Source of the DNA: an uncultured Bacilli bacterium
GTDB lineage: Bacteria; Bacillota_I; Bacilli_A; RF39; UBA660
Reading direction: 5' to 3'
Assembly (NCBI GenBank): GCA_944332005.1
Contig: CALVJD010000047.1
Span: 1 to 36,851 of the forward strand
DNA length: 36,851 nt
Position numbers and translations under genes: made by a program. Of this stretch, positions 1 to 36,851 are shown piece after piece. The notes below the pieces were generated by a model. It ran no database searches. It was not told the DNA's origin and worked only from the letters and a program-made list of their open reading frames with translations. The number at the start of each line of letters is the position of its first letter. The first letter of the stretch is position 1.

Positions 1-263
1 ACGGGAGTATCGACTTTTTTAAATTCGTTCATTACTTGAAACATCGTTTTTGCATTTCGCATCACGGGTGTTACCTGTTTAATAACAGGGATTGCTTGAT
101 TAGCAATACCAAGGCCTCTTTGAATATTATTTAAAATAGTACCCCAATTGATCCCAGATCGGAGCGTTCTTGCGGCACCAATTCCTCCAAGCAAACCACG
201 GGATGTTGGAGCTGTATTCATCATGTAAGTAGGAAAATGATAATAAGGATTATAGTAATTCAT
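1..263 (-). CDS. yqfQ: YqfQ/VrrA-like protein, 5' part only (3' end beyond window)
   Basis: The reading frame starts at ATG (263-261) and runs off the left edge, so about 87 residues are visible. The N-terminus is Tyr/Pro/Asn-rich (MNYYNPYYHFPTYMMN), followed by SRGLLGGIGAAR, GINWGTILNNIQRGL and a helical stretch QAIPVIKQVTPVMRNAKTM. This order matches the YqfQ (VrrA-like) family of spore-forming Firmicutes, where the role is poorly known but linked to spores; that assignment is from memory of the family pattern. An AGGAG Shine-Dalgarno lies at 277-273 and a TATAAT -10 box at 292-287, only nine bases upstream of it. The gene is divergent from the pilus operon that begins at 384. Confidence 0.7.
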   Translation of the reverse strand, partial: MNYYNPYYHFPTYMMNTAPTSRGLLGGIGAARTLRSGINWGTILNNIQRGLGIANQAIPVIKQVTPVMRNAKTMFQVMNEFKKVDTP

Positions 264-311
264 GTATGTATACTCCTCTCTAAAATATTATATGAAATTC
301 CTGAAAAATGT

Positions 312-339
312 TTTACAAAAGTGAAAATTATGTTATAAT
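312..339 (+). promoter_or_regulatory. Sigma-A-type promoter of the pilC-pilD operon
   Basis: TTTACA (312-317), a 16-base spacer and a perfect TATAAT (334-339) lie 45 bases upstream of the pilC start. It is the only good promoter between the divergent yqfQ-like gene and pilC. Confidence 0.7.
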
Positions 340-383
340 GTGTATGATAAAAGAATAGAAAGAACGGGTAGGTGTTTTTTGCA

Positions 384-2291
384 ATGAAGAAATCTCTATT
401 TTTTCAGCCTTTTATAATGGTCTACCATATGGTGCGTTTCTTGATTAGAATACCTATCATGTTGCTTCGATATTTTTCTTTAGGTATTTTCTTTACTTTA
501 TATACGGTCATTGATCTTTTTGTTAGTATCATTTGGATTTTAGGTAAGTATGTTGGATTGGGAGTTAGAGCTGTTCTCTACTTTCTCTTACATATTTTAA
601 AATATGCAGGGAAAGGCTTTATCGTATTATCAAGAATTTGTTATCACTTTTTACATTATGCATTATTTGGCATTTCCGTTCCTTTTATCTTCATTTACAA
701 TCTATATGCTCGTCATGCTGAAAAAGCTGCTATAAAAGCTTTAGCACGTCGTGAAAAAGAGGAAAAATTAAAAGAGATACGTCGTCTTGAAAAAGAGCGT
801 CAACTAGCGGAAAAAAAGGAAAGACAAAAACGAGAAAACGATGTTTATATCAATGAAAAAGTGAAAATAGAACGAAAAACGTTTGGTGATCGTATCAATG
901 ACTTTTTACTTGCTATGATTGCTTTTCCAAAGAAGATGGTTGCCGAGATTAAAAAGAAATATAATAATTCATCGTTTGTAAAAGCAAGACGCAATCGTAG
1001 AGATATCAACCGTAATGTTTTATTAATTGATTTTGATGGTGAAGATGCGGAGAAAAGCCCAACGAAATTACTATATGAATATGAAGCAAAAGATCCTGAT
1101 GGAAAAATAGTCAAGGGTTATTTTGAGGCTTATTCGAAAGTAGAAGTACATTCTTTTTTACTTTCAGAAGGATATGAAGTATATAGTATTAAAACAGATA
1201 AATGGATTCGTCTTTTACATCAAAGTTCTGCAACGAGTCATACGAGAGTTCGAACCAAAGATCTAATTTTCTTCCTGACTCAATTATCGACCTATATCAA
1301 AGCTGGTATCCCATTGGTTGAATCACTTAAAATTTTGTCTCGTCAATTTAAGTCAAAGGCATATCAACGTATTTTTAAATTGATGATTTACGATCTTACG
1401 ATGGGAGAAAATTTTAGTACGGCGATGGAAAAACAAGGAAAAGCTTTTCCAGCTTTGCTCATTAACATGATCAAGACATCAGAAATGACAGGATCTCTAC
1501 CAGAAGTCTTAGATGATATGGCAGAGTACTATACAGAGATGGATAAAACGCGTAAAGAGATGATTACCGCTATGACTTATCCTTCGATCGTTTTAGTTGT
1601 AGCAATTGCCGTTGTTACTTTCATTATGATTTATGTTATTCCGCAGTTTGTCGAAATATATGAAAGTATGGATTCTGCACAGATTCCTTCCATTACGATT
1701 GCCATTATGAATTTGAGTGACTTCTTACAACATAATTTATGGTTAGTAATTCTTATTGCGGCACTTGTAATTGGTGTATTTGCTTATTTATATCATAATG
1801 TTAAATTGATTCGAACAGCTACGCAATGGTTGCTGATGCATTTACCGATCTTTGGTAATATTATCATTTATAATGAAGTTACTACTTTTACCAAAACATT
1901 TTCATCTTTGTTGGAGCATAACGTGTTCATTACGGATAGTATGGATATCTTAAATAAAATTACGAATAATGAAATTTATAAAATGTTAATATTGGATACG
2001 ATTACTAATCTTGCTAAGGGGGAGAAGATATCGACGGCTTTCAAAAATCATTGGGCTTTTCCAGTGCCTGCTTATGAGATGTTAGTAACCGGAGAGAGAA
2101 CGGGAGAACTTCCGCAAATGATGAAGAAAGTATCCGAGTATTATCAAGATCTTCATAAGAATGCTGTTACTCGTGTTAAGACTTTCATCGAACCTGTTTT
2201 GATTTTATTCTTAACGGTTGTTGTCGGTATTATTGTTCTTTCGATCGTCATTCCAATGTTTAATATGTATACTACCATTCAAGAAGTATAG
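384..2291 (+). CDS. pilC: Type IV pilus / type II secretion platform protein (PilC/GspF) with extra N-terminal membrane and coiled-coil region
   Basis: This is the inner-membrane platform on which the PilB ATPase acts during pilin assembly. The conserved part begins near residue 230 (LLYEYEAKDPDGKIVKGYF, typical of the PilC N-terminal domain) and is followed by two T2SSF repeats at about 290-420 and 500-630, each ending in hydrophobic helices. Unusually, about 110 residues rich in aromatic transmembrane segments come first, then a charged Lys/Glu/Arg coiled coil (about 115-165). The protein is about 635 aa, against roughly 400 for the family. ATG 384 is preferred because AGGTG (370-374) sits nine bases ahead. 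An upstream in-frame GTG at 372 would add four residues but has no suitable ribosome binding site. pilD follows ten bases after the stop. Confidence 0.88.
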   Translation: MKKSLFFQPFIMVYHMVRFLIRIPIMLLRYFSLGIFFTLYTVIDLFVSIIWILGKYVGLGVRAVLYFLLHILKYAGKGFIVLSRICYHFLHYALFGISVPFIFIYNLYARHAEKAAIKALARREKEEKLKEIRRLEKERQLAEKKERQKRENDVYINEKVKIERKTFGDRINDFLLAMIAFPKKMVAEIKKKYNNSSFVKARRNRRDINRNVLLIDFDGEDAEKSPTKLLYEYEAKDPDGKIVKGYFEAYSKVEVHSFLLSEGYEVYSIKTDKWIRLLHQSSATSHTRVRTKDLIFFLTQLSTYIKAGIPLVESLKILSRQFKSKAYQRIFKLMIYDLTMGENFSTAMEKQGKAFPALLINMIKTSEMTGSLPEVLDDMAEYYTEMDKTRKEMITAMTYPSIVLVVAIAVVTFIMIYVIPQFVEIYESMDSAQIPSITIAIMNLSDFLQHNLWLVILIAALVIGVFAYLYHNVKLIRTATQWLLMHLPIFGNIIIYNEVTTFTKTFSSLLEHNVFITDSMDILNKITNNEIYKMLILDTITNLAKGEKISTAFKNHWAFPVPAYEMLVTGERTGELPQMMKKVSEYYQDLHKNAVTRVKTFIEPVLILFLTVVVGIIVLSIVIPMFNMYTTIQEV

Positions 2292-2301
2292 GGGGATTTT
2301 T

Positions 2302-3072
2302 ATGACAGTTTATTATACGATTGTTTTTTTCCTTTTCGGAACCGTTTTCGGTTCCTTTTACAATGTAGTAGGGGATCGTTTGCCACGAGGGGAATCGATT
2401 ATTTCTCCTCGCTCTCATTGCCCTAAATGTGGACATATTCTAACATCTTTAGAATTAATTCCTATTTTTTCTTTTTTGTTACAAAAAGGGAAATGTAAGA
2501 ATTGTAAAGCACCAATTCCTTGGTTTCATCCTGTTTTTGAAATAGCCAGTGGTACTTTATTTGCGCTTTCTTATTTGGCGTTTGGTCTTAATTGGGAATT
2601 ATTGATTGCGTTAACCTTTGTATCGATGCTTTTAATCATCTTTGTAAGTGACATAGAAACGATGATTATTCCTGACGAAGTATTAGTGGTATTTGGTATT
2701 TTGTTGCTAATTGAAATTTATGTTATTCGTGGTGGAGATGCATTCATATTGTCACTCGGCAGTGGTGTGATTTCCTTTATCACGATGTTTCTATTGAAGA
2801 AATTTGGCGATTTTCTATTTAAAAAGGAATCGATGGGTGGCGGAGACATTAAACTACTGGGTATCTTTGGTATCGTACTCGGCTGGCCACTTGCGATTAT
2901 TTCTATCTTTTTAGGATCGATAATTGGGTTACCGATTGCGATTATGACACTAAAAAAAGAAAGCAATCATGAGATTCCTTTTGGTCCTTTCTTAAGCTTA
3001 GGAGCAATTATTTTACTCCTCAGTCGTATTGATATGAAGATGATTTTAGATTTACTAACTTGGAATAGATGA
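2302..3072 (+). CDS. pilD: Prepilin peptidase / N-methyltransferase (PilD, A24 family)
   Basis: This membrane aspartic peptidase cleaves class III signal peptides of prepilins and N-methylates the new N-terminus. Seen in the 256-aa sequence are an N-terminal membrane segment, a cytoplasmic zinc-binding loop with two CxxC pairs (CPKCG and CKNC, about residues 40-75), and the two catalytic aspartate sites: SDIETMIIPD (first Asp) and the GGGDIK signature (second Asp). Several further membrane helices follow. ATG 2302 is chosen because GGGGG (2291-2295) lies just upstream; an extended frame from 2218 would overlap the end of pilC without need. It is co-transcribed with pilC. The substrates are probably the two pilins encoded at 4.5-6.1 kb. 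Confidence 0.93.
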   Translation: MTVYYTIVFFLFGTVFGSFYNVVGDRLPRGESIISPRSHCPKCGHILTSLELIPIFSFLLQKGKCKNCKAPIPWFHPVFEIASGTLFALSYLAFGLNWELLIALTFVSMLLIIFVSDIETMIIPDEVLVVFGILLLIEIYVIRGGDAFILSLGSGVISFITMFLLKKFGDFLFKKESMGGGDIKLLGIFGIVLGWPLAIISIFLGSIIGLPIAIMTLKKESNHEIPFGPFLSLGAIILLLSRIDMKMILDLLTWNR

Positions 3073-3088
3073 TTCTATTCTTTTTTTT
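3063..3088 (+). terminator. Intrinsic terminator of pilC-pilD
   Basis: The 7-bp stem GAATAGA/TCTATTC (3063-3069 with 3074-3080) is followed by eight T (3081-3088). The stop codon of pilD lies inside the hairpin loop region, so coding end and terminator overlap. Confidence 0.85.
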
Positions 3089-3093
3089 GCACC

Positions 3094-3115
3094 AAAAAAG
3101 CAAGTTTATACTTGC
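3094..3115 (-). terminator. Intrinsic terminator of pilB
   Basis: On the minus strand GCAAGT-ATAA-ACTTGC (3115-3100) is followed by six T (3099-3094), directly after the pilB stop codon. It faces the pilD terminator tail to tail. Confidence 0.82.
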
Positions 3116-4438
3116 TTAATCAACTGGTCCTATAATGGGTTTAGGATCGAGAGGTTTTGGTTCTAATCCTTGATTCTGTTCTTGAGCTTGTTTTGCAATA
3201 TCGGTCATTTTTAAGGCCTCTTTTAAATCCAACTTTCCCTCGATGATATTTTCATCGTCGTCTAATTCGATCAATTTTAGAACTTCTTCAAATGTCGTAT
3301 ATCCATCGATTACTTTTTGCAGTCCATCTTGAAGTAGTGTTGTTACATCGGAACGATAGACAAGTTCACGTAGTTTTTCTTTTGGTAAGTTATTACTGAT
3401 GGCATCACGAATTTCTTGATTGATGAGAAGGACTTCTTGAATCGCGATACGTCCGTGATAACCATTTCCGCACACTTCGCAACCTTCGGCTGTATAAACT
3501 TCATCAACAGAATGGCCAATAACTTGTTTTAAAAGATTTTTTTCATAATCGTTGGTTTTACGTTTCGTACGGCAATGAGGACATAACATACGAGCTAATT
3601 TTTGAGAAATAATACCCGTTAATGCGCTGGATAATAAGTAACGTTCTACATCCATATCTAAAAGACGTTCGATCGTATTTAGAGAGTTATTGGTATGGAT
3701 CGTCGATAATACTAAGTGTCCTGTAATAGAAGCACGAACAGCGATTTTAGCTGTTTCGGTATCACGAATTTCTCCAATCATGATGATGTTTGGGTCTTGA
3801 CGTAAAATCGAACGAAGGGCAGTTGCGAACGTAAGTCCAATTTCACTATTGGTTTGCACCTGATTGATTCCTTCGATATCCATTTCAATCGGGTCTTCAA
3901 CCGTGATAATATTAGTTTCTTCTTTATTTAAACGCTGCAAAATCGAGTAGACGGTCGTTGATTTACCAGTACCAGTCGCACCCGTAACAAGCACGATTCC
4001 ATTTGGAACAGAAATCATCTTTAACACTTTTTGATAGTTGACATCGCTGAATCCTAATTCTTCGATACCCGATAAACTCATCGTATAGTCCAAAATACGA
4101 ATGACGATCTTTTCTCCTTGACTAGTAGGTAAGCAAGAGACACGAAGATCGAGATTAGTACCTTGAAGAGTCGCCTTGATCGCACCATCTTGTGGTAGAC
4201 GTGTTTCGGTGATATTCATATTAGAAATAATCTTGATACGCGTGATTAAATTCTTTTTAATCGTGTTAGGAACTTCTGCATAGTCAATTAAAACTCCATC
4301 GATACGAATTCTAATTTTCATAAATTTTTCTAATGGATCAAAGTGAATATCACTCGCACCACGTTTTGATGCATCGACCATAATATCGTTGACAATTTCG
4401 ACAACCGGCATCTTTTCAAAATCAAATACTCTTAGCAT
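3116..4438 (-). CDS. pilB: Type IV pilus assembly ATPase (PilB/GspE/ComGA family)
   Basis: Hexameric secretion ATPase that powers pilin insertion. The 440-aa protein lacks the long N-terminal T2SSE_N module of classical PilB and begins directly at the N2-like domain (RGASDIHFDP near residue 30), so it is closer to ComGA in build. Visible motifs are Walker A GATGTGKST (about 151-159), the Walker B-type IIMIGEIRDTETA (about 215-227), the His-box region HTNNSLNTIERLL, and a tetracysteine zinc motif CPHC...CEVCGNGYHGR (about 286-328). A roughly 35-residue polar tail ends in PKPIIGPVD. ATG 4438 has GGGG nine bases ahead; ATG 4447 directly abuts those Gs and is less likely. It is transcribed away from the pilins. 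Confidence 0.93.
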   Translation of the reverse strand: MLRVFDFEKMPVVEIVNDIMVDASKRGASDIHFDPLEKFMKIRIRIDGVLIDYAEVPNTIKKNLITRIKIISNMNITETRLPQDGAIKATLQGTNLDLRVSCLPTSQGEKIVIRILDYTMSLSGIEELGFSDVNYQKVLKMISVPNGIVLVTGATGTGKSTTVYSILQRLNKEETNIITVEDPIEMDIEGINQVQTNSEIGLTFATALRSILRQDPNIIMIGEIRDTETAKIAVRASITGHLVLSTIHTNNSLNTIERLLDMDVERYLLSSALTGIISQKLARMLCPHCRTKRKTNDYEKNLLKQVIGHSVDEVYTAEGCEVCGNGYHGRIAIQEVLLINQEIRDAISNNLPKEKLRELVYRSDVTTLLQDGLQKVIDGYTTFEEVLKLIELDDDENIIEGKLDLKEALKMTDIAKQAQEQNQGLEPKPLDPKPIIGPVD

Positions 4439-4463
4439 AATATTCATCCCCTTTTATTCATTT

Positions 4464-4516
4464 TTGACTAGCATTTATCCTAAATGTATTATATAATATA
4501 TTCAGAATAAATTCAA
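4464..4516. promoter_or_regulatory. Overlapping divergent promoters for pilB (-) and the pilin genes (+)
   Basis: Plus strand: TTGACT (4464-4469), 17 bases, TATTAT (4487-4492). Minus strand: TTGAAT (4516-4511), 17 bases, TATAAT (4493-4488). The two -10 boxes share 4488-4492, so polymerase should occupy only one direction at a time. Confidence 0.6.
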
Positions 4517-4535
4517 CATAAGGGGATGAAGTTTT

Positions 4536-5585
4536 ATGAAAAAAAATCAAAATAAAGGTTTTATGTTAGCAGAAACCTTAATTGCTGCGACCTTTATTTT
4601 AGGGACGTTAGTTTTCTTATATATTCAATTTCGTAATGTCAATCAAGGTTATCAAACTTTGTTTACATATAACACTGTAGATGCTTTATATGCAGCTGAG
4701 AATATGAAAAAATTTTATCTTCAAGATAATTTTGATGAAATAGCCGCATCTTTCCGTAGTAATATGAATCGTTATCTCGATTTATCGGAATGTCCTGCTT
4801 CTTATATTGGGGAGTCAGAATATTGCCAGAAATTAATGGATATTTTGGGAATTAAAACCGTTATATTTGCGGATGTAGATACGAATTATTTAGTCGATGT
4901 TTTGGATACGACGGATATTTCTCCTAGTTTACAAAAATTTATTCGGTATGTGAAAAATGATGAAGAAGGGGTATTATTAAAGTATCGTATTTTTATCGAA
5001 ATGGATGATGGAACATTCGCAACTGCAAAATTAGGAGAGGCGAAACCACAACCATATTTCGTACATAATTTGTTTCAAGATGGTGATTTTGAACAATCCG
5101 GCTGGAGTCCTATCTACATTGAGGAAGCAGGCTACAGTACCGATTATGCACTACATGGCAATTATTCGATGAAGGTAAATGGCGTTGCCTCTAAAGTAGA
5201 AGTGGTGTTTTATACCACTCATACAATTTCCTTAGTTCCTACTCATCTTTATTATGCGAGAATAGGAGTATATAAAACAAATCCGGCCAATACAGCAATC
5301 GATATGTACTGGCCAGAAGCAGAACCTTCTTTATTGAATGGGGTAGTGAATAAAACAAATGAGTGGCAAATGATTTCGATGTTGAGCAATCGTTCTACAT
5401 TTAATGCCGTTTCATCCGCACTACGTCTGGATTATAACAATGAATATCAAGCGACGCCGATTTATTTTGATGGAGCTTTATTAATTGATTTAACAGCTGA
5501 TTTCGGAGCTGGAAAAGAGCCATCGAAAGAGTGGTGCGATGAGAATATTCCTTTCTTTAATGGCGAATATCAAGTGGAAAGGTGA
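4536..5585 (+). CDS. Type IV (pseudo)pilin with C-terminal lectin/adhesin-like domain
   Basis: The N-terminus MKKNQNKGF|MLAETL is a class III prepilin signal: a short basic leader, Gly-Phe cleavage site, Glu at +5 of the mature protein and a hydrophobic helix (about residues 9-32). After a pilin-like region to about 170, the C-terminal half (about 175-345) looks like a beta-sandwich module: NLFQDGDFEQSGW, YALHGNYSMKVNG, then WQMISMLS and LRLDYNN. It ends in LIDLTADFGAGKEPSKEWCD, close to a motif I know from phage tail-fibre and carbohydrate-binding-like proteins. The length of 349 aa is far above an ordinary minor pilin. AGGGG precedes the ATG. Five bases separate its stop from the next pilin. 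A pilus-tip adhesin is a sensible inference, not shown. Confidence 0.8.
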   Translation: MKKNQNKGFMLAETLIAATFILGTLVFLYIQFRNVNQGYQTLFTYNTVDALYAAENMKKFYLQDNFDEIAASFRSNMNRYLDLSECPASYIGESEYCQKLMDILGIKTVIFADVDTNYLVDVLDTTDISPSLQKFIRYVKNDEEGVLLKYRIFIEMDDGTFATAKLGEAKPQPYFVHNLFQDGDFEQSGWSPIYIEEAGYSTDYALHGNYSMKVNGVASKVEVVFYTTHTISLVPTHLYYARIGVYKTNPANTAIDMYWPEAEPSLLNGVVNKTNEWQMISMLSNRSTFNAVSSALRLDYNNEYQATPIYFDGALLIDLTADFGAGKEPSKEWCDENIPFFNGEYQVER

Positions 5586-5589
5586 TCGT

Positions 5590-6090
5590 ATGAAAAAGAA
5601 AAATGGTTTTACAGTAGTAGAATTAGTAGTATCGTTTAGTTTAGTGATGGTGATTGTTCTTTTCTTGTTCCAAATTATTATTTCGTTACGAGAAATGTAT
5701 GTCAATAATGGGGTGAAATCCTCTCTACTAAATAAACAAGCGTTAATGATGCAACAAATATACGATGATTTTCGCTACCACGCCATTACGTCGTTTACGA
5801 ATTGTGGCGATGATTGTGTTACCTTTACGTTTCAAAATAATACGACGACTACTTTAAAAATTGACCGCGATCAAAAGTTATTTGAGTATGGTGATTATGT
5901 GACAAAGTTGGTAGACGGAAGTCAGTTTGGCGATTTTATTGTATCGACAGAAACGATTCCCGATGTATCTTCTAGCAAATATGATTCGATTTTAAAAATT
6001 GTGATTTCTATTACCAATCCATTGGTAGAAGGAGATTATGGAGTAACTGTTGTTTATCAATACAATAGTAATGCTACAACGATTAGCTAG
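5590..6090 (+). CDS. Type IV (pseudo)pilin, minor
   Basis: MKKKNGF|TVVELVVSFSLV is a canonical class III prepilin signal with Glu at +5 and a long hydrophobic helix (about residues 7-29). The 166-aa protein continues with a helical stalk (LREMYVNNGVKSSLLNKQALMMQQIYDDF) and a small beta-rich globular part containing a Cys pair, NCGDDC (about residue 75), that could form a disulfide. It resembles ComGF/GspJ-type minor pilins in size and layout, but I cannot assign a subunit. ATG 5590 follows AAAGGTG; the frame also opens further upstream inside the previous gene, but without the signal at the N-terminus. The stop TAG interlocks with the ylbJ stop on the other strand (CTAG, 6087-6090). Confidence 0.83.
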   Translation: MKKKNGFTVVELVVSFSLVMVIVLFLFQIIISLREMYVNNGVKSSLLNKQALMMQQIYDDFRYHAITSFTNCGDDCVTFTFQNNTTTTLKIDRDQKLFEYGDYVTKLVDGSQFGDFIVSTETIPDVSSSKYDSILKIVISITNPLVEGDYGVTVVYQYNSNATTIS

Positions 6091-7064
6091 AGTAGAATCC
6101 AAAAGTCAAAGAGAAAATAAACGAGCATGGAAGCAATACTGGCATGCATGATACGAGCTGTTAAAAAGGGAAAATAAGCAATTTCGGTATCGCTTAGAAT
6201 ACTCATCATTTGCATATGAACACTGAGTCCTCCGAACGATATGATCATCGTCGAAAGAACTGCCTTTAACTTCAGAGGAATTCCTAAAATACTCACATAT
6301 TTTAATCCTTGTGTCATTTCGAAGAAACCATTTAAAACACTTTGATAGTAACTTTCGATATGTAAATTGTTGCCGATGATCGTCGTAATGACTAAGAAAA
6401 CCGTAACGACACCTAAAATCAGTAACAATGTATGGATACTATTCATGAGAGAATTCGTCATAATCGTTCCAAACGATTGCTGATTGTGAATTCTTTTTTG
6501 ATGCATATTTAAAATAGCACGCTTTAAGGATACTTTTTCCTGTTCTTTGGGACTAGGATAAAAATTACGAAAAAGAAGACCAATGATAAGATTTGTTCCA
6601 TAATGACAAAGTAAAATTAATAGTCCTGCTTCTTTATTATTTAAAAAGAGAAGCGAAATCGTGCCTAAAATAAATAGTGGGTTAGAAAAATGGGTGAAAG
6701 TAAGAATCTTCGATGCTTCTTCTTTAGTTAGAGTTCCGTTTAAATAGAGCTCTCTCGTGTATTTGGCATTGGAAGGAAAACCTGATATAATACTCATGAT
6801 GAAAATAAAAGCACATTCACCTTTCACGCGAAATACGGAATACATGAAAGGTTTAAAAAGTTCTCCAACAAGCTCGATAAAACCATAGTTAACGAGTATC
6901 TCGGACAACACAAAAAAAGGAAATAAAGAAGGAAAAATGTTGTTCGTCCAAATGGAAAAGGAAAATTTTACACTCTCTAAAATCGTACTAGATTCAGTTA
7001 AAATCTCGACAACGATAAAGATTAGAACAGCCATAATACCACAACTTGTTAGAATTTTTTTCAT
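6087..7064 (-). CDS. ylbJ: Sporulation integral membrane protein YlbJ
   Basis: This is a multi-pass membrane protein of 325 aa (about eight hydrophobic segments) with the YlbJ signatures FSIWTNNIFPSLFPFFVLSEIL near the N-terminus and SIISGFPSNAKYTRELYLNG (about 95-115), followed by FTHFSNPLFILGT. The family has a nucleoside-recognition (Gate) fold. In Bacillus it is a sigma-E gene needed for heat-resistant spores, with unknown transported species. Here it is somewhat shorter than the ~400-aa Bacillus protein. ATG 7064 is preceded by AGGTG, which is why I prefer it to an in-frame ATG 54 bases upstream. It is divergent from ylbL, and ylbJ and ylbL are also close neighbours in Bacillus. Confidence 0.88.
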   Translation of the reverse strand: MKKILTSCGIMAVLIFIVVEILTESSTILESVKFSFSIWTNNIFPSLFPFFVLSEILVNYGFIELVGELFKPFMYSVFRVKGECAFIFIMSIISGFPSNAKYTRELYLNGTLTKEEASKILTFTHFSNPLFILGTISLLFLNNKEAGLLILLCHYGTNLIIGLLFRNFYPSPKEQEKVSLKRAILNMHQKRIHNQQSFGTIMTNSLMNSIHTLLLILGVVTVFLVITTIIGNNLHIESYYQSVLNGFFEMTQGLKYVSILGIPLKLKAVLSTMIISFGGLSVHMQMMSILSDTEIAYFPFLTARIMHASIASMLVYFLFDFWILL

Positions 7065-7109
7065 ATTTTCACCTATCATCAATATTCTATAAATAGAAAG
7101 GAAGATCTC

Positions 7110-8126
7110 ATGTTCCATAAATTATATGATGAAATAAAAAAAATCATATGTGAAAATTACAAGTTTTTTATTATCATGATCATGATCGTTCTTTTATCGA
7201 CGATTCGTTTGCCTTATTATGTTAATATTCCTGGGGGAATTATCGATATTTCTTCTAAAATAGAAGTAGATGGGGGATATCCTGTCGAGGGAAGTTTTAA
7301 TATGGCATATGTTTCGGAGTTGAAAGGAACGATTCCTGTTTTGTTAATTGCTAGTCTTCGTAGTGATTGGGACATCATTAAACAAGAAGAGGTAGTTTTA
7401 GAAAACGAAACGATTCAAGATGCTAGTTTTCGTGATCATTTAATGCTCGAAGAAGCGAATGACAACGCCCTTATTCTAGCTTATCAAAAGGCTGGAAAAG
7501 AGGTTGAAGTGACCAATCGTCAGTTGTTTGTCACCTATGTCGATCCAGAGGGCAAAACCGATTTAGAAGTACAAGATGAAATTTTAGCAATCAATGGTAT
7601 TGCCGTCAATGAAAAAGAAGCGTTAGCGGAAGAGATCAACAAATGTACCATCGGGGATACGCTTATATTAAATGTTGTCAATAATGGTAAAGAATATACG
7701 AAAAAAGCAGAAATTTACGAATTAGAAGGGGTGGAAGTCATCGGGGTTATGATTTCAGAAATGAAAGATGTAGTAACGGATCCTGAAATCATCTTTCACT
7801 TTGATCAATCAGAATCTGGTCCTTCTGGTGGTTTTATGATGGCTTTGGCGATATATAATTATTTGATTCCTGAAGATATTACGCATGGTCTTACGATCGT
7901 GGGAACGGGAACGATCGATTTAGATGGAAACGTAGGAAGTATTGGGGGCGTCGAATATAAATTAAAAGGGGCTGTCAAGGCCAAGGCGGATTTGTTTTTG
8001 GTTCCAAATGGCGATAATTTGGAAGAAGCGATGAAGTTAAAAGAAGAAAATGATTACGATATCCAAATCATTGGTGTATCGACTTTTGATGAGGCTCTAG
8101 AAATACTGGAAAATTTAGAAGGATGA
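7110..8126 (+). CDS. ylbL: YlbL-type membrane-anchored PDZ / Lon (S16) protease
   Basis: The 338-aa protein has a short cytoplasmic N-terminus, one membrane anchor (about 15-36), a PDZ-like domain (about 125-205; LEVQDEILAINGIAVNEKEALAEEI) and a C-terminal Lon-type proteolytic domain. The catalytic serine lies in SGPSGGFMMAL (about residue 237) and the lysine in GGVEYKLKGAVKA (about 283), both intact. The family includes Bacillus YlbL and streptococcal SepM, which cleave extracytoplasmic peptides; the substrate here is unknown. AAGGAAG precedes the ATG. Only 45 bases separate it from divergent ylbJ. A hairpin at its stop codon ends the transcript. Confidence 0.88.
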   Translation: MFHKLYDEIKKIICENYKFFIIMIMIVLLSTIRLPYYVNIPGGIIDISSKIEVDGGYPVEGSFNMAYVSELKGTIPVLLIASLRSDWDIIKQEEVVLENETIQDASFRDHLMLEEANDNALILAYQKAGKEVEVTNRQLFVTYVDPEGKTDLEVQDEILAINGIAVNEKEALAEEINKCTIGDTLILNVVNNGKEYTKKAEIYELEGVEVIGVMISEMKDVVTDPEIIFHFDQSESGPSGGFMMALAIYNYLIPEDITHGLTIVGTGTIDLDGNVGSIGGVEYKLKGAVKAKADLFLVPNGDNLEEAMKLKEENDYDIQIIGVSTFDEALEILENLEG

Positions 8127-8139
8127 GAATCCTTTTTTC
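8119..8139 (+). terminator. Intrinsic terminator of ylbL
   Basis: The stem AAGGAT/ATCCTT (8119-8124 with 8129-8134) overlaps the ylbL stop codon and runs into a T-tract with one interruption. Confidence 0.7.
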
Positions 8140-8171
8140 TTTTGAAAACTCTATTTGTAACCATTATTCTC

Positions 8172-8200
8172 GTGACTTATCAAAGAAAATCTGTTACAAT
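8172..8200 (+). promoter_or_regulatory. Promoter of mutS
   Basis: GTGACT (8172-8177), a 17-base spacer and TACAAT (8195-8200). The Shine-Dalgarno AGGTGG (8208-8213) starts only seven bases after the -10, predicting a leader of about ten bases. Confidence 0.6.
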
Positions 8201-8217
8201 ATTAAACAGGTGGTAAC

Positions 8218-10770
8218 ATGAAGAGAAACGAAGTGGATATAAATAAAGTAACGCCGATGATGCGTCAATATTTAGAAATCAAGAAAGAGAATGAAGATGT
8301 TATTTTATTTTTTCGTCTAGGAGACTTCTATGAAATGTTTTTTGAGGATGCGGTTACAGTATCACGAGAATTAGAACTTACATTAACTGGTAAAAATGCT
8401 GGATTAGAAGAACGAATTCCGATGTGTGGTATTCCTCATCATGCTGCCAATATCTATATTGATAAATTAGTGGATAAAGGTTATAAAGTAGCGATTTGCG
8501 AGCAAATGGAAGATCCCAAATTAGCCAAAGGTATCGTCAAAAGAGATATTACTCAGATCATTTCTAAGGGAACGATCGTCAATCAAGAATCACTCATTGA
8601 ATACGAAAACAATTATATTGGCAATATCGTCGATTTTTCGCATGCTTATGGCATTAGCTATGCCGATATTTCGACTGGTGAAATCTATGTTTTTCTGATG
8701 GATCATAATCCTACGAAAGTCGTAACGGAAATGGTGAGTCTAGGTCTTAAAGAAGTGATCATGACAAGTAAGGTTGATAAAACGATTTTATCACTTTTAA
8801 AAAATCAGTTTAAATTGACAGTTACGGTCGAGGATGAAATTGCATCCTTGCCAGAATATGAAAGATTGTATGAAGATTTAGGAGATATCAGACATGTCGA
8901 AACATTAAAGCATCTACTTACTTATATTAACAAGACACAAAAACGAAGCTTATCACATTTACAAAAAGCAATCGTTCGTGAAAATAAAAAGTATTTAAAG
9001 ATGGATATTCATACGAAACGGAATTTAGAGTTGACGGAAACGTTGCGATTGAAACAACGTAATTATTCGCTTATTTGGCTTTTGGATCGTACTAAGACGG
9101 CGATGGGTTCTCGTATGTTGAAAAATTTTATCGAAAATCCTTTAATCGACAAAGAAGAAATCAATCGTCGTTACGATATGGTTGAAATATTATCAAAAGA
9201 ATTTATTTTAAAAGAAGATCTTCAAAATGATTTGTTTGAAGTTTACGATTTGGAACGTTTGAGTGGAAGAGTTGCTTTTGGAAGTGCGAATGCGAGAGAT
9301 TTATTACAATTAAAAGGTTCCTTAAAAGTATTACCAAATATTAAGAACATCCTAGATCAGATTCACTTTTATAAAACGATCGAAACATTACCGGAGCTTT
9401 ATGATCTATTAGAAGAAGCGATTTATGAAAATCCTCCTGTCACATTAAAAGAAGGATATTTGATTAAAGAAGGGTTTCATCAAGAATTGGATGAGTTGAA
9501 AAGTCTTCGTAAAGGTGGGAAAGATTTCGTTGCTAATTTCGAAAAAGAAGAAAGAGAACGTACTGGTATTAAGAATTTAAAAGTTGGATATAATCGTGTG
9601 TTTGGATATTATATTGAAGTATCGAAAGGACAAACTAGTTTGGTAAAAGAAGAATATGGGTACGAACGTAAACAGACTCTTTCTAACTGTGAACGATATA
9701 TTAGTCCGATCTTGAAAGAAAAAGAGGCTCTTATTTTAAATGCTGAAGAAAAAATCATCGATTTAGAATATCAACTATTTACGGAAATTCGCGATAAAAT
9801 TAAAGAATATATTCCAAGACTTCAAGAAATTGCCAAAGTAATTAGTGAAATCGATGTCTTACAATCTTTTACGACAGTTTCCGAAGAAAATCACTATGTG
9901 AGACCGAACATTACCGATGAACGCGAGATTTGCATTATCGATGATCGTCATCCCGTTGTCGAAAAAGTGATTGATGGTGAATTTGTTCCGAATGATATTG
10001 TCATGAAAAAGAATACGAATATTCTTTTAATTACAGGTCCTAATATGGCTGGTAAATCAACTTATATGCGGCAAATGGCAATTACTGTAATTTTAGCTCA
10101 AATTGGTTGCTTCGTGCCCGCAAAAAGCGCAAAAATGCCTATTTTCGATGCGATTTTCACGAGAATTGGGGCGAGTGACGATTTGGTAAGTGGAGAATCT
10201 ACCTTCATGGTCGAAATGATGGAAGCGAACTATGCCATTAGTAATGCCACGGAAAATAGTTTGATTTTGTTTGATGAATTAGGAAGAGGAACGGCTACTT
10301 TTGATGGTATGGCACTCGCTCAGGCGATCATTGAATACATCAGCGAACATATTCACGCGAAAACCCTTTTCTCTACTCACTATCACGAACTAACCGATTT
10401 AGAAAACAATTTAAAAGATTTGAAAAATATTCATGTCAGCGCCCATGAAGAAGATGGTAACATTACCTTTTTACACAAAATAAAAGAGGGAAGTGTCGAC
10501 AAAAGCTACGGCATCCATGTGGCAAAATTAGCCGATCTACCAAATTCTTTAATTGTTCGCGCTAATCAAATTCTAAGTGTGTATGAGAATAAAGAAAAGA
10601 AACGCGATATGAAGATTCAAGAGGCACTTCCATTAGAGTTTCTCATCCCAGAGCCACAAGAATCGAAAATTGAAAAAGAACTTGATCAGATTAACCCACT
10701 AGAAATTACACCCATGGAAGCTCTCAATATCCTCTATAAATTAAAAGAAATGAAAGAAAAACAACATTAG
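8218..10770 (+). CDS. mutS: DNA mismatch repair protein MutS
   Basis: Mismatch-recognition ATPase, 850 aa, a normal full length. The N-terminal mismatch-binding domain has the Phe-x-Glu wedge F37-Y38-E39 (GDFYEMFFEDA) and RIPMCGIPHHA. Connector, lever and clamp regions follow (about 130-570). The ATPase has Walker A TGPNMAGKSTYMRQ (about 604-617), Walker B LILFDELGRGT and the His-switch STHYHELTDL. Ala/Thr at GRGTATFDG replaces the more common GRGTSTYDG, a mild change. AGGTGG precedes the ATG. The usual partner mutL is not next to it, unlike the mutSL pair of Bacillus: the following genes are two small membrane proteins. Confidence 0.98.
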   Translation: MKRNEVDINKVTPMMRQYLEIKKENEDVILFFRLGDFYEMFFEDAVTVSRELELTLTGKNAGLEERIPMCGIPHHAANIYIDKLVDKGYKVAICEQMEDPKLAKGIVKRDITQIISKGTIVNQESLIEYENNYIGNIVDFSHAYGISYADISTGEIYVFLMDHNPTKVVTEMVSLGLKEVIMTSKVDKTILSLLKNQFKLTVTVEDEIASLPEYERLYEDLGDIRHVETLKHLLTYINKTQKRSLSHLQKAIVRENKKYLKMDIHTKRNLELTETLRLKQRNYSLIWLLDRTKTAMGSRMLKNFIENPLIDKEEINRRYDMVEILSKEFILKEDLQNDLFEVYDLERLSGRVAFGSANARDLLQLKGSLKVLPNIKNILDQIHFYKTIETLPELYDLLEEAIYENPPVTLKEGYLIKEGFHQELDELKSLRKGGKDFVANFEKEERERTGIKNLKVGYNRVFGYYIEVSKGQTSLVKEEYGYERKQTLSNCERYISPILKEKEALILNAEEKIIDLEYQLFTEIRDKIKEYIPRLQEIAKVISEIDVLQSFTTVSEENHYVRPNITDEREICIIDDRHPVVEKVIDGEFVPNDIVMKKNTNILLITGPNMAGKSTYMRQMAITVILAQIGCFVPAKSAKMPIFDAIFTRIGASDDLVSGESTFMVEMMEANYAISNATENSLILFDELGRGTATFDGMALAQAIIEYISEHIHAKTLFSTHYHELTDLENNLKDLKNIHVSAHEEDGNITFLHKIKEGSVDKSYGIHVAKLADLPNSLIVRANQILSVYENKEKKRDMKIQEALPLEFLIPEPQESKIEKELDQINPLEITPMEALNILYKLKEMKEKQH

Positions 10771-10785
10771 AAAGTAAATTTGTAG

Positions 10786-10791
10786 TATAAT
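10786..10791 (+). promoter_or_regulatory. Candidate -10 box of the 10812 gene
   Basis: TATAAT at 10786-10791 with AGGAGG (10800-10805) eight bases later and ATG six bases after that. I see no clear -35. Confidence 0.4.
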
Positions 10792-10811
10792 AAATAATTA
10801 GGAGGGATCAT

Positions 10812-11198
10812 ATGTCGATATTAAAACGTGAGAATTGGTGGATATGGCTTTTATTGTTACTCTTTGGATATGGAGCTGGAGATCTAGTATTAGGAGCCTT
10901 ATTAAATGTTTATGATAAAGATGCATGGTATGCGAAATGGTATTATTGGGTGATTGGTGTACTTTGTTGCTTTTTACCCGCTGTTATCATGGTATCAGTT
11001 TTTAGATTGCAGATTACATGTCAAGTCGGTGCTAAATTAAATGTTCCAGGAAAAGAATTATACTTATCTCCTTATGTATGGATTCTATGTTTAATTGTTC
11101 CGATTTTTGGCTGGATTGCTTTTATTGTCATGAGTATTTATATTCGCATTTGGAATGTGGTTATGATCTACCGTGGTGAAGGAGAAAATTATCTATAA
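10812..11198 (+). CDS. Small membrane protein, family unknown
   Basis: The 128-aa protein has three or four hydrophobic segments: about 10-30 (WWIWLLLLLFGYGAGDLVLG), 45-65, and 87-118. The N-terminus is aromatic-rich and a conserved-looking tail (IRIWNVVMIYRGEGENYL) follows the last membrane segment. There are no recognisable catalytic motifs. It has a strong AGGAGG site. It lies 41 bases after mutS with no terminator between, so read-through from mutS is possible, but it has its own TATAAT. I do not recognise the family and assign no function. Confidence 0.75.
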   Translation: MSILKRENWWIWLLLLLFGYGAGDLVLGALLNVYDKDAWYAKWYYWVIGVLCCFLPAVIMVSVFRLQITCQVGAKLNVPGKELYLSPYVWILCLIVPIFGWIAFIVMSIYIRIWNVVMIYRGEGENYL

Positions 11199-11247
11199 AT
11201 TGCTTTTTAAGTATTTTATAGGATTATTGATTTAGGGGGAATATGGT

Positions 11248-11637
11248 ATGAAACAATATGATAAAATAAATATCACAATCGAAGGAAATGAAAAAAATAA
11301 AAGTGAGATTATCTATAATAATTTACTCAATACAATTGATACTAAAGATGAGAAGATCGAATATTTAAAACAACAACTAGCAAATATCGAAACAGATCAT
11401 CGCAATCGTTTAATTGGTGTTTTGACCGTTTTACTTGGTGTAATTGGCCTCACTGTAAGTTACTATTTTATGGGAATCAATTTGTACCCAATTGGCATTT
11501 TATTAGGGTTCGTAAGTTTTTTTGGGGTTCTTTGGAAGGTGAATCTATTATTTAAAGAAACTTTAAAAACCTACAAAAATGATAAATTTGATCAAGTAGA
11601 ACGTTTACATAAATTGCTTAATCAAAAATTAAAATAA
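11248..11637 (+). CDS. Small coiled-coil membrane protein, family unknown
   Basis: The 129-aa protein has a polar N-terminal half ending in a short coiled coil (TKDEKIEYLKQQLANIETDHRN cut at about residues 30-52), two closely spaced membrane helices (about 56-72 and 78-96) and a basic cytoplasmic tail with a second short helix. The layout suggests a membrane-anchored scaffold or regulator, but this is a guess from topology only. AGGGGGAATATGGT precedes the ATG. It follows the 10812 gene by 49 bases in the same direction and is closed by a strong terminator. Confidence 0.72.
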   Translation: MKQYDKINITIEGNEKNKSEIIYNNLLNTIDTKDEKIEYLKQQLANIETDHRNRLIGVLTVLLGVIGLTVSYYFMGINLYPIGILLGFVSFFGVLWKVNLLFKETLKTYKNDKFDQVERLHKLLNQKLK

Positions 11638-11676
11638 ACATGAGCGGTTGACGTCATCAAAACAGGAAATAAGATA

Positions 11677-11708
11677 AAAGAGAATAAGCCGAAATTTCTC
11701 TTTTTTTT
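11677..11708 (+). terminator. Intrinsic terminator after the 11248 gene
   Basis: The 8-bp stem AAAGAGAA/TTCTCTTT (11677-11684 with 11696-11703) with an 11-base loop runs into an 8-T tract ending at 11708. Confidence 0.85.
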
Positions 11709-11720
11709 ACTATTGATTTA

Positions 11721-11729
11721 TGCTATAAT
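11721..11729 (+). promoter_or_regulatory. Extended -10 promoter of nusB-xseA-xseB
   Basis: TGC-TATAAT (TATAAT at 11724-11729) is an extended -10. The -35 position holds only the T-tract of the preceding terminator. AGGTGA (11737-11742) follows after seven bases. Confidence 0.6.
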
Positions 11730-11746
11730 GGTTAACAGGTGAGATT

Positions 11747-12148
11747 ATGGAAGCATTAAATAGAAGTGAACTTAGAAAATTAATTATGACCATTCTCTAT
11801 CAGATCAATGTATATGAAAAAAATAAAATAAAATATGAAATCGATGATGTGATCAAAGAGGTAGTTCCTATCGAAAACGAATTTGTCAAAGATATGGTAT
11901 ATGGCGTTACTACTTATCAGAAGGAAATCGATAAAATTGCCAATCAATATTTAAATGATTGGACGATCGATCGTTTAGGAAATACAGATCAAGCGATTCT
12001 TAGAATGGGAATCTATGAATTACTATATACGAATACACCAGAAATTGTATCGATCAATGAAGCTGTTGAACTTGCGAAAAGTTATAGTGATGATGATGTA
12101 CGGAAAATGATTAATGGTGTATTGGATAAAGTGTACCACAATAAGTAG
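11747..12148 (+). CDS. nusB: Transcription antitermination protein NusB
   Basis: All-helical RNA-binding protein that joins NusE(S10) at boxA to prevent premature termination of rRNA transcription. The 133 aa show the family pattern: LNRSELRKLIMTILYQINVYE at the start, NEFVKDMVYGVTTYQKEIDKIANQYL (about 44-70), WTIDRLGNTDQAILRMGIYELLY (about 72-95) and the C-terminal PEIVSINEAVELAKSYSDDD. The N-terminal helix is more diverged than usual. AGGTGA precedes the ATG by four bases. The stop is eight bases before xseA; nusB, xseA and xseB are also clustered in Bacillus. Confidence 0.95.
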   Translation: MEALNRSELRKLIMTILYQINVYEKNKIKYEIDDVIKEVVPIENEFVKDMVYGVTTYQKEIDKIANQYLNDWTIDRLGNTDQAILRMGIYELLYTNTPEIVSINEAVELAKSYSDDDVRKMINGVLDKVYHNK

Positions 12149-12156
12149 GTGAGAAA

Positions 12157-13428
12157 ATGAGTGATAGAAAATATCTTAGTGTTGGAGCCCTAACAAGATA
12201 TTTAAAGATGAAATTTGATACAGACGAAAATCTTCGTCTTGTTTTCTTAAAAGGGGAAATTTCTAACTTTAAAAGTCATTCTAGCGGTCACCTTTATTTT
12301 TCAATTAAGGATGAAACAAGTAAAATAAATGCCATCATGTTCAGTAAAAATGCATCCAAGCTTACTTTTCAACCGGCAGATGGAATGAAAATCTTAGTAA
12401 CGGGAAGAATAAGTATATATGAAGCAAGTGGCAATTATCAAATATATGTTGACGAAATGCTCGAAGATGGAGTAGGAAATTTGTATATTGCCTTTGAAAA
12501 ATTAAAAACTCAGTTATCCAAAGAAGGCTTATTTGATCCTCGTCATAAAAAAACAATTCCTAAAATTCCTGAACGAATCGGTATTATTACGGCACCAACC
12601 GGAGCCGCTATCAAAGATATTATTTCGACAATTCGAAGACGTTTCCCCATTGCCGAGACGATTCTTTTCCCAAGTTTAGTTCAGGGAGAAAATGCAGCTA
12701 GTGATATTGTTAAAAATATCAAACGTGCAGAAAATTATAATCTTGATCTTTTGATTGTTGGTCGAGGTGGTGGATCGATTGAAGACTTATGGCCATTTAA
12801 TGAAGAAAGTGTTGCAAGAGCGATCTTTGCTTGCCCGATTCCGATTATTAGTGCGGTAGGTCATGAAATTGATTATACGATTAGCGACTTCGTTGCCGAT
12901 CTTAGAGCGCCAACCCCAACCGGAGCAGCTGAATTAGCAGTTCCTAACATACTTGATTTAACAAAGCATATGACACAATTAAAAATTCGTTTACACGAAA
13001 GTATTCATAAAACCATTCATTTACAAAAATTATATTTAGATAGCTTAAAAAATTCGTTTGTCATAAAAAATCCCATCATGATATATGAGAATAAAAGTCA
13101 AAAATTAGACACTTTGATAGAAAGATTAACACAATCGATGATACGCACTTTAGAACATAAAAGGTTTGATTTAGACCATATCATGAAACATTATATATTT
13201 TTACATCCAGAAGAATTATATGCCAAGCAAATGATCGATTTAAAGACCAAGATTGAAAAATTAGAATTGGTTAATCCGATGTCAGTTTTAAAACGAGGAT
13301 TTGCCATTCCATATCAAAAAAATCATATTATTAAATCGATTTACGATGTCCAAAAAGAAGAAGAGATGAAGCTGAAGTTATATGATGGAGAAATCAATCT
13401 AAAAGTGATAACGATAAAAGGAGAATAA
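12157..13428 (+). CDS. xseA: Exodeoxyribonuclease VII large subunit
   Basis: Catalytic subunit of ExoVII, which degrades single-stranded DNA in both directions. The 423-aa protein has an N-terminal OB fold (about 1-100; VFLKGEISNFKSHSSGHLYFSIKD), then the catalytic domain with GIITAPTGAAIKDI, LLIVGRGGGSIEDLWPFNEE and SAVGHEIDYTISDFVADLRAPTPTGAAE (about 140-265), and a long coiled-coil tail that holds the small subunits. All signature blocks are intact. AGGTGAGAAA precedes the ATG. It is two bases from xseB, so the two subunits are co-expressed. Confidence 0.97.
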   Translation: MSDRKYLSVGALTRYLKMKFDTDENLRLVFLKGEISNFKSHSSGHLYFSIKDETSKINAIMFSKNASKLTFQPADGMKILVTGRISIYEASGNYQIYVDEMLEDGVGNLYIAFEKLKTQLSKEGLFDPRHKKTIPKIPERIGIITAPTGAAIKDIISTIRRRFPIAETILFPSLVQGENAASDIVKNIKRAENYNLDLLIVGRGGGSIEDLWPFNEESVARAIFACPIPIISAVGHEIDYTISDFVADLRAPTPTGAAELAVPNILDLTKHMTQLKIRLHESIHKTIHLQKLYLDSLKNSFVIKNPIMIYENKSQKLDTLIERLTQSMIRTLEHKRFDLDHIMKHYIFLHPEELYAKQMIDLKTKIEKLELVNPMSVLKRGFAIPYQKNHIIKSIYDVQKEEEMKLKLYDGEINLKVITIKGE

Positions 13429-13430
13429 AG

Positions 13431-13664
13431 ATGGAAAAGAAAGAAATGAAATTTGAAGATAAAATGAAAGAATTAGAAACGATCATCAGCGATTTAGAAA
13501 ACGGGAATAGTTCATTAGAAGAATCGATCGAAAAATATACCCGCGCTATGAAACTTGCTTCCGAGTGTGATCAAGAATTAAAACAAGTGGAAGAGCAAGT
13601 AAGTAAAATGGTTTTGGAAGATGGCAGTTTAAAAGATTTTCACATTGAAGAAACCACCAATTAA
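13431..13664 (+). CDS. xseB: Exodeoxyribonuclease VII small subunit
   Basis: The 77-aa helical hairpin protein matches XseB: FEDKMKELETIISDLENGNSSLEESIEKYTRAMKL is the family pattern (about residues 8-43), followed by a second helix with CDQELKQVEEQVSKM. It binds the coiled-coil tail of XseA. AAAGGAG lies at the end of xseA and the start codon is two bases after its stop, consistent with coupled translation. It is the last gene before a terminator. In Bacillus the following genes would be ispA and dxs; here they are absent. Confidence 0.95.
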   Translation: MEKKEMKFEDKMKELETIISDLENGNSSLEESIEKYTRAMKLASECDQELKQVEEQVSKMVLEDGSLKDFHIEETTN

Positions 13665-13672
13665 TAGGAAAC

Positions 13673-13695
13673 AAATGCCTCATTTGGCATTTTTT
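13673..13695 (+). terminator. Intrinsic terminator of nusB-xseA-xseB
   Basis: The stem AAATGCC/GGCATTT (13673-13679 with 13686-13692) continues into T (to 13695). Confidence 0.8.
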
Positions 13696-13700
13696 AATGG

Positions 13701-13729
13701 CTATAATAATCGTCATTCCAACCATAATA
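13701..13729 (+). promoter_or_regulatory. Candidate sigma-G-type promoter of spoIVB
   Basis: CTATA (13701-13705), 17 bases, CATAATA (13723-13729). The -10 fits CATnnTA and the -35 differs from GHATR in one base. spoIVB is under sigma-F/sigma-G control in Bacillus, which fits. The reading is suggestive only; TATAAT also occurs at 13702-13707 but has no -35. Confidence 0.4.
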
Positions 13730-13767
13730 ATAATGTAGTCTGCAAGTGATATAAAGGAGATGAAAAT

Positions 13768-14760
13768 GTGACTTTTAAAAAATTTTTAAAAACGTCATGT
13801 ATTACGCTTCTTGCATTAATTAGTATGCCAAGTTTTGTATTCGCTTATTCAGATTACGTCATTCCTGGTGGTGAAAACATCGGAATTGAACTTCACGCAG
13901 ATGGTGTCTTAGTCGTTGGATTATACAAAGTAAACGACGAATATCCGGGTAAAGATGCAGGCTTAAAAGTAGGAGACACGATTATTAGTATCAATGGAGA
14001 TAACATCAGCACGATTAGTGAAATGGTCTCTAAAATAAATGCTGCAAACAAGGATGAAACCATAGAAATAGGTTATAAACGAAATGATGAAACGCTGAAC
14101 ACAACTCTTAAAATTTATAAGGATGAAAACAACGTCTATAAAACAGGATTGTATGTCAAAGATAGTATTACGGGAATTGGTACCTTAACTTATATCGATC
14201 CCAATACGAAGTTATTTGGTGCTCTTGGGCATGAAATATTAGAAAAAACAACTGGTAGAATTTTAGAGATTAAAGATGGTAAAATCTATGATTCAGAAGT
14301 AACTGGAATTCAAAAAAGTGAAAATGGAGAACCAGGAGAAAAAAATGCGAAATATTACTCGAACCGTATTCAAGGTGATGTCTTTGAAAATACCGAACAC
14401 GGAATATTTGGTAACTACACACAAGAACTTCCTGAGACAGAACTCTATAAAGTAGCCGAACCAAATGAAGTGAAAACCGGAAAAGCGACGATTCGAACGG
14501 TATTAAATGGTACGGAAATCAAAGAATATGAAATCAATATTACCAGAATTAATCAAAAAGGGACAACGAAGAATATCTCGTTTGAAATAACCGACCAAGA
14601 ATTATTGAATACAACGGGTGGAATTATTCAAGGAATGAGTGGAAGTCCAATTCTACAAGACGAATACTTAGTAGGAGCGGTAACCCACGTAGTGGTAGAT
14701 ACACCAACTCGTGGTTATGGGATCTTCATTACTAACATGTTAGAAGAAGCTGAAAATTAA
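13768..14760 (+). CDS. spoIVB: SpoIVB serine peptidase (S55), sigma-K checkpoint
   Basis: Forespore-secreted PDZ peptidase that in Bacillus cleaves SpoIVFA to release pro-sigma-K processing. The 330-aa protein has an N-terminal signal/anchor (about 1-26, ending SFVFA), a PDZ domain (about 45-110; GKDAGLKVGDTIISINGDN) and the S55 domain. The catalytic triad is readable: His155 (GALGHEI), Asp276 (TDQELL) and Ser291 (GMSGSP), with the Asp-Ser spacing of 15 as in Bacillus. It is shorter than the 425-aa Bacillus protein, mostly before the PDZ. GTG is the start, with AAAGGAGA nine bases ahead; no ATG fits. It follows xseB directly, where Bacillus has ispA to recN in between. Confidence 0.93.
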   Translation: MTFKKFLKTSCITLLALISMPSFVFAYSDYVIPGGENIGIELHADGVLVVGLYKVNDEYPGKDAGLKVGDTIISINGDNISTISEMVSKINAANKDETIEIGYKRNDETLNTTLKIYKDENNVYKTGLYVKDSITGIGTLTYIDPNTKLFGALGHEILEKTTGRILEIKDGKIYDSEVTGIQKSENGEPGEKNAKYYSNRIQGDVFENTEHGIFGNYTQELPETELYKVAEPNEVKTGKATIRTVLNGTEIKEYEINITRINQKGTTKNISFEITDQELLNTTGGIIQGMSGSPILQDEYLVGAVTHVVVDTPTRGYGIFITNMLEEAEN

Positions 14761-14787
14761 AAAGATGAGATTTTTCTCATCTTTTAT
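14759..14787 (+). terminator. Hairpin terminator of spoIVB
   Basis: The 10-bp stem AAAGATGAGA/TCTCATCTTT (14761-14770 with 14775-14784) starts at the stop codon. The T-tract after it is short. Confidence 0.65.
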
Positions 14788-14795
14788 GCATATAA

Positions 14796-14821
14796 AAATA
14801 CTTCGTTATTTTGAAGTATTT
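14796..14821 (-). terminator. Terminator of the 37-residue membrane protein gene
   Basis: On the minus strand the 9-bp stem AAATACTTC/GAAGTATTT (14821-14813 with 14804-14796) begins at the stop codon and is followed by TTATAT. Confidence 0.6.
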
Positions 14822-14934
14822 TATATAAAATAAACAAGTATCGAAGCAACGACACTAAATAACATGATACCAACACAAACAAGGGCAAAAGTTCGTTCTG
14901 TATTCTGCGCTTTTTTCTTTTTTTTGCTAGCCAT
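14821..14934 (-). CDS. 37-residue single-pass membrane protein (DUF4044/Prli42-like in layout)
   Basis: ATG (14934-14932) opens a 37-codon frame ending TAA (14823-14821). It has a Lys-rich N-terminus (MASKKKKKAQ), a short linker NTERTF and one hydrophobic helix (ALVCVGIMLFSVVASILVYF). Support comes from AGAGGTG six bases before the ATG, a TATAAT at 14959-14954, and a hairpin beginning at the stop. Basic head plus one membrane helix resembles small Firmicutes proteins of the DUF4044 and Prli42 kind, but length and layout are the only basis. It lies antisense between spoIVB and spoIIM. Confidence 0.7.
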   Translation of the reverse strand: MASKKKKKAQNTERTFALVCVGIMLFSVVASILVYFI

Positions 14935-14953
14935 TTTAAACACCTCTAGTAAA

Positions 14954-14959
14954 ATTATA
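14954..14959 (-). promoter_or_regulatory. -10 box of the 37-residue protein gene
   Basis: TATAAT on the minus strand (14959-14954), with TTCCAA 17 bases upstream as a weak -35. AGAGGTG follows about eight bases later. Confidence 0.45.
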
Positions 14960-15023
14960 TACTATTTTATTTATTTTTGGAATATTTTTTATAAAAATTA
15001 ATAGTATTTATTGAGGTGAAAGA

Positions 15024-15653
15024 ATGAAAAAGGTAGTGGACAAACTAAAAGTCAAAGCGAAAGCTAATAAGAAAATGATTATTTTCTTAGTAAGCCTTAT
15101 GTTAGCAGGAATCTTAGCTGGATCTATCTTTGTTGTCATTTTAAGTAAAAATGATCAGAACATGTTAAAGGAATATTTGGATGCTTTTATTACGAACATT
15201 GATACAGGAAAACTAGATTATATCAATAGTTTATGTAGTAGTTTAGGTGCTAATGTGATTTATGTATTGGTCATTTGGTTACTTGGCATTTCCGTGATTG
15301 GCATTCCAGTTACTTTATTCATGTTCTTCAGTAAAGCCTTTATTCTAGGTTTTTCGATCTCATCCATTATTATGAATTACCAATTAAAAGGATGTTTGAT
15401 TGCCTTTTTTTATATTTTTCCGCATCATGTTATCAATATGATTCTCTACATTGTTTTAATGCTTTATTCTCTAACGGTTTCTCTCAAAATAATCAAGTCG
15501 ATGTTGAAGAAAGAACCGTTTGATTTTAGAAAAATCATTCATAAATACTCTTTTATATTAGTACTCTCAATCGTTGGTGTAATGATTACAACATTAATGG
15601 AAATTTATGTCGTTCCCACCATATTGAAAGAGATCGTTCCAATTTTAAAATAA
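15024..15653 (+). CDS. spoIIM: Stage II sporulation protein M
   Basis: Membrane subunit of the SpoIID-SpoIIM-SpoIIP machine that thins septal peptidoglycan and drives engulfment. The 209-aa protein has a basic N-terminus and five predicted membrane segments, with the family blocks AGILAGSIFVVIL (about 28-45), GISVIGIPVTLFMFFSKAFILGFSISSI (about 90-118), FYIFPHHVINMILYIVLM (about 133-150) and a final helix. Length agrees with Bacillus SpoIIM (about 215 aa). GAGGTGAAAG precedes the ATG. Upstream, GAATATT followed 13 bases later by AATAGTAT resembles a sigma-E promoter with a good -35 and poor -10; I hold this lightly. SpoIID and SpoIIP are not in the window. Confidence 0.9.
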   Translation: MKKVVDKLKVKAKANKKMIIFLVSLMLAGILAGSIFVVILSKNDQNMLKEYLDAFITNIDTGKLDYINSLCSSLGANVIYVLVIWLLGISVIGIPVTLFMFFSKAFILGFSISSIIMNYQLKGCLIAFFYIFPHHVINMILYIVLMLYSLTVSLKIIKSMLKKEPFDFRKIIHKYSFILVLSIVGVMITTLMEIYVVPTILKEIVPILK

Positions 15654-15655
15654 TG

Positions 15656-15664
15656 TGGTATAAT
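15656..15664 (+). promoter_or_regulatory. Extended -10 promoter of mnmA
   Basis: TGG-TATAAT (TATAAT at 15659-15664) lies just after the spoIIM stop. AGGTGA (15671-15676) follows after six bases and ATG five bases later. Confidence 0.6.
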
Positions 15665-15681
15665 ACTTCTAGGTGATTTGC

Positions 15682-16788
15682 ATGAAAAAAGTAGTAATTG
15701 GAATGAGTGGAGGAGTGGATAGTAGTGTTGCTGCCATTCTTTTGAAAGAACAGGGCTATGATGTCGTAGGCCTTTTCATGCGTAACTGGGATGCCTCTTT
15801 GAATAATGACATCTTGGGTAATCCTACTTTAAATAATCAAATATGTCCACAAGAACAAGATTATAATGACGCTTTAAAAGTATGTGAAGAAATTGGTATT
15901 CCTCTTCATCGTGTCGATTTTGTAAAAGAATATTGGGATTATGTATTTACTTATTTTTTAGATGAATTAAAAGCCGGTAGAACACCTAATCCTGACATCA
16001 TGTGTAACAAGTATATTAAATTTGATATGTTTGTAAAAGAGGCAGAAAAACTAGGTGCCGATTATATTGCAACCGGACATTATGCACGAATTAAAAATGG
16101 CAAATTATTGCGAGGTGTCGATCGTAATAAAGATCAAACTTACTTTTTGTCTCAACTATCAAAAAAACAATTAGAGAATGTTCTCTTTCCAATTGGCGAT
16201 TTGGAAAAATCGGAAGTTCGTAAAATAGCAGAACAAAATCATTTAACGACAGCTAAGAAAAAAGATTCAACTGGTATTTGCTTTATTGGAGAACGTCATT
16301 TTAAAGACTTTTTGAAAAACTATTTACCTAACATACCTGGACAAATCGTCAATATTGAAACAAACGAAGTATTAGGAGAACATATCGGTCTTATGTATTA
16401 TACGATAGGACAACGAAAAGGTCTTAACATTGGAGGTAGTACCGATAAGCTTTTTGTCGTTGGAAAAGATTTGGAAAAGAATATTTTGTATGTAGCTTAT
16501 GGTGAGGATAATCCGTATTTGGTTAGTACCGAATGTTTAGTTGATCAAGTGAATTGGATCAGCACGGAATATCCAATCCAATGTAGTGCGAAATTTCGGT
16601 ATCGTCAAAAAGATAATGAAGTTGAATTAGAATATCTAGATGATGGTAATATCGTCGTCCATTATCAAAATGGAGTAAAAGCAGTTACGCCAGGACAAGC
16701 TTGTGTCTTCTATTTAGGCGAAGAATGCTTAGGTGGTGGCATTATAAAAGAAGTTCGTAAAAACCATAAGAAGCTTTGGTATTTATAA
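15682..16788 (+). CDS. mnmA: tRNA-specific 2-thiouridylase MnmA
   Basis: Thiolates U34 at C2 in tRNA for Lys, Glu and Gln, using sulfur from a cysteine desulfurase. The 368-aa protein starts with the PP-loop GMSGGVDSS (residues about 7-15), has [17 protein letters not shown] with Cys108, ATGHYARI, and STGICFIGE with Cys200. These two Cys are the catalytic pair of the family. The C-terminal beta-barrel domains ([16 protein letters not shown], then [19 protein letters not shown]) are complete. ATG 15682 is preferred to an upstream in-frame GTG at 15673 because that GTG lies inside the AGGTGA Shine-Dalgarno. Confidence 0.97.
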
Positions 16789-16794
16789 ATTAGT

Positions 16795-16817
16795 AGGGGA
16801 GTTCCCCTCTTTTTTTT
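16795..16817 (+). terminator. Intrinsic terminator of mnmA
   Basis: The GC-rich stem AGGGG/CCCCT (16795-16799 with 16804-16808) with an AGTT loop is followed by a run of eight T (16810-16817). Confidence 0.85.
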
Positions 16818-16846
16818 CACTTTTTGACTATACTTTTACTTTACAC

Positions 16847-16874
16847 TTGACAATTGACAGAGAAATGATAAAAT
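16847..16874 (+). promoter_or_regulatory. Strong promoter of the HTH gene
   Basis: Consensus TTGACA (16847-16852), 16 bases, and TGA-TAAAAT (TAAAAT at 16869-16874, extended -10). A second TTGACA overlaps at 16854-16859. It is the best -35 match in the window. Confidence 0.65.
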
Positions 16875-16896
16875 GATAATAGGAGGTTTTGAAAAT

Positions 16897-17685
16897 ATGG
16901 AAAGACTAAATGACATTTTACATGAATTAGGCATTTCAAAAGTAAAACTAGCAAAGTATTTAGGTGTATCTAGACAAATGATCTATAATTATTTGGAACT
17001 AGATGATATTAATAAATGGCCAAAAGATAAAAAAGTGTTACTACTAAATTTACTTGGTATTAAATCACCAGATGAAATCAATCATATTAAAGTAGATACT
17101 GATTATATTATGAATGTAGAAACGAGAATTAATGCATTATTTGAAAGCAATGCAAAAAATGAATTTAATGATAGTAGCAATATTTATAATGGCCTAAACA
17201 AAAGAGATAAAGAATTATTACATAATATTATCGAATTGATCAAAGAAAAATTAGAAGATGATAGCGAACGAAATAGCGATCAAGCATATCATACTTTCCG
17301 TTATCTTTATCATTTCATTCAGTCATTAGATTCATCAAAAGAATTAAAGTACATTTTGGCTTATGTAGCAAAAGCAACTGGTTTTGTAAAACCACTTGAA
17401 TTTGTGTTTGATGAAGATGATCAATTTATCTTTGAAAGTATCATGTTCTCTGGAATGACTTTATATAATAATGGTGGCGCATCTAAATCTAGAATTGCGG
17501 AATCCCATAAACGTTTTGTAAATCAAATCGAACATCGTAGAGAAGAAAAAATGAGTCGTACTTTAGAACTTAATACGATCAAAGTTCAAGCCCTAAAGGA
17601 ATTAGGATATACGGAAATCAATGAAAAGAATGCCGCTGAAGTATTCGAAAAAATCGCAGAAATTCAATCACGAAAAGTAAATTAA
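16897..17685 (+). CDS. HTH DNA-binding protein, family unknown
   Basis: The 262-aa protein begins with a helix-turn-helix of the Cro/XRE or sigma-70 region type: LHELGISKVKLAKYLGVSRQMIYNYLELDD (about residues 7-37), where KLAKYLGVSRQMIYNY is the recognition unit. The remainder (about 75-262) is mostly helical and charged, with a middle block SDQAYHTFRYLYHFIQSLD and FVFDEDDQFIFESIMFSGMTLYNNGG; I do not recognise it. ATG 16897 has AGGAGG ten bases ahead; an earlier in-frame ATG at 16873 precedes that site and is unlikely. It has its own strong promoter and terminator, so it is a single-gene unit, perhaps a regulator of the neighbouring accessory region. Confidence 0.8.
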   Translation: MERLNDILHELGISKVKLAKYLGVSRQMIYNYLELDDINKWPKDKKVLLLNLLGIKSPDEINHIKVDTDYIMNVETRINALFESNAKNEFNDSSNIYNGLNKRDKELLHNIIELIKEKLEDDSERNSDQAYHTFRYLYHFIQSLDSSKELKYILAYVAKATGFVKPLEFVFDEDDQFIFESIMFSGMTLYNNGGASKSRIAESHKRFVNQIEHRREEKMSRTLELNTIKVQALKELGYTEINEKNAAEVFEKIAEIQSRKVN

Positions 17686-17705
17686 CGCCTACTCGGTGTT
17701 TTTTT
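17685..17705 (+). terminator. Terminator of the HTH gene
   Basis: The stem ACGCC/GGTGT (17685-17689 with 17695-17699, one G-U pair) overlaps the stop codon and continues into T (to 17705). Confidence 0.7.
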
Positions 17706-18259
17706 AATAGAGTAGGAGAGAGTATTTTTATCGATATAAAATAACGTTCATTTTATAACAAAATTTCATTCCTACTTATCTTTGTTAATATGAATCATAT
17801 ATTCGATATTTACAAGACTTGTTTGGAGTTATATGTTTACGATAAAATATTGATTCATAAAACGTTTTTACAAAGTGACAACTCCCCTATTAATTTTTGG
17901 TTAACTCCCCCCTACTATTATCATAACAAATAGGAGAGTAGGTCATAGACATGTATAACGCGCTTTGTAGCGCTAAAAAAGAAGAATAGATGAATAACTG
18001 TCCATCTCAAATTAAAATATACAACATGGTATCATATATCAATTCAAATAATGGAAAAAATAATCACAATAACAAATGAATCATAATACAAAAATCTTTC
18101 GAATATAAAAATAATTCTTGAGAATAATAAAAAAGAACTATCTAAAATAAGATAATTCATATTCAATATTTACTTTAAAATGAATAACTATTCGAACAAT
18201 TATAAAAAATATATAACTTACTATAATCTATATTATGTTAACTTCTATATATTATATTT
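17706..18259. other. Gene-free, very AT-rich stretch between the HTH and helicase genes
   Basis: No frame with both a start and a ribosome binding site reaches a believable length on either strand. The only notable items are two C-rich direct repeats, AACTCCCCTATTAA (17880-17893) and AACTCCCCCCTACTATTA (17903-17920), a purine-rich TAGGAGAGTAGG (17931-17942) that can pair with the second, and a short GCGC hairpin at 17960-17973. A 12-codon ATG frame at 17951 is noted but not credible. There is no clear terminator for the helicase gene. Confidence 0.6.
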
Positions 18260-20809
18260 TTAATTAATGCTTGTGTTTGGTATATATTTTACATTCATAC
18301 AATTCATTTCCTCATCATTGTAATTGGTACATCCAATCATCAATAAGTTCTTTTCGGGAATAACTTTTTTTAATATCATATATCCAGAACATTTTGAACA
18401 TTTTTGAATTGGGACTTTATAGACTAATTCTGTAGTCATAAAATTGCATACTTCTTTTTCATTTGTACAACGATATATATATTGTTGCATTTCGTTAAAG
18501 TATTCTTTTTTTAAATAATAGCCACATTTTGGGCATTTTAAATTTTCCCAATTATTTTGATATTCCTGGATGACATTATCCATAAATTTCACATTGTTGT
18601 TCTTTTTTAATTCAATTACAAATGGTGATGGTTTTGAAGTAGGTACAATTATATATACCCTACTCTTCGTTCGCGTCAAGGCAACGTAAAACAGTCTTCT
18701 TTCTTCGGCATATTCGAGAGTTGGTTTGTTTTCAATTGCTAGAAATACCGGATCATCTTTTATTTTGGAAGGGAATCCAAAAGTAGAATCGATCGCATTA
18801 ATAATAATAACGCTATCAAATTCACTTCCTTTTGAACCGTGAGCTGTAGAAAAAGTAATATTCATATCTGGTTCGTTTACTGCAATGATTTTGTCATTTT
18901 CTCCTTTTTGAAACAGGTTTGTATGAAATAAGTTTTCTATATCAAAATTATATCTTCCGATTAGTAATATTTGGTGTTGGGTAGAATATTCCTTTTTTAT
19001 ATCACTTATAATTTTACTTATCAGCATAGCTTTATTCCATGTCTTTTTATCATTATCATCATACGAATAAATGATGACAGGCGTCTTTAAATGAATGTTA
19101 GAACGTAACTCTTTATGAATTTGTTCTTTATTTTTTTCGACAAACTCACTAGCCACATCGATCAATTCTTGACTATTACGATAAGTATTTTGAATTTTTA
19201 AGATTTCAGCATAACCCATAGCTTCTTTAAATTTTGTAAATAAAGTTACATTGGATCCGGCAAAGGCAAAAATGGATTGCCAGTCATCCCCTACAGCGAT
19301 GATTTTTGAATTGAGCATTCTCGTTAGTTCTTGTAATAATTCGAATCGTTGATCGGAGATATCTTGATATTCATCTACAATAATATATTGATAATGAAAT
19401 GGTATATTTTCTTTTTTGATATGTTTTAGATCATAGATGGCTTTTATAATCATATCTTCAAAATCAATTTTACCTTCATTTTTAAGCGTTTGTTCATAAT
19501 GTTCATATATTTTTTTCGTTAATTTTAAAAATTCTTTGGTTCGTTCAATATCGGTTTCACTTATCATTCTATCAAAGTCTTCAATTTTTTTCTTTTGAAG
19601 CTTAAACTTAGAGATAAAAGATAGTGCTAATACGAGGTAAGCAAAAAATTCGGTATCTTTAGAAGTTTCAAATAATTTTTGATATATTTCTTCTTCTCTT
19701 TTCTTTTTTAATATAAACCCATTTTTGATTAATAACTCTTTTAAATGAAAAAGTAATGATTTCCCGTCATTATAGTTTGCATAGGTGCATATTAATTTAG
19801 TATGATATTGATCATGTAATTGTTTCTTGATGTCAATTTCATGATTATATTTGGTGGTTGTTTGCGTATCAAATATTTCGCTAGTACCATTTTGATTGAT
19901 TGCAAAATGTTCAAGATATATGATGTTTTCTCCTTGTTTAATAGTAAAATCTGGATAATATACGGTGTTGTTATCTGAAAAAGGATATTTTTTTTCATAT
20001 TCATATTCGATGTTATTTAGATATAAGAAATTAGCAATTTCTAATTCTTGATAAGAACGTAAAAATTCATATTTTATGCTTATCTTTGATTTTTTTCTTT
20101 TATTTATGATCGTTTTATTGTATTCACCTAAGTTACTTTTTAATGACATATATTCAGTATCATATTTATATTTTTTATATTCTTCAAAGTTATCAAATTC
20201 GGCCATGTTAGGATCAGCATGAAAATAACAGCTTAAAAAATTAATTGTTTCTCGTAAATTTTCTTTGTTTTTATATATTTCTTTTTTTAGATAATTCAAA
20301 ATGATATTTTTTTTATCATTTTCACTTATAACTCTAACTGGTATATTTTCATAAGCTTTGATTATTTCGATTCCAAGCTTATGAAAAGTTTTAGTGTCAA
20401 CGTTCAATTTATAGATTTGATTTAGTTTTTGATCAAGTTCTAATACATTTTTTCTAGCAAAGGAAATGGCTAAAATTTCATTGCTAGAAACATGGCATTT
20501 TTCAATTAAATACTTTATTTTAGCTATCATAGTAGTCGTTTTACCGCTTCCAGCTCCAGCTATGATGAGATTATAATCTTCATCGGTTAGAATGGCGATA
20601 CGCTGTTCTAGATCCAGTTTTATTTTTTTCTTTTCTTTATCTAATATATTATCGAAATATTCTTCATATTCTTTTAATTTGTTTTTGATAAATTGTTTGT
20701 TATGATATTCTGTTTGTTGTAAGTATTTTGTTTCTATTAAATCATGACAAAATAATTCACTTCTAGGAATATATTTATCTTGTTTTAAAATGGTGTTGAT
20801 ATCGTGCAT
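18260..20809 (-). CDS. UvrD/Rep-type DNA helicase with PD-(D/E)XK-like insert and C-terminal zinc ribbons
   Basis: The 849-aa superfamily 1 helicase has Walker A LIIAGAGSGKTTT (residues 81-93), motif Ia ISFARKNVLEL, TFHKLGIEII, Walker B YIIVDEYQDIS (about 495), GDDWQSIFAFAGS, QNTYRNSQEL, STAHGSKGSEFD and YVALTRTKSRVYI. Between motifs, at about 250-330, lies an insert with EIANFLYLNNIEYEYEKKYP, YYPDFTIKQG and IIYLEHF, which fits a PD-(D/E)XK nuclease core (E..PDF..LEH). The tail (about 765-845) has two topoisomerase-like four-Cys ribbons starting CPKC and CSKC. It resembles DNA helicase IV-like proteins with embedded nucleases. It has its own promoter, no partners, and codons more AT-biased than its neighbours. 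A role in repair or phage defence is inference. Confidence 0.9.
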   Translation of the reverse strand: MHDINTILKQDKYIPRSELFCHDLIETKYLQQTEYHNKQFIKNKLKEYEEYFDNILDKEKKKIKLDLEQRIAILTDEDYNLIIAGAGSGKTTTMIAKIKYLIEKCHVSSNEILAISFARKNVLELDQKLNQIYKLNVDTKTFHKLGIEIIKAYENIPVRVISENDKKNIILNYLKKEIYKNKENLRETINFLSCYFHADPNMAEFDNFEEYKKYKYDTEYMSLKSNLGEYNKTIINKRKKSKISIKYEFLRSYQELEIANFLYLNNIEYEYEKKYPFSDNNTVYYPDFTIKQGENIIYLEHFAINQNGTSEIFDTQTTTKYNHEIDIKKQLHDQYHTKLICTYANYNDGKSLLFHLKELLIKNGFILKKKREEEIYQKLFETSKDTEFFAYLVLALSFISKFKLQKKKIEDFDRMISETDIERTKEFLKLTKKIYEHYEQTLKNEGKIDFEDMIIKAIYDLKHIKKENIPFHYQYIIVDEYQDISDQRFELLQELTRMLNSKIIAVGDDWQSIFAFAGSNVTLFTKFKEAMGYAEILKIQNTYRNSQELIDVASEFVEKNKEQIHKELRSNIHLKTPVIIYSYDDNDKKTWNKAMLISKIISDIKKEYSTQHQILLIGRYNFDIENLFHTNLFQKGENDKIIAVNEPDMNITFSTAHGSKGSEFDSVIIINAIDSTFGFPSKIKDDPVFLAIENKPTLEYAEERRLFYVALTRTKSRVYIIVPTSKPSPFVIELKKNNNVKFMDNVIQEYQNNWENLKCPKCGYYLKKEYFNEMQQYIYRCTNEKEVCNFMTTELVYKVPIQKCSKCSGYMILKKVIPEKNLLMIGCTNYNDEEMNCMNVKYIPNTSIN

Positions 20810-20835
20810 AACTCACCTACTCTACTATCAATTAT

Positions 20836-20864
20836 ATTATATCAGAAAAAATTAACAATTTGAA
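20836..20864 (-). promoter_or_regulatory. Promoter of the helicase gene
   Basis: On the minus strand TTCAAA (20864-20859), 17 bases, TATAAT (20841-20836). The Shine-Dalgarno TAGGTGAG lies just before the ATG at 20809. Confidence 0.6.
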
Positions 20865-20871
20865 AATTTTT

Positions 20872-20901
20872 TGTATATTACTAGATGGTTTGTTCATACT
20901 A
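20872..20901 (+). promoter_or_regulatory. Sigma-G-type (forespore) promoter of the 20918 gene
   Basis: TGTATA (20872-20877; GTATA fits GHATR), exactly 17 bases, then CATACTA (20895-20901), which is the sigma-G -10 consensus. No sigma-A boxes are present in this gap for the plus strand. The match is close enough to predict expression in the developing spore. Confidence 0.55.
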
Positions 20902-20917
20902 CTAATGGGTGATGAAA

Positions 20918-21118
20918 ATGGCAAAGAATAAGAATAAAAACTCTAATGTTACCAATAAAAGTAACAAACAAGTTAGTAACAAGAAAAATAATCAGGTAAC
21001 TGACTGTAAGAGTAAAATGAATTCAAATGATCAAAACATCGGTTTTGAGTCTGAAGATCATTCATTCGAATATGATGAAAATTCAGATCATTCATTTGAA
21101 CTAAGAGATTGCAAATAA
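20918..21118 (+). CDS. Small hydrophilic Asn/Lys/Ser-rich protein, probably spore-associated
   Basis: The 66-aa protein has an N-terminal half dominated by Lys, Asn and Ser with repeated NK/SNK units, and an acidic C-terminal half with a tandem EDHSFEYDENS / SDHSFELRDCK pattern. It has no hydrophobic segment. Low-complexity Asn/Gln/Lys-rich composition with short F-E-containing repeats is like gamma-type small acid-soluble spore proteins, but I see no specific SASP signature. The forespore-type promoter upstream supports a spore role. ATG 20918 is preferred (GGGTGA at 20907-20912, five bases ahead); GTG 20909 and ATG 20912 overlap that site. Confidence 0.65.
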   Translation: MAKNKNKNSNVTNKSNKQVSNKKNNQVTDCKSKMNSNDQNIGFESEDHSFEYDENSDHSFELRDCK

Positions 21119-21125
21119 CCCAATG

Positions 21126-21158
21126 AAAAGAGATAAACAATTGTTATCTCTTTTTATT
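21126..21158. terminator. Terminator between the 20918 gene and the TSCPD gene
   Basis: The 11-bp stem AAAAGAGATAA/TTATCTCTTTT (21126-21136 with 21144-21154) has a T-rich tail on the plus strand and four T on the minus strand. It probably serves both converging genes. Confidence 0.8.
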
Positions 21159-21429
21159 TTACATTTAATATTTGTTTATCTTTGTATTTTTCTAATGCAA
21201 TCGCAATTTGATCTGGACATGAGGTAACTTTATTGCCACAACGAATTCCTTTTAATTTTTCGATTACATCATCGATCTTTTGCCCTTTTACCAAAACACT
21301 AATTCCTAATAAATTACCAGGACAACCACCAATGACCCTTAAATCACGAATAATATTATTTTCATCGACTGTAAAAATAATATTTTTCGAACATACTCCA
21401 TTTGGTTTATATTGAAATGCTTTTATCAT
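21154..21429 (-). CDS. TIGR03905-type TSCPD domain protein
   Basis: The 91-aa protein carries the signature cysteines of the stand-alone TSCPD family: GVCSKNIIF (about residue 13), RVIGGCPGNLLG (about 37), IRCGNK (about 65) and the name-giving TSCPDQIA (about 71-78). The domain also occurs at the end of some ribonucleotide reductases; the stand-alone protein has no established function, and the Cys pattern suggests metal binding. ATG 21429 follows GTAGGTGAGAAGT. An in-frame GTG at 21438 lies within the ribosome binding region. It converges on the 20918 gene and is 32 bases downstream of the ZIP transporter, possibly in one operon. Confidence 0.88.
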   Translation of the reverse strand: MIKAFQYKPNGVCSKNIIFTVDENNIIRDLRVIGGCPGNLLGISVLVKGQKIDDVIEKLKGIRCGNKVTSCPDQIAIALEKYKDKQILNVK

Positions 21430-21461
21430 ACTTCTCACCTACTCCATTGTAGCATGTTTTA

Positions 21462-22220
21462 CTAAAAAAGAAAATGATTGATGAGCATAAATACAATTCC
21501 AATGAATATCCATCGTCCACTACTTTTTTTGTACTGATAAGAAAAAGAGGTAGGAATTAATTCATAAATGGAGATATGTAACATAATACCTGCTATGATT
21601 GCATATAAACATCCCATCATCATATCGTTGACAAAGGGTCTAAGCATCAAATAAGCTAAAATAGCGCCCAATGGTTCTGATAAACTAGAAACAAAGGTGT
21701 AAAATAACGCTTTTAAACGAGTCCCTGTCGCATAATAGATAGGAATCGATATCGAAATACCCTCTGGTATATTATGCATCGCTATGGCGATTGTTAAGGC
21801 AATTCCAAGCGTGATATGACTACTTGTGGTCATAAAAGTCGCAATTCCTTCTGGTATATTGTGAAGGATAATGGCTAACATGGAAATAACTCCTACCCTA
21901 TATAATCCTTTTTTATTCGTATTAGTTAAATCTTCTGGCAAAAATCGATCGATCATCATTGAAAATATAATGCCAATCGTGATAAAAATTGCTACAATTA
22001 ATAGTGACGGAACAAATCGATATACACTTTCGATTGAATGAATGGCTTCTGGTATTAAATCCGTAATAGAAACTGTCATCATAACACCAGCAGCAAAACC
22101 TAGACTACTAGCAATTAATTTATTACTATTGTTTACTTTAATAAAAATAAGAATGGTTCCAATCATTGTTGATAAACCTGCCAGAACAGTTAAAAGAAAC
22201 GCAAATGTTGTTTGTCCCAT
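21462..22220 (-). CDS. zupT: ZIP family divalent metal transporter (ZupT-like)
   Basis: Membrane importer of zinc and related ions, 252 aa with about eight helices. Key sites are LGFAAGVMMTVSITDLIPEA (about 37-56), the two metal-binding motifs HNIPEGIATF (about 120) and AMHNIPEGISISIP (about 147-160), and SSLSEPLGAILAYL (about 178). The paired HNIPEG motifs are characteristic. ATG 22220 follows AGGTGATAGT; a longer in-frame start would add 19 unconserved residues. A run of Ser/Asn replaces the His-rich loop found in some ZIPs. The metal is not determinable from sequence. Confidence 0.9.
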   Translation of the reverse strand: MGQTTFAFLLTVLAGLSTMIGTILIFIKVNNSNKLIASSLGFAAGVMMTVSITDLIPEAIHSIESVYRFVPSLLIVAIFITIGIIFSMMIDRFLPEDLTNTNKKGLYRVGVISMLAIILHNIPEGIATFMTTSSHITLGIALTIAIAMHNIPEGISISIPIYYATGTRLKALFYTFVSSLSEPLGAILAYLMLRPFVNDMMMGCLYAIIAGIMLHISIYELIPTSFSYQYKKSSGRWIFIGIVFMLINHFLF

Positions 22221-22264
22221 ACTATCACCTATTAAAGAATATGAAATCTTTATTGATACATGAT

Positions 22265-22283
22265 AAAAAGATACCAAATTGAA
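22265..22283 (-). terminator. Distal half of a terminator stem split by the IS element
   Basis: On the minus strand TTCAA...GGTATC is followed by TTTTT (22269-22265). GGTATCTTTT (22275-22266) is complementary to AAAAGATACC at 23644-23635 on the other side of the IS, and TTCAA (22283-22279) to TTGAA (23631-23627). The two halves would form the tRNA-Pro terminator. Confidence 0.5.
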
Positions 22284-22292
22284 GTGATATTA

Positions 22293-22315
22293 TAAAAGTA
22301 GACAGTAAAAAAAAC
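22293..22315 (+). repeat. Left terminal inverted repeat of the IS
   Basis: All 23 bases are the exact reverse complement of 23595-23617. Confidence 0.9.
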
Positions 22316-22362
22316 ACTAGTCTGCTTTTTGTATGTTAAAATTTAATAAAGGAGATAAGAAT

Positions 22363-22734
22363 ATGGGACGACCAATAGGAACAAATAATATTATGAGAAC
22401 ACCAGAAGAAAAAGAAAAAATTGTTAAGGAATATTTAAATGGTGAAAGTGCAACAAAATTGAATAAAAAATATAATTTATCCAACAAAATAATATACAGA
22501 TGGCTTTATAAATATAATCAATCTGGAATAGAAGGTTTAAAATCAAACACAGGAAAACATAAAAATTCAAATGCTGGATTACATTTAAGAAAACCAAAAA
22601 GTAAGATTGAAGAATTAGAATTGGAAATATTAAAGAAAGATATTGAGATTGCTCGATTAAAAAAAGGTTATATGGTGAAAGGAGTTGGGGCCGAAAAGGA
22701 ATACGTTACTACATTCGAGAAGAATATAAAATAA
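22363..22734 (+). CDS. IS3-family OrfA (DNA-binding)
   Basis: The 123-aa protein has an N-terminal helix-turn-helix (TPEEKEKIVKEYLNGES then KLNKKYNLSNKIIYRWLYKY, about 13-50) that binds the terminal repeats, and a coiled-coil/leucine-zipper segment (KIEELELEILKKDIEIARLKK, cut here to its ends I77 and K100) for dimerisation. ATG 22363 has AAAGGAG ahead. Near the end of the zipper an A7 run (22659-22665) lets ribosomes shift -1 into orfB, giving the OrfAB transposase; without the shift translation ends at 22734. Confidence 0.9.
   Translation: MGRPIGTNNIMRTPEEKEKIVKEYLNGESATKLNKKYNLSNKIIYRWLYKYNQSGIEGLKSNTGKHKNSNAGLHLRKPKSKIEELELEILKKDIEIARLKKGYMVKGVGAEKEYVTTFEKNIK
22659..22665 (+). other. Programmed -1 frameshift site (A AAA AAA G)
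   Basis: Seven A in the orfA phase TTA-AAA-AAA-GGT form an X-XXY-YYZ heptamer. After slippage the -1 frame is open without a stop into orfB. AAAGGAG (22678-22684) lies just downstream. Confidence 0.65.
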
Positions 22735-22781
22735 TAGATGAATATAAAGATAAATATTCAATCCAATTACTATGTAAATAT

Positions 22782-23591
22782 ATGTCTGTGAGTAGATCTG
22801 GATATTATAAATGGAAATATAGACAAGATCATCCGACAGATAAAATGTTATCAAGACAAACAGATATAAATTTGATAAAAGAAATACACAAAAAACATCC
22901 ATCGCATGGATACAGATGGATAAATGCTTATGCCAGATTACATTATGGAATAGTTTGGTCTGATAATCATGTCCATTTATGTTGTAAATATGAAGGAATA
23001 AGATCTAATGGGAAACATTATCAATGGAAGAAACCTGATGAAGAACACGAAAAATTTAATAATTTAGTATGGAACGGATGGAAGTATTTATCAAGGCCAT
23101 TTGAAGTAATAGTGTCAGATATGACATCTTTTTGGGTAAAGAATATATATTATGAATTAACACTATATTTTGATGCTTGGAACAAAGAAATAGTTGGTTA
23201 TGGATTAGCCTCTAGAAAAGGTGCAATTCATTCATATTATGATGGTTTAAATCAAGTATTAACACGTATAAAAAAAGAACAAACTGATGATTTGATTATT
23301 CTCCACACAGATCAAGGTTCAGTTTATTCATCTAAAGCTTATAACAAGCTTCTAGAAAATTATAACATAGAACGTTCAATGAGTCGAGCAGGCACACCTA
23401 CTGATAATCCTGTAAATGAATCATTGAACGGATGGATTAAAGAAGAATTAATTATTGATTTTGATTTAAAACATTGCGAGGATGTTCCAAAACTTATTGA
23501 ACAATATATATATTATTACAATAATGAGAGGCCTGCATATTCATTACAATATAAAACCCCAATTCAATATAAATTTGAATCAGGGTTCTAA
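22782..23591 (+). CDS. IS3-family OrfB transposase (DDE integrase)
   Basis: Catalytic half of the transposase. The HTH_21-like region (KKHPSHGYRWINAYARLHYG, about residues 37-57) is followed by the rve integrase core with the complete DDE triad: Asp113 (VSDMTSFW), Asp177 (LHTDQGSVY) and Glu213 (NESLNGWIKEE), with 35 residues between the last two as expected for IS3. The C-terminal YYNNERPAYSLQYKTPIQY block is also typical. The frame is open upstream of this ATG as far as the A7 slippery site, so most product is probably the OrfAB fusion. The ATG at 22782 has no good ribosome binding site. Confidence 0.93.
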   Translation: MSVSRSGYYKWKYRQDHPTDKMLSRQTDINLIKEIHKKHPSHGYRWINAYARLHYGIVWSDNHVHLCCKYEGIRSNGKHYQWKKPDEEHEKFNNLVWNGWKYLSRPFEVIVSDMTSFWVKNIYYELTLYFDAWNKEIVGYGLASRKGAIHSYYDGLNQVLTRIKKEQTDDLIILHTDQGSVYSSKAYNKLLENYNIERSMSRAGTPTDNPVNESLNGWIKEELIIDFDLKHCEDVPKLIEQYIYYYNNERPAYSLQYKTPIQYKFESGF

Positions 23592-23594
23592 AAA

Positions 23595-23617
23595 GTTTTT
23601 TTTACTGTCTACTTTTA
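23595..23617 (-). repeat. Right terminal inverted repeat of the IS
   Basis: Exact 23-base reverse complement of the left repeat. It begins four bases after the orfB stop. Confidence 0.9.
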
Positions 23618-23626
23618 CTTGACTAG

Positions 23627-23647
23627 TTCAAATGGGTATCTTTTATC
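23627..23647 (-). terminator. Proximal half of the split tRNA-Pro terminator stem
   Basis: On the minus strand GATAAAAGATACC...TTGAA comes about 66 bases downstream of the tRNA. It pairs with the sequence beyond the IS at 22265-22283 and has no other partner on this side. Confidence 0.5.
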
Positions 23648-23712
23648 GATGATTTAAGTTTTCTTATCATTAAGATACTTAATATTATATTATAAATATA
23701 GAATGATCAAAC

Positions 23713-23789
23713 TGGTCGGAGTGACAGGATTTGAACCTGCGACCTCTAGCTCCCGAAGCCAGCGTTCTACCAAGCTGAACTACACTCCG
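23713..23789 (-). tRNA. tRNA-Pro (anticodon CGG)
   Basis: The 77 bases fold into a standard cloverleaf: acceptor CGGAGTG/CACTCCG (seven perfect pairs), D-arm GTTC...GAAC with TTGGTAG, anticodon stem CTGGC/GCTAG with loop TTCGGGA (anticodon CGG, reads CCG), T-arm GCAGG-TTCAAAT-CCTGT, discriminator A and encoded CCA. The identity follows from anticodon and acceptor pattern. The gene stands alone; TATACC-like sequence (about 23812-23807) lies just upstream as a possible -10. Confidence 0.96.
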
Positions 23790-23821
23790 ATTTGCCCTAT
23801 TTTTAAAAATATGGTATAAAA

Positions 23822-24085
23822 TAGATATTGAAAGCGGTCGTGTTGACTTAACAGCGCGGTCGCTTTTATTGTGTATTAAATTTAATACCATTTAAGATGA
23901 CATAGAGAGTTAAAATAAAGGTTTTACCCTAAATACTCACTTATGTGAGAACAACTGCTTAGGCAGTTTTTTTGTAGTTAAAATGCACTCTCAGTGTCTC
24001 TGATTCCAACATATCATAAACAAAATAAAAATTCAATATGCAACCATCTTTTTACAAAAAAACTTTTCGTTTTCTAGAAAAGTTT
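23822..24085. other. Non-coding region with hairpins, possible small RNA
   Basis: No credible frame. The plus strand shows an imperfect inverted repeat built on GCGGTCG (23834-23840 and 23856-23862), a perfect 16-base palindrome GTATTAAATTTAATAC (23873-23888), a CTCAC/GTGAG hairpin (23936-23949) and then a terminator. TTGACT (23843-23848) with TATTGT 18 bases later could be a promoter, giving an RNA of about 95 bases. Confidence 0.4.
23953..23973 (+). terminator. Orphan intrinsic terminator
   Basis: The stem AACTGC/GCAGTT (23953-23958 with 23963-23968) with a TTAG loop is followed by more T (to 23973). No coding gene on the plus strand ends before it. Confidence 0.75.
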
Positions 24086-24087
24086 TT
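24056..24087. terminator. Terminator of the xerD-alkD-MutS-I-like gene group
   Basis: The 8-bp stem AACTTTTC/GAAAAGTT (24061-24068 with 24077-24084) directly follows the stop codon. It has a T-run on the minus strand and a shorter one on the plus strand. Confidence 0.8.
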
Positions 24088-24568
24088 ATTTGTCATATTG
24101 AATATTTTTGGCAATTATTTTAACTTGTGAATCCCCTATCGTAAAAATATCTCCAATGTTATATTGAATTACTTTTTGGACAAGTTTTGCTTGTGCATTG
24201 ATATTTTGATTGATAATAAATTCTTCATACGGTTCTTGATTATACTGAACTGTGAAAGAACCAGTTATTTTTTTTCTTTGTGGTTTTTGATAGGATACAA
24301 AACTATCTTTTTTTAGATAATGGTTATATTGGTTTATTTCTTTAAAATCTTTTAATTTATTTTCATCATTTGGTAATATATAATTGATTTTCCGAGAGGC
24401 TAGTTCATCGATTACATTGGCAATCACATATTCTGGAAAAGAAACGGTTGGTATTCCTGATCTTGGATTTTCATACAATTTGTAACCTGTAACATTTGCA
24501 ACCACATAAGCATCGTCTTGGTAGACATAGTACCAACTACCAATATGATATAGTTTAACTACCTTCAT
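24086..24568 (-). CDS. Stand-alone protein resembling MutS domain I, mismatch residues changed
   Basis: The N-terminal 60-70 residues of this 160-aa protein align by eye with the MutS mismatch-recognition domain encoded at 8.2 kb: LYHIGSWYYVYQDDA against LFFRLGDFYEMFFEDA, and GIPTVSFPEYVIANVIDEL against RIPMCGIPHHAANIYIDKL. The Phe-x-Glu wedge is replaced by Trp12 and Tyr14. The rest (about 85-160) looks like a small beta domain (TGSFTVQYN, QYNIGDIFTIGDSQVKII) that I do not recognise. There is no ATPase. ATG 24568 overlaps the alkD end by 14 bases, so translation is probably coupled. A DNA-related role is an inference from fold similarity and neighbours. Confidence 0.7.
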   Translation of the reverse strand: MKVVKLYHIGSWYYVYQDDAYVVANVTGYKLYENPRSGIPTVSFPEYVIANVIDELASRKINYILPNDENKLKDFKEINQYNHYLKKDSFVSYQKPQRKKITGSFTVQYNQEPYEEFIINQNINAQAKLVQKVIQYNIGDIFTIGDSQVKIIAKNIQYDK

Positions 24569-25292
24569 AAATAACACTCTTTCTTTTTAACTTTCGCAAA
24601 TTTTCTTTTTCTTCTTGGGTAACACGAAGGGATTCACATGTTTTTTGAATTGCTTTATTATGTATCCAATTATCTAATTGATTGTTTCTAAAAAAGGTCA
24701 TTGTTTTATCTGGATATTTGACATAACAAATCGATAATAACCAAGCTACTGCCATTTTTACATAGTATTCTTCGGAATGGATGTGATGGCAAAGTTCTAA
24801 TATGGTATCGATGTAAGTATCGTTTAAATAATGATCCAACAGAAGAATTAATCCAAAGCGTATCCTCCAAGGATCGTCTTTGGAAAGATAATAAACAATA
24901 TAGTCGAATGTTTTGTCCTGATCCTTTTTTAAACTTTTTAAATTGGCGCATACCGTATCGTTGATGGCCCAATTCTCATTATAAGGAAGAAATTCTTCCA
25001 GTAGTACGAAGAGTTCTGAAAATGGACATTTGATATCACCTAAAATAAGCCCGTGAATCATGGTTTCTTCATAGTAATTGTGATGATTTTCTTTTATGAA
25101 TTCTTTATAATTACCTTTGCTAATCTCTTTGGCGATCTTTTTTAATACAGGAATTCGTATTCCCAAAATATTTTGGTGTTCGGGAACGAGACGAGAATGA
25201 AATTCTCGATATACAGGATCGACTTGTTCTTGTAAATAAGCTAAAAAATCTTGATAATCCTTTTGCGTCCAATGATCTTTTTGTAAATTCAT
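24555..25292 (-). CDS. DNA alkylation repair protein, AlkD-like HEAT glycosylase
   Basis: AlkD proteins are built of HEAT-like repeats and excise bulky or cationic N3/N7-alkyl purines. The 245-aa sequence has the family pattern: VPEHQNILGIRIPVLKKIAKEI (about 36-57), YYEETMIHGLILGD (about 72-85), NENWAINDTVC (about 105-115; Trp and Asp of the active site), then DDPWRIRFGLILLLDHYL and YYVKMAVAWLLSICYVKYP. Length agrees with AlkD. ATG 25292 follows GTAGGAAACTT and lies seven bases after the xerD stop. xerD, alkD-like and the MutS-I-like gene form a compact operon. Confidence 0.9.
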   Translation of the reverse strand: MNLQKDHWTQKDYQDFLAYLQEQVDPVYREFHSRLVPEHQNILGIRIPVLKKIAKEISKGNYKEFIKENHHNYYEETMIHGLILGDIKCPFSELFVLLEEFLPYNENWAINDTVCANLKSLKKDQDKTFDYIVYYLSKDDPWRIRFGLILLLDHYLNDTYIDTILELCHHIHSEEYYVKMAVAWLLSICYVKYPDKTMTFFRNNQLDNWIHNKAIQKTCESLRVTQEEKENLRKLKRKSVIYEGS

Positions 25293-25299
25293 AAGTTTC

Positions 25300-26193
25300 C
25301 TACTTTCCATGCGGATGAAATTCACGGTAATTTTCTTTTAATTTTTCTTGTGAAACATGAGTATAGATTTGGGTTGTCGAAATATCAGAATGACCTAATA
25401 GTTCTTGAATACTACGTAAATCAGCGCCATGATTGAGTAAATGAGTAGCAAAAGAATGACGTAAGGTATGAGGGGAAAAGTGTGTTTGGATATCTTTTTC
25501 TTTCGCTATTTTCTTGACGATTTTAAAGAATCCTACACGTGTCATCTGTTTACCATGATTATTCAAAAACAAATAATCATTTCTGTTATGTTTATATAGA
25601 AGTTCTCGGTAATTTTCATAGTAAATAGAAAGAGCAGTAAGAGCATAATCTCCGATTGGAATGATTCTCTCTTTACTTCCCTTTCCGATCGTTCTTACGG
25701 TTGCCATATTAAAATCAATATCAGATATTTTTAAATTGACAAGTTCACTGACACGCAATCCGGTCGCATACATAAGTTCCAGCATGGCTTTGTTGCGATA
25801 AGAAAAAGGATCGGTAAGCGGGATATCCAAGATACGATCTACTTCTTCTTCCGATAATACTTGTGGCAAGGTTTTCGTAATTTTAGGAAGCGCGATCAGA
25901 GAAACGGGATTTTGATCAATGTACTTGGAAATCATCAGATATTTATAAAAACTTCTTAGACTACTAATATGATGAGAAATTGTTTTATCACTCGTATATT
26001 TATGTTTTAAATGAGTAAGATAATCTTTTAAATCCTGTTTATTTAATTGATAAAGTTCTTTCTTTTTTTGTTTACAAAAATTCGCAAACTCGGTTAAATC
26101 ATTTTGATAGGACATAATCGTATGATTGCTATATTTTTTCTCAATCAAAAGATAATTTAAATATTCTTCGATTGTTTCTTCTATTTCCCTCAT
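25300..26193 (-). CDS. xerD: Tyrosine recombinase XerD
   Basis: Site-specific recombinase that with XerC resolves chromosome dimers at dif. The 297-aa protein has the N-terminal SAM-like core-binding domain (LNYLLIEKKYSNHTIMSYQNDL) and the catalytic domain with Arg in YATGLRVSELVNL, HTLRHSFATHLL, LGHSDISTTQIYTHV with the nucleophilic Tyr. The tail YREFHPHGK favours XerD over XerC. ATG 26193 has GGGTGATGGA immediately ahead; an in-frame GTG at 26205 precedes that site. An extended -10 (TGA-TATAAT at 26226-26221) serves the operon. Confidence 0.93.
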   Translation of the reverse strand: MREIEETIEEYLNYLLIEKKYSNHTIMSYQNDLTEFANFCKQKKKELYQLNKQDLKDYLTHLKHKYTSDKTISHHISSLRSFYKYLMISKYIDQNPVSLIALPKITKTLPQVLSEEEVDRILDIPLTDPFSYRNKAMLELMYATGLRVSELVNLKISDIDFNMATVRTIGKGSKERIIPIGDYALTALSIYYENYRELLYKHNRNDYLFLNNHGKQMTRVGFFKIVKKIAKEKDIQTHFSPHTLRHSFATHLLNHGADLRSIQELLGHSDISTTQIYTHVSQEKLKENYREFHPHGK

Positions 26194-26220
26194 TCCATCA
26201 CCCACTTTACTTCTATTAAA

Positions 26221-26229
26221 ATTATATCA
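26221..26229 (-). promoter_or_regulatory. Extended -10 promoter of the xerD operon
   Basis: TGA-TATAAT on the minus strand (TATAAT at 26226-26221); no good -35 is visible. Confidence 0.5.
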
Positions 26230-26302
26230 CAATTCGCCAGATAGAAAGTAAGTTCTTTCGAACTTTACATGTTCTTACGATCTATCTTTTTTCATGATAT
26301 TT

Positions 26303-26311
26303 TGTTAAAAT
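26303..26311 (+). promoter_or_regulatory. Extended -10 promoter of rarA
   Basis: TGT-TAAAAT (TAAAAT at 26306-26311), six bases, TGGTGA (26318-26323), four bases, ATG. Confidence 0.45.
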
Positions 26312-26327
26312 AATAAATGGTGATAAC

Positions 26328-27545
26328 ATGAATGAACCATTAGCAGTCAAACTCCGACCAAAAAGGATTAGTGAAATCATTGGTCAAAAACATTTGGTTG
26401 GAGAACATAAAGTAATCTATAACATGGTAAAAAATAAGCGTCTTTTTTCGATGATTCTATACGGAAAACCAGGGATTGGTAAAACAAGTATCGCAACGGC
26501 GATCGTATCTGAATTAGGACTCCAATATCGCATGTTAAATGCTGTCATCAACAACAAAAAGGATTTTGATGTCGTCGTAGAAGAAGCAAAGATGTATGGT
26601 GGAATGGTCGTGATTATGGATGAAATTCATCGTTTAAACAAAGATAAACAGGATTTACTTCTTCCTTATTTAGAAAATGGTCTTATTACGTTAATTGGAA
26701 TGACGACCAGTAATCCTTATCATAAAATCAATCCAGCAATTCGTAGCCGAACACAGATTTTTGAACTTCACGAATTAGAGATGAATGATATTGTCGAAGG
26801 AATTGAAAAAGCGCTTCACAGTCCTTATTTACCCAATATTACGATTGAGAATGAAAGTATTTTATATATAGCTCGTCTAAGTGGTGGAGACTTACGTTAC
26901 GCTTATAATCTTCTAGAAGTTGCTTACTATTCTTCATCTGATTATCATATTACGATGGATATCTTAAAGAATATTAATAGTAAACCCGTCTTTTTTCACG
27001 ATAAAAACGAAGATGGGCATTATGATGTTTTAAGTGCCTTTCAAAAGTCGATTCGTGGAAGTGATGTCCATGCAGCTTTACATTATTTGGCACGTCTGAT
27101 CGAAGCAGAAGATTTGGATAGCATCTATCGAAGAATGAGTGTTATTGCTTATGAAGATATCGGTCTTGCGAATCCTAGTATGGGACCTAAAGTGGATGCT
27201 GCTATCAATGCTTCTGAACGATTAGGCCTTCCCGAAGCTAGAATTCCGTTAGCTAGCGTTGTCGTTGAATTAGCTTTATCACCAAAATCAAATAGTGCAC
27301 ATGTCGCACTTGACAAAGCTTTGAACGATATTCGTAGTGGGAACACCGGTAATGTACCAAGCCACATTAAAACCAACTCTCAAGACTATAAATATCCTCA
27401 TGACTATCCAAACGCTTATGTAAAACAACAATATTTACCAGATCGCTTGAAAAATCGTAAATACTATCAACCGAAAACGACAAGTAAATACGAAACCATG
27501 TTAAAAGAAGTATACGATCATTTAGAACGCTTGAATCAAAAGTAA
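26328..27545 (+). CDS. rarA: Replication-associated recombination ATPase RarA (MgsA)
   Basis: Clamp-loader-like AAA+ ATPase that acts at stalled replication forks. The 405-aa protein starts with PLAVKLRPKRISEIIGQKHLVG, has Walker A YGKPGIGKTS (about residues 43-52), Walker B VVIMDEIHRLNKDKQD (about 87-102), sensor 1 IGMTTSNPYHKINPAIRSR and sensor 2 LSGGDLRYAYNLLE. The C-terminal tetramer domain is complete (SAFQKSIRGSDVHAALHYLARLIEAEDL and MSVIAYEDIGLANP). In Bacillus rarA is near tcdA, aspS and hisS, and here it is about 3 kb from tcdA. Confidence 0.95.
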   Translation: MNEPLAVKLRPKRISEIIGQKHLVGEHKVIYNMVKNKRLFSMILYGKPGIGKTSIATAIVSELGLQYRMLNAVINNKKDFDVVVEEAKMYGGMVVIMDEIHRLNKDKQDLLLPYLENGLITLIGMTTSNPYHKINPAIRSRTQIFELHELEMNDIVEGIEKALHSPYLPNITIENESILYIARLSGGDLRYAYNLLEVAYYSSSDYHITMDILKNINSKPVFFHDKNEDGHYDVLSAFQKSIRGSDVHAALHYLARLIEAEDLDSIYRRMSVIAYEDIGLANPSMGPKVDAAINASERLGLPEARIPLASVVVELALSPKSNSAHVALDKALNDIRSGNTGNVPSHIKTNSQDYKYPHDYPNAYVKQQYLPDRLKNRKYYQPKTTSKYETMLKEVYDHLERLNQK

Positions 27546-27607
27546 CCAATTATTACTTTTTGATGAACTGATAGAAAATTCATTTAAAAGACTATATTAC
27601 AAACAAT

Positions 27608-27646
27608 AAAAGAACTATTGTGTGAAACTCATAATAGTTCTTTTTA
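27608..27646. terminator. Bidirectional terminator between rarA and holA
   Basis: The 12-bp stem AAAAGAACTATT/AATAGTTCTTTT (27608-27619 with 27633-27644) has T-runs on both strands and touches the holA stop codon. Confidence 0.85.
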
Positions 27647-28591
27647 TAATTCCAAAATAAATAGTTCTAATCCTAACTCTTTATCGATCAATCCCTTTTT
27701 GATTAAAATGTCCAAATTAGCGAGTTTTTCTATATATTCGAGTAAACTATCACTGGTAAAGTTTTTACCCTTCTCTAGGGCTAATTTGATGCGATATGGA
27801 TGGATTCCTAATTCTTTCACAATATCTCTTTCTGTATATCCCTTTTGATAAAGTAATTTACTTTGGTAAATGATTCGAAATTGATTTGCCAACATGACGA
27901 TAATTTTAATAGGCTCTTCACTATATTTCAACATTTCATGATAAGTTTCCATTGCTTTTTCTTTATTTTTTGAAACGATATTTTCCATGAATCCAAAAAT
28001 ATCGATATCGATATTTTTCGTCGTCAATGCCATAATATCATCTGCCGTAATAACCATCGAATCAATCGCATACAATTTCAATTTTTCACACTCTTGTTCC
28101 AAACGATGAAGATCCTCTCCTACTCGATCGATCAAAAGACGAATACTATCGTTTTGAATTTGGTAACCGTTCAATAATTCTTTTACGATTGATATGAAGT
28201 TCTGATTATGTTTATTAAATTCGATTACTTTTGCTTCTTTTTTTAACGTTTTGACGATCTTTTTACGTTCGTCTAATTTCTCTATTCCAACCGTGAAGAT
28301 GATAATCGAATCTGGATTGGGGTGCTTTAAATAATCTTCCAAGATCGTTGGATCTTGTTCGATTCCCCTATTTTTGCTACTTCCTGTTAAAAAACTAGCA
28401 TTTTCACAAAGGATTCCCTTATTAGAAGAAAATAAAGATATCATCGCTGCATCTTCTAAAACCTCTTTTAACGAAACTTCTTCTAAATCATAAGTACTTA
28501 AATTGATTGCCTCAATTTGTTTCTCCCATAATACTTTTTTTACTTCGCGTTCAATCAAATAGGTTTCTAATCCATAAAATACATACACCAT
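27644..28591 (-). CDS. holA: DNA polymerase III delta subunit
   Basis: Clamp-loader subunit that opens the beta clamp. The 315-aa protein has the HolA layout: VYVFYGLETYLIEREVKKVL at the start, SLFSSNKGILCENASFL (about 50-66), LEDYLKHPNPDSIIIFTV, RVGEDLHRLEQECEKLKLYA (about 155-175), DIFGFMENIVSKNKEKAM and the C-terminal collar with IVMLANQFRIIYQSKLLYQKG. Divergence is typical for this fast-evolving subunit. ATG 28591 has AAGGTGA five bases ahead; GTG 28600 lies in that ribosome binding region. Transcription starts from an extended -10 at 28617-28612. Confidence 0.92.
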   Translation of the reverse strand: MVYVFYGLETYLIEREVKKVLWEKQIEAINLSTYDLEEVSLKEVLEDAAMISLFSSNKGILCENASFLTGSSKNRGIEQDPTILEDYLKHPNPDSIIIFTVGIEKLDERKKIVKTLKKEAKVIEFNKHNQNFISIVKELLNGYQIQNDSIRLLIDRVGEDLHRLEQECEKLKLYAIDSMVITADDIMALTTKNIDIDIFGFMENIVSKNKEKAMETYHEMLKYSEEPIKIIVMLANQFRIIYQSKLLYQKGYTERDIVKELGIHPYRIKLALEKGKNFTSDSLLEYIEKLANLDILIKKGLIDKELGLELFILEL

Positions 28592-28611
28592 ACTCTTCAC
28601 CTTGCATTCTC

Positions 28612-28620
28612 ATTATACCA
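28612..28620 (-). promoter_or_regulatory. Extended -10 promoter of holA
   Basis: TGG-TATAAT (TATAAT at 28617-28612) with AGGTGA (28602-28597) nine bases downstream and ATG five bases later. Confidence 0.6.
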
Positions 28621-28704
28621 GAATTTTATCATTTCTAAACTATTTTTTCACTTTTCGCATAAAAAGTATTCAAACATACATAGGATGAAGAGATAGGAGG
28701 ATAT

Positions 28705-29658
28705 ATGAAGCGACAAATTTGTTTCCAAGGAAGTTTGAAAGAAAAAAACTATTTTGAAGGATGGTACTATAAACATGTCAGTGAAGATAAAAAAGAAGTT
28801 CTGGCGGTGATTCCCGGTATCTCTTTGGCAGAGAAAAATCCTCATGCTTTTATTCAGATAAATGAAACCTGGCATCAGAGATCCTATTATTTTTCTTATC
28901 CAATATCGGAATTTCATTACTCTGATAATCCATTCATGATTCAGATTGGTGATAGTATCTTTAAAGAAGATGAGATTGAATTAAATATAAAGGAAGAAAG
29001 AATCGAAATCATAGGAACTCTCACTTATAGCGATCTTACCCCCATCAAATACAATTGGTATGCCCCAACCATCATGGGACCATTTAGCTATTTTAAGATG
29101 GAATGTAATCATGGTATTGTCAGTATGGATCACTATGTTGATGGACTCCTCTTTATCAATCAAGAACGGTTTGAATTTGAAGATGGATATGGTTATATCG
29201 AAAAAGATTATGGTACTTCTTTTCCCAAACGATACTTATGGTTTCAATCTAATACCCCTAAAAAAGATACTCTCAATCATAAAAAGATGAGTTTTTTGTT
29301 ATCGATTGCGGATATTCCTTTTCATGGGCTTCATTTTAAAGGAGTCATATGCGTTCTTCAAAACGATAAAAAACAATATCGATTCAGCACTTATGATTTT
29401 GCGAAAATCAAGCAAATGGAGAGTAAAGGAAATGGCCTTTACATGATTAAACTAAAAAAGCACGATTATCTTTTGAAAATCGTCATACGAAATGGCACAT
29501 CCAATTCTTTACTAGCTCCCAAGAGTGGCAATATGGAGTCATCAGTTGAAGAATCATTGCAAGCAGAAGCGACGATCACATTAAAACAACAAAAGAAGAC
29601 GATTTGGAAACAACGTTTTGTCTCTGGTGGATTTGAAATCTCTGGATATGATCATTAA
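28705..29658 (+). CDS. Tocopherol cyclase-like family protein
   Basis: The 317-aa sequence has the blocks of the Tocopherol_cycl family: NYFEGWYYKHV near residue 15-25, HAFIQINE, WYAPTIMGPFSYFKMECNHGIVSMDH (about 117-142) and GYGYIEKDYGTSFPKRYLWFQSN (about 162-184). It appears complete, built of beta-strands without a signal peptide or membrane helix. The plant enzyme cyclises tocopherol precursors; the role of bacterial versions is not known and no isoprenoid genes are nearby. ATAGGAGG lies close before the ATG. It is a single gene, divergent from holA. The downstream 170 bases contain weak hairpins but no clear terminator. Confidence 0.82.
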   Translation: MKRQICFQGSLKEKNYFEGWYYKHVSEDKKEVLAVIPGISLAEKNPHAFIQINETWHQRSYYFSYPISEFHYSDNPFMIQIGDSIFKEDEIELNIKEERIEIIGTLTYSDLTPIKYNWYAPTIMGPFSYFKMECNHGIVSMDHYVDGLLFINQERFEFEDGYGYIEKDYGTSFPKRYLWFQSNTPKKDTLNHKKMSFLLSIADIPFHGLHFKGVICVLQNDKKQYRFSTYDFAKIKQMESKGNGLYMIKLKKHDYLLKIVIRNGTSNSLLAPKSGNMESSVEESLQAEATITLKQQKKTIWKQRFVSGGFEISGYDH

Positions 29659-29812
29659 AAAGGAAAGCACGATGTACTTTCCGGAGTAGAGAGAGTCGAT
29701 GTCTCTTACATACATTGATCAGTGAAAAAATCGGCTGAATGCCTTTCTTTTCATGATAGTATTTTATGACAGAATTGTGAATATTTTGTGAAAAATAGTT
29801 GAACAACGCATG

Positions 29813-29835
29813 AAAAAAGATAGAGTTCTATCTTT
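29813..29835 (-). terminator. Terminator of the tcdA-29834 gene pair
   Basis: The stem AAAGATAGA/TCTATCTTT (29835-29827 with 29824-29816) is followed on the minus strand by T (to 29813), right after the stop codon. Confidence 0.75.
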
Positions 29836-30367
29836 AATTCACTAAAAAATCACTCAATAACTCGATTCCATTATGAATGGTATCGATTATAAAATAAAAC
29901 CAATTTTGAAGCATATGCGTCTTTGCTTTAGTAACATCCACTTCTAAAATAAATTCGTTTTGTTCTTTCCACTCTTTTAACGATGCATGATAATGATGAT
30001 AACGTTTTTTGAGAAATGTTAAAGTATCCTCATCTAAATGATAAAAGCATATCGTCTTTTTGGTAATATCGATACTATCGCGAATAAAGGTCTTCATATA
30101 TGGAGATACATGAGTATAATTTACCAACATAGCATCATGCTTTTTCTTTTTGAAGTAACGACGTAAACGGCGAATCGGTAGAAACTTTCCAACGTTTTCA
30201 TCTACTTTGCCCTCACATAAAAGTGTTGAATGTAAAAGATCGCAACTGGTGATACGATTATTTTCTTCGATCATTTCTAAAATAGAATCTTCTTCGATAC
30301 CGATTGCAATCAAACGACCCTCTACTTGTTCTAACCATGTTGTGATTGCATTCTTTTTAGTGTTCAC
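29834..30367 (-). CDS. Conserved-looking protein of unknown family, coupled to tcdA
   Basis: The 177-aa protein is basic and mostly soluble. Segments EGRLIAIGIEED, ITSCDLL and KTICFYHLDEDTLTFLKKRY alternate like a Rossmann-type fold, and a middle KFLPIRRLRRYFKKKKHD is strongly basic, which could suit RNA or nucleotide binding. I cannot name a family. GTG 30367 is preferred as start, with AGGTGA five bases ahead; another GTG at 30376 would overlap that site. It overlaps the end of tcdA by 11 bases, so the two are translationally coupled, and the tRNA-modifying context is the only hint to function. Confidence 0.7.
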   Translation of the reverse strand: MNTKKNAITTWLEQVEGRLIAIGIEEDSILEMIEENNRITSCDLLHSTLLCEGKVDENVGKFLPIRRLRRYFKKKKHDAMLVNYTHVSPYMKTFIRDSIDITKKTICFYHLDEDTLTFLKKRYHHYHASLKEWKEQNEFILEVDVTKAKTHMLQNWFYFIIDTIHNGIELLSDFLVN

Positions 30368-31055
30368 TTTCTTCACCTACGATTCTATCTACGATATAAT
30401 TTGCACAAAATAACCCTGCTGTTGCGGGAACAAACGCATTAGATGCAATGATAGAGTCATTTCTTTTTTGAGGCCTTTCTTTACTACAAACTACCATCAC
30501 TTTTTGATTTGTTTTCATGTCTTTGACCATTTTGCGAATGACTCGAGCCAGAGGGTCATAGCTTGTCTTTCTAATATCGATAATTTCTAACTGTGTAGGA
30601 TCCATTTTATTTCCTGTTCCCATCGAAGAGATAAACGTAATATGATGGTTTAAACAGGCTTTGATGATGGCACATTTTGTGGATACTGTGTCACAAGCAT
30701 CGACGACATATTGGAACGTATAAGTTTGAAATAGTGGTTCGATATCTTGAGGTAATAATTTTTGTTGAATCTTTGTAACATGAACAAGAGGATTGATCTC
30801 TCGCATGCGCTTTTCCCAAACATCTACTTTATATTCCCCGATATTTTTTTGCGTTGCCATCAATTGACGATTTAAATTGGTAATATCGATCACATCAAAG
30901 TCGATTATAATAAAATGTCCGATTCCTGAACGAACTAAGCTTTCAGTAGCATAACTACCAACACCACCTAGACCTAATATTAAAACAGTCGATTGTTTTA
31001 GTTTTTCTATTTTTTCTTTTCCAATCAAGAGTTCCAAACGTGCGAATTCATTCAT
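30357..31055 (-). CDS. tcdA: tRNA threonylcarbamoyladenosine dehydratase TcdA
   Basis: E1-like ATP-dependent enzyme that cyclises t6A37 to ct6A in tRNAs reading ANN codons. The 232-aa protein has the Rossmann nucleotide site VLILGLGGVGSYATESLVRSG (about residues 24-44, shown as GLGGVGS), DVIDITNLNRQL (about 54-65), DACDTVSTK and SMGTGNKMDPTQLEI. Its C-terminal NAFVPATAGLFCANYIV is typical. It is a little shorter than the E. coli protein. ATG 31055 has TGGTGA four bases ahead. In Bacillus the homologue yrvM also lies near aspS. Confidence 0.94.
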   Translation of the reverse strand: MNEFARLELLIGKEKIEKLKQSTVLILGLGGVGSYATESLVRSGIGHFIIIDFDVIDITNLNRQLMATQKNIGEYKVDVWEKRMREINPLVHVTKIQQKLLPQDIEPLFQTYTFQYVVDACDTVSTKCAIIKACLNHHITFISSMGTGNKMDPTQLEIIDIRKTSYDPLARVIRKMVKDMKTNQKVMVVCSKERPQKRNDSIIASNAFVPATAGLFCANYIVDRIVGEESEH

Positions 31056-31072
31056 AACATCACCATGTCAAC

Positions 31073-31081
31073 ATTATAACA
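31073..31081 (-). promoter_or_regulatory. Extended -10 promoter of tcdA
   Basis: TGT-TATAAT on the minus strand (TATAAT at 31078-31073), seven bases, TGGTGA, four bases, ATG. Confidence 0.6.
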
Positions 31082-31114
31082 TATTTCCCCAAAAGAAAAA
31101 AACGATTACTCGTT

Positions 31115-31474
31115 TTATTTCCATAAATAATAAGGGTTAGGTTTTTGGAAAAGTGTAATGATATCTATGATCCATCCAATCCCGAATAAACCCCAAGTAA
31201 AAAGATATAGAATGCCGACAAAATATTTTTCTTCATAGAATTTATGAGCTCCCAACCATCCTAAAAAAAGAGCTAGAAAAAAACTAATCCATTTGTTATA
31301 TGCCTTTTTTTGTAGACCAAAAGGATGAAATTCGTCTTCGCGTTCTCTTTCTTCTTCCGTCATATATTCTAAGTTTTGATTTTGTACTTTTAGTCGTCTT
31401 CCACAATTTGGACAAACTCGACTATTTGCACTTACCTTTTCCCCACATTCTTTACAAAAGGTTGTTTCTTTCAT
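31115..31474 (-). CDS. Zinc-ribbon plus TM2 domain membrane protein
   Basis: The 119-aa protein has an N-terminal zinc ribbon (CKECGEKVSANSRVCPNCGRRL, Cys at about 7, 10, 21 and 24), an acidic linker, then a TM2 domain: ISFFLALFLGWLGAHKFYEEKY (first helix and the DRF-like turn) and GILYLFTWGLFGIGWIIDIITLF (second helix). Such proteins are common in Firmicutes; the function is not established. Its start has a GGTGATAAT site just before the ATG. It lies between the 6S-like RNA and tcdA, all on the minus strand. Confidence 0.9.
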   Translation of the reverse strand: MKETTFCKECGEKVSANSRVCPNCGRRLKVQNQNLEYMTEEEREREDEFHPFGLQKKAYNKWISFFLALFLGWLGAHKFYEEKYFVGILYLFTWGLFGIGWIIDIITLFQKPNPYYLWK

Positions 31475-31489
31475 ATTATCACCATAAAT

Positions 31490-31655
31490 AAAAAATGCTC
31501 AGAAGTGAGCCTTAACGATAAACCTGATCTCCCAGGTGGGCATCACCAGACAAATTTTAGGATCCTTACTTATAGTAAGTATTCAACACCATTCATCCTT
31601 TAGATTCCCAATCGTTAACTTGTAGGTTTTTCTTAATAGCTCTTATCTTCTAAGC
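31490..31655 (-). ncRNA. ssrS: 6S-like regulatory RNA (candidate ssrS/bsrA)
   Basis: An extended -10 TGC-TATAAT (31667-31662) predicts a start near 31655. The first nine bases, GCTTAGAAG (31655-31647), pair fully with CTTCTGAGC (31505-31497) at the 3' end, giving a closing stem. Further in, GAGC pairs GCTC, TTAACGAT pairs ATCGTTAA, AGGAT pairs ATCCT, and CTTAC pairs GTAAG at the tip. A small CCTG/CAGG hairpin sits on the 3' strand. This long, interrupted hairpin with a side hairpin is the 6S layout, and Bacillus bsrA sits near aspS and tcdA. The end GCTCA-CTTC-TGAGC-ATTTTTT is a terminator. No SRP, tmRNA or RNase P motifs are seen. Transcript is firm, identity is likely. Confidence 0.65.
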
Positions 31656-31661
31656 AATTAC

Positions 31662-31670
31662 ATTATAGCA
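31662..31670 (-). promoter_or_regulatory. Extended -10 promoter of the 6S-like RNA
   Basis: TGC-TATAAT (TATAAT at 31667-31662) with TATTCA 17 bases upstream as a weak -35. Confidence 0.6.
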
Positions 31671-31728
31671 TATTTTCATTCCTTTGAATAGTTTTTTTAG
31701 AAGAAAACATATTTTCCCATGATGTTAC

Positions 31729-32541
31729 TTATTCGTTATCATAGGTATCTAGAAAAGAAATCTTTTTTCCATCCTTTTTATAACCTAAGATTGTATTCAT
31801 ATTGACGTTATCGGTACTTTTAAAAACTGAGAGGTCTGCATCCGGATAGATTTTTTTTAATTGTTCTACTAATTGTTTGATTTCTTTTCTTTTACCACTA
31901 CTTTTTTTCGTTACCAAACATGCACAATCGATAAAAGTCAATCGATTCGATTGTGCCCAACTTTTAATATCTTGTTCTTTTATATAATAAAGAGGTCTTA
32001 TCAATTCTAATCCTTCAAAGTGATCACTATGTAGTTTAGGCATCATACTAGAAAATTGTCCAGTAAAAATCAAATTCATGAGAATCGTCTCTACGACATC
32101 GTTAAAGTGATGACCAAGAGCAATTTTATTACATCCTAGTTCCTTTGCTTTGGCATATAAATATCCTCTTCTCATACGGGCACATAAGTAACAAGGGCTA
32201 TCACCACCAATTTTTTCTGTCACATGAAAAATATCACTTTCAAATATGTGAGCAGGAATTTTTAAAATATCTAAATTTTCTTTAATTTTGGAAAGATTTT
32301 CCTCATTATAACCTGGATTCATAACAATATATTCTAATGAAAAAGGAATTTTTCCATGTTTTTGTAATTCTTCTAAGCATTTTGCTAGCAACATCGAATC
32401 TTTCCCACCACTGATACATACAGCAATATGGTCACCTTCTTTGATCAATTCAAATTCTTCGATCGCTTTTATAAACTTGGCCCATATTTCTTTTCGATAT
32501 TTTTTGATAATACTGCGTTCGATTTCTTTGATTCGTTCCAT
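31729..32541 (-). CDS. ttcA: TtcA-type tRNA thiolation enzyme (PP-loop)
   Basis: The 270-aa protein has the PP-loop CISGGKDSMLLAKCLEEL (about residues 44-61), CYLCARMRRGYLYAKAKELG (about 129-148, the CxxC pair that binds an iron-sulfur cluster in TtcA/TtuA), IALGHHFNDVVETILMNL and a third Cys in FIDCACLVTK. TtcA makes 2-thiocytidine at position 32 of some tRNAs; Firmicutes members of this family are close in sequence but the exact modification is not proved. GGAGG precedes ATG 32541. It lies 17 bases downstream of the GNAT gene, probably one operon with aspS. Confidence 0.85.
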   Translation of the reverse strand: MERIKEIERSIIKKYRKEIWAKFIKAIEEFELIKEGDHIAVCISGGKDSMLLAKCLEELQKHGKIPFSLEYIVMNPGYNEENLSKIKENLDILKIPAHIFESDIFHVTEKIGGDSPCYLCARMRRGYLYAKAKELGCNKIALGHHFNDVVETILMNLIFTGQFSSMMPKLHSDHFEGLELIRPLYYIKEQDIKSWAQSNRLTFIDCACLVTKKSSGKRKEIKQLVEQLKKIYPDADLSVFKSTDNVNMNTILGYKKDGKKISFLDTYDNE

Positions 32542-32558
32542 AAGGCCCTCCTTTACTA

Positions 32559-33032
32559 TTATTTTAATGTCTTCCAGAAATAAAAAGTAACATCGTCCTC
32601 ATATGCTTGTTGAAAATGATTATAAGTCAAAATTTTTTGACTCGCTTTATTTTCAATATCGACATATGCTTCGACATGTTGAAGCGTGCTTTTTTTTAAC
32701 TCCTCCAAAAAGAAGCGAATCATGTCGTTTCCTAAATTTCGACCACGAAAATGCGGATGTAAGGCATACATGAGTTCAACAGACATTTTTAAGGAATGAT
32801 GACCAGTAATATTTAACCATCCAATATAATGATTTTGATAGATCGTAAAGTAATCTCGACGGTCAATATTTTGTTTATTTTCCATCACTTGAAGGTATCG
32901 TTCAAATGCAATTTTTGTATCAACAAAACCAGGAAAGTATTTTCGTGTTTCTGGATTGAACCAAATATCGGAAAATAATTGAATTTGATGTTTGTTGGTA
33001 AAATCAAAATGTTGATATTGAAAATTTTCCAT
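32559..33032 (-). CDS. GNAT family N-acetyltransferase
   Basis: The 157-aa protein matches the GNAT fold. The acetyl-CoA loop is ALHPHFRGRNLGNDMIRFFLEE (about residues 90-111; R/Q-x-x-G-x-G/A class with G at NLG), preceded by YIGWLNITGHHS (beta-4) and followed by VEAYVDIENKASQKILTYNHFQ, the common cofactor-exit element. Resemblance to RimJ/RimL-like transferases is clear, but the acceptor is unknown. AGAGGGAAAC precedes the ATG. It is between aspS and the ttcA-like gene with short gaps (38 and 17 bases). Confidence 0.88.
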   Translation of the reverse strand: MENFQYQHFDFTNKHQIQLFSDIWFNPETRKYFPGFVDTKIAFERYLQVMENKQNIDRRDYFTIYQNHYIGWLNITGHHSLKMSVELMYALHPHFRGRNLGNDMIRFFLEELKKSTLQHVEAYVDIENKASQKILTYNHFQQAYEDDVTFYFWKTLK

Positions 33033-33070
33033 GTTTCCCTCTTTTCATCATATAAGAAATAGAAAAAGAA

Positions 33071-34813
33071 CTATTTTATTAGTTCAATTCCTAATTCTTT
33101 TAATTGTTTTTCTTCAACGATATTTGGTGCTTCACTCATAAGATCAGATGCACTAGCTGTTTTTGGAAAAGCAACCACATCACGAATATTATCGGTACCA
33201 GCAAGGATCATAATAAGACGTTCTAAACCAATTCCAACACCACCATGAGGAGGAGTACCAAATTGGAAGGCGTCTAGGAAAAATCCAAATTTCTTTCGAG
33301 CTTCTTCCATCGTCATACCAATTGCTTCAAAGACTGTTTCTTGTAGTTCTTCATCATGGATACGAATGGATCCACTTAATAACTCATAACCATTGAGAAC
33401 TAGATCATATGCACGCGAAAAACAATTCTCTGGATCTGTCATAAGTTTGTCGACATCTTCTAAATTAGGTGAAGTAAAAGGATGGTGAGCAGCCACAAAG
33501 CGTTTTTCTTCTTCACTATATTCGAACATTGGAAAATTGGTAACCCATAAAAAATTATATTTTTCTTCATCGATTAGGTGCAAGTCATGACCAAGTTTAT
33601 TACGAAGGGCTCCTAGCGATGATTGAACAATTTTCTTTTTATCGGCAACTATTAAAACAAGGTCATTTGCCTCAAGTCCTAATGTGGTAATGAGTGAAGA
33701 TTTTTCCTCCTCATTCATCACTTTTCCAATCGAACCAGAGAGTTCTTTCTCATTATATTTTAAATAAGATAATGCTTTCGCACCATATACTTTGATAAAT
33801 TCCGTTAATTTTTCTAAATCTTTACGAGAGTAATCAGAAGCATGATTTTTAACAACCAAGGCATTAATGATGCCTTGATTCTCGATGATGTTGCGAAAGA
33901 TTGCAAAATTGGTATGCTCGAAAATAGAAGTAACATCTTGAAGCTCCATACCAAATCTCGTATCAGGCTTATCGCTTCCAAATCTTTTCATACATTCCAT
34001 ATAGGTAAGGCGTTCAAAATTAGGAAGGGTTATTCCTTTTATTTCTCTAAAAATTTCTCTCATAAGATCTTCTACTACTTGCCAAATATCTTCTTCCTCA
34101 GCAAAACTCATTTCGATATCAATTTGTGTAAATTCCGGCTGGCGATCGGCACGCAAATCTTCATCACGAAAACAACGAGCAATTTGAAAATATTTTTCTA
34201 ATCCCCCAATCATCAATAGTTGTTTATAAATTTGAGGTGATTGGGGTAATGCATAAAATTTTCCATTGCTAATACGACTAGGGACCAAATAATCACGCGC
34301 CCCTTCTGGTGTAGATTTACACAAAATAGGCGTTTCAATTTCAATAAAGCCTAATTTTGATAAGAAGTTCCGAGTGATCAAAGTAACTTGATGTCGAAGC
34401 ATCAGATTTTGCTGCAAACTTGCTCTACGTAAATCTAAATAACGATATTTTAAACGCGTATCTTCTAATGCTGTTGTATCGTTAGATACTTCAAAAGGAA
34501 GATCTTTCGATGTATTAATGACGAAAAGTGTTTCTACCTCACATTCGATATCGCCAGTTGGAAGATGAGTATTTTTATTTTCTCTTTCACAAATGGTACC
34601 TACGACGCGAATTACATATTCATTTTTTATGTCTTCGGCAAGCGAATAATATTGATTTTCGGGACGAACCACTAACTGGATGATTCCACTACGATCTCTT
34701 AAGTCAATAAAAATTAAACCACCAAGATTGCGTTTTTTATTGACCCATCCCATTAACTCTACTTGTTTTCCAATCGAATCTATTCGAAAGGAACCATTAT
34801 TATATTTCTTCAT
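33071..34813 (-). CDS. aspS: Aspartyl-tRNA synthetase
   Basis: Class II synthetase that charges tRNA-Asp. The 580-aa protein is of the bacterial type: N-terminal OB fold (VELMGWVNKKRNLGGLIFIDLRDRSG, about 14-39), class II motif 1 around FLSKLGFIEIETPILCKSTPEGARDYLVP, motif 2 FRDEDLRADRQPEFTQIDIEMSF (about 214-236), the inserted GAD domain (about 285-410) and motif 3 GGVGIGLERLIMILA (near 525). All are intact. AGAGGTTAATT precedes ATG 34813. It is three bases downstream of the 34816 gene and in the same direction as hisS, so the T-box probably governs both. Confidence 0.97.
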   Translation of the reverse strand: MKKYNNGSFRIDSIGKQVELMGWVNKKRNLGGLIFIDLRDRSGIIQLVVRPENQYYSLAEDIKNEYVIRVVGTICERENKNTHLPTGDIECEVETLFVINTSKDLPFEVSNDTTALEDTRLKYRYLDLRRASLQQNLMLRHQVTLITRNFLSKLGFIEIETPILCKSTPEGARDYLVPSRISNGKFYALPQSPQIYKQLLMIGGLEKYFQIARCFRDEDLRADRQPEFTQIDIEMSFAEEEDIWQVVEDLMREIFREIKGITLPNFERLTYMECMKRFGSDKPDTRFGMELQDVTSIFEHTNFAIFRNIIENQGIINALVVKNHASDYSRKDLEKLTEFIKVYGAKALSYLKYNEKELSGSIGKVMNEEEKSSLITTLGLEANDLVLIVADKKKIVQSSLGALRNKLGHDLHLIDEEKYNFLWVTNFPMFEYSEEEKRFVAAHHPFTSPNLEDVDKLMTDPENCFSRAYDLVLNGYELLSGSIRIHDEELQETVFEAIGMTMEEARKKFGFFLDAFQFGTPPHGGVGIGLERLIMILAGTDNIRDVVAFPKTASASDLMSEAPNIVEEKQLKELGIELIK

Positions 34814-34815
34814 AA

Positions 34816-35199
34816 TTAACCTCTTTTCAAGCTTAAAGTTTTATTTTTTTCGTATTGATTTAACTGATTTAGTGTTTGAATGGCATCTTTCTGTGATTTC
34901 GTCAGTGGAAAATCCGTTTCCATATAGGAAGTTCCAAAACGAGATAACATATAAGCAACATAATTCAATTTTTCTACTATATAGTTCATTGCATTATATT
35001 CATTAATGATAACGTCAGGAAACAGATTCAAATCGCGTAAATAATCTCTTGCATATAAATAATGATTGGTATGATAATCCTCCATTTTTCTCACTTTTAA
35101 AAACGATCCATCAGGAAGAATGAAACCATTGTATCCGATAACTTCCTCTAAATCATAATATTTTTGATAATCATGCTTCATAGTCATGGATAATATCAT
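34816..35199 (-). CDS. Small protein of unknown family between hisS and aspS
   Basis: The protein is 123-127 aa long, without membrane segments. It begins with KHDYQKYYDLEEVIGYNGFILPDGSFLKV, has a helical middle NEYNAMNYIVEKLNYVAYMLSRFG (given by its ends N64 and G87) and a helical C-terminus KSQKDAIQTLNQLNQYEKN. No family recognised. The start is uncertain: ATG 35199 has GGAAGTGA immediately before it (spacing a little short), while ATG 35187 and 35181 are also in frame. All overlap the end of hisS by 11 to 29 bases, so translation is coupled. It ends three bases before aspS. Confidence 0.68.
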   Translation of the reverse strand: MILSMTMKHDYQKYYDLEEVIGYNGFILPDGSFLKVRKMEDYHTNHYLYARDYLRDLNLFPDVIINEYNAMNYIVEKLNYVAYMLSRFGTSYMETDFPLTKSQKDAIQTLNQLNQYEKNKTLSLKRG

Positions 35200-36478
35200 T
35201 CACTTCCATATCTTGTAATTTTTCGTCTAAAAAATTGACGAGATATTCTGAATCAACTTTGAATTCTTCCTTGGTTTCATTATTCTTAATCGTGAGTATC
35301 TCATTTTTGATTTCTTCTTCTCCGATGATGATGACGAATTTGCTTTTCAAACGGTCCGCTTGTTTAAAATTACCTTTCAAATTGCGATTCATATAATCCA
35401 TTTCTACTTTAAATCCATTCATGCGTAAGTTTTGCATCGTATAAAAAGCATAGTTTTTTTCATTTTCACTCATAGGAATGATATATGCATCGATCGTATC
35501 ATCAATATCTAGTTTAATTTTCTCATGTTCTAAAGCTGATAATAAACGTTCCATACCAAGTGCGAATCCTACTCCTGGTATTTCTGGGCCTCCGATCTGT
35601 TCTACTAAATGATTATATCTTCCCCCACCACAAAGAACATTTTGGCTACCAAAGTCTTTGATATCTGCTTCTACTTCAAAAACCGTATATGTATAGTAAT
35701 CAAGTCCTCTTACTAGATTATCGTCAACTTCATATGGAATAGCCATCAATTCCAAATATTCTTTTACTTTTTCAAAGTGTACTTTACTGTCCTCACTTAA
35801 ATAATCACTCATTTTAGGAGCCTTTTGCATACATTCTAAACCTGCATCCACTTTACAATCTAAAATACGAAGAGGGTTTTTTAGATATCGTTCTTTACAA
35901 TCTTCACAAAGCTCAGATAAATGTGGTTTAAAGTATTCTAACAATGCTTTACGATAATTTTCACGCGATTCAGTATCTCCCAAACTATTAATTTTTACCT
36001 TGATACCTTTTAATCCCAACAACCTATAAAAGTTGACGGGAATACTGATTACTTCTGCATCCATTATGGGGTCATTGGTTCCAAATACCTCTACACCAAA
36101 TTGATAAAATTCACGAAAACGACCAGATTGTGGACGCTCATATCGAAACATTGGCCCATAATACCAAATCTTAACTGGTTGAGCAGGATCACCATACATT
36201 TTATTTTCGATAAAAGAACGCACAATTCCGGCTGTTCCTTCTGGACGAAGGGTCATAGAACGATTTCCACGATCGTAAAAATCATAAGTTTCTTTCGATA
36301 CGATATCTGTTGTCTCGCCTACTCCACGATGGAATAGTTCCGTGGCTTCAAAAATTGGTGTGCGAAGGTATTGATAATGATATTTTTCCATCAATCCCTC
36401 TAACAAAGTTTCTAAATACAATGTCTGTTTACTAGTTTGACCATTTAAATCATAAGTTCCCTTAGGTTTTTGTAACAT
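35171..36478 (-). CDS. hisS: Histidyl-tRNA synthetase
   Basis: Class II synthetase that charges tRNA-His. The 435-aa protein has motif 1 YQYLRTPIFEATELFHRGVGE (about 36-56), motif 2 LRPEGTAGIVRSFIEN and FRYERPQSGRFREFYQFGVEVFG (about 80-135), the HisA box GLDYYTYTVFEV (about 262) and motif 3 GVGFALGMERLLSAL (about 305). A C-terminal anticodon-binding domain follows. ATG 36478 has AGAGGGATAGT before it; longer in-frame starts would lie within the T-box terminator. It is the first gene of the hisS-(34816)-aspS-GNAT-ttcA series. Confidence 0.97.
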   Translation of the reverse strand: MLQKPKGTYDLNGQTSKQTLYLETLLEGLMEKYHYQYLRTPIFEATELFHRGVGETTDIVSKETYDFYDRGNRSMTLRPEGTAGIVRSFIENKMYGDPAQPVKIWYYGPMFRYERPQSGRFREFYQFGVEVFGTNDPIMDAEVISIPVNFYRLLGLKGIKVKINSLGDTESRENYRKALLEYFKPHLSELCEDCKERYLKNPLRILDCKVDAGLECMQKAPKMSDYLSEDSKVHFEKVKEYLELMAIPYEVDDNLVRGLDYYTYTVFEVEADIKDFGSQNVLCGGGRYNHLVEQIGGPEIPGVGFALGMERLLSALEHEKIKLDIDDTIDAYIIPMSENEKNYAFYTMQNLRMNGFKVEMDYMNRNLKGNFKQADRLKSKFVIIIGEEEIKNEILTIKNNETKEEFKVDSEYLVNFLDEKLQDMEVNDIIHDYEA

Positions 36479-36496
36479 ACTATCCCTCTTTCTAAT

Positions 36497-36554
36497 AAAA
36501 AGAATCCATGATTTAAGGGCGAATATCCGCGGTACCACCTTAATTCATAGATTC
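36497..36554 (-). terminator. T-box terminator hairpin
   Basis: GAATCTATGA-ATTAAGG (from 36554) pairs with CCTTAA-TCATGGATTC (ending 36502) with small mismatches, then TTTTT. The 5' strand overlaps the T-box, so terminator and antiterminator exclude each other. Confidence 0.85.
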
Positions 36555-36695
36555 CTATGCACTCATTTCTTTAACGCAGAATTACGTTTATTTACCATTT
36601 GATGTCTTCTTTATAATATCTTCTATGTTTTCACCAACCACATAGTCTCTAATCAAAGAATTTTATAAATACTCTTTCAAACAAATAATCAATAT
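36497..36695 (-). promoter_or_regulatory. T-box leader riboswitch of hisS (and aspS)
   Basis: The canonical T-box AGGTGGTACCGCG lies at 36540-36528. Stem I can be built: TTATTT (36688-36683) with AAATAA, TTTGA with TCAAA, a specifier loop of AAGAGTA on the 5' side and GAAGACA on the 3' side, and TTTATAA with TTATAAA above. AGTA opposite GAA is the usual S-turn pattern. The codon in the loop reads GAC (Asp), which overlaps CAT (His) in GACAT (36606-36602). The terminator is a long stem starting GAATC (36554) and ending GATTC, followed by TTTTT (36501-36497). Uncharged tRNA would favour the antiterminator and transcription. Confidence 0.93.
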
Positions 36696-36701
36696 ACAAA
36701 C

Positions 36702-36730
36702 AGTATAACGTTTTTTTGTATGATAGTCAA
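36702..36730 (-). promoter_or_regulatory. Promoter of the hisS T-box leader
   Basis: TTGACT (36730-36725), 17 bases, TATACT (36707-36702). It starts right after the stop codon of the upstream gene. Confidence 0.75.
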
Positions 36731-36735
36731 GGTCT

Positions 36736-36851
36736 TTATTTCTTCGAGGTTGGTTTTTTGACTTTGGTTTTAATCGCGTCTTCACTTAATAGATCGGCCA
36801 TCATTCTTTCCTCGATCAATGAACTCGGATACAAAAGATAAAAAATAGGTT
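36736..36851 (-). CDS. C-terminal end of an unidentified protein (5' part beyond window)
   Basis: An open frame enters from the right edge and ends at TAA (36738-36736). About 37 residues are visible: PIFYLLYPSSLIEERMMADL, then a polar basic tail ending KVKKPTSKK. The piece is too short to name the family. It is on the same strand as hisS but has the hisS promoter right after it, so it belongs to another transcript. Confidence 0.55.
   Translation of the reverse strand, partial: PIFYLLYPSSLIEERMMADLLSEDAIKTKVKKPTSKK

Follow-up and report, generated by a model that had tools for sequence, protein, structure and literature searches.

The gene at the centre of this study, pilin A, encodes a modular type IV pilin that carries a carbohydrate-binding-type beta-sandwich, here called module D, behind a minor-pilin subunit. 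It lies in a 36,851-nucleotide stretch of DNA (the window) from an uncultured Bacilli bacterium of the GTDB lineage RF39; UBA660 (assembly GCA_944332005.1, contig CALVJD010000047.1). The orthologous pilin of a sister species lacks the module, relatives of the module occur on phage tail proteins and on other surface proteins, and the same site in related genomes has been refitted repeatedly with different modules. We consider it likely that pilin A is a minor pilin whose module binds glycans and is displayed, probably at the pilus tip, for attachment in the gut.

Pilin A and its pilus locus

The features of the locus are collected in Table 1. The preliminary description had recognized a class III prepilin N-terminus on a 349-residue protein, and the sequence bears this out. 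The N-terminus reads MKKNQNKG/FMLAETLIAATFILGTLVFLYIQF, with the signal in the form KG/FMLAE. Gly-8 stands at position -1, Phe-9 opens the mature protein, which starts FMLAETLIAATFILG, and Glu-13 occupies position +5, with a hydrophobic stretch after it. Pfam N_methyl, searched at E<=1, gave no reported match for pilin A. In an AlphaFold2 model of the full-length protein, a helix spans residues 5-40 and the pilin head, for which few homologues were supplied, has low confidence, as against high confidence for module D.

Table 1. Features of the pilus locus in the window (positions in nucleotides)
Feature	Position	Strand	Basis and remarks
Platform protein, PilC/GspF type	372..2291	+	T2SSF in two stretches, from residue 301; far above Pfam cut-off
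Prepilin peptidase (A24)	2218..3072	+	A24_N_bact and Peptidase_A24, far above Pfam cut-offs
PilB/GspE-type assembly ATPase	3116..4447	-	T2SSE, E 5e-126, far above Pfam cut-off
Pilin A, modular prepilin	4536..5585	+	349 aa; open reading frame and translation; orthologue in G001 is a bare 169-aa pilin
Class III leader peptide of pilin A, MKKNQNKG	4536..4559	+	Predicted cut before F9
Pilin core, mature residues 9-167	4560..5036	+	Homologous to family pilins at the same locus
Linker and grafted module D, residues 168-349	5037..5582	+	Profile match 177-344; absent from G001; fold and relatives; GC
Tail motif of module D, DLTADFGAGKEPSKEWCD, residues 318-335	5487..5540	+	Conserved in D of pilins, surface proteins and phage proteins
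Pilin B, bare, 166 aa	5590..6090	+	N_methyl just above cut-off

The assembly ATPase gene gives the only T2SSE match of the PilB/GspE kind in the genome. The two other T2SSE matches sit in loci that, judged from sequence, are Tad-like, one at C9 (L301; TadE-like and CpaE/CpaF-like) and one at C72 (L302; CpaB-, CpaF- and TadB-like). The real start of the prepilin peptidase is probably near position 2302. About 300 residues precede the first T2SSF domain of the platform protein, comprising several hydrophobic segments and then a long charged stretch; this extension is also found in the sister genome and is longer in G036. Pilin B adjoins pilin A in nearly all relatives and often carries modules itself. 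Downstream in the window, SpoIVB and SpoIIM genes exceed curated cut-offs, which fits the proposal that the organism is a spore former. An IS3-family insertion sequence lies at 22333-23591 on the plus strand, with two open reading frames, the second above its curated cut-off.

Module D is an insertion relative to the sister genome

In G001, a genome of the same genus, the orthologue of pilin A lies between the same neighbours, is 66% identical over residues 1-166 and stops at 169 residues. Because the same gene in the same place has only this length in the sister genome, residues ~168-349 of pilin A represent an added module. Aligned at the DNA level, the window's additional ~540 bases form an insertion, with collinearity returning at the start of pilin B, and no copy of module D was found anywhere in the G001 genome. 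The module has a GC content of 38.5% and the pilin part one of 30.5%. Pieces of the window as long as the module have 32.0 +/- 3.4%, and the module falls at their 98th percentile. These sequence comparisons lead us to favour a recent gain of D in the window's lineage over its loss in G001, because of this composition, the absence of D throughout G001 and its scattered distribution, all of which disfavour loss; counts of changes alone cannot decide between the two. That the second half is simply the head of a large ordinary pilin is ruled out, with orthologous pilins lacking the domain and the domain also occurring without any pilin. Of the features by which Raynaud et al. (2021) describe modular type IV pilins, pilin A shows a class III prepilin signal and an extra domain that is not specific to pili, D being present on phage tail and non-pilin surface proteins and absent from orthologous pilins.

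Fold and relatives of module D

AlphaFold2 models module D with high confidence (mean pLDDT 91.2, pTM 0.88): a beta-sandwich comes first, and behind it two short helices contain the DLTADFGAGKEPSKEWCD motif. The preliminary description had proposed from the letters alone that the second half is a beta-sandwich and that its tail motif, LTADFGAGKEPSKEWCD, which we locate at residues 319-335, is of a kind seen in phage tail-fibre and carbohydrate-binding-like modules. Structure prediction and fold searching agree with both proposals, showing a sandwich of the carbohydrate-binding module (CBM) type and not a pilin head, and the motif recurs in phage tail proteins. Among solved structures, Foldseek placed a CBM16-1 at the top (2zew, E 8.5e-8), followed by a porphyran-binding CBM, CBM4 and CBM22, which assigns D to the fold class of CBM16/CBM4-9. 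Likewise, a profile built from 12 D sequences matches CBM16 chains across the whole sandwich (E 6e-6). Pfam CBM_4_9 (PF02018) was reached only below its cut-off (14.9 bits against 25.9), so D is CBM-like and not a formal family member. D resembles CBM16 and CBM4-9 (2zew, 2zex; PF02018) in its beta-sandwich fold and full-length profile match. Identity is only 15-18%, D has an added C-terminal DLTxxFGxGNEP segment with the two short helices, and its carrier is no enzyme. NCBIfam NTTRR-F1 matched six of 12 D domains weakly (best 1.4e-5) and the window's not at all; we set it aside, the evidence for CBM16 being stronger. A literature search for the DLTxxFGxGNEP motif returned no matching paper.

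The window's subfamily of D comprises 13 rows, among them L196 from a viral contig and L110 from a Christensenella MAG. Its invariant residues include Y258, W259, P260, E263, P264, R286, R297, D299 and N302. Judging by their conservation, these may form the binding site.

Relatives of the tail motif outside pilins, which the preliminary description had made a test of its proposal, proved abundant, with phage tail proteins among them. A tblastn search with the whole of pilin A against named phages and plasmids found nothing, and PHROGs contains no family for D itself; relatives of D surfaced only via alignments, motif patterns or structure. Among viral structure models, D comes closest to a siphovirus protein (TM 0.91, 34% identity); two myovirus proteins come next (27-29%). 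The DNA pattern for DLTxxFGxGNEP is present in at least 120 viral stretches. Among the viral matches listed, the motif lies in frame in 119 open reading frames, and 71 of these can be aligned to the D profile across more than 120 positions. Four of ten motif-bearing viral proteins tested are recognizable tail proteins, among them the Dit of L212 and the minor tail proteins of L157 and L140. The carrier on L196 is not known as a tail protein, because the only product that PHROGs named among its neighbours was a radical SAM protein. One viral contig (L217, 2603-7255) encodes a 1550-residue tail protein that combines D with a Gly-rich start resembling, by eye, the ALK_LTK_GRD module of the pilins; from this example, phages may share more than one module with the pilins.

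Domains of the CBM16 fold have been reported in Bacillus phage baseplates, as have 'evolved' Dit proteins with added carbohydrate-binding modules (PMC10688798, PMC11406892). The likeness to pilin A is that of a binding module on a structural carrier, with D itself on Dit and minor tail proteins. The carrier there is a phage tail, compared to a pilus here, and the modules of lactococcal Dit are compared with D here by their arrangement on the carrier.

A search for further class III-signal proteins bearing D was also productive. D occurs on pilin A of G122, alongside a copy that lacks it. In L114, the syntenic locus has D on pilin B (436 residues) and a Gly-rich module on pilin A. Further class III pilins bearing D are encoded in G126, G346 and G263. 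It is also found on prepilin-like proteins that lack Glu at +5 ('KGFI..S.LYS') and on surface proteins with a signal peptide ('TYAYLS'). A tree of 60 D domains puts the copies on class III pilins, six in all, in six places, and well-supported branches force at least five changes, indicating that D was grafted onto class III pilins in at least five separate events. The window's D has its closest kin among surface proteins that are not pilins, from other genera of the same family. Six loci (L037, L039, L040, L042, L043, L045) encode prepilin-like proteins with a C-terminal D and 'KGF(A/I)..S..YS' N-termini lacking Glu at +5, which may constitute a separate pilin-like or anchored class. At one of them, in G083 (L042, 1-18001), a cluster of pilin-like genes encoding up to 1438 residues surrounds the D-bearing gene.

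Repeated refitting of the two-pilin locus

Matches to the pilin A protein, mostly to its pilin part, were found in 133 of the 193 genomes of the family, most of which are MAGs. Our module census covers the 50 best-matching genomes (51 loci), which are not a random draw. Within it, pilin A is extended at 13 of the 51 loci and pilin B at 23 of 47 countable loci, with no significant linkage between the two; modules outside Pfam were counted by length alone, and pilin A of G075, which ends at a contig end, was scored as bare. The modules identified on pilin A are Laminin_G_3 (a concanavalin-like lectin), the glycine-rich ALK_LTK_GRD, DUF6273 and DUF7507/DUF11, and those identified on pilin B are Bact_surface_Ig-like together with ALK_LTK_GRD, and Fib_succ_major. 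On a tree of the pilin A core, the bare and extended states switch at least 10 times, and six of these switches are forced by well-supported branches. The clade of the window has four rows, in which pilin A carries D (the window), nothing (G001), DUF7507/DUF11 repeats (G063) and a further extension that ends at a contig end (G121). Apart from the initial finding itself, our strongest result is that this one site has been refitted repeatedly. Pilin A is duplicated in some genomes, with a D-bearing and a bare copy in tandem in G122 (L046, 2191-3722) and two extended copies beside pilin B in G084 (L083, 3-5857).

Prepilins are not confined to this locus. The window's own genome (G000, 1.1 Mb) encodes ~18 further, dispersed prepilins, for example at L283, L285, L289 and L293; many are 500-864 residues long, and one has DUF285/BspA-type repeats. 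Ten relatives have 7-29 N_methyl prepilins each. The dispersed prepilins look like a genome-wide display repertoire.

Proposed function and alternatives

We propose that residues 1-~167 of pilin A would act as an ordinary minor-pilin subunit, which the prepilin peptidase encoded nearby would process and the ATPase and platform protein of the same locus would polymerize. The last ~180 residues, module D, would then be exposed as a carbohydrate-binding-type beta-sandwich outside the pilus. Pilin B is a likely partner of pilin A, and by analogy with Streptococcus sanguinis a tip complex of the two could present D, through which the cell would hold on to a glycan in the gut. The module would have been acquired ready-made from a pool on which phage tail proteins and further surface proteins also draw. 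Across the family, the two-pilin site has been refitted with different modules again and again. Beta-sandwiches of the CBM-type class also serve as protein-binding domains or spacers.

The main rival is a competence (DNA-uptake) pilus or pseudopilus, in which D would bind DNA or the cell's own envelope, or act as a spacer, rather than bind an outside glycan. It is suggested by comEA/comEC-like genes in the neighbourhood of the locus in relatives (~5-13 kb away in G001, G036 and G121). Each of the seven genomes tested, including the window's, has ComEC, and pilin B has a weak match to ComGE. However, the ComG equivalog models failed, with 265 bits against a required 300 for ComGA, 22.8 against 49 for ComGE and no match for pilin A. 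Moreover, binding-type modules vary among near relatives, which a constant ligand such as DNA would not call for. Variable adhesin-type modules fit attachment better, and we regard a role in competence as unlikely.

We give somewhat less credence still to the idea that pilin A stays outside any filament and that its prepilin signal only anchors D as a surface membrane protein. The many dispersed prepilins of this genome and its relatives lend it some weight, given that all of them entering one pilus is improbable; unlike these, pilins A and B remain, throughout the family, next to the genes for the ATPase, platform protein and peptidase. An assembly artefact joining a pilin gene to unrelated, possibly phage, sequence is highly improbable: the source is a MAG of 83 contigs and the composition of D is unusual for the window, but the reading frame is open through the junction, pilin B begins 4 bases past the stop, where collinear sister sequence resumes, separate fusions of D to pilins exist in the five other genomes and loci named above, and many further assemblies also have an extension at this site.

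Relation to known modular pilins and significance

The architecture of pilin A is not in itself new. Modular pilins form a well-recognized class, for which InterPro lists more than 1,200 members and 264 architectures (PMC8179133), and the lectin-type module of S. sanguinis PilC binds glycans (PMC9934059). The S. sanguinis modular pilins PilB and PilC (PMC8179133, PMC9934059) are the best precedent, as class III pilins of a Gram-positive bacterium with a bulky C-terminal binding module and a short pilin as neighbour or partner. A lectin-type module (Laminin_G_3, concanavalin-like) even recurs on pilin A of some of the relatives studied here. Unlike in S. sanguinis, the module of the window is CBM16/CBM4-like, lies formally outside Pfam and also occurs on phage tails; in addition, modules vary or are missing among near relatives at one locus, and both adjacent pilins take them. 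CofB, a large minor pilin of enterotoxigenic Escherichia coli (PMC8179133), similarly has a pilin module followed by beta-rich C-terminal domains and is thought to be located at the tip, but it belongs to a type IVb pilus of a diderm, and the comparison drawn here is one of architecture. So far as the literature we searched extends, the new elements are the family to which D belongs, the fact that phage tail proteins share it, and its gain and loss between near relatives at a conserved two-pilin locus.

Modular pilins have been known mainly through architecture surveys and from single species. Orthologous pilins that occur at one locus without a module, with D, or with unrelated modules make the acquisition of binding specificities by pili directly testable. 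The presence of D on both phage tail proteins and pili points to a common pool of receptor-binding parts, and the DLTxxFGxGNEP signature of this uncatalogued family can be used to find binding proteins of pili and phages. More tentatively, and with somewhat less than even confidence, we speculate that the two minor-pilin genes are a natural site of module exchange, at which small-genome gut Bacilli refit the pilus tip with binding modules from a pool that phage tails and surface proteins use as well. A new grip could arise in this way between sister species, and the combination of a class III signal with a swappable module may be used genome-wide, with 7-29 prepilins in genomes of ~1 Mb. Since related bacteria carry another domain, or none, at the same spot, our findings suggest that the tip of the pilus is a changeable gripping tool.
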